Below, in pieces: positions 1-64,000 of a stretch of DNA of 64,000 nt. A model generated the notes under the pieces. That model made no database searches. It was not told the DNA's origin and saw only the letters and a program-made list of their open reading frames with translations. The stretch spans positions 124,001 to 188,000 of the forward strand of contig JAQCAD010000002.1 in assembly GCA_027621915.1 (NCBI GenBank), written 5' to 3'. Source of the stretch: Pseudomonadota bacterium. Its GTDB lineage: Bacteria > Pseudomonadota > Gammaproteobacteria > Steroidobacterales > Woeseiaceae. How positions within the stretch are numbered: position 1 is the stretch's first letter; each line of letters begins with the position of its first letter. Both the position numbers and the translations under genes were made by a program.

Positions 1-908
1 TCGCCGCGGTCGGCAACGGCGATCGTGATGTCGTCATTGTCATTCCGGAGACGTTTGGCAAAAACCTGGCAGACATGATTCCGGCAACTGTCGAGGTTAT
101 TACCGACCAGGCGAATACGCAGGCCGAACGGGAAACGCGACGGGCTACGCATGCGCTGCGGGACTACGCGCAGGAACTTGCCGTGATGCGCCTTTCGTTG
201 CGAGGCGTGAGCCCGCTGGTCATGCGACCGTTGAATATCGATGAGGTCGACGTATCAACACCCAGCGGGCGATCCGCAATCCTGCTCGGCATGTTGAGTT
301 ATTTCTTCATCTTTGCGCTGCTGACCGGCGGTATGAATCTCGCGATTGATGCCACTGCCGGCGAGCGCGAGCGGGGGTCACTGGAGCCGCTGCTTTGTTT
401 GCCCGTCAAGCGCGATGACCTGATTTTCGGCAAGATTCTCGCCGCGTGTTTATTCATGGCGATTTCGCTTTCCTTGAGCCTCACCTGTTTTCATTTCACG
501 CTCAAATTCATGCCGTTGCAGGAACTCGGCATGACGCCCAACTTCGGACCGATGGTCGTGCTGGCAGCGTTTCTGCTGCTGGTTCCCTTCGCGCTCGTCG
601 GCGCATCGCTGATGACGCTGGTCGCCTCATTTACCAGGAGCTTTAAAGAAGCACAAACCTGGGTCAGCGTTGTGTTACTCGCGCCGACGATGCCGATTCT
701 GGTCGTGTCTATTCTGATGGTCCGTCCGAGCACCGCGTTGATGTTCGTGCCCTCTTTGAGTCAACACCTCTTGCTGGTTGGTCTGATCAAGAACGAACCC
801 CTTGATATGCTGCATGTCGCGGTATCTGTTAGCGGCACGCTGCTCGTCGGTGGCCTGCTAACCTGGCTCTGCGCCCGGCTCTATCGTCGCGAGGGTTTGC
901 TGGGCTAG
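1..908 (+). CDS. ABC-2 type transporter permease, NatB-like (5' end outside window)
   Basis: The reading frame is open from the first bases of the window, so this is a 3' fragment of about 301 residues. It carries the motif TAGERERGSLEPLLCLPVKR, typical of NatB/ABC-2 permeases, between an early membrane segment and a block of four more hydrophobic segments near the C-terminus. The extracytoplasmic stretch before the first visible membrane segment is partly coiled (IPETFGKNLADMIPATVEV). In NatB-type systems this subunit pairs with an ATPase usually encoded just upstream; that gene would lie outside the window. Substrate is unknown (Na+ or a drug in characterised relatives). A bidirectional terminator follows. 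Confidence 0.8.
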   Translation, partial: AAVGNGDRDVVIVIPETFGKNLADMIPATVEVITDQANTQAERETRRATHALRDYAQELAVMRLSLRGVSPLVMRPLNIDEVDVSTPSGRSAILLGMLSYFFIFALLTGGMNLAIDATAGERERGSLEPLLCLPVKRDDLIFGKILAACLFMAISLSLSLTCFHFTLKFMPLQELGMTPNFGPMVVLAAFLLLVPFALVGASLMTLVASFTRSFKEAQTWVSVVLLAPTMPILVVSILMVRPSTALMFVPSLSQHLLLVGLIKNEPLDMLHVAVSVSGTLLVGGLLTWLCARLYRREGLLG

Positions 909-947
909 TCCGCACAATTGACAATTCATGGCTTTTCGCCATTCTGT

Positions 948-981
948 AAAAAAACCCCCGCGTGTCGCGGGGTTCAATTTT
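948..981. terminator. Bidirectional rho-independent terminator
   Basis: A GC-rich hairpin (CCCCGCG-TGT-CGCGGGG) is flanked by an A-run on the left and TTCAATTTTT on the right. It therefore has a T-rich tail on both strands. It sits between the convergent ABC permease and the outer-membrane barrel gene and would serve both. Confidence 0.8.
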
Positions 982-997
982 TGCGTGTCGTAATACC

Positions 998-1558
998 TTA
1001 CTCGAAGTACCACCTGGCATTCATCTGGAAAATATTGACGTCATCCCAGAAGCTTGCTTTCAAACCCAGGGCGAGCTCCCGGGTCAGGCTCAGCATGAAA
1101 CCGGCATTCGCGCGTGTTTCACCATCGGACCGATCGAAATCGATGTAATCCAGACCGCCGAACAATTCGACCGCATCGCTCACCGCTCCGCGCACACCGA
1201 GGCCCACCGAAAATCCGTCATCGCCGGCGCCACCGCCTGCATCGAAGTCGAGATAGCCCAGATTGGCGTAGAGATCCATTCTTGGCGAAACATTGGTGTG
1301 ATAGCCGATGCCAAGCTCCATCATGTCGAGGTCACCGCCCGGATCGAAACCTGCATTCTGGTATTCGCCATAGACGTGGAAGTTCGTGTCAAGCGCGAAT
1401 GAAGCGCTGATGCCCAGGCCCTCGCCGTCGACATCGAATCCCGACCCGTCGAGATCTACCCGACCATACGATCCCTGTACATAGCTGTAATTGCTTCCCT
1501 GCGCGTTAGCTGAAGCAGAAAACGCGACCAGCAGGATGATAAGTGTTGAACGCAACAT
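998..1558 (-). CDS. Small outer-membrane beta-barrel protein
   Basis: The 186-residue product has a signal peptide ending near ANAQG (residues 1-20). The rest is alternating aromatic/polar strands separated by Gly/Asp-rich turns, ending in ...NARWYFE. This pattern and size suit an 8-stranded OmpX/OmpA-like barrel (inference from composition). No periplasmic domain follows. It is a single gene, convergent with the upstream permease and sharing its terminator. Function is unknown; adhesion, membrane stability or small-molecule passage are all possible for this fold. Confidence 0.65.
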   Translation of the reverse strand: MLRSTLIILLVAFSASANAQGSNYSYVQGSYGRVDLDGSGFDVDGEGLGISASFALDTNFHVYGEYQNAGFDPGGDLDMMELGIGYHTNVSPRMDLYANLGYLDFDAGGGAGDDGFSVGLGVRGAVSDAVELFGGLDYIDFDRSDGETRANAGFMLSLTRELALGLKASFWDDVNIFQMNARWYFE

Positions 1559-1736
1559 GACGTTCTCCTAATTTGCCCAAGATGTTTTCTTAATCTGGCC
1601 CTCGCGGCGGCAGACTATCGTTATTTGATCGTATTCGGGCGCGCTTGTTCACGGCGCCATGCTGAAGCCGCGAAAAAAGCCGTCCCAGAGCAATTCAAAG
1701 CGGCTCGATGAGCCCGAACAACCATGGGCCAGGGCG

Positions 1737-3086
1737 CTATTTACCGATGCAAAATTCCGAGAAGATTCGCCCGAGAAGATCGTCGCTCGTGAATTCTCCG
1801 GTAATCCCTGCAAGCGCTTGCTGTGCCAGGCGCAGCTCTTCCGCCAGAATCTCGCCGGCCTTGTCTGAATCCAGGGCCGCCCTTCCCGCCTTGAAGTGCC
1901 CCGAGGCGCTCACTAACCCGTCGACGTGCCGCTTTCTCGCGGTGAATGCGCCTGCGCCGGCGTCTTCGTGGCCCGCAAGTTTCTTGATCGTCTCGCGAAG
2001 CGCGTCAATGCCAGCGCCGGTTTGCGCAGAAACGTTCACGACAGGCGGCTCCGTTTGCAACATGCCCGGTACGTCGCCGCTGAGATCTATCTTGTTCCTT
2101 ACCACGACAATGGGTACCTCTGGTGGTAGCTCGTACCCGGTCGCGTCCTCCCCAAGATTGGCATCCACAATAAGCAGCACGGCATCCGCTTTCACCAGCG
2201 CATCGCGAGCACGGCGAATTCCCTCTGCCTCGATTTCGTCCGGGTTGTCGCGCAAGCCGGCAGTATCGATTACCTCCACCGCCAGACCGTCCACGTCAAT
2301 CTGCTCACGCAGAATATCCCTCGTCGTGCCCGCTACCTCGGTAACGATGGCGGTGTCTTCGCCACTCAGATAATTCATGAGACTGGATTTGCCGGCGTTG
2401 GGTTTGCCAATGATTACGACCTGGAAGCCGTCCCGCAGTACGCGTCCTGCGACAGTTTGTTTTTTCAGTGCATCGAACGCAGCTTCGCAAACATCAAGTT
2501 GCTTGCGCAGGCGCGCATCCGAGAGAAAATCGATTTCCTCTTCCGGAAAATCTATTGCCGCCTCGACGTGCAGCCTGAGCTGAATAATATTTTCGTTTAG
2601 CGCGGCAACGGATTTTGAAAACGCCCCCATGAGCGATCGGTGTGCGGCTCTCGCGGCTTGCCCCGTGCTGCTGTTGATGAGGTCTGCTATTGACTCGGCC
2701 TGGGCGAGATCCAGCTTACCGTTCAGAAACGCGCGCTGTGAAAACTCTCCCGGGTTCGCCCGTCTCGCGCCGTACGCGATTGCCGCATCAACGAGCATGG
2801 ACATGACCACCGGGCTACCGTGACCCTGGAGTTCCACGACCGACTCACCCGTGAAGGAGTTCGGCTCGGGAAAGTAAAGTACCAGGCCGGAATCGATCGG
2901 AGACCCTGCGGTGTCATAAAACGTGGCGGCTGTCGCCACTCTCGGGTCGGGTAACGAGCCGACAATTTCAGTGCCAATCTTTTTGGCATCGGCTCCTGAA
3001 ATTCGAACAATGCCAATGCCGCCCTTGCCGGGCGGCGTCGCTGCAGCAGCGATCGTATCTCTGACGTAGTCCGGCGTATCGTTCAT
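1737..3086 (-). CDS. mnmE: tRNA uridine-34 modification GTPase MnmE
   Basis: MnmE with MnmG installs the (carboxymethyl)aminomethyl group on wobble uridine 34 of certain tRNAs. The 449-residue length is standard. The N-terminal folate-binding domain starts DTIAAAATPPGKGGIGIVRI. The inserted Ras-like G domain has GKPNAGKSSL (P-loop, near residue 225), DTAGLRD (G3) and NKID (G4). The C-terminal FCIGK supplies the invariant cysteine. It is the last gene of the leftward rpmH-rnpA-yidC-mnmE series, starting 14 bases after the yidC stop. Confidence 0.97.
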   Translation of the reverse strand: MNDTPDYVRDTIAAAATPPGKGGIGIVRISGADAKKIGTEIVGSLPDPRVATAATFYDTAGSPIDSGLVLYFPEPNSFTGESVVELQGHGSPVVMSMLVDAAIAYGARRANPGEFSQRAFLNGKLDLAQAESIADLINSSTGQAARAAHRSLMGAFSKSVAALNENIIQLRLHVEAAIDFPEEEIDFLSDARLRKQLDVCEAAFDALKKQTVAGRVLRDGFQVVIIGKPNAGKSSLMNYLSGEDTAIVTEVAGTTRDILREQIDVDGLAVEVIDTAGLRDNPDEIEAEGIRRARDALVKADAVLLIVDANLGEDATGYELPPEVPIVVVRNKIDLSGDVPGMLQTEPPVVNVSAQTGAGIDALRETIKKLAGHEDAGAGAFTARKRHVDGLVSASGHFKAGRAALDSDKAGEILAEELRLAQQALAGITGEFTSDDLLGRIFSEFCIGK

Positions 3087-3100
3087 GCGGACCCCTGGCC

Positions 3101-4843
3101 TCAGGGTGTTGGTTTTTCCTTGGTGTCCTTGGTTTTCTTGATGCCCTTACGCGCGGCCGCCTCTTCGTGCACGACCTTGTTGATATACCACTGCTGCGCT
3201 ATCGACAACAAAGTGTTGGTCACCCAGTAAAGGACGAGCCCCGAGGGGAAGAACGCGAAGAATGCGGTGAAGATGATCGGCATGACTTGCATCACCTTCG
3301 CCTGAACCGGATCGCCCGGGACTGGATTGAGCCGCTGCTGCCCCAGCATCGCCGCGCCCATGATGATCGGCAGAATAAAATAAGGATCACGGGACGACAA
3401 ATCTGTCAGCCAGAATGCGAAAGGCGCCTGACGCATCTCAACACTCTCCAGGAGCACCCAGTAGAACGCCAGGAAAAATGGCATCTGGATCAGTATGGGC
3501 AAACAGCCGGCCGCTGGATTGACTTTTTCGCGTTTATAAAGCTCCATCATCGCCTGGCTCAACGCCTGCCGATCATCCTTGTAGCGATCCTGCAGCGCTT
3601 TCATTCGCGGCTGAATCTCGCGCATTTTCGCCATTGACCGACCGCTTGCTTCTGTCAGCTTATAGAACACGCCTTTGATCAGAATAGTGACCAGGATGAT
3701 GGCAAGCCCCCAGTTAGCAACCAGCGAGTACACCTTGCTCAGGAGCCAGAACAGCGGCTGGGAAATAATCGTCAGCCAACCATAGTCGACTGTCAGCTTG
3801 AGGCTTGGCGAAATTTCTTCGAGTTGCGACTGGAGCTTGGGCCCGACGAACGCCGTCGTTTCGAACTCGTGCTCGCCGCCGGGCACCACGTTGACGATAG
3901 GTGTCTGAATCAGGCTGGCGGTGAAAATGCCGTTGCTTGCGGCGACACTGTAATTGTATTGGCCGTCAGCCGGCGGAACGACCGCGCTAAGAAAGTGGTG
4001 CTGAATGGCGCCGACCCATCCGCTGGTCGCCTTGATTGCAAATGGGCCGTCGGACAGCAGGTCATCGCGCTCAAGCTTTTCAGATTTCTGACCGTCGTAA
4101 ATTATCGGGCCGTCGGTTGAATACGAATCGACATCGAACATCGAGCGCTCGTTCATGCTCGTTCGCCTTCTAAGCTGAGCATACTCAGCTCCGCTCCAAA
4201 CGGTGTCACCATCGTTGATCACCAGGTGAGCGATATCGATTCGATAACTGCCGCGCGTAAAGCGAAGTGTTTTTTCCACCGTTACGCCCTGCCCGCTACT
4301 CCAGCTCAGCGGTACGACCAGCTCGTCGCCGGTACCAAGCTGATACTCGGTTTGTTCGCTCCTGTATCGCGCATTGTGATCGGCTTTGGCTCCATCGCCG
4401 GCGTCATTCAGGCCGGTTCGGATGAGGCCGTAATCAATGGCGCCGGGACTTAAGAGCTCAACATGCACGCCGGGCTGGTCTTTGTGGACCGGATAGCGAA
4501 GAAGATTTGCGCGCGTCAGCGTTCCACCCATGGTGCTGATGTCGACGTCCAGGACGTCGGTGCGTACCCGAATTACCGGTGGCGCGGTGTCGTCAGTGGT
4601 TTGCGGCAGGCCATCAAGCCCGGGGGCCGCCGTATCCGTGCTTGTGAGCGCCGGTGCGTCAGCTGCGTCCACTGGTAAGGCCGGGATGCCACCATCGTCT
4701 GCGGCTGCCGGCTCTACCTGCGCCGCAGGGGTCTCGCTTTGGCTGGCCGTCGCGGACGGACCGTAGTCTGCGACCCACGCCTGGTAGGTCATCCAGAGCA
4801 ACATGCCAAATGTCGCCCAAATGAGCAGCCGTTGATTTTCCAT
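3101..4843 (-). CDS. yidC: Membrane protein insertase YidC
   Basis: YidC inserts and folds inner-membrane proteins, alone or with SecYEG. The 580-residue product has the gammaproteobacterial architecture: N-terminal anchor (residues 4-20), a large periplasmic beta domain rich in Asp/Thr/Ser at its start, then the conserved five-helix core from about residue 350 (YGWLTIISQPLFWLLSKVY ... PSGLVLYWVTNTLLS). The cytoplasmic hairpin KMREIQPRMKALQDRYKDD is present. Its ATG directly abuts the rnpA stop (TAAATG), so translation is probably coupled. There is no yidD between rnpA and yidC, unlike in many relatives. Confidence 0.97.
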   Translation of the reverse strand: MENQRLLIWATFGMLLWMTYQAWVADYGPSATASQSETPAAQVEPAAADDGGIPALPVDAADAPALTSTDTAAPGLDGLPQTTDDTAPPVIRVRTDVLDVDISTMGGTLTRANLLRYPVHKDQPGVHVELLSPGAIDYGLIRTGLNDAGDGAKADHNARYRSEQTEYQLGTGDELVVPLSWSSGQGVTVEKTLRFTRGSYRIDIAHLVINDGDTVWSGAEYAQLRRRTSMNERSMFDVDSYSTDGPIIYDGQKSEKLERDDLLSDGPFAIKATSGWVGAIQHHFLSAVVPPADGQYNYSVAASNGIFTASLIQTPIVNVVPGGEHEFETTAFVGPKLQSQLEEISPSLKLTVDYGWLTIISQPLFWLLSKVYSLVANWGLAIILVTILIKGVFYKLTEASGRSMAKMREIQPRMKALQDRYKDDRQALSQAMMELYKREKVNPAAGCLPILIQMPFFLAFYWVLLESVEMRQAPFAFWLTDLSSRDPYFILPIIMGAAMLGQQRLNPVPGDPVQAKVMQVMPIIFTAFFAFFPSGLVLYWVTNTLLSIAQQWYINKVVHEEAAARKGIKKTKDTKEKPTP

Positions 4844-5272
4844 TTAGCTCTTTGTCGCCTCTTTCGCTTCCGGGGCCTGCCGCGCGCATTTGTGCCAGTG
4901 CGCCTGAAGGCTTCGAAACAGTTCGCTGTTGTTTGCGCTGGCTGCCGCCGGCTGATTCAGCACGACGATGTCCAGACCTGGAAAGTCACTCTGATGATGC
5001 CTGAACGACTCTCTGATTATTCTCTTCAGCCGGTTTCGGCCAGTCGCAAGCCGACAGTTCTTCTTGCCGATCGCGAGACCGAGTCGCGGTTCGGCGGTGC
5101 CATTTGGTCGATAGAGAACGGTGAACATTTTGTCGCGGCTGCGCTCGGCACCCTGAAAGACGCGAGTGAAGGAGGTCTGCTCGACAAGCCGGCTTCTACG
5201 ATTGAAGTGGCTGTCCCTGCCGGCGTGGGGTGCTGTGTTATTTTCCGTAGCGTCTGTGGCCGATGCTGGCAC
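4844..5272 (-). CDS. rnpA: Ribonuclease P protein component
   Basis: RnpA is the basic protein partner of the RNase P ribozyme that matures tRNA 5' ends. The signature GRNRLKRIIRESFR lies near residues 78-91, after the RLGLAIGKK strand. At 142 residues it is somewhat longer than the usual 115-130 because of a polar N-terminal extension of about 20 residues before the conserved RRSRLVEQTSFTRVF. It begins 3 bases after the rpmH stop and its stop touches the yidC start. Confidence 0.95.
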   Translation of the reverse strand: MPASATDATENNTAPHAGRDSHFNRRSRLVEQTSFTRVFQGAERSRDKMFTVLYRPNGTAEPRLGLAIGKKNCRLATGRNRLKRIIRESFRHHQSDFPGLDIVVLNQPAAASANNSELFRSLQAHWHKCARQAPEAKEATKS

Positions 5273-5275
5273 GCC

Positions 5276-5410
5276 TTACGGCGTCAGCCTCGCCCGGCCT
5301 TTGGCGCGTCGGCGCTTTATCACCAGGCGGCCGCCCTTCGTTGCCATTCGCGCTCGGAATCCATGGGTGCGAGCCCGCTTGAGTACACTGGGCTGAAATG
5401 TTCGTTTCAT
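5276..5410 (-). CDS. rpmH: 50S ribosomal protein L34
   Basis: The 44-residue product [20 protein letters not shown]... is the canonical highly basic L34 sequence, ending GRARLTP. A longer in-frame reading to 5554 exists but its extra N-terminus is not L34-like, so the internal ATG at 5410 is taken as the start. AGGTGG precedes that ATG. It is the first gene of the rpmH-rnpA-yidC-mnmE series and faces away from dnaA. Confidence 0.97.
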
Positions 5411-5503
5411 TTGGGTGCCACCTGGCTTAATTCTGGTTGTGCGCGTGTCAAGCGCTGAAGATTTTACTGGAGGGCTATTTGCCCATCCCCAAGAAGGCCG
5501 GCA

Positions 5504-5532
5504 AGGGTACGCGGCAGCCCCTTTTCTGTCAA
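5504..5532 (-). promoter_or_regulatory. Sigma-70 type promoter for rpmH operon
   Basis: On the minus strand a perfect -35 hexamer TTGACA (5527-5532) is followed after exactly 17 bases by TACCCT (5504-5509) as the -10. It lies about 95 bases upstream of the rpmH start, as expected for the strong rpmH promoter. Confidence 0.6.
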
Positions 5533-5585
5533 TAGAATAAGGCCTTATGCGCACTATGGGAAATCACTCGAATTTGGCGTCAAGG

Positions 5586-5606
5586 CCGCAGCGCTATGCG
5601 GTTTTT
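5586..5606 (+). promoter_or_regulatory. Small hairpin with T-run in the dnaA leader
   Basis: CCGCA-GCGCTA-TGCGG followed by TTTTT lies about 95 bases upstream of dnaA. The stem is only five base pairs, so it could be a weak terminator or attenuator or may be incidental. No perfect DnaA box was seen in this 290-base gap between rpmH and dnaA. Confidence 0.3.
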
Positions 5607-5700
5607 CCTGTCTGGCGAAGGGTACATAGACGGTATAGACTGCCCGGTCTCACCGATTGACGATAACGACTAAAAGAAGCATCAAGCTTCGGGGACACTC

Positions 5701-7029
5701 TTGCAGGCGGAAACAACTCTTTGGAATCGCTGCGTGCGCGACCTCCAGGCCGAGCTGCCTGAACAGCAGTTCAACACGTGGATCCGCCCATTGCAGGCGG
5801 TTGAGGACGGCTCGGTCTTAAAGCTGCTCGCGCCCAATCGCTTTGTCGTTGACTGGCTGAATCAGCACTACCTGGGCCGAATCGAGGAACTAGTGGACGG
5901 CGCCGGAAGCACCAACCAGGTTGTCGTCGAAGTTGGATCGCGCCACGTTGATACCGTCCCCGCAGTTTCGCGAGCCCGCCCGCCGCGTCCCTCCTCGGCT
6001 GAACCGGTCGTAAGCCGCCTGAACCCGGACTTCAGTTTTGAGAATTTCGTTGAAGGTAAGAGCAACCAGCTGGCGCGGGCAGCTGCGCTACAGGTCGGTG
6101 AGAACCCGGGGAAGTCATACAACCCCCTGTTCATCTATGGCGGAGTGGGCCTGGGCAAAACACACCTGATGCAGGCCATTGGTAACGCGATGCTGCAAAA
6201 GCGGCCGGGAGCCCGTGTCAGCTATGTGCATTCTGAGCGCTTCGTTGGGGATATGGTGCGTGGCCTGCAACACAACACGATTTCGGATTTTAAGCGGTTG
6301 TATCGCTCGCTCGATGCCCTGTTAATTGATGACATTCAGTTTTTTGCAGGGAAAGAGCGCTCCCAGGAGGAGTTCTTCCACACGTTCAATGCGCTTCTCG
6401 AAGGTCATCGTCAGATTATCCTGACATGCGACAGGTACCCTAAAGAAGTTAATGGTCTTGAAGAGCGGCTGAAGTCGCGCTTTGGCTGGGGCCTGACGGT
6501 TTCGATTGAGCCGCCCGAGCTTGAGACGTCTGTCGCGATACTGAAGAGCAAAGCCGCCCTTGAGGGGGCCGTCCTGCCCGATGAAGTTGCTTTTTTTATC
6601 GCGAAGCGGATTCGATCGAATGTCCGCGAACTGGAAGGTGCGTTGCGCAGGGTGATCGCTAACTCTCATTTCACCGGTAAGCCGATTAATCTGGATTTTG
6701 CAAAAGAGGCCCTCCGGGATTTGCTCGCCTTGCAGGACAGGCTGGTTTCCATAGAAAATATTCAAAAGACAGTCGCAGACTACTTTAAGCTTCGTGTGGG
6801 TGACCTGCTTTCAAAAAAACGCACCCGATCGATTGCACGCCCGCGTCAGTTTGCCATGGCGCTTGCGAAAGAGCTGACTAATCACAGCCTGCCGGAAATT
6901 GGCGACGCTTTTGGTGGCAGGGACCACACAACAGTGCTACATGGCTGCAGAAGAATTGCCGCTTTGCGGGAAAGCGAAAAGCGTGTTGATGATGATTACA
7001 TCAACCTGTTGAGAACCCTGACAGGATGA
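5701..7029 (+). CDS. dnaA: Chromosomal replication initiator DnaA
   Basis: DnaA binds DnaA boxes at oriC and opens the duplex. The 442-residue product has domain I ([18 protein letters not shown]), a short linker, the AAA+ core with Walker [14 protein letters not shown] (near residue 148) and Walker [10 protein letters not shown], and the domain IV box-binding signature [14 protein letters not shown] near the C-terminus. The start is TTG at 5701; no ATG is available and this start reproduces the family N-terminus. GGGGA lies about 9 bases upstream. It is followed by a DnaA-box cluster and dnaN. Confidence 0.97.
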
Positions 7030-7237
7030 TGTGGATAAGTGGTGGATAATTATACGTTCCTGTTTTATCCACAGCTAGTGCACAGGCGGCAGGACATTCA
7101 TACCGGCTTTTGGCCCGGAAAAAATAGCACGTAAGTGTTTGTTTAAAAATGAAAAAATAAAGTTATGCACAAGACTTTGGTAGGCTAATAATAATAGAAA
7201 GAGAACTATTTCCAATATTTATTAACAGGTGGAATTG
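7025..7237. other. Candidate origin of replication (oriC) between dnaA and dnaN
   Basis: The gap holds TGTGGATAA (7030-7038) and TTATCCACA (7065-7073), both perfect DnaA boxes in opposite orientations. It also holds the 8/9 match GGTGGATAA (7041-7049) and TTATGCACA (7163-7171). To their right lies a strongly AT-rich stretch (about 7133-7225), a plausible unwinding element. A dnaA-dnaN location is known for other bacteria. Function is inferred from motif clustering. Confidence 0.65.
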
Positions 7238-8332
7238 ATGAAGTTAACCGTTGGCCGCGAGGCACTATTGAAACCGTTACAGGCTGTTATCGGGGTTGTT
7301 GAGCGTCGGCAAACAATGCCCATTTTGGCGAACGTGCTGCTTGTCGCGAAAAACGGCGAGGTCGCAGTAACGGCAACCGATCTCGAAGTGGAGCTGGTAG
7401 CGGTAGCTGAAGTTCAGGTTCACACGGCGGGCGAGGTTACGGTGCCCGGGAGGAAGCTCCTGGATATTTGCAGGGCGCTGCCGGATAACGCAGAGATTTC
7501 AATAAGCCAGAGCGGCGAGAAGTTGAGCGTTAAGTCAGGGAGGAGCAAGTTTTCTTTGACCACGTTGCCGGCAGCGGAGTTTCCTACGATTGATGATATC
7601 AACGCAGGGCAAAGCATTTCTGTGTCGCAGGGTACTTTGGGGAGGCTTCTGGAAAAGACGCATTTCTCCATGGCTCAGCAGGACGTCAGGTATTACCTGA
7701 ATGGCTTGCTGCTTGAAACCAGCGGTACGTCGTTGCGGACAGTGGCGACAGATGGACACCGCCTGGCGCTTTGCGAGGCGGAGCTGGGCAAAAAAATGCC
7801 GGATCAGCAGGTGATTGTTCCTCGCAAGGGCGTGCTGGAGCTACAGCGGCTGATGGGGGGCGAAGGTGAGCTTAAGGTCGAGCTCGGCAGCAATCATGTC
7901 CGGATACAGCTCGAGGGGATTCGGTTCACCTCGAAGCTTATCGATGGTCGGTTTCCGGAGTACGAGCGGGTAATACCGCAGGACACAAAAAATGCATTAA
8001 CAGCTGACCGGGGCTTGTTCAGGGCGGCGCTACAGCGAACGGCAATCCTGTCGAATGAGAAGTATCGGGGTATACGGCTGATGATCCGGGAAAATGCGAT
8101 GACCTTGCAGGCACACAATCCGGAGCAGGAAGAGGCCGAGGAAGAGCTGGAAATTCAGTATACCGGGGAGGAAATTGAGATTGGCTTCAATGTTAATTAT
8201 CTCCTGGATGCGCTGGGCGCGATAGAGTCCGAAGAAATCACGCTTTCGCTGGTCGATGGCAACTCGAGCTGCCTGTTGAGGAAGCCAGGAAAGGATGACT
8301 GCAAGTATGTGGTCATGCCAATGCGCCTGTAG
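7238..8332 (+). CDS. dnaN: DNA polymerase III sliding clamp (beta subunit)
   Basis: The beta clamp is a ring-shaped dimer that tethers polymerase III and other repair factors to DNA. The 364-residue product starts MKLTVGREALLKPLQ and ends CKYVVMPMRL, the conserved clamp C-terminus. ATG 7238 is chosen over the upstream in-frame GTG 7229 and TTG 7235 because AGGTGG (7227-7232) is correctly spaced for it and MKLTV matches the family. recF follows after 15 bases. Confidence 0.97.
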   Translation: MKLTVGREALLKPLQAVIGVVERRQTMPILANVLLVAKNGEVAVTATDLEVELVAVAEVQVHTAGEVTVPGRKLLDICRALPDNAEISISQSGEKLSVKSGRSKFSLTTLPAAEFPTIDDINAGQSISVSQGTLGRLLEKTHFSMAQQDVRYYLNGLLLETSGTSLRTVATDGHRLALCEAELGKKMPDQQVIVPRKGVLELQRLMGGEGELKVELGSNHVRIQLEGIRFTSKLIDGRFPEYERVIPQDTKNALTADRGLFRAALQRTAILSNEKYRGIRLMIRENAMTLQAHNPEQEEAEEELEIQYTGEEIEIGFNVNYLLDALGAIESEEITLSLVDGNSSCLLRKPGKDDCKYVVMPMRL

Positions 8333-8347
8333 GGCCGGCGTGTCCGC

Positions 8348-9415
8348 TTGGCGCTGAAGAGCCTCAAATGCACGGATTTTCGCTGCCTTAGGTCCGTTGA
8401 GCTAAGTTTCGGCTCCCAAAACAATTTGATTTATGGTCCGAATGCGTCCGGGAAAACGAGCATCCTGGAGGCAGTCGGCTATCTTGGCCGCGGGCGATCG
8501 TTCCGCGGGGCCTCAACCCAGGAACTGGTCAGGCATGATGCTGACGAATTCGTGCTTTTCGGCCGGGCAGATAATGGCTCGCGGGAGGAGTCGCTGGGCG
8601 TTCGCAATAGCAGGGCAGGCCTTGAGGTTCATACCAACGGAGAAAAGCGGAATTCGGCCGCCGCCCTTGCCGAGGCGCTCCCGCTGCAGGTGATCGACCC
8701 GGACATTCACAGCCTGATCGCGGGGGGGCCCGAGGATCGACGGCGCTATATCGACTGGATAGCGTTCCACGTGGAACATGGGTACCTCGACCGCTGGCGG
8801 CGGTTCCGTCGTGCACTGAAACAGAGAAACGCGGCGCTTAAGAGCGGCGCTAGCCGCCAGGCCCTTTCGGGCTGGGACCAGGAGCTTGCCGAGCTGGGGA
8901 TTGACATCGATGATGTTCGTCGCCGGATGCTCGATATAACGCGGCCCGCGCTTGAGGAGTACGGCGAGGCGTTGCTGGGAAGCCAGATCGACTTCGAATA
9001 TCAGCGGGGCTGGGCAGGGGAAAAGACCCTGTTGGAGGCGCTGGAAGGATCTACCGAGCGGGACCTGCAAATGGGCAGCACGCAACCGGGCCCGCATCGG
9101 GCGGACATCAGGCTGCGTTACGATGAGCGACAGGCAAAAAAGCTGGTCTCGAGAGGCCAGCAAAAGCTGCTGGCTTGCGCGCTCATCCTGGCAGCGACCG
9201 ACGTCGTCCAGACCCAGCTGGAAAGGCCGTTACTGCTGTTGCTGGACGATCCGGCGGCCGAGCTTGACGGAGACTCGCTGGCGCGGCTGATGGGTGCCGT
9301 GGCGAATCTCGGTAGCCAGGTAATTGCGACGACACTCGAGCCCGATCGGGCGCTTTTCGTTGAGCCGCCCCTCTTGTTCCACGTGGAACAGGGTGTCGTG
9401 GAGCGGGCCGGCTAG
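8348..9415 (+). CDS. recF: DNA replication and repair ATPase RecF
   Basis: RecF, an SMC-like ABC ATPase, helps load RecA at single-strand gaps with RecOR. The 355-residue product has Walker A GPNASGKTSILEAV near residue 32, the signature SRGQQKLLACALILA and Walker B LLLLLDDPAAELD. The start is TTG at 8348, giving MALKSLKCTDFRCL, which aligns with the family N-terminus; no ATG lies nearby. The gene sits in the standard dnaN-recF-gyrB order. Confidence 0.95.
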   Translation: MALKSLKCTDFRCLRSVELSFGSQNNLIYGPNASGKTSILEAVGYLGRGRSFRGASTQELVRHDADEFVLFGRADNGSREESLGVRNSRAGLEVHTNGEKRNSAAALAEALPLQVIDPDIHSLIAGGPEDRRRYIDWIAFHVEHGYLDRWRRFRRALKQRNAALKSGASRQALSGWDQELAELGIDIDDVRRRMLDITRPALEEYGEALLGSQIDFEYQRGWAGEKTLLEALEGSTERDLQMGSTQPGPHRADIRLRYDERQAKKLVSRGQQKLLACALILAATDVVQTQLERPLLLLLDDPAAELDGDSLARLMGAVANLGSQVIATTLEPDRALFVEPPLLFHVEQGVVERAG

Positions 9416-9517
9416 GTCCTCAAAAAAACCTCGCGCCGCGGGAGCCCCCGCCGCCGGAAAACGCTTATAAAAAGCACGCTTGCGCGCAGTTTCTTAAGCC
9501 CTTTGTCCGCTCTTAAA

Positions 9518-9526
9518 TGGTACAAT
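9518..9526 (+). promoter_or_regulatory. Extended -10 promoter for gyrB
   Basis: TGGTACAAT is an extended -10 element (TGN-TACAAT) 27 bases upstream of the gyrB ATG. No good -35 is visible at normal spacing, consistent with an extended -10 promoter. This is a motif-based inference. Confidence 0.4.
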
Positions 9527-9543
9527 GCGCCGGTTAATTTTGA

Positions 9544-11991
<2,448 letters not shown>

Positions 11992-12042
11992 TTCGAAACC
12001 CGAAACCCAATGTGACGCTGATCCAACCGGACATCGCGCTGG

Positions 12043-12795
12043 TTAAGTGGTTTTATCGCGATACCCGGTGCTGATCTCGTGCATTTTCGTTTCAATCCAG
12101 TTTTGCACGAGCAGGTTGGTCTCTTTAGGCGAGCTGTCTCCCGGCATTATCGGCGGTCCGATGCAAAAACGTATGAGCCCGGGCCGCTTTTTGAGTCCTC
12201 TTCGTGCCCACAGGTCACCCGCATTGTGCGCCACAGGCACGATAGGGCACTGGGCTTCCTTCGCAAGCGCGGCGCCACTAACGCCATACCGCTTGGTTTC
12301 GCCGCGCGCTACGCGAGTCCCTTCAGGAAAAATAGTAATCCAGATTCCCTCGGCCAGACGAGCACGCCCCTTGTCGATCACCTGCCTGACGGCCGAGTGG
12401 CCAGCGCCCCGATTGATCGCAATCGGTTTCATGGCGGCAAGACCCCAACCGAAAAACGGAATCCATAAAAGCTCCCGCTTCACCACCCAGGTCTGCGGAG
12501 GAAACACGACCATCTGTGCGTATGTCTCAAAGACCGTGGTGTGCTTGATCATGATGACACTGGGGCGGACCGGAATATTTTCCGCACCCTCGATAACGTA
12601 ATCAAGTCCGCACAACCCCTTACCGGCGAACAGCATGCTGCGCGCCCAGGCTCGCGCGACACCGAAACGTAACCGGTACGGAAGCAGGGCGCCAAAGAAA
12701 ATTGTCATTGCCGCCGCACAAACGGAAACAAAAAATAGAACTGGAAAGCAAGCGAGCGCAGCCAAACCATCAGGCAGAACGCTCGCGGTATTCAT
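12043..12795 (-). CDS. 1-acyl-sn-glycerol-3-phosphate acyltransferase (PlsC family)
   Basis: The 250-residue protein has one or two N-terminal membrane segments and a PlsC acyltransferase domain. Motif I is KHTTVFET, i.e. HX4E rather than the textbook HX4D; the Glu form is common in proteobacterial homologues. Motif III is IFPEGTR. It would acylate lysophosphatidic acid at the inner membrane in phospholipid synthesis. The start overlaps the end of the gmhB-like gene by 26 bases, so the two are likely co-transcribed with glyS/glyQ. Confidence 0.88.
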   Translation of the reverse strand: MNTASVLPDGLAALACFPVLFFVSVCAAAMTIFFGALLPYRLRFGVARAWARSMLFAGKGLCGLDYVIEGAENIPVRPSVIMIKHTTVFETYAQMVVFPPQTWVVKRELLWIPFFGWGLAAMKPIAINRGAGHSAVRQVIDKGRARLAEGIWITIFPEGTRVARGETKRYGVSGAALAKEAQCPIVPVAHNAGDLWARRGLKKRPGLIRFCIGPPIMPGDSSPKETNLLVQNWIETKMHEISTGYRDKTT

Positions 12796-13333
12796 CTATC
12801 AGAAAAGAAACCGCAGCAGCCAAATCCGCAAATGTCTCCACCGGCACACCACTTTCATTCAGTGAGGCGGCGGCCGCAACGCCGTTGCCGGTGAGAACCA
12901 GTATCGGTCGCCCGCCGGCAGACCGAGCCGCCGCAATGTCCCGAACGGAATCACCAATCATCGGCACCCCTTCAAGCGGCACGCCCAGATAAGTCCCGAT
13001 CTGTAAATACAGGCCTGATTTTGGCTTTCGACAATCACAGCCAGCGTCCGGCAGGTGGGGACAATAGACAATCCTGGTTATATCGCCGCCGGCGTCGCGA
13101 ACGGCCCGCCGCATCTTGTCATGGATAGCCTCAAGCGTCGGACGATCAATATACTTTCGGCCGACCCCCGATTGATTTGTCGCAACGGCAACATCAAACC
13201 CCGCAGCGGACAACCGGGATATCGCCTCGATGCTTCCATCGATAGGCAGCCACTCAGCTGGCGATTTGATGAAATCGTCGGAATCGTGATTGATCACACC
13301 ATCGCGATCGAGAATAACAAGTCGCCGCGACAT
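12770..13333 (-). CDS. gmhB: D-glycero-D-manno-heptose-1,7-bisphosphate 7-phosphatase
   Basis: This HAD-family phosphatase removes the 7-phosphate in the ADP-heptose route to LPS inner core. The 187-residue product has the nucleophile motif LDRDGVINH (Asp at residues 8 and 10), the histidinol-phosphatase-type TNQSGVGR, a zinc loop CPHLPDAGCDCRKP and the Mg2+ motif IGDSVRDI. It starts 3 bases after the glyS stop. The glyQS-gmhB-plsC order recurs in Gammaproteobacteria. Confidence 0.92.
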   Translation of the reverse strand: MSRRLVILDRDGVINHDSDDFIKSPAEWLPIDGSIEAISRLSAAGFDVAVATNQSGVGRKYIDRPTLEAIHDKMRRAVRDAGGDITRIVYCPHLPDAGCDCRKPKSGLYLQIGTYLGVPLEGVPMIGDSVRDIAAARSAGGRPILVLTGNGVAAAASLNESGVPVETFADLAAAVSFLIDEYRERSA

Positions 13334-13336
13334 CGA

Positions 13337-15433
13337 TCATTCCTGCGTCGGCGTCAGGTGGGAAATATCGGCAACATCAAAAAACAGCGCCCGCAGTTCC
13401 GCGAGCAGCGTCAATCGGTTGGACCTCACGGCCTCGTCGTCCGTCATCACCATGACACCATCGAAAAAAGCGTCCACCGGCGTCCGCAGCTCGGCCAGCC
13501 GACGCAGCGCTTCGGTGTAGGACCTTCTCTGAATCATCGGCGCTACGTCTTTTCGAGCCGCCTGCATCGCGTGATACAAAACCCGCTCCGCGTCGTCTGT
13601 GAGCAACGACGCATCCACAACCCTTGTCCTGTCAGCAGTGAACTCAGCCTTGCGCAAAATGTTCGCGGTTCGCTTGTTCGCTGACGCCAAACTCACGGCC
13701 GGTTCCAGCGACATAAAGTCTGCGACAGCCCGGAGCCTGTCGCCGAAATCAACCAGGGAGGAAGGCCGCCGCAGCCGCACCGCCTCAAACATGTCCGACG
13801 TTACGCCCTGGTCGCCGTCCAGGACGTAACTTCTAAAACGGTCGATTATGAAATCGCACATCGTCTCACGATTGTCATTGCAATCGTCGGTAGTCACCGG
13901 CTGCTGAATTGCCGCCGCCCTGACCGCAGCGTCCAAATCAATGTCGAGGCCCTTCTCGATAAAAATTCGGACCACGCCAAGGGCCGCACGACGCAAACCA
14001 AACGGGTCCCGGTTGCCGCTCGGCTTTTTTCCCAGCAAGAATATGCCGGCGAGCGTATCGAGCTTGTCAGCAACCGCCAGAATCTGTCCCGCCACCGAAC
14101 CAGGCAGGTCGTCTCCGGCGTAACGAGGAAGATACTGCTCACTGATCGCTCGAGAAACCGCCGGCGTCTCACCGGACGACTCCGCGTAGTACCCGCCCAT
14201 GGTTCCCTGCAACTCCGGAAACTCGCCGACCAGTCCTGTCAACAGATCACACTTCGCGAGAACCGCCGCACGCGTAACGTCGTCCGCGTCCACGCCCACC
14301 TGCTCCGCCAGAAGGGTGGCCAGCGCAGCAACCCGCATGCTTTTATCGTGCAGCGTGCCAAGGCCCCTCTGGTAGACAACGCCCTTAAGCGCATCGCAAC
14401 GATCACCAAGCGACGTCTGACGGTCCGTCTTCCAGAAAAATGCCGCGTCTGCCAGTCGCGGTCGAATCACCCGTTCGTTTCCATCGCGCACACGATCCGG
14501 CTCTTTGCTGTCGATATTGGCGACCGCAACAAACACCGGCAGCAACGCTCCCTTCTTGTTCCTGACCGGAAAATAGCGTTGGTGTCCGGTCAGCGTCGCG
14601 ACAATCACTTCTTTGGGCAGCGAAAGAAAGTCGACATCGAAGGAGCCAGCAAACGCTACCGGCCACTCCGTGAGCGCGGTGACCTCGTCGTACAGTGCGT
14701 CGTCACCGACCGGATCACCGCCGGCGCGTTTTGCGCAATCGGCGACGGCCGCCAGAATCTTTTCCTTGCGACGCTCGAAGCCAGGAATAACGAAGCCCTT
14801 TTCCTCGAGGGCGTCGACGTAATCGCCCGGCGCGCCGAGCTCAATGGCGCCGGATGAGAGAAAGCGATGCCCGCGCGTCAGCCGCCCGGAGGCAAGGCCA
14901 AGTACGGAGCCCGGCACAACCTCGGTACCATGCAAGAGCACCAACCAATGCGCCGGACGAACGAAGTCCGAAGCATGCGACCCCCAGCGCATACGCCTGG
15001 GAACTGGCAACGCATCAAGTGCGCCTTGCACGATTCCGGGCAGCAATTTTGCAGTGGGTCGACCCGAGTCAGTTCCGGTATGTGTCAGCCACTCACCTGC
15101 CGCCGTCTTTTCCCGAGCCAGCGAATCAAATTCGACGCCACATTTTTTTGCAAACGCGAGTCCCGCTTTCGTTGGCGCACCTTTTTCATCGATGGCGATT
15201 GATACCGGCGGGCCCTTCTGCGTGATCACCTGGTCGTCCTGGCGAAACTCTAGCGAATCCACAATGACACTGAGCCGGCGCGGACTGGCATAGGGATGCA
15301 CGCCTTTACACTTGAGTCGCGCGCCAGAAAGGCCGTCGGAAATGCCGCCAGCGAAAGCGGTCATCAGGCTCCGCAGCGCCTTTGGCGGAAGCTCTTCAGT
15401 GCCCAGCTCGATCAGGCAGTCGGCGGCGCTCAT
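13337..15433 (-). CDS. glyS: Glycyl-tRNA synthetase beta subunit
   Basis: GlyS provides the tRNA-binding and HD-like domains of the alpha2beta2 glycyl-tRNA synthetase. The 698-residue product starts [20 protein letters not shown], the conserved GlyS N-terminus, and has [13 protein letters not shown] mid-protein plus a C-terminal DALR-type anticodon-binding region ([18 protein letters not shown]). Its start overlaps the glyQ stop by four bases, indicating coupled translation in equal amounts. Confidence 0.97.
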
Positions 15434-16362
15434 TTGATGCCCGCCTCGCCGCTAACCGACGCGACCATCGGAAAGCCCAGCGCTTCGCGGCTCGCGTAAT
15501 ACGCGCCGGCAATGCCGCCCGCCATCGTCCGGACGCGCAATATAAATCGTTGCCGCTCGCTCACGGAAATCGCCTGGCGAGCGTCAAGCAGGTTAAACGT
15601 GTGCGAGGCTGCGAGCATTTGCTCATAAGCAGGCAACGCGAGTCCCGCTTCTATCAGCCGCAGGCTTTCCTTTTCGGCCTGGTCAAACGCGGCGAACAGC
15701 GCGCCGACATCAGCTTCTTCGAAATTGTAGCGAGACTGTTCAACCTCATTCTGATGGTACACATCACGATAAGTGATTCGGCCCAGCGGGCCATCGATCC
15801 AGGTAATGTCAAATATGTTTTCAACGTCCTGAAGATACATCGCCAGGCGCTCGAGGCCATAGGTGATCTCGCCCGTTACCGGCCGGCACTCAAGCCCGCC
15901 AACCTGCTGGAAGTACGTAAATTGAGTAACTTCCATACCATTGAGCCAGACCTCCCAGCCGAGCCCCCATGCGCCGAGGGTCGGGGACTCCCAGTTGTCC
16001 TCGACAAACCGAATGTCGTGCACCGTCGGGTCAATGCCTATCGCCCGCAATGAATCCAGGTACATCTCCTGAATATCATCCGGGGACGGTTTTATGACGA
16101 CCTGAAACTGATAGTAGTGCTGCAGACGAAAAGGGTTGTCGCCATAGCGCCCATCCGTCGGGCGCCGACACGGCTGCACATAGGCGGCGCTCCAGGGCTC
16201 TGGTCCGATCGCACGAAGAAACGTCGCCGGATGAAAGGTGCCGGCACCCATCGGCATGTCGTAGGGTTGCGCGACGATGCAGCCACGCGCCGCCCAGAAT
16301 TTCTGCAGCGCCAGAATCAGCTCCTGAAAAGTCTGCATTTGAACGGGGTTTTCCTTGTCCAT
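15430..16362 (-). CDS. glyQ: Glycyl-tRNA synthetase alpha subunit
   Basis: GlyQ carries the class II catalytic core that activates glycine. Conserved stretches include [32 protein letters not shown] and [19 protein letters not shown] 16362 ([13 protein letters not shown]) is preferred. An upstream in-frame GTG at 16374 and a downstream ATG at 16338 are possible, and none has a clear ribosome-binding site. The product is about 310 residues, normal for the family. Confidence 0.95.
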
Positions 16363-16532
16363 CAGTGAATTCACGATGCCGCGAGCTTGTCGCGAGTGCT
16401 TCGGTCAGCCATAAAGGCGCGCAGTATAACCGCATATTGATTCCCTGTGGCCGGCCCAAACCGCCGTGCTGTCAGTGCTTCAGCGCAATTAGGGTCGCTC
16501 CAGGCCTCATTTCGGTGCGCGGCGGCGCGACA

Positions 16533-16549
16533 CGCACTATACTGGTGCA
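16533..16549. promoter_or_regulatory. NtrC enhancer site 1 upstream of glnA
   Basis: CGCACTATACTGGTGCA matches the NtrC palindrome (TGCAC-N7-GTGCA type) with one end mismatch. Its centre is about 130 bases upstream of the start point expected from the sigma-54 promoter, and 31 bases (three helical turns) from site 2. This spacing mirrors the E. coli glnA enhancer. Confidence 0.8.
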
Positions 16550-16563
16550 CGAAAATACGGGGG

Positions 16564-16580
16564 CGCACCAAAACGGTGCG
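16564..16580. promoter_or_regulatory. NtrC enhancer site 2 upstream of glnA
   Basis: CGCACCAAAACGGTGCG is a perfect six-base inverted repeat around a five-base centre and fits the NtrC consensus. It lies about 100 bases upstream of the predicted start point. Confidence 0.78.
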
Positions 16581-16643
16581 ACCGGCAGCCTGCGCTGATC
16601 ACCCAAGGCCTTACAAAACAAGGGTATACGGCGTTCTTAAGAC

Positions 16644-16659
16644 TGGCACAGATCCTGCA
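16644..16659 (+). promoter_or_regulatory. Sigma-54 (RpoN) promoter for glnA
   Basis: TGGCACAGATCCTGCA matches TGGCAC-N5-TTGCA with one mismatch. The GG and GC dinucleotides have the required spacing of ten bases. It lies 100 bases before the glnA ATG. The rest of the roughly 400-base gap after glyQ holds only the two NtrC sites and AT-rich leader before a GGAG ribosome-binding site. Confidence 0.82.
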
Positions 16660-16759
16660 GTCACGAGGGGAAGCACGGGCGACACCCGACACCGGCCGAC
16701 AGGGCCACACCGGGAGCGTCCTTTTCTATTATTAGCAATATCAACTGGAGCAAGCGCAC

Positions 16760-18169
16760 ATGACCCCCGCAGACGTGATCGGCCTGATCAAAGAAAAAGA
16801 CGTCAAATTCGTCGACTTTCGATTCACGGATACTAAAGGCAAGGAGCAGCACGTCACCATTCCCGCGCGACTGGCGAATGAGGATCTCTTTGAAGAAGGC
16901 AAGATGTTTGACGGATCCTCGATCGCCGGATGGAAAGGGATTAACGAGTCCGACATGATCCTGATGCCGGACCCGGCGTCAGCGGTAATCGACGTATTTT
17001 CCGAAGATACGACGATGAACCTTCGATGTGATGTCGTTGAGCCCGCCACGATGCAGGGTTACGACCGTTGTCCGAGGTCGCTCGCGGCGCGTGCGGAGGC
17101 CTATCTCAAGTCGACCGGAATTGCGGACGAAGCGTATTTCGGCCCGGAAAATGAATTCTTTGTGTTCGATGATGTCCGCTGGGACTCGACGATGCAGGGC
17201 GCTTTCTATTCTATCGACTCGAGCGAAGGCGCGTGGAACACGAGCCGCAGTTATGAAGATTCAAACACCGGCCACAGGCCGACCGTCAAAGGCGGCTATT
17301 TCCCTGTGCCACCTGTTGACTCATTGCATGATATTCGCGGTGCCATGTGTCTTGCCCTGGAAGAGATGGGCGTGGAAACAGAAGTACACCATCACGAAGT
17401 TGCCACCGCCGGGCAGTGCGAAATTGGGGTGCTGTTCAACACCCTGGTGCGTAAAGCAGATGAGGTGCAGATCCTGAAGTACGTTATCCACAACGTCGCG
17501 CACAGCTATGGCAAAACCGCCACGTTCATGCCCAAGCCGCTGGTAAATGACAACGGCAGCGGTATGCATGTCCATCAATCTCTGTTCAAGGATGGCAAGA
17601 ACCTGTTCACCGGGGATGGTTACGCCGGGCTGTCTGACATCGCACTTTATTACATCGGCGGAATCATCAAGCACGCCAAGGCGCTAAACGCATTTACGAA
17701 TCCTGCGACGAACAGCTACAAACGTCTCGTGCCAGGATTCGAGGCGCCGACAATTCTGGCGTACTCAGCGCGCAATCGCTCCGCATCCATTCGAATCCCA
17801 TACGTCGCGAACCCGAAAGGACGACGCGTAGAAATCCGGTTCCCCGATTCGATGGCAAATCCATATCTTGCGTTCGCCGCGATGATGCTCGCTGGTCTTG
17901 ACGGAATTCAGAACAAGGTGCACCCGGGCGATGCCATGGACAAGGATCTTTACGACCTGCCGCCGGAAGAGGAAAAAAACCTCAACCTCGTTGCCTTCTC
18001 ACTCGAAGAGGCGCTGGAAGCGCTGGACGCGGACCGGACCTTCCTGAAAGCAGGCGACGTCTTCAGTGACGATCTGATCGACGCGTACATCGCCTTGAAG
18101 GAAGAAAACGTCACTCGTCTGCGCATGACCACGCACCCGGTCGAGTTCGACATGTATTACAGCCTGTAA
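16760..18169 (+). CDS. glnA: Glutamine synthetase type I
   Basis: GlnA makes glutamine from glutamate, ammonia and ATP as a dodecamer. The 469-residue product has the N-terminal beta-grasp region ([15 protein letters not shown]), [13 protein letters not shown], the active-site stretch [29 protein letters not shown], and the adenylylation loop [10 protein letters not shown], whose Tyr is the GlnE target. It is therefore the adenylylation-controlled form. The sigma-54 promoter and NtrC sites upstream indicate induction under nitrogen limitation. Confidence 0.98.
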
Positions 18170-18194
18170 AGGCGACCCGGACGGAAATAGCGGG

Positions 18195-18268
18195 ATCCGC
18201 GGGCGGGGCTCGCGGATAGCCCCCTGAAAGGTCAAAAACTGTGAACCGGGCGGCACTTTGCCGCCCGG
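18195..18268 (+). terminator. Two GC-rich hairpins after glnA
   Basis: ATCCGCG/CGCGGAT (18195-18217) is followed by the strong CCGGGCGGCA-CTT-TGCCGCCCGG stem (18246-18268). Neither has a T-run, so they may be Rho-type or partial terminators or stabilise the glnA 3' end. The second ends just before the DUF4124 gene, so some read-through into ntrBC is possible. Confidence 0.4.
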
Positions 18269-18308
18269 CCACTGGTCAAACAGAAAGCAGCACTGATATG
18301 CTAATCCC

Positions 18309-18845
18309 ATGCTCAAGCGGACAATTATTACACTCATTGCGGTTCTCACTGCCGGCGCTGTTATGGCGCAGGCCTACCGCTGGGTGGACGCGGACGGCGT
18401 CGTGCATTACTCGGACCGACCGGAAGAGGGTGCGGTCCAGATTCAGCTGCCAGCCGACGGTCGCCGACCAACCAGTGATTACAGCGCAAGACCGGCTGCC
18501 ACGCCGGCTGCGGCAACAGCCGCACCAGCGGAACCAGACCGACCGTTCTCTTACGACAGTATCGAGATCAGTTCGCCCGGACCGGAAGAGACACTGTGGA
18601 ACCTAGGCGGCGTGCTCAGCGTATCGCTCAACGTGCAACCCGCACTGCAGCCGGGACACAGGGTTCGGGTGTACTTCGACGGCGCAGCGCGAATGGTCAC
18701 CGGATCGAGCTTCCAGATCGAGGAGGTTTACCGGGGCGTGCACAACCTGCAGGCGGAAGTGCTCGACGAAACGGGCAAGTTAATGGGGCGAAGCCAGACA
18801 AACCGGTTCTACGTGCAGCAGAACACAATCGTTCGCGCGAACTAG
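18309..18845 (+). CDS. DUF4124 domain-containing exported protein
   Basis: The 178-residue protein has a signal peptide (MLKRTIITLIAVLTAGAVMA) followed directly by the DUF4124 motif YRWVDADGVVHYSDRPEEG. An Ala/Pro-rich linker (residues 60-78) leads to a second beta-rich domain (residues 90-178) ending in RFYVQQNTIVRAN. Such proteins commonly lie next to glnA and ntrBC in Gammaproteobacteria, but no biochemical role is established. It is a periplasmic protein of unknown function. Confidence 0.85.
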   Translation: MLKRTIITLIAVLTAGAVMAQAYRWVDADGVVHYSDRPEEGAVQIQLPADGRRPTSDYSARPAATPAAATAAPAEPDRPFSYDSIEISSPGPEETLWNLGGVLSVSLNVQPALQPGHRVRVYFDGAARMVTGSSFQIEEVYRGVHNLQAEVLDETGKLMGRSQTNRFYVQQNTIVRAN

Positions 18846-18847
18846 GC

Positions 18848-19957
18848 GCCAGCCAAACCACGCCAAAAAAATCAACCCGCGGCGGTAATCCACCGCAACG
18901 CGACTCAGTTTTCGACTACCTGAACACCGCCGTTGTCATCCTCGACAGCAACCTGTTGATCGAGACCATGAATCCTGCGGCAGAAAACCTGTTGAGCATC
19001 AGCGAATCGCGCGCACGACGTCAGTCATTGCTGCAGATCTTCGGTGATGATGACGAGCTGCGGGACATTCTGGGCCGCGTCATCGAAACCGGCGCAACCT
19101 ACGCCAGTGAAATGCGGCTTGCGCCGACAGAGGTCCATGCCGAGGAGCGCCTGGTCGACTGTCGTGTTTCAATGATGCAGCGAGCGACTCACGCGGACGC
19201 GTTGCTGGTAGAAATGCTGGACGTTACGCGGCGCGTAAAAATAAGTCGGGAAAATGCACTGATCATTCAACATGGCGCCGGTCGGCAAATGATTCGCCAG
19301 CTCGCGCACGAAATCAAAAACCCGCTGGGCGGCTTGCGCGGCGCGGCACAACTTCTGGAACGGCAGCTCGACAGTGATGACCTCAAAGAGTACACCGCGG
19401 TCATCATCAGCGAAGCCGACCGCCTGGCCGCGCTGGTTGATACCTTACTCGGACCCGGCGGGCCACTGAACAAGCAGCCGCAGAACGTGCACGAGCTGCT
19501 TGAGTACGTAATTCGCCTTGTGCAGCCGGAGCTCGGTGAGCACATCAGTGTGCGACGGGATTATGATCCAGGCCTGCCAGAGATCGAACTCGATCGCGCG
19601 CAGCTGGTGCAGGCGATTCTCAACCTGGTCCAAAACGCTGCGGTCGTGCTCGAGGGTCGCGGCACAATCACATTACGAACGAGGGCGATCATGAACTTCA
19701 CGATCGGTAACCACCGACACCCGGTCGTTGCCAGCATCGAGATCGAGGACGACGGGCCGGGCATTTCTCTCGACATGCAGGACTCTGTTTTCTACCCGCT
19801 GGTCACCAGCAAAGCCGAAGGACACGGGCTCGGCCTGCCGGTTGCACAGGAACTCATCAGCCGCCACGGCGGCCTCATAGAATTCGAGAGCCGGCCGGGC
19901 AGGACGGTATTCCAGGTTCGGATACCGCTAATCGTTGGCGTCCACGCCCGTGGATAA
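18848..19957 (+). CDS. ntrB: Nitrogen regulation sensor kinase NtrB (start codon not identified)
   Basis: NtrB (GlnL) phosphorylates NtrC when nitrogen is short, under PII control. Domains in order: PAS (from VFDYLNTAVVILDSN), the H-box LAHEIKNPLGGLRGAAQLLE with the phosphoaccepting His, the N-box LNLVQNAAVVL, and G-boxes IEDDGPGIS and GHGLGLPVA. No ATG, GTG or TTG occurs in frame between the stop of the DUF4124 gene and the PAS domain. The nearest are GTG 18596, deep inside DUF4124, and TTG 18954, which would remove PAS strand 1. The coordinate given is simply the first in-frame codon after DUF4124. A CTG at 18920 or a frameshift at an A7 run (18867-18873) are alternatives. Confidence 0.88.
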   Translation, partial: ASQTTPKKSTRGGNPPQRDSVFDYLNTAVVILDSNLLIETMNPAAENLLSISESRARRQSLLQIFGDDDELRDILGRVIETGATYASEMRLAPTEVHAEERLVDCRVSMMQRATHADALLVEMLDVTRRVKISRENALIIQHGAGRQMIRQLAHEIKNPLGGLRGAAQLLERQLDSDDLKEYTAVIISEADRLAALVDTLLGPGGPLNKQPQNVHELLEYVIRLVQPELGEHISVRRDYDPGLPEIELDRAQLVQAILNLVQNAAVVLEGRGTITLRTRAIMNFTIGNHRHPVVASIEIEDDGPGISLDMQDSVFYPLVTSKAEGHGLGLPVAQELISRHGGLIEFESRPGRTVFQVRIPLIVGVHARG

Positions 19958-21350
19958 GAAACTCGAGGTCTGGGTGGTCGACGACGATCAGTCTGTTCGC
20001 TGGGTGCTGGAAAAAGCACTACGGCAGGCGGATATGGATACGCGAAGCTTCGAGCGCGCAGAACACCTGCTCGATGCGCTTTCGTCCGGCAAACCAGACG
20101 TCCTGATTACCGACGTACGCATGCCGGGCATAGACGGTCTCGCGCTGCTCAATCGCCTGAGTGAGCGCTGTCCGGAACTGCCGGTTATCGTGGTCACCGC
20201 ATATACAGACCTTGAAAACGCAGTTGCGGCATACCAGGGTGGAGCCTTCGAATATTTGCCAAAACCCTTCGATGTCGATGAGGCCGTCGAGCTGGTGCGT
20301 AAAGCCGCGAAACAAAATGGCAACGGCACCTCAGGTGGTGCCGCCGGAAAAAAGGAAATGCCAACCCTTATCGGACAGGCGCCAGCGATGCAGGAAGTCT
20401 TCCGGTCGATCGGGCGCCTGGCGAAATCGAGCATGACAGTACTGATCACAGGTGAATCCGGCACCGGCAAGGAACTCGTAGCACGGGCGTTGCACGAACA
20501 CAGCCCCCGCGCGAACAAGCCGTTCGTTGCCCTGAATACTGCAGCAATTGCCTCGGAGCTTCTGGAGTCAGAGTTGTTCGGTCACGAACGCGGTGCGTTT
20601 ACCGGCGCAGACTCGCGCCGTATAGGGCGGTTCGAACAGGCAAACGGCGGAACATTGTTTCTCGATGAGATTGGCGACATGTCGCCGGCATTACAGACAC
20701 GGTTACTTCGCGTGCTTGCAGAAAGTGAGTTCTATCGAGTTGGTGGTCAGGCATCGATCAAGGTTGATGTGCGCGTGATTGCCGCAACGAATCAGGATCT
20801 CGCGCGGGCGGTGGGCGACGGTCGTTTTCGCGAAGACCTTTATCATCGCCTGAATGTCATGCGAATCAACACGCCACCACTTCGCCAGCGTCGCGAAGAT
20901 ATACCGACCCTGCTGAAACACTATCTCGCGGATGCGGGCAAGGAACTCGGGGCCCAAACCAAAACCATCAGCAGCGACGCGATGGACATGCTGCAAAGCT
21001 ATGACTGGCCAGGCAATGTCCGCCAGCTGGTGAATGCGACCCGACGTTTGACAGTAACCGCGCCGGGTGGGGTGATCAGTGCCGTGGATATTCCGGACGA
21101 CCTCGGTGGCAAGAGTGGTGCGAAAGGCGCGCAGGAGGCCTGGACGCAAAGCCTGACCTATTGGGCGGAAAAGAACCTGTTGCAGGATGAAACACCGCCA
21201 CTGATCGAAATGGCGCTGCCCGAATTCGAAAAAACGCTGATCAGAATCGCGTTGAACAAAGCAAAGGGTCACCGCCAGGAAGCGGCAAAGCTGCTCGGTT
21301 GGGGCAGGAACACGCTGACCAGAAAAATTCGCTCCTTAAATCTGGAGTAA
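19950..21350 (+). CDS. ntrC: Nitrogen regulation response regulator NtrC
   Basis: NtrC activates sigma-54 promoters, including the glnA promoter in this window. It has a receiver domain ([11 protein letters not shown]; phosphoacceptor Asp in [15 protein letters not shown] Lys) and an AAA+ domain with Walker [15 protein letters not shown], the sigma-54 contact loop ERGAFTGAD and Walker [14 protein letters not shown] Fis-type helix-turn-helix ends the protein ([21 protein letters not shown]). GTG 19950 overlaps the ntrB stop; TTG 19935 is an alternative that adds five residues. Confidence 0.97.
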
Positions 21351-21388
21351 TCCGGAAACACGGTCAGAGCTCGGGGCCGACCTCTTAT

Positions 21389-22324
21389 TCAGTACTGTAG
21401 TGTGCCAACCAGGTCAGACACCGAAGCGAAGTTGTGGCGCTTCAAATAATCGGCAATGCCGTCATTGATTTTCGTGCACACCAACGGGTCGTAAAACAGC
21501 GCGGTGCCAACACCAACGGTCGATGCGCCGGCGATGATGAATTCTATTGCGTCAGCGGCGTTCGAGATTCCGCCCTGACCAATGACTGGAATATTATTTG
21601 GTCCGGCGACTTCATAAGCCTGGTGCACCTTAAGAAGGGCGATTGGTTTGATCGCCGGACCGGACAACCCGCCTCGCACGTTCCCGATGATCGGCTTGCG
21701 TGATTCGGCGTCGATTGCCATGCCCATCACCGTGTTAATCACAGCGAGGGCGTCTGCCCCGGCCTCAATGCAAAGCCGTGCATTTTCCCTGATGTCTGTC
21801 TGATTTGGCGAAAGTTTTGCGATGATGGGTTTACTCGTCTGCGCGCGACACGCAGCGACAACTTTTGCGGACATTTCCGGATAGTTACCGAACGACACGC
21901 CGCCCTCCTTGATATTCGGGCACGAGATATTTATTTCGATTGCATCGATCGGTGAGTCGTCGAAGCGCCTGGTCACCGCAGCGTAATCTTCGATGGTCGA
22001 GCCACAGACGTTCGCCATGAATCGGGTTTCGGTGAAATCAAGTCCGGGCAGGATTTCATCGACCACTTTGTCGACACCGGGGTTCTGCAGGCCGATCGCA
22101 TTCAACATTCCCATCGGCGTTTCGTAGACGCGGTGCGGCGGATTGCCAAGGCGTGGCTCCAGTGTCGTTCCTTTCAGGACTATCGCACCAGCGTCGCGAT
22201 TCGAAAAACCCTCGATGCGCGTGTATTCCTCGCCGAAGCCCACGCACCCGGACAGAAGGACGATGGGCGAGTCCAGCCTCAATCCGCAGAAGTCATTACG
22301 AAGAAGATCTTGTTGGGTGTTCAA
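21389..22324 (-). CDS. pyrD: Dihydroorotate dehydrogenase, class 1B-type catalytic subunit
   Basis: It oxidises dihydroorotate to orotate in pyrimidine synthesis. The 311-residue FMN barrel has the class 1 motifs: substrate loop NAIGLQNPG, catalytic-Cys strand IEINISCPNIKEGG, KLSPNQTDI, and FMN-phosphate binding GQGGISNAADAIEF and GASTVGVGTAL. Class 1B enzymes normally work with the iron-sulfur flavoprotein PyrK; no pyrK is adjacent. Most Gammaproteobacteria use the membrane class 2 enzyme, so this is notable. It is convergent with ntrC. Confidence 0.88.
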   Translation of the reverse strand: MNTQQDLLRNDFCGLRLDSPIVLLSGCVGFGEEYTRIEGFSNRDAGAIVLKGTTLEPRLGNPPHRVYETPMGMLNAIGLQNPGVDKVVDEILPGLDFTETRFMANVCGSTIEDYAAVTRRFDDSPIDAIEINISCPNIKEGGVSFGNYPEMSAKVVAACRAQTSKPIIAKLSPNQTDIRENARLCIEAGADALAVINTVMGMAIDAESRKPIIGNVRGGLSGPAIKPIALLKVHQAYEVAGPNNIPVIGQGGISNAADAIEFIIAGASTVGVGTALFYDPLVCTKINDGIADYLKRHNFASVSDLVGTLQY

Positions 22325-22396
22325 TACTGCAACCGTCTGTCAAACTCTCTGCCGCGCGCGATCTTACACACCTAACGCTACAAATTGCAGGTGCCC

Positions 22397-22861
22397 ATGT
22401 TCAGTGTCATTCTTTTCGAGCCGGAGATCCCGCCGAATACGGGCAACATCATACGCCTTTGCGCCAACACCGGCACGAAGCTGAACCTGGTCAAACCGCT
22501 GGGCTTCGATCTCGATGAGCCACGGTTGAAAAGAGCGGGTCTCGATTACCGGGAGTTCGCCGATGTCGCCGTTTATGAGAACTTAACGGCCTGCCTGGAT
22601 GCGCTGGGTCAACCGCGAGTTTTTGCGTTGAGTACTCGCGGCAGGACAACCTATGCATCACCGAAGTTCGAAGTTGGCGACACATTCCTGTTCGGGCCGG
22701 AGACCCGCGGTCTGCCACAGGCGCTGCTGGATTCGCTTCCGGCCGCGCAGCGATTGAGATTACCGATGCAAAGCGAAAGCCGCAGCCTGAATTTGTCAAA
22801 CGCGGCAGCGGTGATGATCTACGAAGCGTGGCGGCAGAACGGATTCGCCGGCGGAAGTTAA
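22397..22861 (+). CDS. trmL: tRNA (cytidine/uridine-2'-O-)-methyltransferase TrmL
   Basis: TrmL methylates the 2'-O of the wobble nucleotide in tRNA-Leu isoacceptors. The roughly 154-residue SPOUT protein starts MFSVILFEPEIPPNTGNIIR and has the SAM knot elements FLFGPETRGLPQ and SRSLNLSNAAAVMIYEAWRQ. ATG 22397 is preferred over the in-frame TTG at 22385 because AGGTG is placed before it and MFSVILFEPE is the family start. A long perfect inverted repeat follows immediately. Confidence 0.94.
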   Translation: MFSVILFEPEIPPNTGNIIRLCANTGTKLNLVKPLGFDLDEPRLKRAGLDYREFADVAVYENLTACLDALGQPRVFALSTRGRTTYASPKFEVGDTFLFGPETRGLPQALLDSLPAAQRLRLPMQSESRSLNLSNAAAVMIYEAWRQNGFAGGS

Positions 22862-22866
22862 GAAAT

Positions 22867-22952
22867 AAAAAAGGGGTCGGATCCAATTTACGAATTTATC
22901 TTCGGCCCTGAAATTCCAGAACGCATCGTAAATTGGATCCGACCCCTTTTTT
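22867..22952. repeat. REP-like inverted repeat, family A (perfect 27-bp arms)
   Basis: The left arm (22867-22893; core GGGGTCGGATCCAATTTA) and right arm (22926-22952) are exact reverse complements over 27 bases around a 32-base spacer. The element fills the gap between the convergent trmL and gpsA, and its A/T-ended hairpin could terminate both. A diverged copy lies at 39642-39722. The layout resembles paired REP elements spread by REP-associated tyrosine transposases; that origin is inferred. Confidence 0.85.
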
Positions 22953-22968
22953 AGTTTTTTCCCCTTTT

Positions 22969-23973
22969 CTACTCGGGCTTCAGACCACGACTCATCAGCG
23001 TACCAACTGCCTCTTTCGGCGATACGCCCTCATAAAGGATTCGGTAAATCTCTTTACAGATCGGCATGACCACGTCATTTTCGTCGGCGACTTTCTTGAC
23101 AGCTTTGGCAGCAAGCACGCCCTCGACCACCTGCTGAATTTCTTCCTGCGCTTCGGATACGGTTTTGCCACTGGCGAGCGCGAGACCCATGCGTCGGTTA
23201 CGTGACAAATCGTCGGTGCAGGTGAGCACGAGGTCGCCCATACCGGCAAGTCCCATAAAAGTGTCTGCGCGCGCGCCCAGTGCGACGCCCAGGCGAGTCA
23301 TCTCGACAAGGCCGCGATTGATCATCGCAATTCTTGTGTTGGCACCAAACCCCAGGCCATCCGATAAGCCCGCACCAATAGCCAGCACATTCTTGACCGC
23401 CCCGCCCACTTCGACACCGATCATGTCATCTGAGGTGTACGCGCGAAAGTTGTTGCCGGACAGTGTTGTGGCGAGTTCTCCGGCAAACGAGGGATCATTC
23501 GCGGCGATAGTCATCGCGGTTGGCAGGCCGGTACCCACTTCTTTCGCGAAGGTCGGCCCCGACAGGACGGCGAAATGCCTTTTCGAACCGAGGATTTCCA
23601 GCGCAACCTGGTGCGGCAGCTTGCCCGTGTCGAGCTCGAAGCCCTTCGTGGCCCAGCAAACTCGTGCTTCTTCATCCAGTAGTGGCGCTATTCGCGCCAG
23701 CGTTTCGCGCAAACCATGGCTCGGCACAGAAATGAGAATATCCCGCACGCCCGCCAGGCACGCCTCAAGATCCGGAATCACCTGGACGTTATCGGGAAAT
23801 TTTGCACCGGGCAGATAGCGATCGTTACAACCCGCTGCAGTCATATCCGCAAGCTGCGCGCTGTCCCGACCCCACAGGCGGACGACCCGCCCGCTGCGCG
23901 CAAACTGCAATGCCAGCGCCGTGCCCCAGGAGCCCGCGCCGAGTACGGCAATCGGTGGCTTGTTGCGCTGCAT
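22969..23973 (-). CDS. gpsA: Glycerol-3-phosphate dehydrogenase [NAD(P)+]
   Basis: GpsA reduces dihydroxyacetone phosphate to sn-glycerol-3-phosphate for phospholipids. The 334-residue product has the Rossmann motif VLGAGSWGTALA near residue 10, the catalytic Lys region GGAVKNVLAIGAGLSDGLGF, and GLAGMGDLVLTCT. It is the last gene of the rhodanese-grxC-secB-gpsA series, 11 bases after secB, an order conserved in Gammaproteobacteria. Confidence 0.97.
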   Translation of the reverse strand: MQRNKPPIAVLGAGSWGTALALQFARSGRVVRLWGRDSAQLADMTAAGCNDRYLPGAKFPDNVQVIPDLEACLAGVRDILISVPSHGLRETLARIAPLLDEEARVCWATKGFELDTGKLPHQVALEILGSKRHFAVLSGPTFAKEVGTGLPTAMTIAANDPSFAGELATTLSGNNFRAYTSDDMIGVEVGGAVKNVLAIGAGLSDGLGFGANTRIAMINRGLVEMTRLGVALGARADTFMGLAGMGDLVLTCTDDLSRNRRMGLALASGKTVSEAQEEIQQVVEGVLAAKAVKKVADENDVVMPICKEIYRILYEGVSPKEAVGTLMSRGLKPE

Positions 23974-23984
23974 GAGTTTTTCAG

Positions 23985-24485
23985 TTAGTGCGCGGCGGCG
24001 CCGCCGCCGCCGCCGCCGTTGCTCTCAGCTTCAGCTCGCGCCCTGACCTGCGCCATTCCCTGAGCGTATAGCGCGTCAAAGTTGATCGGCTGTAGAACAA
24101 ATTCAGGAAAACCACCGCGGGAAATGATCGAGGCAATGGCTTCGCGGGCGTAAGGAAAAAGGATGGTCGGACAAAAACTTCCAACCAGCGCTTTGAACTC
24201 TTCGTCATTGTATCCGGCAATGTGGAACAGGCCTGCCTGGTGCAGCTCGACGAGGAAAATCGTCTTGTCAGCTTCCTTGGCCTCAATCGCGATTGTCAGG
24301 ACGACTTCATGATTATTCTCTGCGCCAGCCGTGTGTGAGCTGCGAAGATTGAGATCGGTTTTAGGCGACCAGTCGGTCTTTGCGAATACCTGCGGTGTGT
24401 GCGGCGACTCAAAGGAAAAGTCCTTGATGTAAATCTTCTGGATAGCCAGTTGTTTATTCGCTGCTTTCTGTTCGTTCTCTGCCAT
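23985..24485 (-). CDS. secB: Protein-export chaperone SecB
   Basis: SecB is a tetrameric cytosolic chaperone that hands unfolded preproteins to SecA. The 166-residue product contains the conserved QKIYIKDFSFESPHTPQVF, AGLFHIAGYNDEEF and CPTILFPYAREAIASIISRGGFP. Its tail GGGGGGAAAH is encoded by a run of GGC-type triplets (24001-24018 is six CCG units on the + strand), which is unusual and could vary in length by slippage. Confidence 0.97.
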   Translation of the reverse strand: MAENEQKAANKQLAIQKIYIKDFSFESPHTPQVFAKTDWSPKTDLNLRSSHTAGAENNHEVVLTIAIEAKEADKTIFLVELHQAGLFHIAGYNDEEFKALVGSFCPTILFPYAREAIASIISRGGFPEFVLQPINFDALYAQGMAQVRARAEAESNGGGGGGAAAH

Positions 24486-24509
24486 GCTGGGTCCCCGTCT
24501 GTTACAAGA

Positions 24510-24779
24510 TTAATCGGTGTTGGCGTTGACCTGACCGGCGAGCAAACCGTCCAGCTCGCCACTTTGTTCCAGTGCGTGAAGCTCGTCGAATCCGCCGATC
24601 GGCCTGTCGTTGATAAAAATTTGCGGAACAGATCGCCGGCCGCTCAGGCGCGCCATTTCCTCACGCAGTTCGGCATCCCGGCTAACGAGTATGTCGACGT
24701 AGTCTACGCCCTTCTTTTTCAATAGCATCCGCGCCGCCGTGCAGAAGGCGCAATGCTCCGTTCCATAAATAGTGACCAT
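24510..24779 (-). CDS. grxC: Glutaredoxin 3 (GrxC-type), CAFC active site
   Basis: It is a small thiol-disulfide oxidoreductase that uses glutathione. The 89-residue product begins MVTIYGTEHCAFCTAARMLL and contains VPQIFINDRPIGGFDEL, with the cis-Pro and GG glutathione site. The active site is C-A-F-C instead of the usual CPYC; both cysteines are kept, so dithiol activity should remain. It lies between the rhodanese and secB genes. Confidence 0.93.
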   Translation of the reverse strand: MVTIYGTEHCAFCTAARMLLKKKGVDYVDILVSRDAELREEMARLSGRRSVPQIFINDRPIGGFDELHALEQSGELDGLLAGQVNANTD

Positions 24780-24805
24780 AGTGATCTCTGGCTCGCCCGC
24801 GCGTG

Positions 24806-25249
24806 TTACTTCTTGCCCTTGGTTTTTTTCCCGGTAACCAGCGGCAGGTTAGCCTGCGTCCATGCCGCGATTCCACCTTTCAGGCCATAGACGCTTTCCA
24901 TTCCGGATTTTCGCAATGAGTTAACGGCTCGTCCCGAGGTGACGCCGGCGTCACAGACAGCCAGTATGGATTTAGCCTGCATTTTGGCGAGCTTTTCCCG
25001 GTTAGCCTCGAGCTCATCAAAGGGAATATTCTTGGCGTTGACGATGTGGCCGCGCGCGAATGCTTCGGCACTACGCAGGTCGATCACCACGGCATCCGCA
25101 TTGATCAGGCTTACGGCCGCCTGGGGTTCGATACTGGTGATCCCGCCCGCTTTGCGGCGAAGCTCGGTGAAGATCAGCAGGAAAAAACTGAACATCAGCG
25201 CGGTAACGAGAATCATATGATTCGATGCAAATTCCAGATAGGTGTCCAT
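24806..25249 (-). CDS. Membrane-anchored rhodanese-like sulfurtransferase
   Basis: One N-terminal membrane helix (HMILVTALMFSFFLLIF) precedes a single rhodanese domain. The active loop is CDAGVTSGRA with the catalytic Cys, after VVIDLRSAEAFARGHI. It matches the YibN family found next to grxC-secB in Gammaproteobacteria. ATG 25249 (MDTYLEFASNHM) is chosen over an upstream in-frame TTG at 25282. Substrate is unknown; the domain faces the cytoplasm or periplasm depending on anchor topology. Confidence 0.88.
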   Translation of the reverse strand: MDTYLEFASNHMILVTALMFSFFLLIFTELRRKAGGITSIEPQAAVSLINADAVVIDLRSAEAFARGHIVNAKNIPFDELEANREKLAKMQAKSILAVCDAGVTSGRAVNSLRKSGMESVYGLKGGIAAWTQANLPLVTGKKTKGKK

Positions 25250-25373
25250 TAATCTCTCAAATATTTCGCCGGTCGCTGCCAACCACTATTATATGTCGCA
25301 CTTTCGCCAGCTACGCCGCGAGGAAAACCGCCAGTATACCAGCGGCTGCACCGCGCTGGCGTATTGAAAAGCA

Positions 25374-26558
25374 ATGCGTACACTCATGTCCATGACTCGA
25401 ACCATCCGACAGAATATCCTGACCGTCCTCCTGCTGGTGCTCGCCGCATCCGTGGTTCGTGGGCAGGACAACGATATGGCGGAAATCAAAGAACGAGAAC
25501 TGGAGGCGGTCCGGGACAAGATAAGCACGCTCAAGACCAGTATGGACCGTCGCGCCTCCGAGCGAGACCGGATCACCGGCGAATTGCAGTCCGCGGAGGT
25601 TTCGATTGCCGAGAAACGCAGCAACCTGAAAGAACTCGAACGGCAGCGAGATTTCAGCGAGAAAAAGAAAGCGGATCTTGATGCCCGACTCAAGGCGGGG
25701 GAAGCAGAGTTGGCGGCCGAATCTGCGCAGCTGGAGTCCCAGGTTGTGGCCGCCTACACAAGTGGCAGCCAGGAACGCCTCAAGTTGTTGCTCAATCAAC
25801 ATGATCCGGCAACGCTGGGTCGACTGATGACCTACTACCGGTACATGAGCGAATTTCGTGGAGAAAATATTGCATCTGTAAACAATCATATTGCCGAGCT
25901 TTCAGATCTGCGAACGCAGGCCGAGATAGAGGAAAACCGCCTGGCGGGGCTCGCACGAGCCCGTTATGCAGAACTGACAGATCTCAATTCAGGCCAGGAA
26001 AAACGCCAGAGTCTCCTGGTCACGCTGAAGTCGCAGATCGCTCAGGAGGGCTCGGAGATCGAGCGCCTCGCGGCGGAGGAACAGGATCTGGCACGGCTGA
26101 TCGCCGAGCTGACCAGCATTTTGTCGGACTATCCGATTACATCGGAAGAGCCGTTCGGCACGCTGCAGGGCAAGTTGACCTGGCCGATCGCGGGGAGGCT
26201 GTTACACGACTTCGGGCAGCCGCGCGCTGGTGGCATGAAATGGAACGGCGTCGTTCTTTCCGCACCCCGAGGCCAAGAGGTGCGTGTTATCTATCACGGC
26301 AGGATAGTGTTCTCGGACTGGCTGGCAGGAATGGGGCTCATCGTAATTGTTGAGCACGGCGATGGCTTCATGACGCTTTATGGTTACAACGAAACGACCC
26401 TCAAAAGCGCTGGCGACTGGGTCGCGCCAGGCGACGTCATTGCAACAGTTGGTGACAGTGGCGGGCAGCAACAGACAGGCCTGTATTTCGAAGTTCGCCA
26501 GGGTACCAAACCGCTCAATCCGAGAAACTGGGTCTCCAGGCAGCCCGGCACCGGGTGA
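25374..26558 (+). CDS. envC: Murein hydrolase activator EnvC
   Basis: EnvC sits at the division site and activates amidases AmiA/AmiB under FtsEX control. The 394-residue product has a signal peptide (cleavage near VRGQD), two long coiled-coil stretches (about residues 40-120 and 165-250) and a C-terminal LytM domain. The metal-ligand positions of active M23 enzymes are degenerate (GGMKWNGVVLSA and GLYFEVRQG in place of HxGxD and HLHFE), as expected for an activator. It is divergent from the rhodanese gene. Confidence 0.9.
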   Translation: MRTLMSMTRTIRQNILTVLLLVLAASVVRGQDNDMAEIKERELEAVRDKISTLKTSMDRRASERDRITGELQSAEVSIAEKRSNLKELERQRDFSEKKKADLDARLKAGEAELAAESAQLESQVVAAYTSGSQERLKLLLNQHDPATLGRLMTYYRYMSEFRGENIASVNNHIAELSDLRTQAEIEENRLAGLARARYAELTDLNSGQEKRQSLLVTLKSQIAQEGSEIERLAAEEQDLARLIAELTSILSDYPITSEEPFGTLQGKLTWPIAGRLLHDFGQPRAGGMKWNGVVLSAPRGQEVRVIYHGRIVFSDWLAGMGLIVIVEHGDGFMTLYGYNETTLKSAGDWVAPGDVIATVGDSGGQQQTGLYFEVRQGTKPLNPRNWVSRQPGTG

Positions 26559-26635
26559 ACGGCCCCGGCCTCGTTAGCAAATCGCACGCGCTGTGATAAG
26601 GTCGATCGTCCGATCCGACAGGCGTCCGCAGTTCT

Positions 26636-27880
26636 GTGACCTCCATTAAAACAAGAGCAATCCTGGTCCTCGTCATTGGCACCATTCTCGGTGTCAGCCT
26701 GTCGATTGGCGGCGGCCTGATTGCCGGGCGCAACAACCTGTCAGGGCAGGAACTGTCTGCGGACCATATGCGCCTGCTTGTCGAGGTGATGGAGCGGGTC
26801 AAACAAGATTATGTTGAGCCGATCGACGATGCGGCACTCCTGGAGAAAGCGATACGCGGCATGGTCGGCGACCTCGATCCGCATTCGGCTTACCTCGACG
26901 CGGACGAATACCTCGACATACGCGCCAGCACCAACGGCCGGTATTCCGGTGTCGGTCTCGAAGTCAGCGTAGCAGGCGGGACTGTACTCGTGATCGCGCC
27001 GATCGATGGCACACCGGCGCAGGAGGCAGGCATTGAGGCAGGCGATGAAATTGTAGGTATTGATGGCGCAGAGATCGCGACGGCCGGTCTCGAAGACACG
27101 ATCGACAGGCTGCGCGGACGACCCGGCACGTCGGTAACCGTCAGTGTTCGGCGGGCAGATTACGACGACCCGCTGTCTTTTCACCTGACCCGGCAAAAAA
27201 TCCAGATAGCGAGTGTCCGGTACGAAATAATCGACCACTCCGTTGGCTATGTGCGACTCAGCCAGTTCAACGAATCATCAGCCGACGAAGTCAGCAGTGC
27301 GATCGATGAAATGATTGACGACGCACAAAATCAGACCGGCAATATGCTGACCGGGGTGATTCTGGATCTGCGAAACAACCCGGGCGGGATCCTGGAGTCT
27401 GCAGTAGATATTTCGGATCTGTTTCTCGATCATGGAGTGATCGTTTCCGCGGAAGGCCGTACGCCCGAGTCCCGATTCGTGCGTGAAGCCCGGCTTGGAG
27501 ACATTCTTGATGGCGCAGCGATTGCAGTTCTGGTTAATCGCGGATCCGCATCGGCGTCGGAAATCGTCGCGGGCGCATTGCAGGATCATCAGCGCGCAAC
27601 GATTGTTGGGACGCGAACGTTCGGCAAAGGCCTCGTCCAGACTGTCGTGCCGTTATCGAGAGGTCGCGCGGTCAAGCTGACGACATCGAATTATTTCACT
27701 CCGTCCGGCGAGTCCATTCACGAAAAGGGCGTACAGCCGGACGTACTGATTGAGAGCAGCGGGCAATATCCAAATCAAGGACAGAACTCCCCTCTCGATC
27801 GGGAGGGTGATGTGCAGTTGATCGAAGCGCTGCAGATTCTGCGTAATCGACCCGTGTTGCATTCCCGGGCGCCGGATTAA
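26636..27880 (+). CDS. Carboxyl-terminal processing protease, S41 family
   Basis: It is a periplasmic protease that trims C-termini. The 414-residue product starts from GTG 26636 with an N-terminal signal/anchor. A PDZ domain follows (about residues 95-180; IDGTPAQEAGIEAGDEIVGI), then the S41 domain with the nucleophile in NRGSASASEIVAGAL and the general-base Lys in GTRTFGKGLVQTVV. The order envC - S41 protease - polysaccharide deacetylase is common in Gammaproteobacteria. Confidence 0.94.
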   Translation: MTSIKTRAILVLVIGTILGVSLSIGGGLIAGRNNLSGQELSADHMRLLVEVMERVKQDYVEPIDDAALLEKAIRGMVGDLDPHSAYLDADEYLDIRASTNGRYSGVGLEVSVAGGTVLVIAPIDGTPAQEAGIEAGDEIVGIDGAEIATAGLEDTIDRLRGRPGTSVTVSVRRADYDDPLSFHLTRQKIQIASVRYEIIDHSVGYVRLSQFNESSADEVSSAIDEMIDDAQNQTGNMLTGVILDLRNNPGGILESAVDISDLFLDHGVIVSAEGRTPESRFVREARLGDILDGAAIAVLVNRGSASASEIVAGALQDHQRATIVGTRTFGKGLVQTVVPLSRGRAVKLTTSNYFTPSGESIHEKGVQPDVLIESSGQYPNQGQNSPLDREGDVQLIEALQILRNRPVLHSRAPD

Positions 27881-27882
27881 AA

Positions 27883-28659
27883 ATGTTTGAGCAGCGAGTC
27901 TTGTTGATCGCGGCACTGTGCTTCGCGTCTCCAGTTTTGGCAGATAGCCTGAAGCCCGGTATTGCGATCATCATTGATGATCTCGGTTACGAAAAAGCCG
28001 CAGGCGAAAGGGCGATCCGCCTGCCGGGGCCGATCGCGTATGCAATTTTGCCGGCTACGCCTCGTGCGACACTCCTGGCTGAAACAGCACATGCAATGGG
28101 CAAGGAGGTGCTGCTTCATGTGCCCCTGCAGGCCATGAACGACCATGACCACGCGGAGCCGGGGAGCCTGCTGCTCAAAATGAGTCGCAAACAATTCAGC
28201 AGTGCGTTTGTGAGCAATATTGAATCAATTCCGCATGCAATCGGCGTGAACAGTCATCGAGGCAGCTTGCTGACGCGACACCCGGGGCACATGACATGGC
28301 TAATGGAAGAAATTCAGCAATACGAAAACCTGTTTTTCGTCGACAGCTACACGACGGCAAGCAGCATCGCATTGAGTGTCGCAATGGAGCGCGGAGTACC
28401 CGCCGTGAAGCGGGATGTGTTTCTGGACCCGGATACAGAACCCGGAACGGTTGAAAGAGAATTTGCGCGCCTCAAGAGACTTGCGCGCCAGCAGGGATAT
28501 GCAGTCGGTATCGGGCATCCCTATCCGACAACACTCGAATACCTGGAACAGGCGCTGCCCGATCTTCAGGATGAGGGATTCAACCTGATCAGCATCAGCC
28601 AGTTGGTCGCTCTCAAGAACCAGGCCCGCGAGACGGTGCCGCCGGTTTCGGCAGAATAA
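27883..28659 (+). CDS. Divergent polysaccharide deacetylase (YibQ family)
   Basis: The 258-residue exported protein begins with a signal peptide ending near VLADS. It then has the divergent deacetylase motifs IAIIIDDLGYEKAAGERAI and LHVPLQAMN, plus GVNSHRGSLLT and GIGHPYPTTLEYL. It is encoded 2 bases after the S41 protease stop. It probably acts on a cell-wall or exopolysaccharide substrate in the periplasm, but none is established for the family. Confidence 0.88.
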   Translation: MFEQRVLLIAALCFASPVLADSLKPGIAIIIDDLGYEKAAGERAIRLPGPIAYAILPATPRATLLAETAHAMGKEVLLHVPLQAMNDHDHAEPGSLLLKMSRKQFSSAFVSNIESIPHAIGVNSHRGSLLTRHPGHMTWLMEEIQQYENLFFVDSYTTASSIALSVAMERGVPAVKRDVFLDPDTEPGTVEREFARLKRLARQQGYAVGIGHPYPTTLEYLEQALPDLQDEGFNLISISQLVALKNQARETVPPVSAE

Positions 28660-28660
28660 T

Positions 28661-29284
28661 GTGAAGCGTTTTTATGAAGAACGAGTGCTGCCTCATTTGA
28701 TTAACAAGGCCTGTTCGGCCAGTCCCAATCAGAAGCAGCGGCAGAAGATCGTGCCGCTGGCCGAGGGGCGCGTTCTGGAAATCGGTTTTGGCAGCGGGCT
28801 GAATGTACCGTTCTACGATTGCAGCAAAGTGGAGAAAGTCTGGGCGCTGGAGCCATCCGAAGGCATGCGTGCCAAGGCGAAGCCGTTGGTGGATGGGTCG
28901 TCGCTGGACATCGAATTCATTGACCTGCCGGGGGAAAAAATCCCGCTCGATGCGGCGACTGTGGACACGGTTCTCGTGACCTATTCTCTGTGCACAATAC
29001 CGGATGCCGTGCTGGCGCTCGCGGGAATGCGCAGGGTGCTGAAGCCAGGCGGCAAGTTAATATTCTGCGAGCATGGCAAAGCCCCGGACGAGAATATCAA
29101 TCGTTGGCAGAACAGACTGAATCCGGCGTGGCGAAAAATTGCCGGCGGCTGCAATATGAATCGCGATATTCCCGGTCTGCTGGTGGCCGGCGGCTTTCGC
29201 GTGTTGACCGACGAAAGAATGTATATACCCGGTGCGAAGGTATTGAGCTATAACTACTGGGGCGTAGCAGTTGCCGCGAATTGA
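28661..29284 (+). CDS. Class I SAM-dependent methyltransferase (UbiE-like)
   Basis: The 207-residue product starts from GTG 28661 immediately after the deacetylase stop. Motif I is VLEIGFGSGLNVPFYD; post-motifs DTVLVTYSLCTIPDA and LKPGGKLIFCEHG are typical of UbiE/COQ5-type methyltransferases. Substrate is unknown; small lipids or quinones are usual for this group. Tight spacing suggests co-transcription with envC and its partners. Confidence 0.85.
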   Translation: MKRFYEERVLPHLINKACSASPNQKQRQKIVPLAEGRVLEIGFGSGLNVPFYDCSKVEKVWALEPSEGMRAKAKPLVDGSSLDIEFIDLPGEKIPLDAATVDTVLVTYSLCTIPDAVLALAGMRRVLKPGGKLIFCEHGKAPDENINRWQNRLNPAWRKIAGGCNMNRDIPGLLVAGGFRVLTDERMYIPGAKVLSYNYWGVAVAAN

Positions 29285-29341
29285 ACAAGCGGCGGCAAGT
29301 CGCATCTAAGAAAATATGCTTGCAATCAAAATGATAAAACC

Positions 29342-30316
29342 ATGAATTATCTGCACCGGTTATTGGTCTCCATTGGCCTGTTTTTATATTCACTGCTCGC
29401 CGCGAACGCTGTCGCGCAGGAAGTGACTCCGGCGAACAAGGGCGACGTGGCCTGCACAATGCAATACGACCCTGTGTGTGGCACGGATGGAAGGACCTAC
29501 AGCAATGACTGCGTCGCCGGCACAGCGGGGGTGGACGTTGCGAGCCCGGGGGAGTGCACGGCGGAAATCGTTACCAACGGTGTGTTTGAACAAAGAGAGC
29601 GTTGCCCGGAGATTTACGCGCCGGTCTGCGGGAATGACGGCAACACCTATGGTAATGAATGCCTGGCCGGGGAGGCGGGACTCGAAGAAGTGACAACCGG
29701 AGCTTGCGTGACGCAAGTCGAAAGTTGCCCAGAGCACTTTGAGCCGGTCTGCGGAATCGATGGCAACACCTACAGCAATGTCTGCTTCGCCAGTGCGGCG
29801 GGCGTCGAGGTCGCTGATCTGGGCGCATGCCTGGGCACAGGTTGCCCTGCTGACTACGACCCGGTATGCGGCGTCAATGCAAGAACCTATCGCAATCGCT
29901 GTGAAGCTGACGCGGAGCGTATTCCGGTACAGCGTGCCGGTATTTGCGATGTAAACAACTGCCCGGCAGTCTTCATGCCGGTTTGTGGCCCGGATGGCAC
30001 GACTTACGACAATTCCTGCCAGGCACAGGCTGCAGGAGTTGCGCTGGTTACTGAAGGTGCGTGCAACATGCGGCCATGCCCGAAGATGTATGTTCCGGTT
30101 TGCGGTGCGGATGATCTGACTTACGGCAATGCCTGTCTTGCCGAACGCAATGGTGTACGAATCATGCACGCCGGCCTGTGCGAGGCACAGGGACAAAATT
30201 GTCCCCGCATTTACCAGCCCGTCTGCGGCCTGAATGGCGTGACGTACGAAAACGATTGTCAGCTCAAAAACGCCGGCGAGACCCTTGCCTATGCAGGCGC
30301 ATGTGTCGGGCAGTGA
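29342..30316 (+). CDS. Secreted protein with seven tandem Kazal-like domains
   Basis: A signal peptide (residues 1-25, AVAQE) is followed by seven units of about 36-40 residues from residue 38 to the end. Each follows the pattern CPxxYxPVCGxDGxTYxNxC...GxC. Every unit has four cysteines rather than the six of animal Kazal inhibitors. The protein is almost entirely repeats, with no other domain. Kazal domains inhibit serine proteases by a substrate-like loop; inhibition here is inferred. It lies between a methyltransferase and a peptidase cluster. Confidence 0.85.
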   Translation: MNYLHRLLVSIGLFLYSLLAANAVAQEVTPANKGDVACTMQYDPVCGTDGRTYSNDCVAGTAGVDVASPGECTAEIVTNGVFEQRERCPEIYAPVCGNDGNTYGNECLAGEAGLEEVTTGACVTQVESCPEHFEPVCGIDGNTYSNVCFASAAGVEVADLGACLGTGCPADYDPVCGVNARTYRNRCEADAERIPVQRAGICDVNNCPAVFMPVCGPDGTTYDNSCQAQAAGVALVTEGACNMRPCPKMYVPVCGADDLTYGNACLAERNGVRIMHAGLCEAQGQNCPRIYQPVCGLNGVTYENDCQLKNAGETLAYAGACVGQ

Positions 30317-30355
30317 TCAGGTCGATGGCGAAAGTAACAACGGTACCTGATCGCA

Positions 30356-31600
30356 ATGAGTGATCGCGGGCAACAGCCGGTCATACTACGCAATGGACTG
30401 CTGGTCGACGGGTCCGAACCCCTCGCTTCGGCGACCGTTGATGTTATGGTCCTTGGCGGCACGATCCGGGAGGTGTCCGAGTCCCGGCTCTCCGACGAAA
30501 ACGCCATCGTGTATGACCTCAAGGGCAGAACGATCATGCCCGGCCTGATCGATCTGCATATGCATCCGTTCCTTACCGATATGAATTTGATGAGACTGGA
30601 AGAAACCCCGGTTTCGCTGGTAACTGCGAAGGCAAGTGTCGTGCTCAAGGGACTGCTGGATCGAGGGTTCACGACTATCAGGGACGCCGCAGGCGGTGAC
30701 TGGGGTCTCAAGCAGGCGGTAAACGACGGCTACATCACCGGACCCCGGCTGTTCATTTCTGGCCGCGCGCTCAGCCAGACCGGAGGACATGGTGACTTCA
30801 GACGGCGTACGGACGATTCGGTGGTTTGCTCCTGCAGCAGCGCGCTACACCTGACTTCGAGAATTGCCGACGGCGTCGACCAGGTTCGACATGCCGTCCG
30901 GGACGAGCTTCGAAAGGGCGCCGACCAGATCAAGATCATGGTGTCGGGCGGCGTCTCTTCTCCCCACGATCCGCTTGAAGGCTGCCAGTACTCGGACGCG
31001 GAAATCGAAGCTGCCGTCGACGAGGCAACACGAGCCGGAACTTACGTGCTCGCGCACGCGTACTCCGCCGAAGCGATTGCCCGAGCGCTTCGTGCAGGCG
31101 TGCGCACGATCGAGCACGCCAATCTGATTGATGCGCCGACAGCCGCCCTGGCGGCAAAAAAAAGCGCTTACGTGGTACCAACACTCGTTGCCTATGAGGC
31201 GCAGGCGCGACACGCCGAGGCAGCTGGTTACTCGACCGACATGCTGAAAAAGCTAAAGAAGGTTCGCGAGTTCGGGCTGCAGTCTCTTGAAATATGCAAG
31301 TCGGCCGGAGTGAAAATGGGGTTCGGCACCGACATCATCGGCAATCAGGATATGCACGCAGAGGAATTTCTATTACGCGCAAAGGTCCTGCCTGCTCACG
31401 AAATCATTGCGTCCGCTACAATGATCGGCGCAGAAGTTTTGCGAATGGAAGGCAAGCTCGGCGTCATTGCACCCGGCGCCATCGCTGACATTCTTGTTGT
31501 CGATGGCAATCCACTAAAAGATATTTCGCTTCTGGCGGGGCATGGTGAACATTACGTGGCGATCATGAAGGAAGGCAGGTTTCACAAGAATATGTTGTGA
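30356..31600 (+). CDS. Amidohydrolase-superfamily dipeptidase (prolidase-like)
   Basis: The 414-residue protein has metal motifs DLHMH (near residue 67), a probable carboxylated Lys in QIKIMVSGG, LAHAYSAEAI, IEHANLID and the catalytic Asp in FGTDIIG. This set matches the Xaa-Pro/Xaa-Arg dipeptidase and imidazolonepropionase-like group. There is no signal peptide, so it is cytoplasmic. Its last codons overlap the longest reading of the next gene. With a DPP-IV-like enzyme nearby, a role in proline-containing dipeptide hydrolysis is a reasonable inference. Confidence 0.82.
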   Translation: MSDRGQQPVILRNGLLVDGSEPLASATVDVMVLGGTIREVSESRLSDENAIVYDLKGRTIMPGLIDLHMHPFLTDMNLMRLEETPVSLVTAKASVVLKGLLDRGFTTIRDAAGGDWGLKQAVNDGYITGPRLFISGRALSQTGGHGDFRRRTDDSVVCSCSSALHLTSRIADGVDQVRHAVRDELRKGADQIKIMVSGGVSSPHDPLEGCQYSDAEIEAAVDEATRAGTYVLAHAYSAEAIARALRAGVRTIEHANLIDAPTAALAAKKSAYVVPTLVAYEAQARHAEAAGYSTDMLKKLKKVREFGLQSLEICKSAGVKMGFGTDIIGNQDMHAEEFLLRAKVLPAHEIIASATMIGAEVLRMEGKLGVIAPGAIADILVVDGNPLKDISLLAGHGEHYVAIMKEGRFHKNML

Positions 31601-31635
31601 CCTGGCGGGTCGCTCAGTTAGAAGAAGGATGCAAC

Positions 31636-32742
31636 TTGAAAATTACAGCAATAAAAGTCTACCAGGTGGACCTGCCTCTGGTTGAGGGTCGTTATTCGTG
31701 GTCTGAGGGAAAATTTGTCGAGGTGTTCGATAGCACTGTCGTCGAAATATTTACCGACGACGGTCACGTTGGCTACGGTGAAGTTTGCCCGCTTGGCCCT
31801 TTTTACCTGCCGGCTTTCGGCGATGGAGCACGAGCCGGGATCGGCGAGCTCGCGCCCACGCTGCTGGGCCAGAATCCGACGGCGATTGGGCCGATGAATC
31901 AACTAATGGACAGGGCGTTGCTTGGCCATCCATACGTGAAGTCTGCAATCGACATGGCGTGCTGGGATCTCCTGGGAAAAGTGACAGGGAAGTCTGTATG
32001 CGACCTGATGGGTGGAAAATTCGGCGACGCCGTCGCGTTGTATCGCGCGATCAGTCAACGACCAGCAGATGAGATGGCCCAGAACGTCGCGGAACATCGG
32101 GCAGACGGTTATACGAAGTTTCAGCTTAAGGTCGGTGGCCGGCCAGGTGAAGACATTGACCGGATTCACGCGGCGGCGAATGTGCTGACAGATGGCGAGG
32201 TTCTCGTTGCTGACGCGAACACGGGTTGGCGAGTGGACGATGCAGTAAGGGTCGTGAACGCGGTACGTGATGTCGACGTCTATATCGAACAGCCGTGCAG
32301 GTCATACGAACATTGCCTGACGATAAGACGGCGAACCTCATTACCATTCATACTCGACGAAAACATCGACGGCATCGACGCGCTGCTACGTGGTCACCAT
32401 GACGGTGCAATGGATGCCATCAATCTGAAGATCTCGAAAGTCGGCGGTCTTACAAAGGCGCGTCAAATCAGAGACCTGTGCGTCACACTGAACATCCCGA
32501 TGACCATCGAGGACAGTTGGGGTGGCGACATCATTACCGCAGCGATTGCCCACCTCGCCCACTCCACACCCGAGTCACTGCGCTTCTCAGCAACTGATTT
32601 TAATAGCTACGTAAGCGTGAAGAACGCGACGGGCGCGCCACAGCGAAAAGACGGCCATATGGTCGCGTCCGATTCGCCAGGCCTCGGCATAGCGCCGAAC
32701 ATGCATGCGCTGGGAAAACCCGTTGCAGAATATACGGGTTGA
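31636..32742 (+). CDS. Enolase-superfamily enzyme, mandelate racemase/muconate lactonizing type
   Basis: The roughly 368-residue product has the capping domain (KITAIKVYQVDLPL) and barrel motifs FQLKVGG (catalytic Lys), VADANTGW, IEQPC and DENIDG (the three acidic Mg2+ ligands), and LKISKVGGLTKA (second base Lys). The KxK motif reads QxK. The sequence recalls (hydroxy)proline/betaine epimerase or dehydratase subgroups, but the reaction is not proven. TTG 31636 is chosen because AGAAGGA (31622-31628) is spaced 7 bases before it; GTG 31597 would overlap the upstream stop. Confidence 0.8.
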   Translation: MKITAIKVYQVDLPLVEGRYSWSEGKFVEVFDSTVVEIFTDDGHVGYGEVCPLGPFYLPAFGDGARAGIGELAPTLLGQNPTAIGPMNQLMDRALLGHPYVKSAIDMACWDLLGKVTGKSVCDLMGGKFGDAVALYRAISQRPADEMAQNVAEHRADGYTKFQLKVGGRPGEDIDRIHAAANVLTDGEVLVADANTGWRVDDAVRVVNAVRDVDVYIEQPCRSYEHCLTIRRRTSLPFILDENIDGIDALLRGHHDGAMDAINLKISKVGGLTKARQIRDLCVTLNIPMTIEDSWGGDIITAAIAHLAHSTPESLRFSATDFNSYVSVKNATGAPQRKDGHMVASDSPGLGIAPNMHALGKPVAEYTG

Positions 32743-32819
32743 CGGGCATCACACCAGAGAAATCATTAGCAATCGAAAGCGCATTTCCAAACCAGGGCAA
32801 GACCAACAGGGTGTTTGAC

Positions 32820-35105
32820 ATGTCGATGAGAAAACAGAGTGCCTGGGGCGCGGCGACCGTGTGCAAAACACTTTGCCTGCTGAGCCTGGCGCTTGGCGCT
32901 GCGTTGATGGCGCGCGCCACGGAAACTTCCGAGCTCCTCAGTATCGACCGGATTTTTCACGACGAGGAATTTGATTTAAGCAGGCCCGTGCCCAGCAAGT
33001 GGCTGGGCGACGGCGATGAGTACACAACCGTACAGGAATCGAAGTCGGTTACGGGTGGATTCGATATTGTCCGGCATGACTCGGCAACAGGACGGCAGAC
33101 GACTCTTGTCCGTGCAGAACAACTCGTGCCGGCGGGCACCGGCTCGCCGATTGAAATCAAGGACTACGCATGGTCCGACGATGGGCGGTTTGTCCTGATC
33201 AATACCAACACCGTGAAATTTCGTCGTCTGGAGTCGTTCGGAGATTACTGGCTGCTCAACCTGGATACCGGGAACCTGCGTCAGCTCGGTAAACAGGCCC
33301 GACCATCGGCACTCATGTACGCTAAATTCTCCCCGGACAGCCGTCATGTTGCCTACATGTTTGACAATAACCTCTATATAGAGAGTACCGAAGGCATAAA
33401 CGTCAAACAGCTCACACACGACGGATCCGATCTTATCGTTAACGGCACCGGGGACTGGGTCAATGAAGAAGAATTCGATCTTCGCGACGGCTTCAAATGG
33501 AGTCCGGACTCGAAGCGCCTCTGTTACTGGCAGTTCGACACTGAAGGTGTAGGCACTTTCTACATGATGAAGAACACCGATGACGTTTACTCGCATCCCA
33601 TCCCGCTGCAATATCCAAAAGCCGGCACGACCAATTCGGCAACCCGGGTGGGTACTGTCGATATCGAATCGGCGAAAACCGTATGGATCGCACTCGAAGG
33701 AGATCCCAGGCAGAATTATGTGCCGCGGATGGGATGGGCGGCCAACTCCGGGCAGGTGATCATCCAGTACGTCAATCGTCTTCAAAACAGGAATCAGGTC
33801 ATCCTGGCGAACGCGAACGATGGTTCGTCAAACGTCATTTTCACCGATGAGGATGAGGCCTGGCTGGATGTCAATGACGACCCGAAGTGGCTGGAAGATG
33901 GCGCTTCCTTCACCTGGCTTAGTGAGCGCGACGGGTGGCGACACCTCTATCAAATTTCGCGAGATGGCAAGGATGTCAGGCTCCTGTCACCCGGCGAATT
34001 CGACATCATTCGCATCGAAAACATAGATGCGGACAGTGGCTGGGTCTACTACATTGCATCGCCCGATGACAACGCGGCGCGATATTTGTATCGATCCCCA
34101 CTGTCAGGCGAACCAATGTATGAACGACTCACGCCGGTTGCGACGCCGGCGTTTCACGAATATGAAATATCCCCAAACTCGAACTGGGCGCTGCATACCT
34201 ATTCGACAATGGACAGTCCACCTGTGACGGATTTTGTTTCGCTGCCGCAACATGAATCCAAACGGGTGATTGCAAGCAATTCAGACGTCGTGGCCCTGCT
34301 TCAATCGACGCCGCGTGGCGACCTCGAGTTCTTCAACGTTGTTATCGATGACGGAGTTGCGCTGGACGGCTGGATGATGAAGCCGCCGGATTTTGACCCG
34401 AAAAGAAAATACCCGCTCCTGATGTACGTCTACAGCGAACCAGCTGGTCAGACTGTTCTAAACAGGTGGCGCAACGATACTTATGTCTGGCACCTGATGT
34501 TGACGCAGATGGGTTATGTCGTCGCCAGCGTTGACAGCCGTGGCACGCCGGCGCCACGCGGTCGGGAGTGGCGTAAATCCATCTATCGCCAGATTGGCAT
34601 CCTGGCCTCGGCAGACCAGGCGAAGGCGGTCACGGCACTGCTCGACGACAGGACCTACCTGGATCGCGAACGAGTAGGAAGCTGGGGCTGGAGTGGCGGC
34701 GGTCAGATGACACTCAACGCCATGTTTCGCTATCCTGAAATTTATAAAACCGGTGTAGCCGTTTCCTTCGTCAGCGATCAGCGACTCTACGATACGATTT
34801 ATCAGGAGCGCTTTATGGGTCTACCGGACGATAACGAAGAAGGCTACCGGCTTGGGTCACCGATCACGTTTGCTGACCGACTCGAAGGGAAACTGCTGCT
34901 GGTTCATGGAACCGGGGATGACAACGTTCACTATCAGAGTTCCGAACAACTGGTCGATAAGCTGATCGGATACAACAAGAAGTTTTCATTCATGATCTAC
35001 CCCGACCGCAGTCATTCAATTGACGAAAAAGAAAACACGAAGCGCCACCATTACGGACTGATGACAGACTTCCTGGTAGAGAATCTGCCTGTATGGAGAG
35101 ATTAA
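32820..35105 (+). CDS. Dipeptidyl peptidase IV-like serine peptidase (S9 family)
   Basis: The roughly 761-residue product has a signal peptide (MSMRKQSAWGA...LMARA), an eight-bladed propeller region (DPP-IV N-terminal domain) and an alpha/beta hydrolase domain. The nucleophile is in GWSGGGQMTLN, the Asp in HGTGDDNVHY and the His in DRSHSI. DPP-IV enzymes release X-Pro dipeptides from N-termini. ATG 32820 starts the signal peptide; an in-frame upstream start at 32739 would precede it with non-signal sequence. It is the last gene of the rightward peptidase series. Confidence 0.92.
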   Translation: MSMRKQSAWGAATVCKTLCLLSLALGAALMARATETSELLSIDRIFHDEEFDLSRPVPSKWLGDGDEYTTVQESKSVTGGFDIVRHDSATGRQTTLVRAEQLVPAGTGSPIEIKDYAWSDDGRFVLINTNTVKFRRLESFGDYWLLNLDTGNLRQLGKQARPSALMYAKFSPDSRHVAYMFDNNLYIESTEGINVKQLTHDGSDLIVNGTGDWVNEEEFDLRDGFKWSPDSKRLCYWQFDTEGVGTFYMMKNTDDVYSHPIPLQYPKAGTTNSATRVGTVDIESAKTVWIALEGDPRQNYVPRMGWAANSGQVIIQYVNRLQNRNQVILANANDGSSNVIFTDEDEAWLDVNDDPKWLEDGASFTWLSERDGWRHLYQISRDGKDVRLLSPGEFDIIRIENIDADSGWVYYIASPDDNAARYLYRSPLSGEPMYERLTPVATPAFHEYEISPNSNWALHTYSTMDSPPVTDFVSLPQHESKRVIASNSDVVALLQSTPRGDLEFFNVVIDDGVALDGWMMKPPDFDPKRKYPLLMYVYSEPAGQTVLNRWRNDTYVWHLMLTQMGYVVASVDSRGTPAPRGREWRKSIYRQIGILASADQAKAVTALLDDRTYLDRERVGSWGWSGGGQMTLNAMFRYPEIYKTGVAVSFVSDQRLYDTIYQERFMGLPDDNEEGYRLGSPITFADRLEGKLLLVHGTGDDNVHYQSSEQLVDKLIGYNKKFSFMIYPDRSHSIDEKENTKRHHYGLMTDFLVENLPVWRD

Positions 35106-35157
35106 GGAGCGGGACATGGAGTCGCAAAGGAACCGAAAGGACCAGTTTACGTATTGA

Positions 35158-37548
35158 TTACCAGGAGGGCTCCAGTCGGCCGTCACCCGAATCGCGATAG
35201 GGCATCCACAAAAGCCCTACTAACGGAACGTGCACGTCAGTGGCCTTCGCAGTCACGGAAATTTCCGCCAGCTCCTCCGCCTGCGCGTCGAACGTGTCGA
35301 TTTCTTTTTGCATTTCAAGGTTGAGCTTCTCGAGCTCGGCCATTACTTTCGTTGCAGTCTCTTTTGCTCTCGCCACATCGGCGGCATCTTTTCCCGCGCC
35401 TGTGGCACTGCGAATAGCGGTGCCCATCTTGCTGGCCGTCCCGCTTGTCAGGCGCTTTCGGCCGAGAACCGCGCTAAGGATCGCGGTTCCGAAGGACAAC
35501 GCAGTGTCCATTTTCTTCTTGCTCGCCTGTTGCTGCTCGCGTTGTATAGCCTGCTCCGCGCGCAGCAGACGGTTTTCCAGGGTAGTAGCCTTGCTGGCGT
35601 ATCGTTTGCGAAGCTTGCCGACCGCCAAATCACGTTGTTCATTTGCAAGCTGTTGCAGTCGAACACGAAAGTTGCCCTCGGATTCGCCAGGGTCGGAGTT
35701 CAGACGATACTTCTTGCTGCCATAAATCGTAATGACTTCGTTCTGCCTGACCCAGCGCCTGAAATCGCGACTCCAGGATGCATAGTTCTTTTCATTTGCG
35801 GCTACCGGTGGACAATCAGCATAGCGCGCGCCAACCTGATCTTCGCTCATGAGATCGTCCGGACCGAATGTCATCGACTCGGCGTTGTCCCAGTTGATGG
35901 CAACAGCACCATTTTCGAATTCAACGGTGTACAGTTTTTCGCGTCGTTCATTGACGTCGTAGTGTGAATTATTAAACGCGATTTCTACGGCTGCGACCAA
36001 GCGCGGAAAGTACAGTGGGCTTTCCCCGCGTGTGCGAACAAAAAACTGCTCCACGCGGGGCGGCAGCAACGGTGCATCTGTGCCTCGTGCCGCGGGCTTG
36101 CTGCTGATTGTCGTCGAAGGCGGGACGGCGGCGGCCTTCCTGGCCGACATCAACGATTTGATTTGGTCGCGGGTCAACGGACCGGCGAGGTAAGACATGA
36201 CCCAGCGCGTATCAAATACGACCGCCTCGTCTTCGTGAACGTTGTGCAGGAGAAACTGCCTTTTGCCCAGCCCGGCAAGCGTCTGTTCCATCTTCTGCCG
36301 ATCAAAGTTGCCGCCCTGGGCCGCGCCTTCAAGGCCTTCCATGACTCGCGCCTTGTCCCGTTCGGTCTGCAAACGGCCGATGAACCAGGTGCCCGTGTTT
36401 GACAGGCCCTTGTAATCGAGATCGACTGGATTTTGCGTCGCGAGAACCAGGCCGAGCCCGTAAGCTCGAGCCTGTTTCAGTAAAGTAAGCAGAAGTCGTT
36501 TTGTCGGCGGATTCGCCACCGGTGGCATGTAGCCGAAAATCTCGTCCATGTAGAGGATCGCCCGCAGGCTTGACGTTCCCTGCTGAGCACGCATCCACGC
36601 GATCAGGTCGTTCAACAGCATCGCCACGAAGAACATGCGCTCGTTATCGTTGAGATGCGCGATCGACATTACCGAAATCCGCGGCTTGCCGGATTCGGTA
36701 TACAGGAGCTTACCTGCATCCAGCGGCTCGCCTTCCAGCCAGACACCAAATCCGGGTGCCGCGAGTAAATTATTGAGTCGCATAGCCAGCGAGAACCGGT
36801 CTTCGGACGGGTAGAAAGAGTCAATATCCATAACGCCGACCTTCGAGATCGGTGGATTCTGAATTTCCGCAATGAGCGAGGCGATATCCAGATTTCGACC
36901 GCCCTGCCAGGCATGATCAAGAATTTGCGAAAGGAGGATGTGTTCGCGGCTACTGATCGGATCCGCGTCGACACCCAGTAGCGAGAGGATACCTGTCGCG
37001 GTCGCCTGAACGCGCTCCCGATACAGGTCGCCGTCCTCGATCAGTGCGGCCGGTGGCGCTGAAAAAGACTGCAGTACAGAAATGGGTTGTCCTGCATTGC
37101 TGCCAGGGGTGTAGATAGAGAAGTCACTCTTCTCGCGAAGCGCCGCAATCCGGGTTCCGTCCTGCTCCCAGCTGGCGAGACCCTTTTCCCACAATGCGGC
37201 CTGCCCGGCCGCATACTCGTCCGGGGTCTGGCCTTTGTCGCTTGCAGCCCGGGTGTTGATCCACGGCCTGAAGTCAGCCGGCGCAAGCCCGGGAAACGTC
37301 AACATCAGGTTGCCGAGATCGCCCTTCGGGTCGATTGCGATAACCGGGATGTTGTCCATCGCGGCTTCTTCGAGGATGCCAATGCCGAGTCCGGTTTTGC
37401 CCGAACCCGTCATGCCGATGATTACCGCATGTGTAGTAAGGTCCCTTGAGTCATAGAGCACGATCTCATCGGTCGTTTCGTCCTTGTCGGTATCATGTTT
37501 CTTGCCGAGATAGAACGCGCCCAGCTTTTCGTAATCGACCACAGGCAA
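35158..37548 (-). CDS. HerA/DUF87-type ATPase of unknown function
   Basis: The 796-residue protein has Walker A IGMTGSGKTGLGIGIL near residue 44 and VIAIDPKGDLGNL just after. Walker B is ILYMDEIFGYMPP, with a sensor/arginine-finger region LVLATQNPVDLDYKGL. A coiled coil (about residues 640-690, rich in Arg/Gln/Lys) and a second helical stretch near residues 745-775 follow. This is the HerA/FtsK-like hexameric pump fold. No nuclease or NurA partner is nearby. Its ATG is 1 base from the OPT transporter stop, so the two are probably one operon. Confidence 0.8.
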   Translation of the reverse strand: MPVVDYEKLGAFYLGKKHDTDKDETTDEIVLYDSRDLTTHAVIIGMTGSGKTGLGIGILEEAAMDNIPVIAIDPKGDLGNLMLTFPGLAPADFRPWINTRAASDKGQTPDEYAAGQAALWEKGLASWEQDGTRIAALREKSDFSIYTPGSNAGQPISVLQSFSAPPAALIEDGDLYRERVQATATGILSLLGVDADPISSREHILLSQILDHAWQGGRNLDIASLIAEIQNPPISKVGVMDIDSFYPSEDRFSLAMRLNNLLAAPGFGVWLEGEPLDAGKLLYTESGKPRISVMSIAHLNDNERMFFVAMLLNDLIAWMRAQQGTSSLRAILYMDEIFGYMPPVANPPTKRLLLTLLKQARAYGLGLVLATQNPVDLDYKGLSNTGTWFIGRLQTERDKARVMEGLEGAAQGGNFDRQKMEQTLAGLGKRQFLLHNVHEDEAVVFDTRWVMSYLAGPLTRDQIKSLMSARKAAAVPPSTTISSKPAARGTDAPLLPPRVEQFFVRTRGESPLYFPRLVAAVEIAFNNSHYDVNERREKLYTVEFENGAVAINWDNAESMTFGPDDLMSEDQVGARYADCPPVAANEKNYASWSRDFRRWVRQNEVITIYGSKKYRLNSDPGESEGNFRVRLQQLANEQRDLAVGKLRKRYASKATTLENRLLRAEQAIQREQQQASKKKMDTALSFGTAILSAVLGRKRLTSGTASKMGTAIRSATGAGKDAADVARAKETATKVMAELEKLNLEMQKEIDTFDAQAEELAEISVTAKATDVHVPLVGLLWMPYRDSGDGRLEPSW

Positions 37549-37549
37549 G

Positions 37550-39475
37550 TTACGATTCCTTGGCTGCCGAGACGCGATACATCCAGATACAGACTACTGC
37601 GATGACTGCCAGGCCGACGCCACCACCAAACTGCAGTGATTCATCAAGTGCGAATACGTCGGGGTTGCCCGACTTGACGATCGGAATCGCCATCAGGATG
37701 CCCACAAGCGCCTCGCCGGTGATCAGCCCGGCTGCGAACAACATGCCGTGACGCATGCTTTTTTCACCGTCGACACCGCGCTTCGCATGAACCCTGGCCG
37801 CAAAATGGGCGACGAGTCCACCGACCAGAATCGCTGACGACAATTCCAGTGGCAGGTATATGCCAACAGCAACGGCGAGCACCGGCATACGGAACGACGA
37901 GCCTCTGGATTTAAGGGCTTCGTCAGCGACGATGATGAGTACGCCAACGACGGCCCCAATGAACGCCATGGTCCACGGCAGGCCGCCGTGAAAAACTCCC
38001 TGCGCGACAGAAGCCATCAGCGTTGCCTGCGGTGCCGCGAGCGGATTAGGGTGTTCCGCAGTTGGCACGCCAATGCCGTAGGCTTGCAACAGCAAATTCA
38101 AAATAGGCGCGATGACCAGGACGGCTGAGACGGTGCCGACAGCCTGCATGACCTGCTGCTTCCAGGGCGTAGCGCCAAGAATATATCCGGCCTTGAGATC
38201 CTGCATGTTGTCGCCGGCAATGGCCGCCGCACAACACACGACGCCGCCAATCATAATTGCCGCAGACGGGCCAACCACAGAATCAGTGCCCAGCATCGCG
38301 AGCAGCACCAGGGAGGCGAAAAGAATGGTTGCGATGGTGATGCCGGATATCGGGTTGTTTGACGAGCCAACGAGACCGGCCATGTAACCGGCGACGGACG
38401 AAAAGAGGAAGCCTGCGACCACCATAATCAATGTCATCGCAAAGCTGACAGTCAGCTGCCCAACAATATTCTGGTACAGCACGAATATCGGAATGACGAA
38501 AACCGCGATGCCGACGAGTACAAATTTCATGGGCACGTCCATGTCCGTGTGGCTGGTTGCAACCGATGGACCGGCCTTGTACTGGGCGAGGCCGCTCCTG
38601 ACCCCGTCAAACAGCGAAGCCCGCATCGATATCAATGCCCAGACACCACCGACAACCATCGCACCCACACCCAGGTAGCGGATCTGCTGACTCCAGATTG
38701 CGCCGGCAAGATCTTCGGCGCTGTCGCCGGCGGCGAACATCGCAGCGAGATCGGGGCTGCTGTCCAGAAAAAAGGCGGAGAATATCGGTATACCGACGTA
38801 CCAGGAGATGGCACCGCCAGCGAAAATGAGGACAGAAATATTGAGACCGACGATGAAACCAACGCTGATCAGCGCTGGGGACAGGTTGATGCCGAGAAAG
38901 CCAATGGTCGAGTTGCCGAAGTAGCGAGCGGTCTGGGCAGCGCCGGTTATCGCATGCAACCCCGTGGAGCAGAACTTTATCAGGGCGCCGGTAACTGCGG
39001 CCATTGCGAGATACCTGATGCCGCCAGACGGATCGTCACCGACCTTCAGGACTTCGGCCGTTGCCACACCTTCCGGATAGGCCAATTTCTGTTCGACGAT
39101 CAATGATCGGCGTAGCGGTATCGTGAACAGTACGCCGAGCAGCCCACCAAGACCGGCAATGGCGCTAACCCACCAGTAATCGAAGACATCCCAGTAGCCA
39201 AAGATGATCAGTGCCGGAATGGTGAATATCACACCAGCCGCAAGTGACTCACCTGCCGATGCTGCTGTCTGCACGATGTTGTTTTCAAGTATGTTCGAGT
39301 TCTTGAACATCCTTAAGATCGCCATCGAAATTACGGCGGCAGGAATCGAGGCTGAGACCGTCAAACCGGCAAACAGGCCGAGGTATGCGTTTGCACCCGC
39401 CAGCACAGCTGAAAGAATGATGCCAAGTAAAATAGCCTTGACGGTAAGTTGCGGCAGGATTGGCGGTGAATTCAT
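37550..39475 (-). CDS. OPT-family oligopeptide/metal-chelate transporter
   Basis: The 641-residue integral membrane protein has about 14-16 hydrophobic segments and the family signature region NAYLGLFAGLTVSASIPAAV near the N-terminus. The conserved PSAAIMIGGVVCCAAAIAGD and AGYILGATPWKQQ are present mid-protein. OPT transporters import short peptides or metal chelates with protons. Location beside peptidase genes favours peptides. It is encoded directly upstream of the HerA-like ATPase. Confidence 0.9.
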   Translation of the reverse strand: MNSPPILPQLTVKAILLGIILSAVLAGANAYLGLFAGLTVSASIPAAVISMAILRMFKNSNILENNIVQTAASAGESLAAGVIFTIPALIIFGYWDVFDYWWVSAIAGLGGLLGVLFTIPLRRSLIVEQKLAYPEGVATAEVLKVGDDPSGGIRYLAMAAVTGALIKFCSTGLHAITGAAQTARYFGNSTIGFLGINLSPALISVGFIVGLNISVLIFAGGAISWYVGIPIFSAFFLDSSPDLAAMFAAGDSAEDLAGAIWSQQIRYLGVGAMVVGGVWALISMRASLFDGVRSGLAQYKAGPSVATSHTDMDVPMKFVLVGIAVFVIPIFVLYQNIVGQLTVSFAMTLIMVVAGFLFSSVAGYMAGLVGSSNNPISGITIATILFASLVLLAMLGTDSVVGPSAAIMIGGVVCCAAAIAGDNMQDLKAGYILGATPWKQQVMQAVGTVSAVLVIAPILNLLLQAYGIGVPTAEHPNPLAAPQATLMASVAQGVFHGGLPWTMAFIGAVVGVLIIVADEALKSRGSSFRMPVLAVAVGIYLPLELSSAILVGGLVAHFAARVHAKRGVDGEKSMRHGMLFAAGLITGEALVGILMAIPIVKSGNPDVFALDESLQFGGGVGLAVIAVVCIWMYRVSAAKES

Positions 39476-39641
39476 GGACCTCTCCGGTTCTCATTTTATG
39501 GTCATGCGGTACCGCCTGCGGCAAAACTGGCGGGGACGGCCCAGTTTAGCCAAATGAGGGGCCAATGCCTATCCAGACCACGTCATCGACTTGTGCTACC
39601 TTTGGCCCGCCCGCAACACAAGCAATTATAGGGGCCATCTT

Positions 39642-39722
39642 AAAAAAGGGGTCGGATCCAATTGACGCTGGACCCGCGGAATATTCGACGATTTCGAATT
39701 AATCGGATCCGACCCCTTTTTA
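39642..39722. repeat. REP-like inverted repeat, family A (imperfect copy)
   Basis: The left arm (39642-39663) and right arm (39697-39722) share the core GGGGTCGGATCC with the copy at 22867-22952 but are not perfect complements beyond the core. The spacer is unrelated. It lies between the divergent OPT and symporter genes in a 284-base gap, so it is probably part of both leaders or lies upstream of both promoters. Apart from this element nothing else was recognised in the gap. Confidence 0.8.
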
Positions 39723-39759
39723 ACGCTAGAGTCGTCACAACAAGAAAAAGAGGACGCAA

Positions 39760-41256
39760 ATGACCTATATCGTTGTCGTTGTCACTTACGTGCTGTTACT
39801 CCTCGGTATCAGCGTTTACAAAAGCCGTACGGTGAAATCGGCCGACGATTTCATGGTCGCCGGAAGAAGCGTCCCGGTTTACATGCTGGTCGCTACCCTG
39901 GTCTGTACATGGATCGGGTCGGGCAGTTTGTTTGGCACGGCCGGACTGACATTTAGAACCGGTGTTTCGGAGCTCTGGTTTTCAGCAGGTGCCTGGGTCG
40001 GCATCCTCATCGTATATCTGATTGCAGCGCGCGTACGCCGAATTGCTCAGTACACGCTGACGGATCTGCTCGAAAAACGGTATAGCCAGCTCGCCAAAGT
40101 GCTCGGCACGATTACCATCATCATCGCGTATATGGTTATTGCCGGATACCAGTTCAAGGGAGGTGGGCGCTTCATCGCGATTCTCTCCGATGGCTCAATC
40201 TCTCCGGAAACCGGGATGATCATTGCGGCGCTGACGATCGTTGGCTTTACGGTACTCGCGGGAATGGTCTCAATCGTATCGATAGATATATTTAACGGAG
40301 CGATCATGTTGATCGCGATGGTTGTCACGCTGCCATTTGCGATATACGGCCATGGCGGCATCGACGCCGTCATCACGACGATTCAGCAAACCGAGCCAAG
40401 CCATCTGTCCGTCATGGGCGGGCACGATTTCGTCTGGGTTGCCGGCATTGCATTGCCGACGTTTATCCTTTTGCTTAGCGAAAGCAGCATTTACCAGAAG
40501 TTCTCGTCCGCCGAGAACGAGAGCAGCGCGAAGAAAGCGGTAATGGGAATGTTTATCGGTGTCGTCGTCGTCGAAACGCTGATGATGTTGATTTCGCTCG
40601 TTGGATTCGCGATCTATGCTGACGATCCGCGATTCTTCCTTGCAGACGGGGGTGTTAACCGAGCGATGGCGGAAGAAATCATACTGCGCATCGGCTTCGA
40701 ACAACTGCCGGTGATCATCGGTTCGCTGTTGCTGGCCGCTGGCGCCGCAATAGTCCTGTCAACCGGCAACACGTTTCTAATGGTGACATCCACGAATGTC
40801 ACCAGAGACATCCTGCAGGCGTTCTTTTACAAGAATGCTACCGCGTCGCAGATCGTATTCATGCAACGCGCGTGCATCGTAATCATCGGCGTACTCGCCT
40901 ATCTCCTGATGAGTCAGTTTGAAACGATTCTTGAGATGGCACTGATGTCGTATACGATGATCGGAGCGTCGCTCGCACCACCGTTGCTTGCTGCATTTTT
41001 CTGGAAACGTGTTACTCGAATAGGGGGTGTCGCGTCGATCGCGTCCGGGATGTTGTCCGTCATCACAATTGCAGCACTGAATTCAATTTACAAGGAAAGC
41101 GCGGAGGGATTGAGCGTCCTCGGCATTTCGTTTCCGATGGATACGGACTACATCGCGATTCCGGCTTTAATCGTGTCGGTTACGACGCTGGTCGCGGTGA
41201 GTTTGCTGACGGCGAAGCCAGTGCAAAGCGATTGGGAAGAATTTATCGAAGCCTGA
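39760..41256 (+). CDS. Sodium:solute symporter (SSS family)
   Basis: The 498-residue protein has about 13 membrane helices. Motifs typical of the SSS family are DDFMVAGRSVPVYMLVATL near the N-terminus and GYQFKGGGRFIAILSDG in the fourth helix region. RHxLP-type substrate clues are not clear, so the solute (proline, other amino acids, sugars or carboxylates) is unresolved. Proximity to peptidase and enolase-superfamily genes makes an amino-acid or betaine substrate attractive, as inference. Confidence 0.88.
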   Translation: MTYIVVVVTYVLLLLGISVYKSRTVKSADDFMVAGRSVPVYMLVATLVCTWIGSGSLFGTAGLTFRTGVSELWFSAGAWVGILIVYLIAARVRRIAQYTLTDLLEKRYSQLAKVLGTITIIIAYMVIAGYQFKGGGRFIAILSDGSISPETGMIIAALTIVGFTVLAGMVSIVSIDIFNGAIMLIAMVVTLPFAIYGHGGIDAVITTIQQTEPSHLSVMGGHDFVWVAGIALPTFILLLSESSIYQKFSSAENESSAKKAVMGMFIGVVVVETLMMLISLVGFAIYADDPRFFLADGGVNRAMAEEIILRIGFEQLPVIIGSLLLAAGAAIVLSTGNTFLMVTSTNVTRDILQAFFYKNATASQIVFMQRACIVIIGVLAYLLMSQFETILEMALMSYTMIGASLAPPLLAAFFWKRVTRIGGVASIASGMLSVITIAALNSIYKESAEGLSVLGISFPMDTDYIAIPALIVSVTTLVAVSLLTAKPVQSDWEEFIEA

Positions 41257-41263
41257 TCTGGCG

Positions 41264-41286
41264 GGGTCAGAGCCGGGCTCTGACCC
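41264..41286. repeat. Short perfect palindrome, family B core
   Basis: GGGTCAGAGC-CGG-GCTCTGACCC is a perfect 10-base stem with a 3-base loop, 8 bases after the symporter stop and 24 bases before the tatC stop. It carries the GGGGTCAGAGCC core also present at 59523-59613. It could serve as a shared terminator hairpin for the convergent genes, although no T-run follows. Confidence 0.7.
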
Positions 41287-41309
41287 TGCTTTACCATCCT
41301 GAGCGTCGT

Positions 41310-42098
41310 CTACTCGCTTGCAGCGGCCTCTTCTTCCGGCTCTTCTTTTCGAATGTTGAAGACCTTCGACATCACGATGCCAAGTTCAAACAAAACATAC
41401 ATCGGTACAGCCAATAACGTCTGGCTGATGAAATCCGGTGGCGTCAGGAACATGCCAATAACGAACGCCCCGAGGAAAACATACGGCCTTGCAGATGTAA
41501 GTTTTGCCGGGGTCGTCAGTCCGGTCCAGACAACTAACACTGTCGCGATTGGCACTTCGAACGCCAGTCCGAATGCGAAAACAATCGTTATGATGAAATC
41601 GAGGAACTTGGCGATGTCAGTTTGCGCTATCACGTTCGCTGGCGCTTCAGCGACGAAAAACTTGAAAACCAGCGGGAAGATAATGTAGTAAGCAAACGCG
41701 ATGCCGAGGTAAAACAATACGATGCTTGATGCGAGCAACGGAAATGCGAAATTCTTTTCTTTCTTATAAAGTCCTGGCGCAATAAATGCCCAAAGCTGGT
41801 AAAGCACAACGGGCATTGCGAGAAACAAGGCGGTGAAAAAAGCCATTTTGACGGGCGTCAGAAATGTAGAAGCGACATCCGTCGCGATCATCTGCCCCTC
41901 AGGCAACACGTCAATCAGCGGCTCGGAAACCATTGTAAAAATTTCGCCGCGAAACGGAACGAGGACGATGAACAGTACGATAATTGCGCCGAACATTTTC
42001 AGCAGGCGATCGCGGAGTTCAATCAAGTGAGAAATCAGCGTGCCTTCCGCCAGATCCTCCACAAGAGTATCCGCCGCTGCTTTAGCCTTGTCTGTCAC
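41310..42098 (-). CDS. tatC: Sec-independent protein translocase TatC
   Basis: TatC is the six-helix receptor for twin-arginine signal peptides. The 262-residue product has LISHLIELRDRLLKM at the N-terminus, the periplasmic loop before LTPVKMAFFTALF, and FEVPIATVLVVWTGL. A GTG start overlaps the tatB stop (GTGA), so translation is coupled. A Glu/Ala-rich tail ends the protein. Confidence 0.96.
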   Translation of the reverse strand: MTDKAKAAADTLVEDLAEGTLISHLIELRDRLLKMFGAIIVLFIVLVPFRGEIFTMVSEPLIDVLPEGQMIATDVASTFLTPVKMAFFTALFLAMPVVLYQLWAFIAPGLYKKEKNFAFPLLASSIVLFYLGIAFAYYIIFPLVFKFFVAEAPANVIAQTDIAKFLDFIITIVFAFGLAFEVPIATVLVVWTGLTTPAKLTSARPYVFLGAFVIGMFLTPPDFISQTLLAVPMYVLFELGIVMSKVFNIRKEEPEEEAAASE

Positions 42099-42535
42099 GT
42101 TGCGGTTTTCTCTTCTGCCGGATCTGCCACGTCGTCCTCAACGTGTACCGGCGGATCGTCAGAAATAGCGCCAACCACGCCGCGATCGGCCTCGGTGACA
42201 GCCAGATCCTCTTCGTTGGCGTAAATGTCTTCGCCTACACCGGTGCCAACTTCGTCGGGAGCGTGTTGCGGGGAAAAGTCATCATCATCCCGGGGTGGCA
42301 CGTAGTCCGCTTTTGTGGATGGTTCGCGTGACTTTGGCAGTGGCGGTTTTATTTTCGTCACCTCGTCCAGGTCGAGTTCCTCTTCGAGTTGCCGCTTCAT
42401 CACTCGCGTCATGCGGCGCGCCTGGCCCAACCAGCTTCCAATCTGATTGGCCACGCGTGGCAATCTCTCGGGACCCAATACGACCAGCCCGATCACCAGC
42501 AATATGATCAGCTCCCCACCGCTGACTCCGAACAT
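42095..42535 (-). CDS. tatB: Sec-independent protein translocase TatB
   Basis: TatB works with TatC in substrate recognition. The 146-residue product has the N-terminal membrane helix with the Gly-Pro hinge (LIILLVIGLVVLGPERLP), an amphipathic helix (QIGSWLGQARRMTRVMKRQ) and a long acidic, flexible tail. Order tatA-tatB-tatC on the minus strand, with 14 bases between tatA and tatB. Confidence 0.93.
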   Translation of the reverse strand: MFGVSGGELIILLVIGLVVLGPERLPRVANQIGSWLGQARRMTRVMKRQLEEELDLDEVTKIKPPLPKSREPSTKADYVPPRDDDDFSPQHAPDEVGTGVGEDIYANEEDLAVTEADRGVVGAISDDPPVHVEDDVADPAEEKTAT

Positions 42536-42549
42536 TTTCTATGACCGGA

Positions 42550-42786
42550 CTAGTTGTGGTTTTCTTTGGCGGGTTCTTCGGCCGGCGTGTTGTCAAAATT
42601 TGCGTCCTTTGACTTGTCGCCGAGCTGCTCGGTGGTTTCCTTATCCGCTTCGCTCATGGCAGAACGAAAGCCTTTCACTGCACTACCGAGATCCGAGCCG
42701 AGTGATTTGAGGCGCTTGGTACCGAATATGGCGATCACGATCACCAGTACGATCAACAGCTGCCAAATACTGACGTTGGCAAACAT
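42550..42786 (-). CDS. tatA: Sec-independent protein translocase TatA
   Basis: TatA forms the translocation pore. The 78-residue product begins with a membrane helix ([15 protein letters not shown]) followed by [18 protein letters not shown], the amphipathic helix with the FG-TKRL motif. The charged tail ([13 protein letters not shown]) is typical. It is the first tat gene; dtd lies upstream on the same strand after about 110 bases containing a small GC-rich hairpin. Confidence 0.95.
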
Positions 42787-42897
42787 CTTCTCTATCTCCC
42801 GGGGCTTGTTGCCCCATCTACAATTGTTTGGCCCCGCCCGGCGGGGTGCGAATTATGTTCATGATACAGGCGTAAGCGCAACAAAACCGGTCGGAGG

Positions 42898-43335
42898 TCA
42901 CGCCTCAAGCCAGAAGGTTACGGGCCCATCGTTGACCAGTTGGACCTGCATATTTGCGCCGAAAACGCCCGTTTCGACAGTGGGCAGTTTCTTCCTGCAC
43001 TCGTCCACAAATTCTTTGAAAAGCCGACTTCCCAGTTCCGGAGCCGCGGCGCGCGTGAAACTGGCCCGCGTGCCCTTGCGGGTGTCCGCAGCGAGCGTAA
43101 ATTGTGGCACTGCGAGAAGCTCAAAGGCCTGATCGACGAGGCTGTGATTCATTCGATCGTTTTCGTCCGGAAATACGCGATAGGTCAAAACCCGCTCGGC
43201 GAGCCTCGCCGCAGTGACTTGGGTATCGCCTGGCTGCACCGCAAGTAACGTCAGGAGGCCGCGCTGTATCTCGCCAACGATATCCCCGTCGACCATCACG
43301 CTGGCCGCGCTGACTCTTTGAATGAGGGCGATCAT
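42898..43335 (-). CDS. dtd: D-aminoacyl-tRNA deacylase
   Basis: DTD removes D-amino acids and mis-attached glycine from tRNA. The 145-residue product begins MIALIQRVSAASVMVDG and holds the Gly-cisPro motif in GPVTFWLEA at the C-terminus and the VPQFTLAAD (SQxTL-like) strand. Length and motifs are standard. It ends the leftward dtd-tatABC run. Confidence 0.95.
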   Translation of the reverse strand: MIALIQRVSAASVMVDGDIVGEIQRGLLTLLAVQPGDTQVTAARLAERVLTYRVFPDENDRMNHSLVDQAFELLAVPQFTLAADTRKGTRASFTRAAAPELGSRLFKEFVDECRKKLPTVETGVFGANMQVQLVNDGPVTFWLEA

Positions 43336-43626
43336 GACAAAGCATTTTCCTTAATAGCCGCCGGCAGCCCGATGCGATTTACAGGCATCGTGCCCGGCCA
43401 TGATACCGGTCGTTTGCGTCACGCCAACGCAAAGAATCGCCAAATGTGTCAATACGTCGCGGATTTGATGCTCGCCACGCGGGTTATGTGTCATGGCACG
43501 CTGTCCCTGCGGGCAAGGCGTCCGGATCCCGGTCGGCCCACCATGCGGGGTGTCAAACCGGGCGGCGAAATCTGTCAATGGATGGTCAGAACGGGTGGAA
43601 ACCCGTTTGCCCGCGCCAGGGACGGA

Positions 43627-43658
43627 GGCCCCGATCACCCGGTCGGGGCCACTTTTTT
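43627..43658 (+). terminator. Strong rho-independent terminator with no gene before it
   Basis: GGCCCCGA / TCGGGGCC forms a perfect 8-bp stem around an 8-base loop and is followed by ACTTTTTT. It points rightward, yet the nearest upstream gene (dtd) is on the opposite strand. It therefore probably ends a non-coding transcript. Confidence 0.75.
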
Positions 43659-43727
43659 ACGAAATATCCTTGTGGATAACCACAAATGCTTAACTATTCC
43701 GCAAGATATAAATAGAAATATCCATAA

Positions 43728-43757
43728 TTGACGTATTAGTATGGTAGTGGATATTAT
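43728..43757 (+). promoter_or_regulatory. Sigma-70 type promoter for the TRAP receptor gene
   Basis: TTGACG (43728-43733) and TATTAT (43752-43757) are separated by 18 bases in an AT-rich stretch, about 130 bases upstream of the gene. The inverted repeat at 43670-43685 lies just upstream and could be an operator. Confidence 0.5.
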
Positions 43758-43884
43758 AAGTACGATCGTTCTAAATGTCGGCGCCGTCGTGGTAAATTCG
43801 GATCCGGAAAAAGCGGTTTGCACGTGATGTCAGGGCCACTACACTATTCGGCCCCGTTCACAGCAAACCAGGGCCCCAAACCAC

Positions 43885-44979
43885 ATGAAACGACGACACT
43901 TTGTCACCGGCATAGCCGCGGCAGCCGGAATAACCGCGTGCGCCCAGGAAAGCACCAAATGTACGGACACCACTACCGATTCGCAGCAGACTTTCGAATG
44001 GAACCTCGTGACCTCCTGGCCGCCCGGGCTCCCGGGGCTGGGTGTCGGCGTCGAAAACCTCGCGAAACGGATTGACAGAGCGTCGAACGGGCGACTGAAA
44101 ATCAAGATCTATGCAGGCGGCGAGCTGGTCCCGGCGCTGGAAGTGCTGGACGCAGTCAGTCGAGGCACAGTTCAGATGGGTCATGATTCCGCGTACTACC
44201 ATCGCGGTAAAGTACCGGCCGCACAGTACTTCACCACCGTTCCGTTTGGGCAAACCGTGCATGAGATCAACGCCTGGCTATATTACGGCGGTGGACTCGA
44301 GCTCTGGCGCGAGCTTTATGAGCCGTTCAACGTTATTCCCTTTCCTGCCGGCAATACAGGCGTGCAAATGGCCGGTTGGTTTAACAAAGAGATCAAGTCC
44401 GTTGCAGACCTGAAGGGACTGAAAATGCGTATCCCCGGCGTCGGTGGAGAGGTAATGCAACGCGCCGGTGTAACACAGGTAACCGTGCCGGCGTCGGAGA
44501 TATTTACTTCATTGCAGACAGGTGCAATCGACGCGGCCGAGTGGGTCGGTCCCTACAACGATATCTCTCTCGGCCTGCATAAGGCTGCGCGTTACTACTA
44601 TTACCCGGGCTGGCACGAAATGGGGCCGATGCTTCAATGTACCGTGAACAAAGATGCGTGGAATTCATTGCCGGCAGACTTGCAGGAAATTGTGGCGACG
44701 GTTTGCCAGGCAATCAACGACGACATGATGGCCGAGTACACATGGGGCAATGCGGTGGCGCTTGAGCAAATCAAATCAGATCCAAACGTGGAACTGCGGC
44801 AATTGCCAGACGACGTTTTGAGGCTGCTGAAGAAACTAAGCGCGGAAGTACTGGAAGAAATGGCGGCAGAAGATGAGTCGGCTGCCAAGATTAAGGCATC
44901 CTTTGATGCGTTCCAGAGCAAGGTGATTCCATATCACCGCATCACTGAGCTTGCGTATATGAATGCGAGAGAACTATAA
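43885..44979 (+). CDS. TRAP transporter solute-binding protein (DctP/TakP family), Tat-type lipoprotein
   Basis: The 364-residue protein begins KRRHFVTGIAAAAGITAC, combining a twin-arginine motif with a lipobox (ITAC). It is probably a Tat-exported lipoprotein. The receptor domain includes FEWNLVTSWPPGLPG, the carboxylate-binding Arg region LKMRIPGVGGEV and DAAEWVGPYNDISLGLHK, characteristic of the TakP subgroup that binds alpha-keto or related organic acids. The substrate is not shown by the sequence. Its membrane partners are probably the dctQ/dctM genes on the opposite strand. Confidence 0.9.
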   Translation: MKRRHFVTGIAAAAGITACAQESTKCTDTTTDSQQTFEWNLVTSWPPGLPGLGVGVENLAKRIDRASNGRLKIKIYAGGELVPALEVLDAVSRGTVQMGHDSAYYHRGKVPAAQYFTTVPFGQTVHEINAWLYYGGGLELWRELYEPFNVIPFPAGNTGVQMAGWFNKEIKSVADLKGLKMRIPGVGGEVMQRAGVTQVTVPASEIFTSLQTGAIDAAEWVGPYNDISLGLHKAARYYYYPGWHEMGPMLQCTVNKDAWNSLPADLQEIVATVCQAINDDMMAEYTWGNAVALEQIKSDPNVELRQLPDDVLRLLKKLSAEVLEEMAAEDESAAKIKASFDAFQSKVIPYHRITELAYMNAREL

Positions 44980-45004
44980 CGGCGACCAAAACTACGTAAC
45001 AGGC

Positions 45005-46192
45005 ATGTCAGACAAAAAAATGAAACGTAAGCCAACGCACATTACGAACAAGAGACCGTTTCGATTTTACGACAACAGACAAAAGTACTTGTCGTTTGTT
45101 AACACGTGCGACGAGAAATGGGTGGTTGCGGAAAGGGCGGCTCAGGAGCTGCCGCATATACAGCCGACACCACCGGCGTTTCGTCTGTTCGATGCAGGCA
45201 TGGGTGACGGGACACTGCTGTCACACCTTCTTCGCGCTATGCACCGTCGCTTCCCCACGATTCCGTTCTATGTCGTTGGCAAGGAAATAAGCCTCGAAGA
45301 CATTCGATTGTCTCTGGAAAAAATTCCGGATCGATTCGTCGAACACCCAGCAAGCGTCATTATTCTCACCAATCTCTATTACGCCGAAGCACCGTGGCTG
45401 ATGCCGCGGGACGCGGATACAGCGGCGGCTCTCAATTGGCTCGAAGTTTCCCTGGAGGGCGATTCTGCACACGGATTCGGGGAACAACTGCGTTCCGTGG
45501 ACAAGGCGCTTGTCGATGGCTGGCAAGTCAGGGCAAGCGAAACAACAGGAAACCCGCTCTACGTGAAGCCGACCGTCATGGTGATCTATCGCAAAGATCA
45601 GCGATTTCTTCTCGATGGTGTCATTCCAAGGAAGGGTCAGGCCGGAAAAGGCAACTACGATCTTGCAGTCATCTCGCAACCCTGGCGCGCCCGCATGGGT
45701 GCCGATTTTAAGGTGAGGAAAGTGCTTGCGCCGCTTGTCAAAAGCCTGGCCCCGGGCGGCAGGGCGATCACTATCCAGTCCGCTGGTCGCGATCCCGGCG
45801 TCGAATTGGTGCAAAAAATCTGGCCCGAGGAAAATCCGTTCCGGGTCCACAGAAAAGAACTGATCAAAACACTCACGGCGCACCTCGGCAGCGAAGCCCG
45901 GCACTTCAAATTCAATCCGGGCACTGACGCAACGTCATTGTTCAGATATCGCATGCACACACTGCCAGACGAGATCAGCGAATCGATCGGAACCTCGACG
46001 TTGTTTGCCGCGTGGAATGCGGCGATTTACGTTTCGCAAATCGAAGATGAGCGGCTGGAACCAGTGGTATCTTCCGGTGAATACCTGGAAGCCACGTCGC
46101 AAATACTGCAAAAATATAATGGGCTGTGGTTTAACGACGAAGCATTCACCGTGTCGAGAAAGCGCGATCAGTCGAGGTCGTCAACCGGGTAA
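45005..46192 (+). CDS. Methyltransferase-like protein of unknown function
   Basis: The roughly 395-residue protein has a Rossmann SAM-binding motif FRLFDAGMGDGTLLSHLL near residue 60 and a following acidic strand YVVGKEIS. The second half contains LVKSLAPGGRAITIQSAGRD. A conserved-looking N-terminus (RFYDNRQKYLSFVNTCDEKW) lies before the SAM domain. No known substrate. ATG 45005 is a reasonable start; ATG 44963 would overlap the TRAP receptor gene and ATG 45020 is also possible. Tight spacing suggests co-transcription with the receptor. Confidence 0.65.
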   Translation: MSDKKMKRKPTHITNKRPFRFYDNRQKYLSFVNTCDEKWVVAERAAQELPHIQPTPPAFRLFDAGMGDGTLLSHLLRAMHRRFPTIPFYVVGKEISLEDIRLSLEKIPDRFVEHPASVIILTNLYYAEAPWLMPRDADTAAALNWLEVSLEGDSAHGFGEQLRSVDKALVDGWQVRASETTGNPLYVKPTVMVIYRKDQRFLLDGVIPRKGQAGKGNYDLAVISQPWRARMGADFKVRKVLAPLVKSLAPGGRAITIQSAGRDPGVELVQKIWPEENPFRVHRKELIKTLTAHLGSEARHFKFNPGTDATSLFRYRMHTLPDEISESIGTSTLFAAWNAAIYVSQIEDERLEPVVSSGEYLEATSQILQKYNGLWFNDEAFTVSRKRDQSRSSTG

Positions 46193-46225
46193 AAAATCCT
46201 GCCCACTTTGCCGGTGGTTCCGGCG

Positions 46226-47593
46226 TCACCCGGACAGGTAGTCCGGCAGCCATGTGGCCAGCGCCGGGAATAGCGCCAGAATTCCGAGCGCCACTATCTG
46301 GATGACGACAAAGGGGATGACGCCACGATAAATGTGCCCGGTCGTCACCTCCGCAGGTGCGACGCCGCGAAGATAGAACAATGCAAATCCGAAAGGTGGT
46401 GTCAGGAATGAAGTCTGCAGGTTTACCGCAATCATGATACCCAGCCATACGGGGTCCAGACCCATCATCAACAGCGCAGGCGCGACAATCGGCACAACGA
46501 CAAATGTTATCTCGATGAAATCCAGTACGAAGCCGAGCAGAAACATCACGAGCATCACAACGACAACGGCACCCGCAACTCCGCCAGGCAGCGAACTGAG
46601 AATCGACCGTACGCCGTCATCACCACCGTAGCCACGAAAAACCAGGGAAAAAACCGACGCCCCGATCAAAATCATGAACACCATACTGCTGATACGAAGT
46701 GTGCCAGACATGATTTCGCGCAGCCGTTGCATCGACAGCCCACGGCGCTGAAGCGCTATCAGCATGGCACCCATCGCCCCGACACCGGCAGCTTCGGTAG
46801 GTGTCGTTATGCCACCGAGAATCGAGCCTAGGACCCCAAAAATCAGTATCAGTGGCGGCGCCAGTGCCTTGAAGATTCTCCGAGCTGAGACTTTATCGTC
46901 GGATGTCGGGTGTGGGGGCATCAGATTTGGCTTCAAAACCGCAAGGCAAACCAGGTAGGCAATATAAAGCAGGACCAGCAGCAGCCCCGGGACCAGGGCC
47001 CCGGCGAAGAGATCTCCAACCGAAACCGTCTGCGGCGAAAAATTGCCCAATGCCAGTTGCGCCGACTGGTAAGCCGACGACATTACATCACCCAGCATCA
47101 CCAGGATAATCGATGGCGGGATGATCTGGCCCAGCGTGCCGGAAGCGCAAATTGTTCCCGTGGCGACTTCAGGAGAGTAGCCGCGCTTGAGCATTGTCGG
47201 TAATGAAAGGAGCCCCATCGTCACCACGGTTGCACCCACGATCCCGGTACTCGCTGCGAGCAACATGCCAACCAGCGTGACTGATATACCCAGGCCTCCA
47301 CGAAGTGAACCGAACAATGCGCTAAGCGTGTCCAGAAGGTCCTCTGCAATTCGTGCGCGCTCAAGCGTAATGCCCATGAAAACAAATAGCGGGACGGCGA
47401 TTAGCGTCTCATTGGTCATGATTCCGAAAATTCTGCTCGGAAGGCCGGAAAGAAAAGCCGACTCAAACCCGCCGCCGATAACACCCGCCATCGCGAATAT
47501 CAGGGCCGTGCCCCCGAGCGAAAACGCCACCGGGAACCCCGCAAGCAGCAACACAATGACAGCAAGGAACAGGAATAATGCGACCCATTCCAT
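46226..47593 (-). CDS. dctM: TRAP transporter large permease (DctM family)
   Basis: DctM carries the Na+-driven solute path. The 455-residue protein has about 12 membrane segments and conserved loops GTALIFAMAGVIGG, SGTLGQIIPPSIILVMLGD and GGITTPTEAAGVGAMGAM. It starts 2 bases after the dctQ stop. It converges with the receptor/methyltransferase pair, so the three TRAP subunits are split across strands. Confidence 0.93.
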   Translation of the reverse strand: MEWVALFLFLAVIVLLLAGFPVAFSLGGTALIFAMAGVIGGGFESAFLSGLPSRIFGIMTNETLIAVPLFVFMGITLERARIAEDLLDTLSALFGSLRGGLGISVTLVGMLLAASTGIVGATVVTMGLLSLPTMLKRGYSPEVATGTICASGTLGQIIPPSIILVMLGDVMSSAYQSAQLALGNFSPQTVSVGDLFAGALVPGLLLVLLYIAYLVCLAVLKPNLMPPHPTSDDKVSARRIFKALAPPLILIFGVLGSILGGITTPTEAAGVGAMGAMLIALQRRGLSMQRLREIMSGTLRISSMVFMILIGASVFSLVFRGYGGDDGVRSILSSLPGGVAGAVVVVMLVMFLLGFVLDFIEITFVVVPIVAPALLMMGLDPVWLGIMIAVNLQTSFLTPPFGFALFYLRGVAPAEVTTGHIYRGVIPFVVIQIVALGILALFPALATWLPDYLSG

Positions 47594-47595
47594 CG

Positions 47596-48117
47596 CTAAT
47601 CAGCCCTCAGTTGACGAACTGAGCGGAGCATCAATGACAACCCCTGCAGCGCAACCGCTGCAGGCATGAGTAACAAGACCGATTTAAGAAGCGGAACGAA
47701 TGGGTAGGGCAGTCCGCCAGAGTTCAACGACACCTCGTGAATTCTCCATGACGAAACAACGTAATCGAATCCTTCAAAAACAAGAAAACCACAAAGCGGA
47801 AAGATGAACAGGAGTACGCCAAACAGGTTCACCACCGCGCGACGATGAGCGCGCATGTCGCGGTAAAAAATATCGACCCTGACGTGTTCGTCACATTGCA
47901 GCGTGTAGGCAGCGCCAAGCATAAACACGATCGCGTGCATCCAGACGAGAGATTCCTGTAGCCAGATAAAACCGCTGTCGAATACGTAGCGAATTACTAC
48001 GATGACGAAACTTACGATGACCATCGCCAGCGTGAGCCAGGATACTGCCCGACCTGTGGCCGCGCTGAATCTGTCAACAAAGGTGCTGAGGGCCGGGGGC
48101 CCGCCACTGTCTTGCAT
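47596..48117 (-). CDS. dctQ: TRAP transporter small permease (DctQ family)
   Basis: The roughly 173-residue protein has four membrane helices and the family motifs WLTLAMVIVSFVIVVIRYVF, LQESLVWMHAIVFMLGAAYT and EHVRVDIFY. ATG 48117 overlaps the trkH stop as TGATG, which is typical of translational coupling. A longer in-frame reading to 48204 would lie inside trkH and is less likely. Confidence 0.9.
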   Translation of the reverse strand: MQDSGGPPALSTFVDRFSAATGRAVSWLTLAMVIVSFVIVVIRYVFDSGFIWLQESLVWMHAIVFMLGAAYTLQCDEHVRVDIFYRDMRAHRRAVVNLFGVLLFIFPLCGFLVFEGFDYVVSSWRIHEVSLNSGGLPYPFVPLLKSVLLLMPAAVALQGLSLMLRSVRQLRAD

Positions 48118-49568
48118 CAGTGCCGCCAAAAAGTTGGCGTGAAAAGAACCAGCAACGTGAAGATCTCGAGGCGCCCGAGAAGCATTCCCGTAACAGCGAT
48201 CCATTTGCCCGTGTCGCTAACCGACATAAAACCGGCAGCCACCTCGCCGAGGCCCGGACCCAGGTTGTTCAGCGTGGCGGCAACGGCTGAAAATGCGGTG
48301 ACCTGATCCAGTCCGGTTGCCATCATCGCCAGGAGCATTGCGCCGAAAACGACTATGTAGACGGAGAAGAAGCCCCACACGGCATCAACCACCCTGAACT
48401 GGACTGCGCTCTGGCCCAGTTTCACCGGAATCTCGGCCGAAGGATGAACAAGACGCGCAATTTCGCGTGCGCCCTGCTTGGCGATCAGCAGCCAGCGTAT
48501 AACCTTGATTCCGCCGCCGGTTGACCCGGCGCAACCACCAACGAAACTTGCGAAGATCAAAAGCACCGGCAAAGCCCCTGGCCAGGCGGCATAGTTTGCA
48601 GTCGTAAAGCCCGTAGTGGTCGCGATCGAAACGGACTGAAACAAACCGTTAATCAAGGAGTCAGTTGGACTGTTGTACGTGCCAAGTACGAACAACGAAA
48701 CCACAACGATCGAAGACACGACGACAAGTATGAAAATGTAAGCTCGAAACTCCGGGTCATGTGGATAGTGTCGGATTGACACATTCTTCCACGCAAAGAA
48801 GTGCAGCGAGAAATTGACACCGGCCAATAACATGAAAACGATCGCGACGATATCGATAGCCGCGCTGTCAAAGTAGCCGATGGACAAGTCATGCGTTGAG
48901 AAGCCACCAATAGCAACGGTCGAAAACGCGTGACACAGCGCATCAAAACCGCTCATGCCGGCAAGCATATAACCGAACATGCATGCCAGCGTGAACGCCA
49001 GGTAAACATACCAGAGCGCCTTCGCGGTCTCCGTAATTCTCGGCGTCAGTTTCGTGTCCTTGACTGGCCCCGGCGTCTCGGCACGATAGAGCTGCATCCC
49101 GCCAACACCCAGCATTGGAAGAACGGCAACGGCGAGCACGATGATTCCCATGCCACCGAGCCACTGTAATTGCTGACGATAATAAAGAATGGACTCGGGG
49201 AGCGAGTCGAGACCAGTCAGAACCGTCGCGCCCGTCGTCGTGAGGCCGGACATTGATTCAAAGACCGCGTCAGTGAATGACATCGAGGGCACGTCGGCAA
49301 GAAATAACGGCAGCGCACCGGCCGTGCCAAGTACAGTCCAGAAGGAGGCGACTACCAGGAAGCCATCACGCAAACGCAAATCCTTGCGCCTTCCCCGGAA
49401 CGGAAACCAGACTACGAGTCCCGCTAAAACAATGATGACGAAACTTTCCACAAAAGGAAGCCAGGACTGATCCCCAAACCAGGCGCTGACAATTAGCGGT
49501 GGAATCATCGTCACGCTGAACATCATCAGCAGAAGACCCAGAATGCGAATTGCGACAGTCCAGTTCAT
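48117..49568 (-). CDS. trkH: Trk system potassium uptake protein TrkH
   Basis: TrkH is the K+-conducting subunit. The 483-residue product shows the four pore loops with Gly filter residues: SGLTTTGATVLTG, FSTVAIGGFSTHDL, SIATTTGFTTANY and ATLNNLGPGLGEV. The nucleotide-gating partner TrkA is encoded directly upstream on the same strand (47-base gap). Its stop overlaps the dctQ start. Confidence 0.95.
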   Translation of the reverse strand: MNWTVAIRILGLLLMMFSVTMIPPLIVSAWFGDQSWLPFVESFVIIVLAGLVVWFPFRGRRKDLRLRDGFLVVASFWTVLGTAGALPLFLADVPSMSFTDAVFESMSGLTTTGATVLTGLDSLPESILYYRQQLQWLGGMGIIVLAVAVLPMLGVGGMQLYRAETPGPVKDTKLTPRITETAKALWYVYLAFTLACMFGYMLAGMSGFDALCHAFSTVAIGGFSTHDLSIGYFDSAAIDIVAIVFMLLAGVNFSLHFFAWKNVSIRHYPHDPEFRAYIFILVVVSSIVVVSLFVLGTYNSPTDSLINGLFQSVSIATTTGFTTANYAAWPGALPVLLIFASFVGGCAGSTGGGIKVIRWLLIAKQGAREIARLVHPSAEIPVKLGQSAVQFRVVDAVWGFFSVYIVVFGAMLLAMMATGLDQVTAFSAVAATLNNLGPGLGEVAAGFMSVSDTGKWIAVTGMLLGRLEIFTLLVLFTPTFWRH

Positions 49569-49614
49569 CGTCGTGTTATATCCTGATCACAATTTCCGGA
49601 CGTCAGAGGGCGAA

Positions 49615-50991
49615 TCAAATGAAAGAAACTTCGACCTGGAACAGATTTTCAATCTTGTCTATTTTCCGTCGGTCTGTCATGAACAGGATGACATGATCAT
49701 CCGACTCAATAACAGTATCATGATGTGCCATGATTACCTGATCGCCGCGAACCAGCGTGACTATGTTAGTGCCCCGCGGCAGATCCAATGCTTCAATTTT
49801 TCTCCCAACAACCTTCGATGAATTGGCATCACCGTGGGCAACGGCCTCAATTGCTTCGGCTGCACCGCGCCGCAACGAATGCACCTTGACGACGTCGCCC
49901 CGTCGAACATGAGCAAGCAACGAGCCGATGGTCACTTGTTGCGGTGAGATGGCGATGTCGATCGAACCAGACTCGACCAGCTCTGCATAGGAGGGCCGGT
50001 TGATCAACGCCATGACTTTGTGTGCGCCAAGGCGTTTAGCGAGCATGGCGGAAAGGATATTGGACTCCTCTGCGTTGGTAAGCGCACAGAAAACGTCGAC
50101 GTTGTCGATATTTTCCTCAAGGAGCAATTCCTCATCAGCAGCGTCACCGACAAGTACGATTGCCTTGTTCAACTGTTCTGAAATAATGCGAGCCCGTTTC
50201 GGGTCTCGTTCGATGATCTTTACCTGGTTCGTCTGCTCAAGTGCCAATGCCAATCGCACGCCGATGTTTCCACCGCCGGCAATGACGACACGCCTTACAG
50301 GGTCCTCCAGTTTCCGCACTTCGCTCATGAAGACCCGTACGTCCTGTCGCGCCGCGATGAAGAACACCTCGTCATCCTCACGGATAATGGTTTCGCCATC
50401 CGGTTGCATCGACTTGCCATCACGATAGATTGCTGCGATGCGGCCCTCGGTATTCGGGATGTGATCTCTGAGAGTGGCTATCTTCTGGCCGACTAGTGAG
50501 CCACGTTTATCGGCGCGCGCGCCGACCAATCGCACGCGACCATTGGCGAAATCGAGCACCTGAAGTGCGCCCGGGTACAGAATCAGTTGCTCTATATATT
50601 CGCAGACGAGCTGCTCGGGGCTGATCCTTACATCGACCGGGATAGCGTCCTGCGCGAAGAGTTTGCGGGCATTCATATAGTCGGCTGAACGAATACGCGC
50701 GATTTTGGTAGGCGTGTGATGAATCGTATACGCCACCTGGCAGGCAATCATATTGGTCTCGTCGCTGTCCGTCAGGGCAACGATGATATCCATATCGTCC
50801 GCGCCGGCACGCTCAAGGACATCGGGATAAGCCGCATGGCCTACGACCGTACGAATGTCGAGACGGTCCTGCAATTCACGCAGGACGTCGGCGCTATGGT
50901 CGACAACGGTGACTTCGTTAGCTTCTTCACGCGACAGGTGATATGCCGCTGATGAACCGACCTGACCGGCACCGAGAATTAGTATTTTCAT
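49615..50991 (-). CDS. trkA: Trk system potassium uptake protein TrkA
   Basis: TrkA is the cytoplasmic NAD(H)/ATP-sensing gate of TrkH. The 458-residue product has two RCK_N Rossmann domains (MKILILGAGQVGSSAAYHLS at the N-terminus; VVIAGGGNIGVRLALALEQ mid-protein), each followed by a C-terminal RCK_C domain. It leads a probable trkA-trkH-dctQ-dctM operon. Confidence 0.95.
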   Translation of the reverse strand: MKILILGAGQVGSSAAYHLSREEANEVTVVDHSADVLRELQDRLDIRTVVGHAAYPDVLERAGADDMDIIVALTDSDETNMIACQVAYTIHHTPTKIARIRSADYMNARKLFAQDAIPVDVRISPEQLVCEYIEQLILYPGALQVLDFANGRVRLVGARADKRGSLVGQKIATLRDHIPNTEGRIAAIYRDGKSMQPDGETIIREDDEVFFIAARQDVRVFMSEVRKLEDPVRRVVIAGGGNIGVRLALALEQTNQVKIIERDPKRARIISEQLNKAIVLVGDAADEELLLEENIDNVDVFCALTNAEESNILSAMLAKRLGAHKVMALINRPSYAELVESGSIDIAISPQQVTIGSLLAHVRRGDVVKVHSLRRGAAEAIEAVAHGDANSSKVVGRKIEALDLPRGTNIVTLVRGDQVIMAHHDTVIESDDHVILFMTDRRKIDKIENLFQVEVSFI

Positions 50992-51024
50992 TATGTGTCT
51001 GCGGCTCTTTGTCCGGCGGTCATT

Positions 51025-53199
51025 TTACATGAGATCGAGATTGGCATACGCAAGCACGAGAATTTTCGTGCCGACAGCCTCGAAATTAACCTCGACCTGT
51101 GCGTGTGCGCCCTGTCCGCTGCAGTTCAGAATAACGCCATCACCAAACTTCGCGTGCCGAACACGCTGTCCCAGGCGTATTCCGAGCTCCGCCGCTGGCG
51201 AGATACTACCACCTGGGCGTCGCCCGACCCGGGACATCGAACTGACCGGTCTGCTGACCTGAATGCGCGGACGAATCTCCTCTACCAGTTCCTCGGGGAT
51301 CTCCGCTATGAACCGGGACGCCTGCGCGAAGCTATCCATGCCGTGCAATCGACGTTGCTCTGCATGGGTCAAGTACAGCGTTTCCTTGGCGCGGGTAATG
51401 CCCACATAACACAGGCGCCGTTCCTCCTCGAGTCCCTTGGGGTCGGCAATCGATCGCTGGTGCGGGAAAAGCCCATCTTCCATGCCGCACATGAAGACCA
51501 GCGGGTACTCGAGACCTTTTGCCGAATGCATCGTCATCAGCTGCACACAATCTTCCCAGGCATCCGCCTGGCCTTCGCCAGCTTCCAGCGCAGCGTGTGA
51601 CAGAAAGGCATCCAGTGGTGACATTTCCTCTGCCGGGTCCGGTTGAAATCCCCTGGCTGCGCTTACCAGCTCTTCAAGGTTTTCAATGCGAGTCTCGCCA
51701 CGCTCCCCCTTTTCTTTCCTGAAAAACTCAACCAGGCCACTCACACCAATGACATGATCGACCCGCTCGTGAAGATCGAGGCCGTCAGTCTCTTTCGCCA
51801 TACGTTCGATGAGGTTCAGAAATACAACTATTGCCGTAGAAGCCCTGCCGTTGAATTCCTCACTCGCAACTGCGCCTGCGGCTCGCCACAGTGAGCAACT
51901 GTTCGCGCGGGCATAACTTCGCATAGATTCAATGGTTCTCGCGCCGATACCCCTGGTCGGTTTGTTTACGACTCTCTCGAATGCACTGTCATCGTCACGA
52001 TGCGATATCAGGCGCAGATAAGCGAGCGCATCCTTGATTTCCTGCCGCTCGAAAAAGCGCAATCCGCCATAAACACGATAAGGCATCCTGGCATTGACCA
52101 GCGCTTCTTCAAGAACCCGTGATTGCGCATTCGATCGATACAGAACCGCGGCGTCAGCACGAGCGTGACCCTGATCACTCCAGGTACGGAGTTTGCCAAC
52201 CACGAACTCAGCCTCGTCGCGTTCGTTGTACGCAGAGTAGATGCGAATCGGCTCGCCTTTGCTGCCCTCCGTCCACAGATTTTTTCCAACACGGGAGCTG
52301 TTGTTCGCGATGACCGCGTTCGCGGCGTCAAGAATGGTTTCTGTCGAGCGGTAGTTTTGCTCAAGCTTGACGGTGGACGCTCCTGGAAAATCTTTCTGAA
52401 ATCGATGTATATGTTCGACGCGCGCGCCACGCCATCGATAGATCGACTGGTCATCGTCGCCAACGAAAAAAGGAACGCCTTCCTTGCCGGCAAGCAATCG
52501 AAGCCAGGCGTATTGAATGGCATTGGTGTCCTGAAACTCGTCTACCAGCAGGTGGCGGAAGCGTCGTTGGTACTGTTCCAGCAATGCAGTGTTATCGCGC
52601 CACAATTCGTGTGCACGCAGCAGCAACTCGGCGAAATCGACGAGCCCGCCACGGTCGCAAATTTCCTGGTACTGCTGGTAGAACGCGATTTGCTGCCTGC
52701 GGTTAGGGTCATTTTCGTCATCGAGATGCTGTGGCCGAAGGCCTTCGTCCTTCTGTCCATTGATGAAGTACTGAATTTCGCGGGGCACCCAGCGGTCTTC
52801 ATCGAACTCCAGGTTTTTGATCAAGCGCTTGATGATGCGAAGCTGATCATCAGAATCGATGATCTGAAAATTCTGTGGCAAACCGGCTTCCTGCCAATGG
52901 CGCCTTAACAATCTGTGAGCAAGCCCGTGAAAGGTGCCGATCCACAAATGGTTAACCGGCATGTTCAGGAGAGATTCGATCCGGCCACGCATTTCTGCGG
53001 CAGCCTTGTTGGTGAAGGTCACCGCGAGTAAACCCTGTGGCGACACACCCTCCACATCGATTAACCACGCAATGCGATGAGTCAAAACACGCGTTTTCCC
53101 GCTGCCGGCACCGGCGATTACCAGCAAGGGAGCAGAAGAGGCCGTAACAGCCTTGCGCTGCGCCTCATTGAGTGATTCGAGAATCGGGGTGACGTCCAT
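51025..53199 (-). CDS. uvrD: DNA helicase II (UvrD)
   Basis: UvrD unwinds DNA 3'-5' in nucleotide-excision and mismatch repair. The 724-residue product carries the Q-motif LNEAQRKAV, Walker A AGAGSGKTRVLTHRI, Walker B VDEFQDTNAIQY, DDDQSIYRWRGA, and helicase motifs V-VI (TMHSAKGLEYP, CYVGITRAKETLYL). The C-terminal RVRHAKFGDGVILN domain is typical of UvrD rather than Rep. It is separated from trkA by about 30 bases. Confidence 0.96.
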   Translation of the reverse strand: MDVTPILESLNEAQRKAVTASSAPLLVIAGAGSGKTRVLTHRIAWLIDVEGVSPQGLLAVTFTNKAAAEMRGRIESLLNMPVNHLWIGTFHGLAHRLLRRHWQEAGLPQNFQIIDSDDQLRIIKRLIKNLEFDEDRWVPREIQYFINGQKDEGLRPQHLDDENDPNRRQQIAFYQQYQEICDRGGLVDFAELLLRAHELWRDNTALLEQYQRRFRHLLVDEFQDTNAIQYAWLRLLAGKEGVPFFVGDDDQSIYRWRGARVEHIHRFQKDFPGASTVKLEQNYRSTETILDAANAVIANNSSRVGKNLWTEGSKGEPIRIYSAYNERDEAEFVVGKLRTWSDQGHARADAAVLYRSNAQSRVLEEALVNARMPYRVYGGLRFFERQEIKDALAYLRLISHRDDDSAFERVVNKPTRGIGARTIESMRSYARANSCSLWRAAGAVASEEFNGRASTAIVVFLNLIERMAKETDGLDLHERVDHVIGVSGLVEFFRKEKGERGETRIENLEELVSAARGFQPDPAEEMSPLDAFLSHAALEAGEGQADAWEDCVQLMTMHSAKGLEYPLVFMCGMEDGLFPHQRSIADPKGLEEERRLCYVGITRAKETLYLTHAEQRRLHGMDSFAQASRFIAEIPEELVEEIRPRIQVSRPVSSMSRVGRRPGGSISPAAELGIRLGQRVRHAKFGDGVILNCSGQGAHAQVEVNFEAVGTKILVLAYANLDLM

Positions 53200-53321
53200 G
53201 ACTGCTATTGCGTGGCCGTAAGAGCGCTTCAGGGGGCGCAGTCTAACAAAGATTGAGGCGATTGGATCGGCGGAAACACCGATGCAAAAAGAATCCTAGC
53301 AATCCCCGGGAACGAACAGTT

Positions 53322-54908
53322 TCAAGGTGACCAGCGAACGCCGAGTAGTACCTGCGCGCGATCGTATTGAATACGAAAATCGTTTGACGCGACTTCGCGA
53401 ACCAGGTACTCGGCAACGAGATCCAGGCTTTGTGTCATTTCAAAAGTTGCAGTCACGTGCCCCAGAGCAGATTCCTGAGTTTTGCGACCTGCCGCGGGTT
53501 CATGAAATGCGAAGGCAGCCTCGTAGTCGTAAAGATAGTAGGACACCGAGGCATCAAGATCGAAACGCCGACCGAGCTGCAAGTGGAATGCGGCGCCGAA
53601 GCCATCACGAACGAAATTGTTGTAGCCCAGATAGCGATCTTCGCGTTCCGTCCGCTCGTAATCGACACTGAACCACAACCAGTTAGTGATGCGCTGGCGT
53701 GCCTCGATCCCGAGTTCAATGTAGTCGTAACGAATCGTCGGGTTGCCAAGCGGCTGTGTACCATCCAGCTCGAATGATGTTCGATCGCTGTAGCGACGGG
53801 TGTAATACTCAGCTGTAACGCGCAACAATGAGGTCGAAGTGAACCGGTATTGGCCATTGAGGCCGACAGTCCAGTATTCGTGATCGTATTCGGGAACCGC
53901 AGCAACTTCGTCGTAGTTCCACAGTTGTCCTTTCGCTCGTGCCCCGAGCGTCAGCCCACCCCATCGTTTACTTGCCCAGAACTCAGGACCGTAACGCAGA
54001 TAAGACATCCGGTTTGAGATGTCCTCGCCCGCAAGCTGACGCTCCAGACCGTCGTCGGGATCGACGTAATTCTCATCGTGCTGGGCGATCTTGAAAGCGC
54101 TGTACACACCGGTCTCGCGCTCTTCCGTACGTCGGTGATACTCGCTGCCAAATGCTGCCTCGTGGAGATATTCATCGGCCGCTTTCAGATTCTCATCCTG
54201 GTAGTATCGGCCGCCGAAACGATAGCTGCCGAAGAAGCCTTCATTCTCCAGGCTGTTGACCTGGTATCTTGCGGAAAGGCTGATCGGCACGAAAAGTCCG
54301 GACTGAACCACTGGCGTGACCAGCGGCTGGGCAGGATCCGCCAGATCAATATACGGATCCTTCGGCGAACGGAAAACATTATCGTCAATACCGGCACCAA
54401 CACGTACTCGCAAATCGAGATACGTCAGGTTCCGTTCCTTTTCTTCAACAGCAGCGGCTAATGTAACGGGCGAATCGGCCGAGATCTCGTCCTGCAATTC
54501 CCTTATTGCGCGCCGAGCGAGACGGCTAATGTCTTGATTCTGCGGTTGATCGCGGGCCATGCGGAACCAGCGGAGCGCCTCGTCCAGGTCGCCAAACGCG
54601 TAAGCGTTCAACCCGAGGTTGTAGTGAGAAATCGCTTCCAGCGGACCGTAACTCGCCGCCTTTGTCAATTCATCTCTCGCCCGAATGTGTTGCTTCGCCC
54701 GGTAATGGGCGACACCTGTATTGTAATGGAGTAGTGGCGTATCCATTCCGGCGTCAGCTGCTTCCCGATAACGCAATAGCGCTGCCCAGTAAAGATCATC
54801 TCGAAAAAGCCGATTGCCATCCGCGAACAATTCGCTCGCGGTTGCGGCGAGCGCAGGCGCGACCGGGACGAGGCAAAGCAGTGCAAATGCCGCGACAATA
54901 CGTCGCAT
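53322..54908 (-). CDS. TPR-containing outer-membrane beta-barrel protein
   Basis: The roughly 528-residue protein has a signal peptide (MRRIVAAFALLCLVPVAPALA), then three to four TPR units (about residues 30-135: LFADGNRLFRDDLYWAAL, LLHYNTGVAHYRAKQHIRAR, AISHYNLGLNAYAFGDLDEAL). A long region of alternating beta strands ends in LLGVRWSP. The barrel opening RVGAGIDDNVFRSP is typical of TPR-linked porin-like proteins. The plan resembles SLAM-type or polysaccharide-export proteins, but identity is unproven. ATG 54908 starts the signal peptide; GTG 54920 and TTG 54950 are alternatives. Confidence 0.75.
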   Translation of the reverse strand: MRRIVAAFALLCLVPVAPALAATASELFADGNRLFRDDLYWAALLRYREAADAGMDTPLLHYNTGVAHYRAKQHIRARDELTKAASYGPLEAISHYNLGLNAYAFGDLDEALRWFRMARDQPQNQDISRLARRAIRELQDEISADSPVTLAAAVEEKERNLTYLDLRVRVGAGIDDNVFRSPKDPYIDLADPAQPLVTPVVQSGLFVPISLSARYQVNSLENEGFFGSYRFGGRYYQDENLKAADEYLHEAAFGSEYHRRTEERETGVYSAFKIAQHDENYVDPDDGLERQLAGEDISNRMSYLRYGPEFWASKRWGGLTLGARAKGQLWNYDEVAAVPEYDHEYWTVGLNGQYRFTSTSLLRVTAEYYTRRYSDRTSFELDGTQPLGNPTIRYDYIELGIEARQRITNWLWFSVDYERTEREDRYLGYNNFVRDGFGAAFHLQLGRRFDLDASVSYYLYDYEAAFAFHEPAAGRKTQESALGHVTATFEMTQSLDLVAEYLVREVASNDFRIQYDRAQVLLGVRWSP

Positions 54909-55057
54909 CAAGCTGGTCACAGGACCGAGTCGATTTGTCACGTAGATCAAAATGTTCCGGACTCCAGAGGGGACGCCATCCCTTCAATACATGAGTCGAA
55001 TTCTGCCCGATTATGGAAAATTCGCACTAACTGCGTGTCAACAGTGTGACATGGCGC

Positions 55058-55096
55058 AAAAAAATCCCCCCGATTGGTTAACCAACGGAGGGATTT
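55058..55096 (-). terminator. Rho-independent terminator of the sigma/anti-sigma/acidic-protein operon
   Basis: On the minus strand a long stem (AAATCCCTCCGTTGGTT paired with AACCAATCGGGGGGATTT) ends in a run of seven T. It lies about 60 bases after the acidic-protein stop. The gap 54951-55158 holds nothing else recognised beyond the TPR/barrel leader. Confidence 0.85.
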
Positions 55097-55158
55097 TCGG
55101 ACTTGTCAGCGGAAACGGCGTCTACCCTGGGTCCGGCGCCGATGAGCGGTATCGGAGA

Positions 55159-55671
55159 TTAAACTAGGTCGCCGTCAGCTCCATCGTCGTCAGCCACGTC
55201 GTCAGACGCAACGTCATCATCGGACTCGTCGTCGTCCATGTCATGATCCATTTCTTCCTCGTCGACTTCGTCAGTATCAACGTCATCGCCTTCGTCGAAG
55301 TCGCTTTCCTCTTCAGAGTGCTCTTCGTCTTCGTCAGATACGAAGTCTTCGTCATGCTCGAATTCGTCAGATTCTTCGTCACGCATGTCGTCACCAGACG
55401 CGGTCTCTTCTTCATCACGACTATCGTCGTCGGCGTCAGATTCTTCACCATCGTGCATATCGTCGTTCGAGTCGTGATCGCCTTCGCTGTCATTTTCCGC
55501 GACGGGTCCGACCATCTCAAGCACCTCACCGTCGAGGTCCGCGACGCGATCGAGAACTTTCATCGTGACATCAAGCTCAGCAATGTCGGCTGCAACTATC
55601 GCAGGAAACAGTGCGAGGCAACTAAGCACGAGACTGGCCGCAAACAATTTAATCTGTTTCATCTTACTCAC
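55159..55671 (-). CDS. Secreted, extremely acidic protein of unknown function
   Basis: The 170-residue product has a signal peptide (about residues 4-28, KLFAASLVLSCLALFPAIVAA) and a short ordered segment (ELDVTMKVLDRVADLDGEVLE). From about residue 60 to the end it is almost all Asp, Glu, Ser and Thr with scattered His and Met (such as DDMHDGEE and EEEMDHDMDDD). No domain is recognised. The composition suggests a disordered, cation-binding exported protein. It sits 39 bases after an anti-sigma gene and before a strong terminator. ATG at residue 4 is an alternative start. Confidence 0.75.
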   Translation of the reverse strand: MSKMKQIKLFAASLVLSCLALFPAIVAADIAELDVTMKVLDRVADLDGEVLEMVGPVAENDSEGDHDSNDDMHDGEESDADDDSRDEEETASGDDMRDEESDEFEHDEDFVSDEDEEHSEEESDFDEGDDVDTDEVDEEEMDHDMDDDESDDDVASDDVADDDGADGDLV

Positions 55672-55710
55672 TCCGTTTGATACTTCGGTAGTACCGAAGC
55701 TCCTTTAAAA

Positions 55711-56349
55711 CTAGATAACAATCACCTGCAGGCGAAAAATCTTGTCGTCATTCTCGTGCTGCAAGGTGGCCAAAAGTTCTCCGCCGACAGGCGAAATCGC
55801 GACCAGCGTGAGCGGCAGAACGTTTCTGCCCTCTTTAAGGCTGGTCTGCCAGGTAATTTCTCGTTGCCCGGCGAAACCGTCAATCTCAATCCCGACCGGC
55901 AATGTTACGGTCATCGTTGCATTGATCAATGGCGTCGCCGATGCGAAAACGAGGTTAAACGTTTGTGGAGCCTCCAACGCCATCGTGACTGATGGAACAG
56001 CAGGATCGTCGATGTCGGCTGCCGTAAAGAACACACCACTGACAATCCACACCATTACCGCTGCAGCGATTGCGCCGCCGAAGCCGGTCATCACCCAGCG
56101 ATTCCGCTGACGACGCACACCGCTTTGCACTGCATTAGCAATCGCCCGGTCGAAAAATACAGGATCCGGCCGGGGCATGACAGACTTCCCATAATTCTCC
56201 AGCCGTTTGTGGAGCTCACGCGACGTGTCAACCAGTTGCCGGCAGTCAACGCACTCATCAATGTGCCGATCGAGCAACTCCATTTGCGTGCCATGGAGTG
56301 CACCCAGAAGATAGTCGTCGAGCTGTTCAGTGATGAGTTTACAGGCCAT
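55711..56349 (-). CDS. Transmembrane zinc-finger anti-sigma factor
   Basis: The 212-residue protein has an N-terminal zf-HC2 domain with the zinc ligands in DRHIDECVDCRQL (HX3CX2C), one membrane helix (about residues 87-108, GFGGAIAAAVMVWIVSGVF) and a C-terminal periplasmic beta domain that includes LPVGIEIDGFAGQREITWQ. This layout fits anti-sigma factors that hold an ECF sigma at the membrane until an envelope signal arrives. It lies 30 bases after the sigma gene. Confidence 0.88.
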   Translation of the reverse strand: MACKLITEQLDDYLLGALHGTQMELLDRHIDECVDCRQLVDTSRELHKRLENYGKSVMPRPDPVFFDRAIANAVQSGVRRQRNRWVMTGFGGAIAAAVMVWIVSGVFFTAADIDDPAVPSVTMALEAPQTFNLVFASATPLINATMTVTLPVGIEIDGFAGQREITWQTSLKEGRNVLPLTLVAISPVGGELLATLQHENDDKIFRLQVIVI

Positions 56350-56379
56350 GGTTTCTTTCCTCGTTACTTCCAGACACGA

Positions 56380-56931
56380 TCAATCGGCGGAATAGGTTCC
56401 ATCGGCAGCGAGAATTTCACGAAGCCGTTCCCTCGCCCGATGCAGGCGGGATTTAAGCGTGCCGACTGGCGCACCGGTTATTTCCTGAATTTCGGAGAGT
56501 TTATAACCCTCGCAGTCATGCAGCATGACGACCATTCGATGCTCCTCGCTCAAGGTATTCAGTGCACGGTCCAGCTGCATTATGTTATCCAGCTGTTCGG
56601 CGTCCTTGACCGGGTCCAGGTGGCCAGGTAGTGATTCCAGCTCTTTCCCCGGTACCTGATCTTCGCCCACGACGACCAGTCGCTGCCGCGCGAAGCGGCG
56701 CCGGTTGTCGATGAAATGGTTGTACATGACCTTACATAGCCAGGAACCCGCCTCTTCCAGTTCGACCAGTTCTGCCATGCGGGGAAATATCTTGGTCAGG
56801 ACGTCCTGGAACAGATCCTCGGCCTCCGGCCGATTACCGGTGAGGCGAAACGACAGACGATAAAGGCGGTCGAGATGTGGCCGCAGCAACACATCAAAGC
56901 TCGTCTGTTGATGGTGATCGACCGGGTTCAT
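56380..56931 (-). CDS. ECF-type RNA polymerase sigma factor
   Basis: The 183-residue protein has sigma region 2 (LYRLSFRLTGNRPEAEDLFQ; DVLTKIFPR) and region 4 (TLSEEHRMVVMLHDCEGYKL; GAPVGTLKSRLHRARERLRE) and no sigma-1 or sigma-3 regions. Target promoters are not evident in the sequence. It lies directly upstream of the zinc-finger anti-sigma gene and downstream of cyoE on the same strand, separated from cyoE by 83 bases. Confidence 0.93.
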   Translation of the reverse strand: MNPVDHHQQTSFDVLLRPHLDRLYRLSFRLTGNRPEAEDLFQDVLTKIFPRMAELVELEEAGSWLCKVMYNHFIDNRRRFARQRLVVVGEDQVPGKELESLPGHLDPVKDAEQLDNIMQLDRALNTLSEEHRMVVMLHDCEGYKLSEIQEITGAPVGTLKSRLHRARERLREILAADGTYSAD

Positions 56932-57014
56932 AGGCCCGAGTGTAGTTACGAACGCCTATTTCACAAGCTTCCTTTGCGGAAACTGAGAACTGGGGACAGG
57001 GACCAGAGGAGTGA

Positions 57015-57914
57015 TCAGAGCGTAATACGAAAGAGCAAGTAATGATCGACTAACAACGCGGCAAAAAGAATCATCAGGTAGTTGATCGAAAATCGAAAGA
57101 CTTTCATGGGTAATTCAACACCATCGTCGCTTTTAAGGCGTACCGCATAGTAAAGAAAAATGCCGCCCTGGATGAGCGCTGTCGCGAGGTAAATCAAGCC
57201 GCTCATGCCGGACAAATAGGGGATGATCGTGACCAGCACCATCAAAATGGTGTAAAGCAGAATGTAATGACGCGTGAATTCGTTGCCATGTGTAACGGGT
57301 AACATCGGGATGCCGACTCGTTCGTAATCATCTTTTTTCGCAATCGCAAGGGCCCAGAAATGCGGCGGCGTCCAGGTAAAAACGATCAGGAACAGGAGCA
57401 ATGCGTCGCTGTGGATTTCACCGGTTACCGCGGTCCAGCCCAATATCGGCGGCGCGGCACCGGCGGCGCCACCGATAACGATGTTTTGCGGCGTGGCGCG
57501 TTTCAGATAGATGGTGTAAATGATTGCATATCCGATCAGCGACAAAAAAGTCAGCATCGCAGTCAGCGGGTTGATCACAAACCACAACAGCAGCATCGAC
57601 ATGACGCAGAGGCCGAACGCGAAAATCAGTGCGTTCGATTCCAGCAATTTTCCCTGCGGCAATGGGCGATTGTGTGTCCGCGACATCTGCACATCGATGC
57701 GTGAGTCGAGGACGTGATTGATGACTGCAGCGGATGACGCGGCAAGGCCAATACCCAGTGAACCGATAACCAGAGGTACTGCGCCAGGCCATCCTGGAAC
57801 CGACAGGACCATCCCGACGATCGCGGTAAAAACAATCAGCATCACGACCTTCGGCTTTGTCAGCTCATAGTAGTCGCGCCATTGAAGGCCTTGTTGCAGT
57901 GTGCTCGCGGTCAA
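57015..57914 (-). CDS. cyoE: Protoheme IX farnesyltransferase (heme O synthase)
   Basis: It attaches the farnesyl group to heme b to give heme O, the precursor of heme A for aa3 oxidase. The 299-residue product has the UbiA-type motif NHVLDSRIDVQMSRTHNRPL and TPQNIVIGGAAGAAPPILGW, with eight to nine membrane helices. The matching heme A synthase (Cox15/CtaA) is not in the window. It belongs to the leftward oxidase assembly run. Confidence 0.95.
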   Translation of the reverse strand: MTASTLQQGLQWRDYYELTKPKVVMLIVFTAIVGMVLSVPGWPGAVPLVIGSLGIGLAASSAAVINHVLDSRIDVQMSRTHNRPLPQGKLLESNALIFAFGLCVMSMLLLWFVINPLTAMLTFLSLIGYAIIYTIYLKRATPQNIVIGGAAGAAPPILGWTAVTGEIHSDALLLFLIVFTWTPPHFWALAIAKKDDYERVGIPMLPVTHGNEFTRHYILLYTILMVLVTIIPYLSGMSGLIYLATALIQGGIFLYYAVRLKSDDGVELPMKVFRFSINYLMILFAALLVDHYLLFRITL

Positions 57915-57918
57915 GCTT

Positions 57919-58494
57919 TCATCCTATTCTGGACAGTTCAAGGAGATGTTTCAGGTCATCTGCCATGTCACCCGGTATTATGGCGGGCGAAAAATACATT
58001 ATCAGGTTGTCGAGAGGGTCGACCAGGTAGATTCCGCCCGGCGGCAGGTCCTTTGGCCGGTTCTCCTCCAGCAATTTACCGAGGCCCTTGTCACTAATAG
58101 TTATCAGGCCGCGATGCTGTTCCAGGAGATTCACTTTATCCGGCAGGGATTCGTCGTGCAAGAATATGCGGCCCAGCCGGTCCATGTCGTTGCCAAGCAT
58201 CAGACGGATCTGTCGCATTCGAACCAGCGCCTCATGGCATGGCACATCGCAGCCGGCCTCGCTGACGTACAGCAGCTTCCAGGCCGCATCGGTCGCTCCT
58301 AACATACGCGAGGACTCTGGCAAAGATTCTGCCAGGTTGATAACGGGGTCAAGCAGACTGCCATGGTTGGTGCTGCCGACCGGTCGCAGCTGGCCGGTGG
58401 CGTACATCCAGGTGGCAAAGATGATCGGCCCGAAAAACACAAGCGCGATGATTCCAATCTGCAGTCGACCGCCGCTGTTAAGTTGCTGAGCCAA
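57919..58494 (-). CDS. SCO-like thioredoxin-fold oxidase assembly protein
   Basis: The roughly 191-residue protein has one N-terminal membrane helix (GIIALVFFGPIIFATWMYAT) and a thioredoxin-like domain with VSEAGCDVPCHEAL, a CxxxC motif as in SCO copper chaperones. Such genes commonly lie between SURF1 and cyoE in Gammaproteobacteria. TTG 58494 is chosen because AAAAGG precedes it and it overlaps SURF1 by only 17 bases; the longest open frame (to 58575) would overlap by 98. A copper role is inference. Confidence 0.7.
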   Translation of the reverse strand: MAQQLNSGGRLQIGIIALVFFGPIIFATWMYATGQLRPVGSTNHGSLLDPVINLAESLPESSRMLGATDAAWKLLYVSEAGCDVPCHEALVRMRQIRLMLGNDMDRLGRIFLHDESLPDKVNLLEQHRGLITISDKGLGKLLEENRPKDLPPGGIYLVDPLDNLIMYFSPAIIPGDMADDLKHLLELSRIG

Positions 58495-59206
58495 TTCGTC
58501 GCCTTTTTCCAAGGTGCCATAAAAGCAATGCCAGAACTGTCGCGGCCATCGCGAACCACTGGAACGCATAAGCATAATGCATCATCGGTCCGCTGACATT
58601 CGGTCGCCATTGACGCGCGAAGCCGTCATCCTCCCCGGGACTCATCAACACCACAATGGGCGAAACCGCTTCTTCGAGTTCCGTCGAAAATTCATCAAGA
58701 TTTGGATAAACCGCCACCCTCGGCCATTCTTTGGAACCTTCGAAGGCCTCGCCCGGGCGAATGCCAACCCTTGGCAAATTACCGACCAGCCCGCGAACTG
58801 TTCTCTGATTCTGGCCAACGGTTATCGGAGGTGCATCACCGGTGATCGTGTTTTTTGGGACCCAGCCTCGATTCACGAGCAACAGGCGATTGTCGACAGC
58901 GATTCTGAATGGAGTGATGACGTAATAACCCGGACGGCTATCCAGCACTATGTTATCGATCAGAACCTGTCGGTTGCCCTCGAACGCGCCATCAACCTGT
59001 ATGCGATCGAATGCGCCCAGTGACCCGAATTCACCCGTTTGCATATAGGGGGCATCGCTTTCGAACAAATCCAGCAATGCCCTTTTCTCCGAGGCACGCT
59101 CGAGTTGCCACATTGCCAGCGATACGAACAATGCAACAAACAGCAAGCCCGCAACGGGCGGTGCATATTTTCGAAACAGGGGAGTCTCTATCAGGTCTTC
59201 GATCAC
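58478..59206 (-). CDS. SURF1-family cytochrome oxidase assembly protein
   Basis: The 242-residue protein has two membrane helices, one N-terminal (VAGLLFVALFVSLAMWQLER) and one C-terminal (YAFQWFAMAATVLALLLWHLG). The conserved SURF1 patches PGYYVITPFRI, LLVNRGWVP and NVSGPMMHYAYAFQWF are present. SURF1 supports heme A insertion into subunit I. It is divergent from the DUF2909 gene; the two starts are 45 bases apart. Confidence 0.92.
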   Translation of the reverse strand: MIEDLIETPLFRKYAPPVAGLLFVALFVSLAMWQLERASEKRALLDLFESDAPYMQTGEFGSLGAFDRIQVDGAFEGNRQVLIDNIVLDSRPGYYVITPFRIAVDNRLLLVNRGWVPKNTITGDAPPITVGQNQRTVRGLVGNLPRVGIRPGEAFEGSKEWPRVAVYPNLDEFSTELEEAVSPIVVLMSPGEDDGFARQWRPNVSGPMMHYAYAFQWFAMAATVLALLLWHLGKRRRIGSAT

Positions 59207-59251
59207 GATATACTCTCAGGCACCGATAGTGGCCTGATCCGCAACACGCTG

Positions 59252-59458
59252 ATGAAACTGACACTGATCATTATTCTGATAGCGATCCTGGTTAGCCTGG
59301 GATCCGGGCTGTGGTTCCTGACGAAAGATGATCAGGGCTCCGCGCGTGTCCTTACCGCTTTGAAAATTCGCGTGCTGCTGTCAGCTATATTAATAGGCTT
59401 TCTGATCTTCGGTTATTTCCAGGGCTGGATATTCCCCCAATCCGCCCTCGTGGACTAA
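59252..59458 (+). CDS. DUF2909-type twin transmembrane protein
   Basis: The 68-residue product starts MKLTLIIILIAILVSLGSGL, with a second helix VLLSAILIGFLIFGYFQGW. It is found next to oxidase genes in many Gammaproteobacteria, on the opposite strand, as here. The longer open frame from 59039 would overlap SURF1 by 168 bases in antisense, so ATG 59252 is preferred. The function is unknown; a role in oxidase assembly is inferred from position. Confidence 0.75.
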   Translation: MKLTLIIILIAILVSLGSGLWFLTKDDQGSARVLTALKIRVLLSAILIGFLIFGYFQGWIFPQSALVD

Positions 59459-59522
59459 AAGCCGGTTGCCGACAACCGCGGATTGATCTTTAGTGCTCCC
59501 AATCAATCTAAACCGGGTCAGT

Positions 59523-59613
59523 AAGAGAAACGGGGTCAGAGCCCTTTTCGAAGATCAGGTGAATAAATCCAAGCATCGTCACCGGGAAAAAGGGCTCTGA
59601 CCCCTTTTCTCTT
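59523..59613. repeat. REP-like inverted repeat, family B
   Basis: The left arm (59523-59548; AAGAGAAACGGGGTCAGAGC start) and right arm (59588-59613) are reverse complements over 26 bases with one mismatch, separated by 39 bases. The right arm stops 3 bases before the ctaE stop. The core GGGGTCAGAGCC is also found at 41264-41286. Confidence 0.8.
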
Positions 59614-59616
59614 AAG

Positions 59617-60483
59617 CTACATCCAGTAGACGAATACGTACAACCCAACCCACACGACGTCGACGAAATGCCAGTACCATGCGGTCGCTTCAAACGCGAA
59701 ATGCCGCTCCGGCGTAAAGTGACCCTTCAAAACCCGAAGCCAGATGATCGTCAGCATAATGGCGCCAATCGTTACGTGCATTCCGTGAAAGCCTGTCAGC
59801 ATGAAAAACGTTGAGCCGTAAATTCCCGAGGACAGTTTCAGGTTCATGTGCTGGTAGGCTTCGATGTATTCCTCCGCCTGCAGGAAGACGAAGATAAAAC
59901 CCAACAGAAACGTCGTGGCGAGAAAGACCTTAAGAAGATTCCGCTGACCGTGAATTAACGCGTGATGTGCGATTGTTACCGTGACGCTGCTCGTCATCAG
60001 AATTGCCGTATTAATCAGCGGCAGGCCAAATGGGCCCATTACTTCAAATTCACCACCAACATTTCCCGGCCCGTTCGTGGGCCAGGAGCCCTCGAAGCCG
60101 TCCCAGAGCAGGAGGTTGGTGAAAAAGTTATTGCTGTCCCCAGCCAGCCAGGGCACCGCCATATTTCGTGCATAAAACAAAGCGCCAAAAAATGCCGAAA
60201 AGAACATGACCTCCGAGAAGATGAACCAGAACATGCCCATGCGAAACGACATGCCAACCTGGCTGTTGTATCGACCGCTCTCGCTCTCGCCGATGACTTC
60301 GCCGAACCATCCAATCAGCATGAAAATTACGATGGCGGCGCCGGCCAGCATCACCCAGAAACCGGTATCCGCGCCGTTCAACCAGATCGAAACGCCAACC
60401 ATGAGAAAAAACAGACCGGCTGAGCCAACGACTGGCCAGTGGCTGCCATGAGGTACGTAATAGCGATCTTCAGCGTGTGCCAT
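59617..60483 (-). CDS. ctaE: Cytochrome c oxidase subunit III
   Basis: The 288-residue product has seven membrane helices and the family motifs FMLTGFHGMHVTIGAIML and AEEYIEAYQHMNLKLSSGIYG with the conserved acidic residue. It begins with HGSHWPVVGSAGLF. It follows cox11/ctaG in the leftward ctaC-ctaD-small gene-ctaG-ctaE operon. Confidence 0.95.
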   Translation of the reverse strand: MAHAEDRYYVPHGSHWPVVGSAGLFFLMVGVSIWLNGADTGFWVMLAGAAIVIFMLIGWFGEVIGESESGRYNSQVGMSFRMGMFWFIFSEVMFFSAFFGALFYARNMAVPWLAGDSNNFFTNLLLWDGFEGSWPTNGPGNVGGEFEVMGPFGLPLINTAILMTSSVTVTIAHHALIHGQRNLLKVFLATTFLLGFIFVFLQAEEYIEAYQHMNLKLSSGIYGSTFFMLTGFHGMHVTIGAIMLTIIWLRVLKGHFTPERHFAFEATAWYWHFVDVVWVGLYVFVYWM

Positions 60484-60503
60484 AGTGATTAGTGATTCCG
60501 AAT

Positions 60504-61091
60504 TTACCGGGCCTTGTGTCCCGGTTGCGCCGTATGAGGGGAGTTGTCCGTTAGCCGGGCCGTGTCGAAAAATGTATAGGAAAGCGTAATGGTGTCGATG
60601 TAATCAGGGATTTTCGAATCGATAATAAACCGAACCGGCATTTCCTTTTCCTCTCCCGGCGCAAACTCCTGCGTTGTGAAACAAAAACACTCGAGCTTTT
60701 TAAAGTAAGTTGCCGCTTGCTGAGGCGCCACACTCGGAACAGCCTGCGCAACTTTGTGACTGTCCGTAAGATTTCGAGCAATGAACGTTGCTTCATAAAG
60801 TCCGCCAGGGTGAACGGTCATCCCATCCACTCCTGAACGAAACACCCATGGAGCATACTCGTTAACCGTGGTGACGAACTCCAGCTTGATCTCACGATTC
60901 TGATCGGCGCCGACAGCGACGTTCGTGGCTGCCTCATTGGCCGTTTTCCCGCCGAAACCGGTGACTTCGCAGAACGCGTCGTAGATCGGTACCAGCAGGA
61001 AGCCGAAACCAAACATTGCCACGGCCATCACCAGCAGGCGCACTGAAAGCGCCCTGGTGCTGATCGGATCGGGTTGTCTTGATTCGGTCAT
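60504..61091 (-). CDS. ctaG: Cytochrome c oxidase assembly protein Cox11/CtaG
   Basis: It delivers copper to the CuB site of subunit I. The 195-residue product has one N-terminal helix (LLVMAVAMFGFGFLLVPIYD), a C-terminal beta domain with the copper-binding LECFCFTTQEFAPGEEKEMP, and YDAFCEVTGFGGK just after the helix. It lies 6 bases downstream of the small oxidase-assembly gene. Confidence 0.95.
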   Translation of the reverse strand: MTESRQPDPISTRALSVRLLVMAVAMFGFGFLLVPIYDAFCEVTGFGGKTANEAATNVAVGADQNREIKLEFVTTVNEYAPWVFRSGVDGMTVHPGGLYEATFIARNLTDSHKVAQAVPSVAPQQAATYFKKLECFCFTTQEFAPGEEKEMPVRFIIDSKIPDYIDTITLSYTFFDTARLTDNSPHTAQPGHKAR

Positions 61092-61097
61092 TTCAGT

Positions 61098-61208
61098 TCA
61101 GGCCCGCAGCACGCCCATCAGGATAAAGCCGCCATAAAAGAAGAGCGCTACCACGGTCAGATAAATTGCCGTCCTGCGGATATCCTTTCGATTCTGTGTG
61201 TTATCCAC
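61098..61208 (-). CDS. Cytochrome oxidase small assembly protein (36 residues)
   Basis: A tiny open frame starts at GTG 61208, preceded by GAGG at correct spacing, and ends 6 bases before ctaG. It encodes a polar N-terminus (DNTQNRKDIRRTAIY) followed by one membrane helix (LTVVALFFYGGFILMGV). Its size, position between ctaD and ctaG and single helix match the small assembly protein annotated in proteobacterial aa3 operons. It is short, so it is easily missed. Confidence 0.75.
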   Translation of the reverse strand: MDNTQNRKDIRRTAIYLTVVALFFYGGFILMGVLRA

Positions 61209-61219
61209 AATCTGCCTCA

Positions 61220-62824
61220 CTACGGAAACGCGGCGCCGGGTGACACTTCGGGTGGCGTCTCAAACGTGTGATACGGGGCCGGAGACGGTACGGTCCATTC
61301 AAGCCCTCGTGGCTTATCCCAGACTTCCTGGCTGGCAATTGCACCGCTCTTACGCACGCACTGAATAACGATGTACACGAACAGAAGTTGTGAAAGGCCA
61401 AAACCGATGGCACCGGCGCTGGCGATCGAATTGAAATCCGCAAACTGCGTTGCGTAATCCGGAATGCGTCGAGGCATGCCGGCCAGGCCCAAAAAGTGCA
61501 TCGGGAAGAAGGTCACATTGACGAATATGGTCGACAGCCAGAAATGAATTTTGCCAAGTCTCTCGTTGTAGTAATGCCCGGTCCATTTTGGCATCCAGTA
61601 ATATACAGCGGCCATCACACCAAAAATCGATCCAGGTACAAGCACATAGTGAAAATGGGCGACGACAAAATACGAGTCGTGATACTGAATATCGGCCGGC
61701 ACAATCGCGAGCATCAGGCCTGAAAAACCACCGATCGTAAACAGGAACAGGAAGCTGAGCGAAAATAACATCGGTGTTTCGAAAGTCATCGCACCTTTCC
61801 ACATCGTCGCTGTCCAGTTGAAAACTTTTACGCCCGTCGGCACCGCAATCAGCATCGTCGCGAACATGAAAAACAATTGACCGGTCAAGGGCATGCCGAC
61901 TGTGAACATGTGATGTGCCCAGACGATAAACGACAGGAACGCAATGCTCGACGCGGCGTAGACCATCGAATCGTGGCCGAACAATGGTTTCCTGGAAAAC
62001 GTCGGAATGATCTCCGATACTACGCCGAAGGCGGGCAGAATCATGATGTAAACTTCCGGGTGGCCAAAGAACCAGAATATGTGCTGGAACATTACCGGGT
62101 CACCACCACCGGCGGCCAGAAAGAAACTGGTGCCAAAGAACCGATCGGTCAGCAACATCGTCACCGCGCCGGCAAGTACCGGCATTACCGCAAGTAACAG
62201 GTACGCGGTGATCAGCCACGTCCACACGAACATGGGCATCTTCAGCAGTGTCATGTCAGGTGCGCGCATATTGACGATTGTTACGATGACGTTGATCGCG
62301 CCCATGATGGAAGACAGCCCCATCAGGTGAACCGAAAAAATCAGGAATGGGAAGGCATCTCCGGTTTGCAGCACCAGCGGGGGATACATTGTCCAGCCGC
62401 CGGCCGGCGCGCCGCCCGACATGAACAATGTAGAGCCCAAAATGCTGAATGCGACCGGCAATATCCAGAACGACCAGTTGTTCATTCGCGGCAACGCCAT
62501 ATCCGGCGCTCCAATCATCAGCGGGATCATCCAGTTGGCCAAACCAACGAATGCCGGCATTACGGCACCGAAGACCATGATCAACGCATGCATCGTCGTC
62601 ATCTGATTGAAGAACGAAGGGTCGACGAACTGCAGTCCGGGGGTGAAAAGTTCGGTGCGAATGATAAGGGCCATCAATCCGCCGCAGAAAAACATCACGA
62701 GACTGAATACAAGGTACATTGTTCCAATGTCCTTGTGATTGGTTGCATACAACCATCGGCGCCATCCCTTTACGGGGCCATGGTCATCGTGCTTCGAATG
62801 TGCGTTTGCGATTGCACCGCTCAT
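61220..62824 (-). CDS. ctaD: Cytochrome c oxidase subunit I
   Basis: Subunit I holds heme a and the heme a3-CuB centre. The 534-residue product has 12 helices, the heme a ligand in MTTMHALIMVFG, the CuB/Tyr cross-link region WFFGHPEVYIMILP, CuB histidines in VWAHHMFTVG, and HFHYVLVPGS with the a3 and a ligands. ATG 62824 overlaps the ctaC stop by four bases. Confidence 0.97.
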   Translation of the reverse strand: MSGAIANAHSKHDDHGPVKGWRRWLYATNHKDIGTMYLVFSLVMFFCGGLMALIIRTELFTPGLQFVDPSFFNQMTTMHALIMVFGAVMPAFVGLANWMIPLMIGAPDMALPRMNNWSFWILPVAFSILGSTLFMSGGAPAGGWTMYPPLVLQTGDAFPFLIFSVHLMGLSSIMGAINVIVTIVNMRAPDMTLLKMPMFVWTWLITAYLLLAVMPVLAGAVTMLLTDRFFGTSFFLAAGGGDPVMFQHIFWFFGHPEVYIMILPAFGVVSEIIPTFSRKPLFGHDSMVYAASSIAFLSFIVWAHHMFTVGMPLTGQLFFMFATMLIAVPTGVKVFNWTATMWKGAMTFETPMLFSLSFLFLFTIGGFSGLMLAIVPADIQYHDSYFVVAHFHYVLVPGSIFGVMAAVYYWMPKWTGHYYNERLGKIHFWLSTIFVNVTFFPMHFLGLAGMPRRIPDYATQFADFNSIASAGAIGFGLSQLLFVYIVIQCVRKSGAIASQEVWDKPRGLEWTVPSPAPYHTFETPPEVSPGAAFP

Positions 62825-63639
62825 TTCAGCTCTCCGCTGGCGGTCGCTACCGGAGTTGCGCCGCCTTTTTCATTTTCGAGCCAAACCTCGAACGCTTCTC
62901 GCTCAACAACTTCAACAACGACAGGCATGTAGCCATGATCCATGCCGCAAAGTTCCGCACACTGACCACGGTAGACGCCCGAAACCTCGGCCCGGAACCA
63001 TGTTTCATTCATGAATCCCGGGATAGCATCTTTCTTCATGGCAAGCTCCGGAACCCACCACGAATGGATGACGTCGTTCGATGTCAGCAGCACCCGAACC
63101 TTGGCCCCTTTCGGAACGACCAGTCGGTTGTCGACGTCGAGAAGGTAGTTTTCAACCGTACTGGGGTCAATTCCGGAATTGCGGCGACGTGCTGCCATGC
63201 TGGGCCGGGCGAGCGTGCTGTAAAAAGAAACGTCTTCACCCTGATAGGCGTAATGCCATTTCCACTGGTAACCGGTGATGACAACGGTCAGGTCCGGGTC
63301 GCGCGTATCTTCGAGTTTGATCATCAGCTCGGCGGATGGCACGGCCATGATCAGCAGGATAATGACGGGAATGGTCGTCCAGATAACTTCCGCAATCATG
63401 CTGTGCGAGAACTGCGAGGGAACCGCGCCTTTCGATTTGCGGTGATTGATGAGCGACCAGATCATTGCGCCGAATACGACCACCGCAATCGCGACGCACC
63501 ACCAGAAAACGACCATGTGGATCTCGTACGTCTCAGCACTGAGCCTGGTCACGCCCTTCGGCATGTTCACAGCCCAGTCTGCGAAGGCATCGCCTGCAAT
63601 CAGCAATGCGAGCACACTCGTACAAAGTTTTCGAATCAT
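62821..63639 (-). CDS. ctaC: Cytochrome c oxidase subunit II
   Basis: Subunit II passes electrons from cytochrome c through CuA. The roughly 272-residue product has a signal sequence (MIRKLCTSVLALLIAGDAFA), two membrane helices and the CuA ligands in YRGQCAELCGMDHGYM. No fused cytochrome c domain is present, so this is an aa3- and not a caa3-type subunit. ATG 63639 is chosen over 63678 because it begins the signal peptide and AAGGTG precedes it. Confidence 0.96.
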   Translation of the reverse strand: MIRKLCTSVLALLIAGDAFADWAVNMPKGVTRLSAETYEIHMVVFWWCVAIAVVVFGAMIWSLINHRKSKGAVPSQFSHSMIAEVIWTTIPVIILLIMAVPSAELMIKLEDTRDPDLTVVITGYQWKWHYAYQGEDVSFYSTLARPSMAARRRNSGIDPSTVENYLLDVDNRLVVPKGAKVRVLLTSNDVIHSWWVPELAMKKDAIPGFMNETWFRAEVSGVYRGQCAELCGMDHGYMPVVVEVVEREAFEVWLENEKGGATPVATASGELK

Positions 63640-64000
63640 TGAATTTTCACCTTGCAGAATGGCCCGGGGCCATCGCAATCCAGCATTTTCTTATCCGTGG
63701 CTCTTTGCCCGCAATATGTATTCCACGCAGCGACGAGTACTGCAATCTGCGCCAAGTCATTGAAACAGCGCAGTTTTTTATGGGGTGCGAGTAAACAGGC
63801 ATGTACCAGTCAAAAAGCACGCGAAGTTTACTGAAAGGCCAATCGCCATGCAAACCGGGGGGTGCACACCTGGAAATAACAACCGTAATAAAAACATAAA
63901 CTTAAGTGTCACCGTTACGCGCGTCACGGAACTTTTTCGAATGGCGATACTGTAACGCGTTATCGGCGGGTGATGCTCGCGGGATCAAGAAGATATTCAC
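63640..64000. other. 361-base leader region upstream of ctaC
   Basis: No convincing gene, RNA or palindrome was recognised here. The open frames are short and lack domains. The first part must carry the ctaC promoter, but no strong -35/-10 pair was seen on the minus strand. Confidence 0.6.

Follow-up and report, generated by a model that had tools for sequence, protein, structure and literature searches.

Do the genes for an ECF sigma factor, a zinc-finger anti-sigma factor, and a secreted acidic protein that lie together on the minus strand of a Woeseiaceae genome form a complete regulatory unit, and what might that unit do? The locus was analyzed within a 64,000-nucleotide stretch of contig JAQCAD010000002.1 (the window). 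The initial annotation, made from the DNA letters alone, had described the trio at 55159 to 56931 as a compact three-gene operon. All three genes were present, and a strong terminator closes the unit, but the description was incomplete: it left out a fourth gene of the conserved unit, at 53322 to 54908, as well as the cytochrome-oxidase genes directly ahead of the sigma gene. Our evidence base is sequence comparison plus one medium-confidence model each for the fourth-gene barrel (pLDDT 74.7) and the anti-sigma factor (pLDDT 71.1). The features are as follows.

56939..56966, minus strand: sigma70-like SIG promoter, TTGTGA-N16-TACACT, 7 bp before the ATG; kept at the other loci from the window's genus and less regular elsewhere in Woeseiaceae
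56380..56931, minus strand: ECF sigma factor gene (SIG), 183 amino acids (aa); Pfam Sigma70_r2 and r4_2 above cut-off
56374..56400, minus strand: predicted ECF-type promoter, GGAACC-N16-CGTGT, at the SIG 3′ end, reading into ASIG and the acidic gene
55711..56349, minus strand: anti-sigma gene (ASIG), 212 aa; Pfam, alignments, model, and Foldseek
55159..55662, minus strand: third gene, small secreted acidic protein, 167 aa; family conserved beside ASIG
55504..55581, minus strand: conserved N-terminal motif of the third protein (ELDVTMKVLDRVADLDGEVLEMVGP), DVT[MI]xV[ILM]...IxLP/MxGP in homologs with acidic, neutral, and basic tails
55057..55098, minus strand: intrinsic terminator after the acidic gene; hairpin of -24.7 kcal/mol (z -4.35) and then a U-run
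55036..55059, minus strand: conserved block before the barrel gene (TTGCGCCAyGTCA...), from an alignment of about 35 Woeseiaceae loci
53322..54908, minus strand: fourth gene, TPR-barrel; Pfam, AlphaFold model, and Foldseek; accompanies ASIG and the third gene in nearly all loci

We searched 107 Woeseiaceae genomes for the anti-sigma factor and found it in 79. The initial annotation had staked its reading on the acidic gene accompanying homologous sigma/anti-sigma pairs, and in all 33 fetched Woeseiaceae loci that extended far enough, that gene lay directly downstream of ASIG. The order cox3-surf1-sco-ctaB-SIG-ASIG-third-barrel-uvrD was kept in most loci of the family, and ctaB, surf1, cox3, and uvrD are the module's neighbors in the window. 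A class-wide profile search of 369 genomes returned about 30 full-length anti-sigma matches from many families; a phylum-wide sample gave full-length matches in Gammaproteobacteria only, with just the zinc-finger part matching elsewhere. A SIG homolog adjoined nearly every anti-sigma homolog inspected. Of 28 class-wide loci, 26 have an adjacent barrel gene; 2 of these barrels lack TPRs (family f147), and 1 is on the opposite strand. Of the other two loci, one stops at a contig edge and one (G322) has no barrel; G322, and perhaps also the incomplete G201, carries an anti-sigma factor and third protein without a barrel. A barrel homolog also accompanies paralogous sigma/anti-sigma pairs of only 25 to 35% identity, in the same and in other families. 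SIG, ASIG, and barrel distances correlated across loci (Spearman 0.63 to 0.81), with species relatedness contributing in part; in a subset of 29 divergent loci the coefficients were 0.32 to 0.67, and 0 of 500 permutations were as high. Judged by these comparisons, the unit to be explained is a set of four genes and not a triplet; most of the Woeseiaceae sampled carry this module, as do roughly one in ten genomes of the class-wide sample.

SIG encodes a minimal ECF sigma factor with sigma2 and sigma4 domains only. ASIG carries a zf-HC2 domain at aa 3 to 37 (27.0 bits against a Pfam cut-off of 22.2); the Hx3Cx2C zinc-binding anti-sigma domain is present in the window protein, and C3, H29, C33, and C36 are nearly invariant in the class-wide alignment. 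A transmembrane (TM) segment at about aa 85 to 106 is followed by a periplasmic beta-sandwich at about aa 118 to 212. The model, with a helix at residues 95 to 105 in the TM position and a sandwich at 120 to 211, bears out the membrane anti-sigma factor with a periplasmic beta domain that had been proposed. These two portions are the best conserved of the protein. Pfam gave no FecR family match in ASIG, zf-HC2 alone being above cut-off. For the periplasmic domain, a sequence search for known structures returned only zinc-finger anti-sigma domains and chance matches, and Foldseek returned only generic Ig/complement-like sandwiches (TM-score about 0.35). In the large Woeseiaceae genus g11, the zinc-finger region (aa 4 to 40) has been lost, leaving about 45 cytoplasmic residues. 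Because short two-helix anti-sigma domains such as CnrY are still able to bind sigma2 and sigma4 (PMC7406223), this loss need not mean loss of function, and because the g11 inhibitor keeps its TM segment and periplasmic domain, the zinc finger is not essential to the inhibitor. Proteins of the zinc-finger-less type occur in loci L009 to L013 and in most g11 genomes, with TM and periplasmic portions about as conserved as elsewhere.

The third protein, whose length is counted from the ATG judged the better start (counting from GTG 55671, as listed, gives 3 aa more), consists of a Sec-type signal peptide (aa 1 to 25), the conserved motif, and a D/E-rich tail (57% D+E). A short inverted repeat, CTTCGGTA-C-TACCGAAG, lies between the ASIG stop and the acidic gene start (window positions 55670 to 55710). 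Neither the window protein nor the other members tested matched a Pfam or NCBIfam family. Within Woeseiaceae, conservation extends beyond composition to both ends of the protein, with MKQL...DLDVTMEVLDD...MRGPDD at the N terminus and DDFEDGEDVDxDEF near the C terminus. Class-wide, third genes were located partly by regular expression and partly by eye (one locus, L060, was unreadable because of masked sequence); the protein keeps a signal peptide, the motif DVT[MI]xV[ILM]-x(8-16)-IxLP (...MxGP in Woeseiaceae), and a hydrophilic, low-complexity tail, and a simple pattern recovered the motif in 24 of 28 loci. Homology between this beta motif and the first strand of the ASIG sandwich (VTM...) was considered and set aside, as the two are alike in some alignment rows but the segment is too short for a test. 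In L118, L124, and L129, the tails are near-perfect short tandem repeats (e.g., DDREDSMS and DAQDEKD), suggesting rapid length change in these sequences.

Tail charge varied widely among hand-picked homologs, from -0.55 net charge per residue in the window through zero in L120 and L058 to +0.34 in L113, while the N-terminal motif was kept. Acidity, as far as these sequences indicate, is a trait of Woeseiaceae and not a conserved property of the third protein. The cation buffering that the initial annotation had suggested for the acidic protein therefore fails as a general function, because the tails elsewhere are neutral or basic. The variation counts for a role of the tail as a spacer or in threading or display, roles that we regard as candidates.

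The fourth gene encodes a signal peptide, about three TPRs (aa 24 to 157), and a predicted 16-strand outer-membrane barrel (aa 162 to 526). Pfam returned a TPR match and a weak BBP2_2 match. The AlphaFold model (built from 11 sequences) has 16 strands, and Foldseek ranked Escherichia coli BcsC first for it and also found PgaA. No TonB-dependent receptor, plug, or signaling-domain family matched in the window's barrel family. The window barrel had no match to SlipAM/DUF560 (PF04575), and the best PF04575 score among its homologs was 21.1 bits against a cut-off of 22; shorter homologs gave subthreshold matches to SlipAM and to the PelB barrel. In L129 (family f147), the barrel homolog next to ASIG and the third gene is about 310 aa long and has no TPR. 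Since it sits in the module, TPRs are dispensable in that lineage. The presence of the TPR-barrel points to outer-membrane signaling or export.

Regulation was assessed with a script that allowed small variants of the first hexamer of the ECF site and required CGT. A site at the SIG-ASIG junction was found in 39 of 44 Woeseiaceae loci (0.49 expected from shuffles) and in 33 of 35 loci of other families (0.35 expected), and the spacer was 16 bp in 71 of 72. The SIG stop codon shifts from about 60 bp after the site to 38 bp before it while the site stays in register, so coding constraint does not explain the conservation. With this predicted promoter upstream of ASIG and the acidic gene in 72 of 79 loci, control of the acidic gene by its own sigma factor, as initially proposed, is very likely; because the fixed-spacer promoter lies just before ASIG, free sigma should raise expression of both ASIG and the third gene. 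A second ECF site lies upstream of SIG in 20 of 34 other-family loci (versus 0.25 expected), and the strict pattern was found there in 0 of 31 Woeseiaceae loci; a window match upstream of SIG (GGAAG...CGTAAC) was discarded as not conserved. The sigma70-like promoter suggests that SIG mRNA is leaderless or nearly so in the window's genus, and it argues for a constitutive supply of sigma there rather than a full positive loop. The cytochrome-oxidase genes cox3-surf1-sco-ctaB come immediately before SIG, which has its own promoter.

Searching the window's genome with the strict ECF pattern gave 10 matches versus 2 in a reversed control. These were mostly inside genes, and a genome-wide regulon was rejected; because the module's site is the only strict copy directly before a convincing gene start, the predicted regulon is mainly local. 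A second good ECF site (GGAACCTTTCTTCATAACCGAGCGTGT, G000:C58:1005-1031, L144) lies between two minus-strand genes and reads into a stretch without a clear gene, where a small RNA or small open reading frame is possible.

Most of the Woeseiaceae loci inspected also have a terminator behind the acidic gene, which rules out a terminator-free four-gene operon in this family. The conserved block before the barrel gene continues to about 54990 (the g11 version reads TTGCGCCACGTCATAGTTTTG ... CTGACATAACG). The GGAACC site is absent from the block upstream of the window's barrel gene, and in Woeseiaceae the block probably belongs to the barrel's own promoter or forms a regulator site. With a terminator intervening and a different upstream block, control of the barrel by the sigma factor in Woeseiaceae is putative. 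In some other families (e.g., L120), the third and barrel genes overlap, and co-transcription is therefore implied there.

A second module type occurs in Woeseiaceae and other families (L051 to L058 and L062 to L067), with ECF sites upstream of the sigma gene and, in several, also at the end of the anti-sigma gene. On the opposite strand upstream of SIG, a lipoprotein gene that diverges from the module and has a divergent ECF site of its own was seen in L052, L054, L056, L057, L062, L066, L067, and L147 to L149, the last three representing one other genus that shares the arrangement. Both of the two lipoproteins tested matched DUF4382 (PF14321). These genes tie the paralogous modules to surface-type lipoproteins, and the divergent lipoprotein is a possible surface client of the TPR-barrel.

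Taken together, we favor an autoregulated trans-envelope ECF signaling module comprising a sigma factor, a membrane anti-sigma factor, a small secreted protein, and a TPR-linked outer-membrane barrel, a reading to which we assign a probability of about 0.5. Within it, the comparisons across loci give good support to the four-gene unit and its predicted autoregulation; the binding partners, among them the protein that would touch the anti-sigma factor, are inferred. In the resting state of barrel and secreted protein, the anti-sigma factor would keep sigma at the inner membrane. Loss, blockage, or loading of the barrel would let either the beta motif of the third protein (DVTMxV...) or the TPR domain of the barrel act on the ASIG beta-sandwich. 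Regulated proteolysis is the usual route by which most membrane anti-sigma factors are inactivated, and inactivation here, probably by that route, would induce the module. Free sigma would then increase the levels of its inhibitor and of the secreted protein through the junction promoter, and those of the barrel as well where no terminator intervenes. The hydrophilic tail may be a sequence-tolerant spacer or a surface-displayed segment, possibly lying in the barrel. The acidic protein may also feed back on the sensor, as the initial annotation suggested.

A bolder version of this scheme is doubtful. In it, the third proteins would be a new class of trans-envelope messenger whose tail occupies the barrel lumen; with the barrel absent or blocked, the freed beta motif would bind the ASIG sandwich and sigma would be released. 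If true, this would place an RcsF-like sensor within an ECF operon, and tail charge would be free to vary as long as the fit to the barrel was kept.

The strongest rival, rather unlikely though less so than the messenger proposal, is an export module in which the TPR-barrel serves as a translocon, like those of type XI/Slam or the BcsC/PgaA family, the third protein is its dedicated surface cargo, and the sigma pair only sets the dose. A single chain with TPRs and a barrel, next to a small Sec-exported protein with a fast-evolving tail, suits this idea, as do the top Foldseek rank of BcsC, the subthreshold SlipAM and PelB matches of shorter homologs, and the DUF4382-type lipoprotein genes with their own ECF sites in the paralogous modules and one other genus, which may encode surface clients. 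However, the SlipAM cut-off was reached by no member, the window protein had no match, and Slam cargo carries an 8-strand barrel (PMC8406197) that is absent from the third protein. The barrels without TPRs in one family, and the third protein and anti-sigma factor without a barrel in G322, also weigh against it.

Two further readings start from the Woeseiaceae locus itself. One holds that the acidic protein is a periplasmic buffer of cations (Ca, Mg, or metal) or a sensor ligand, induced by sigma under ionic stress. The composition of the window tail, the largely marine habit of Woeseiaceae, and the supported co-regulation with the anti-sigma factor are in its favor, but homologs at the same gene position and with the same motif have neutral to basic tails (including +0.02, +0.17, and +0.34 net charge per residue), and Pfam matched no family in the window's acidic protein, EF-hand and known calcium-binding domains included; we consider it improbable. 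The other would have the sigma unit answer cytochrome-oxidase assembly or copper, as cox3-surf1-sco-ctaB precedes the module in most Woeseiaceae loci. This synteny is limited to Woeseiaceae: the oxidase neighborhood is not kept in other families although the module is complete there, SIG is served by its own promoter, and other genes lie beside SIG in some Woeseiaceae (L075 and L085). We rejected a cytochrome-oxidase link, which is the least probable of the readings and highly so.

The favored signaling module resembles the cell-surface signaling systems FecI-FecR-FecA and HasI-HasS-HasR, for which the HasS-HasR interaction offers a comparison of layout (PMC3984077). There, too, an ECF sigma factor, a membrane anti-sigma factor with a periplasmic sensor, and a barrel with an N-terminal periplasmic domain are co-encoded, and sigma controls the module. 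In those systems the barrel is a TonB-dependent receptor, whereas here TPRs precede a barrel modeled as 16 strands, the anti-sigma factor combines zf-HC2 with a beta-sandwich, the module also encodes a secreted protein from a new family, and sigma is predicted to promote its own inhibitor. Type XI secretion (Slam, DUF560/PF04575; PMC8406197) likewise joins TPRs and an outer-membrane barrel in a single chain next to a small exported protein, with remote subthreshold similarity to some of our barrel homologs; here, however, the barrel falls below the curated cut-off, the candidate cargo has no 8-strand barrel, and a sigma pair is linked. The polysaccharide secretins BcsC and PgaA share TPR repeats followed by a 16-strand barrel, as judged from the model, but here there are only about three TPRs, about 10% identity, and no adjoining synthase genes: none were found among the window neighbors, and none were shared among the neighbors of other loci.

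Dma/Das similarly places an ECF sigma factor under an anti-sigma system reaching from the cytosol to the outer membrane, but Dma is one protein, reported from Bacteroidota only, whereas the components here are separate proteins of Gammaproteobacteria. ASIG itself, at 212 aa with one TM region and a small modeled beta-sandwich at its end, is not a double-membrane-spanning anti-sigma factor. RpoE-RseA also has an inner-membrane anti-sigma factor with a periplasmic domain and an assumed outer-membrane-related signal; the present module differs in having no rseB or rseC, a module-specific barrel and secreted protein, and an apparently local regulon. With class I zinc-type ECF sigma/anti-sigma pairs it shares a sigma2/sigma4-only sigma factor, the Hx3Cx2C domain, and a predicted autoregulated promoter. 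The literature searched yielded analogs but no published description of the four-gene module, and its sigma factors may already carry a group number in the main ECF classification.

Among bacterial signal transduction systems, ECF sigma factors form a major class, but coupling to an outer-membrane protein has to our knowledge been reported for few of them. The data presented here point to an undescribed system that may monitor or remodel the outer membrane, and the predicted junction promoter would provide a direct reporter for finding the signal of the module. If the favored reading is true, such coupling would come in a third, widespread architecture in addition to those built on a TonB-dependent receptor or on Dma, and it would include a fast-evolving family of secreted proteins that has yet to be named.
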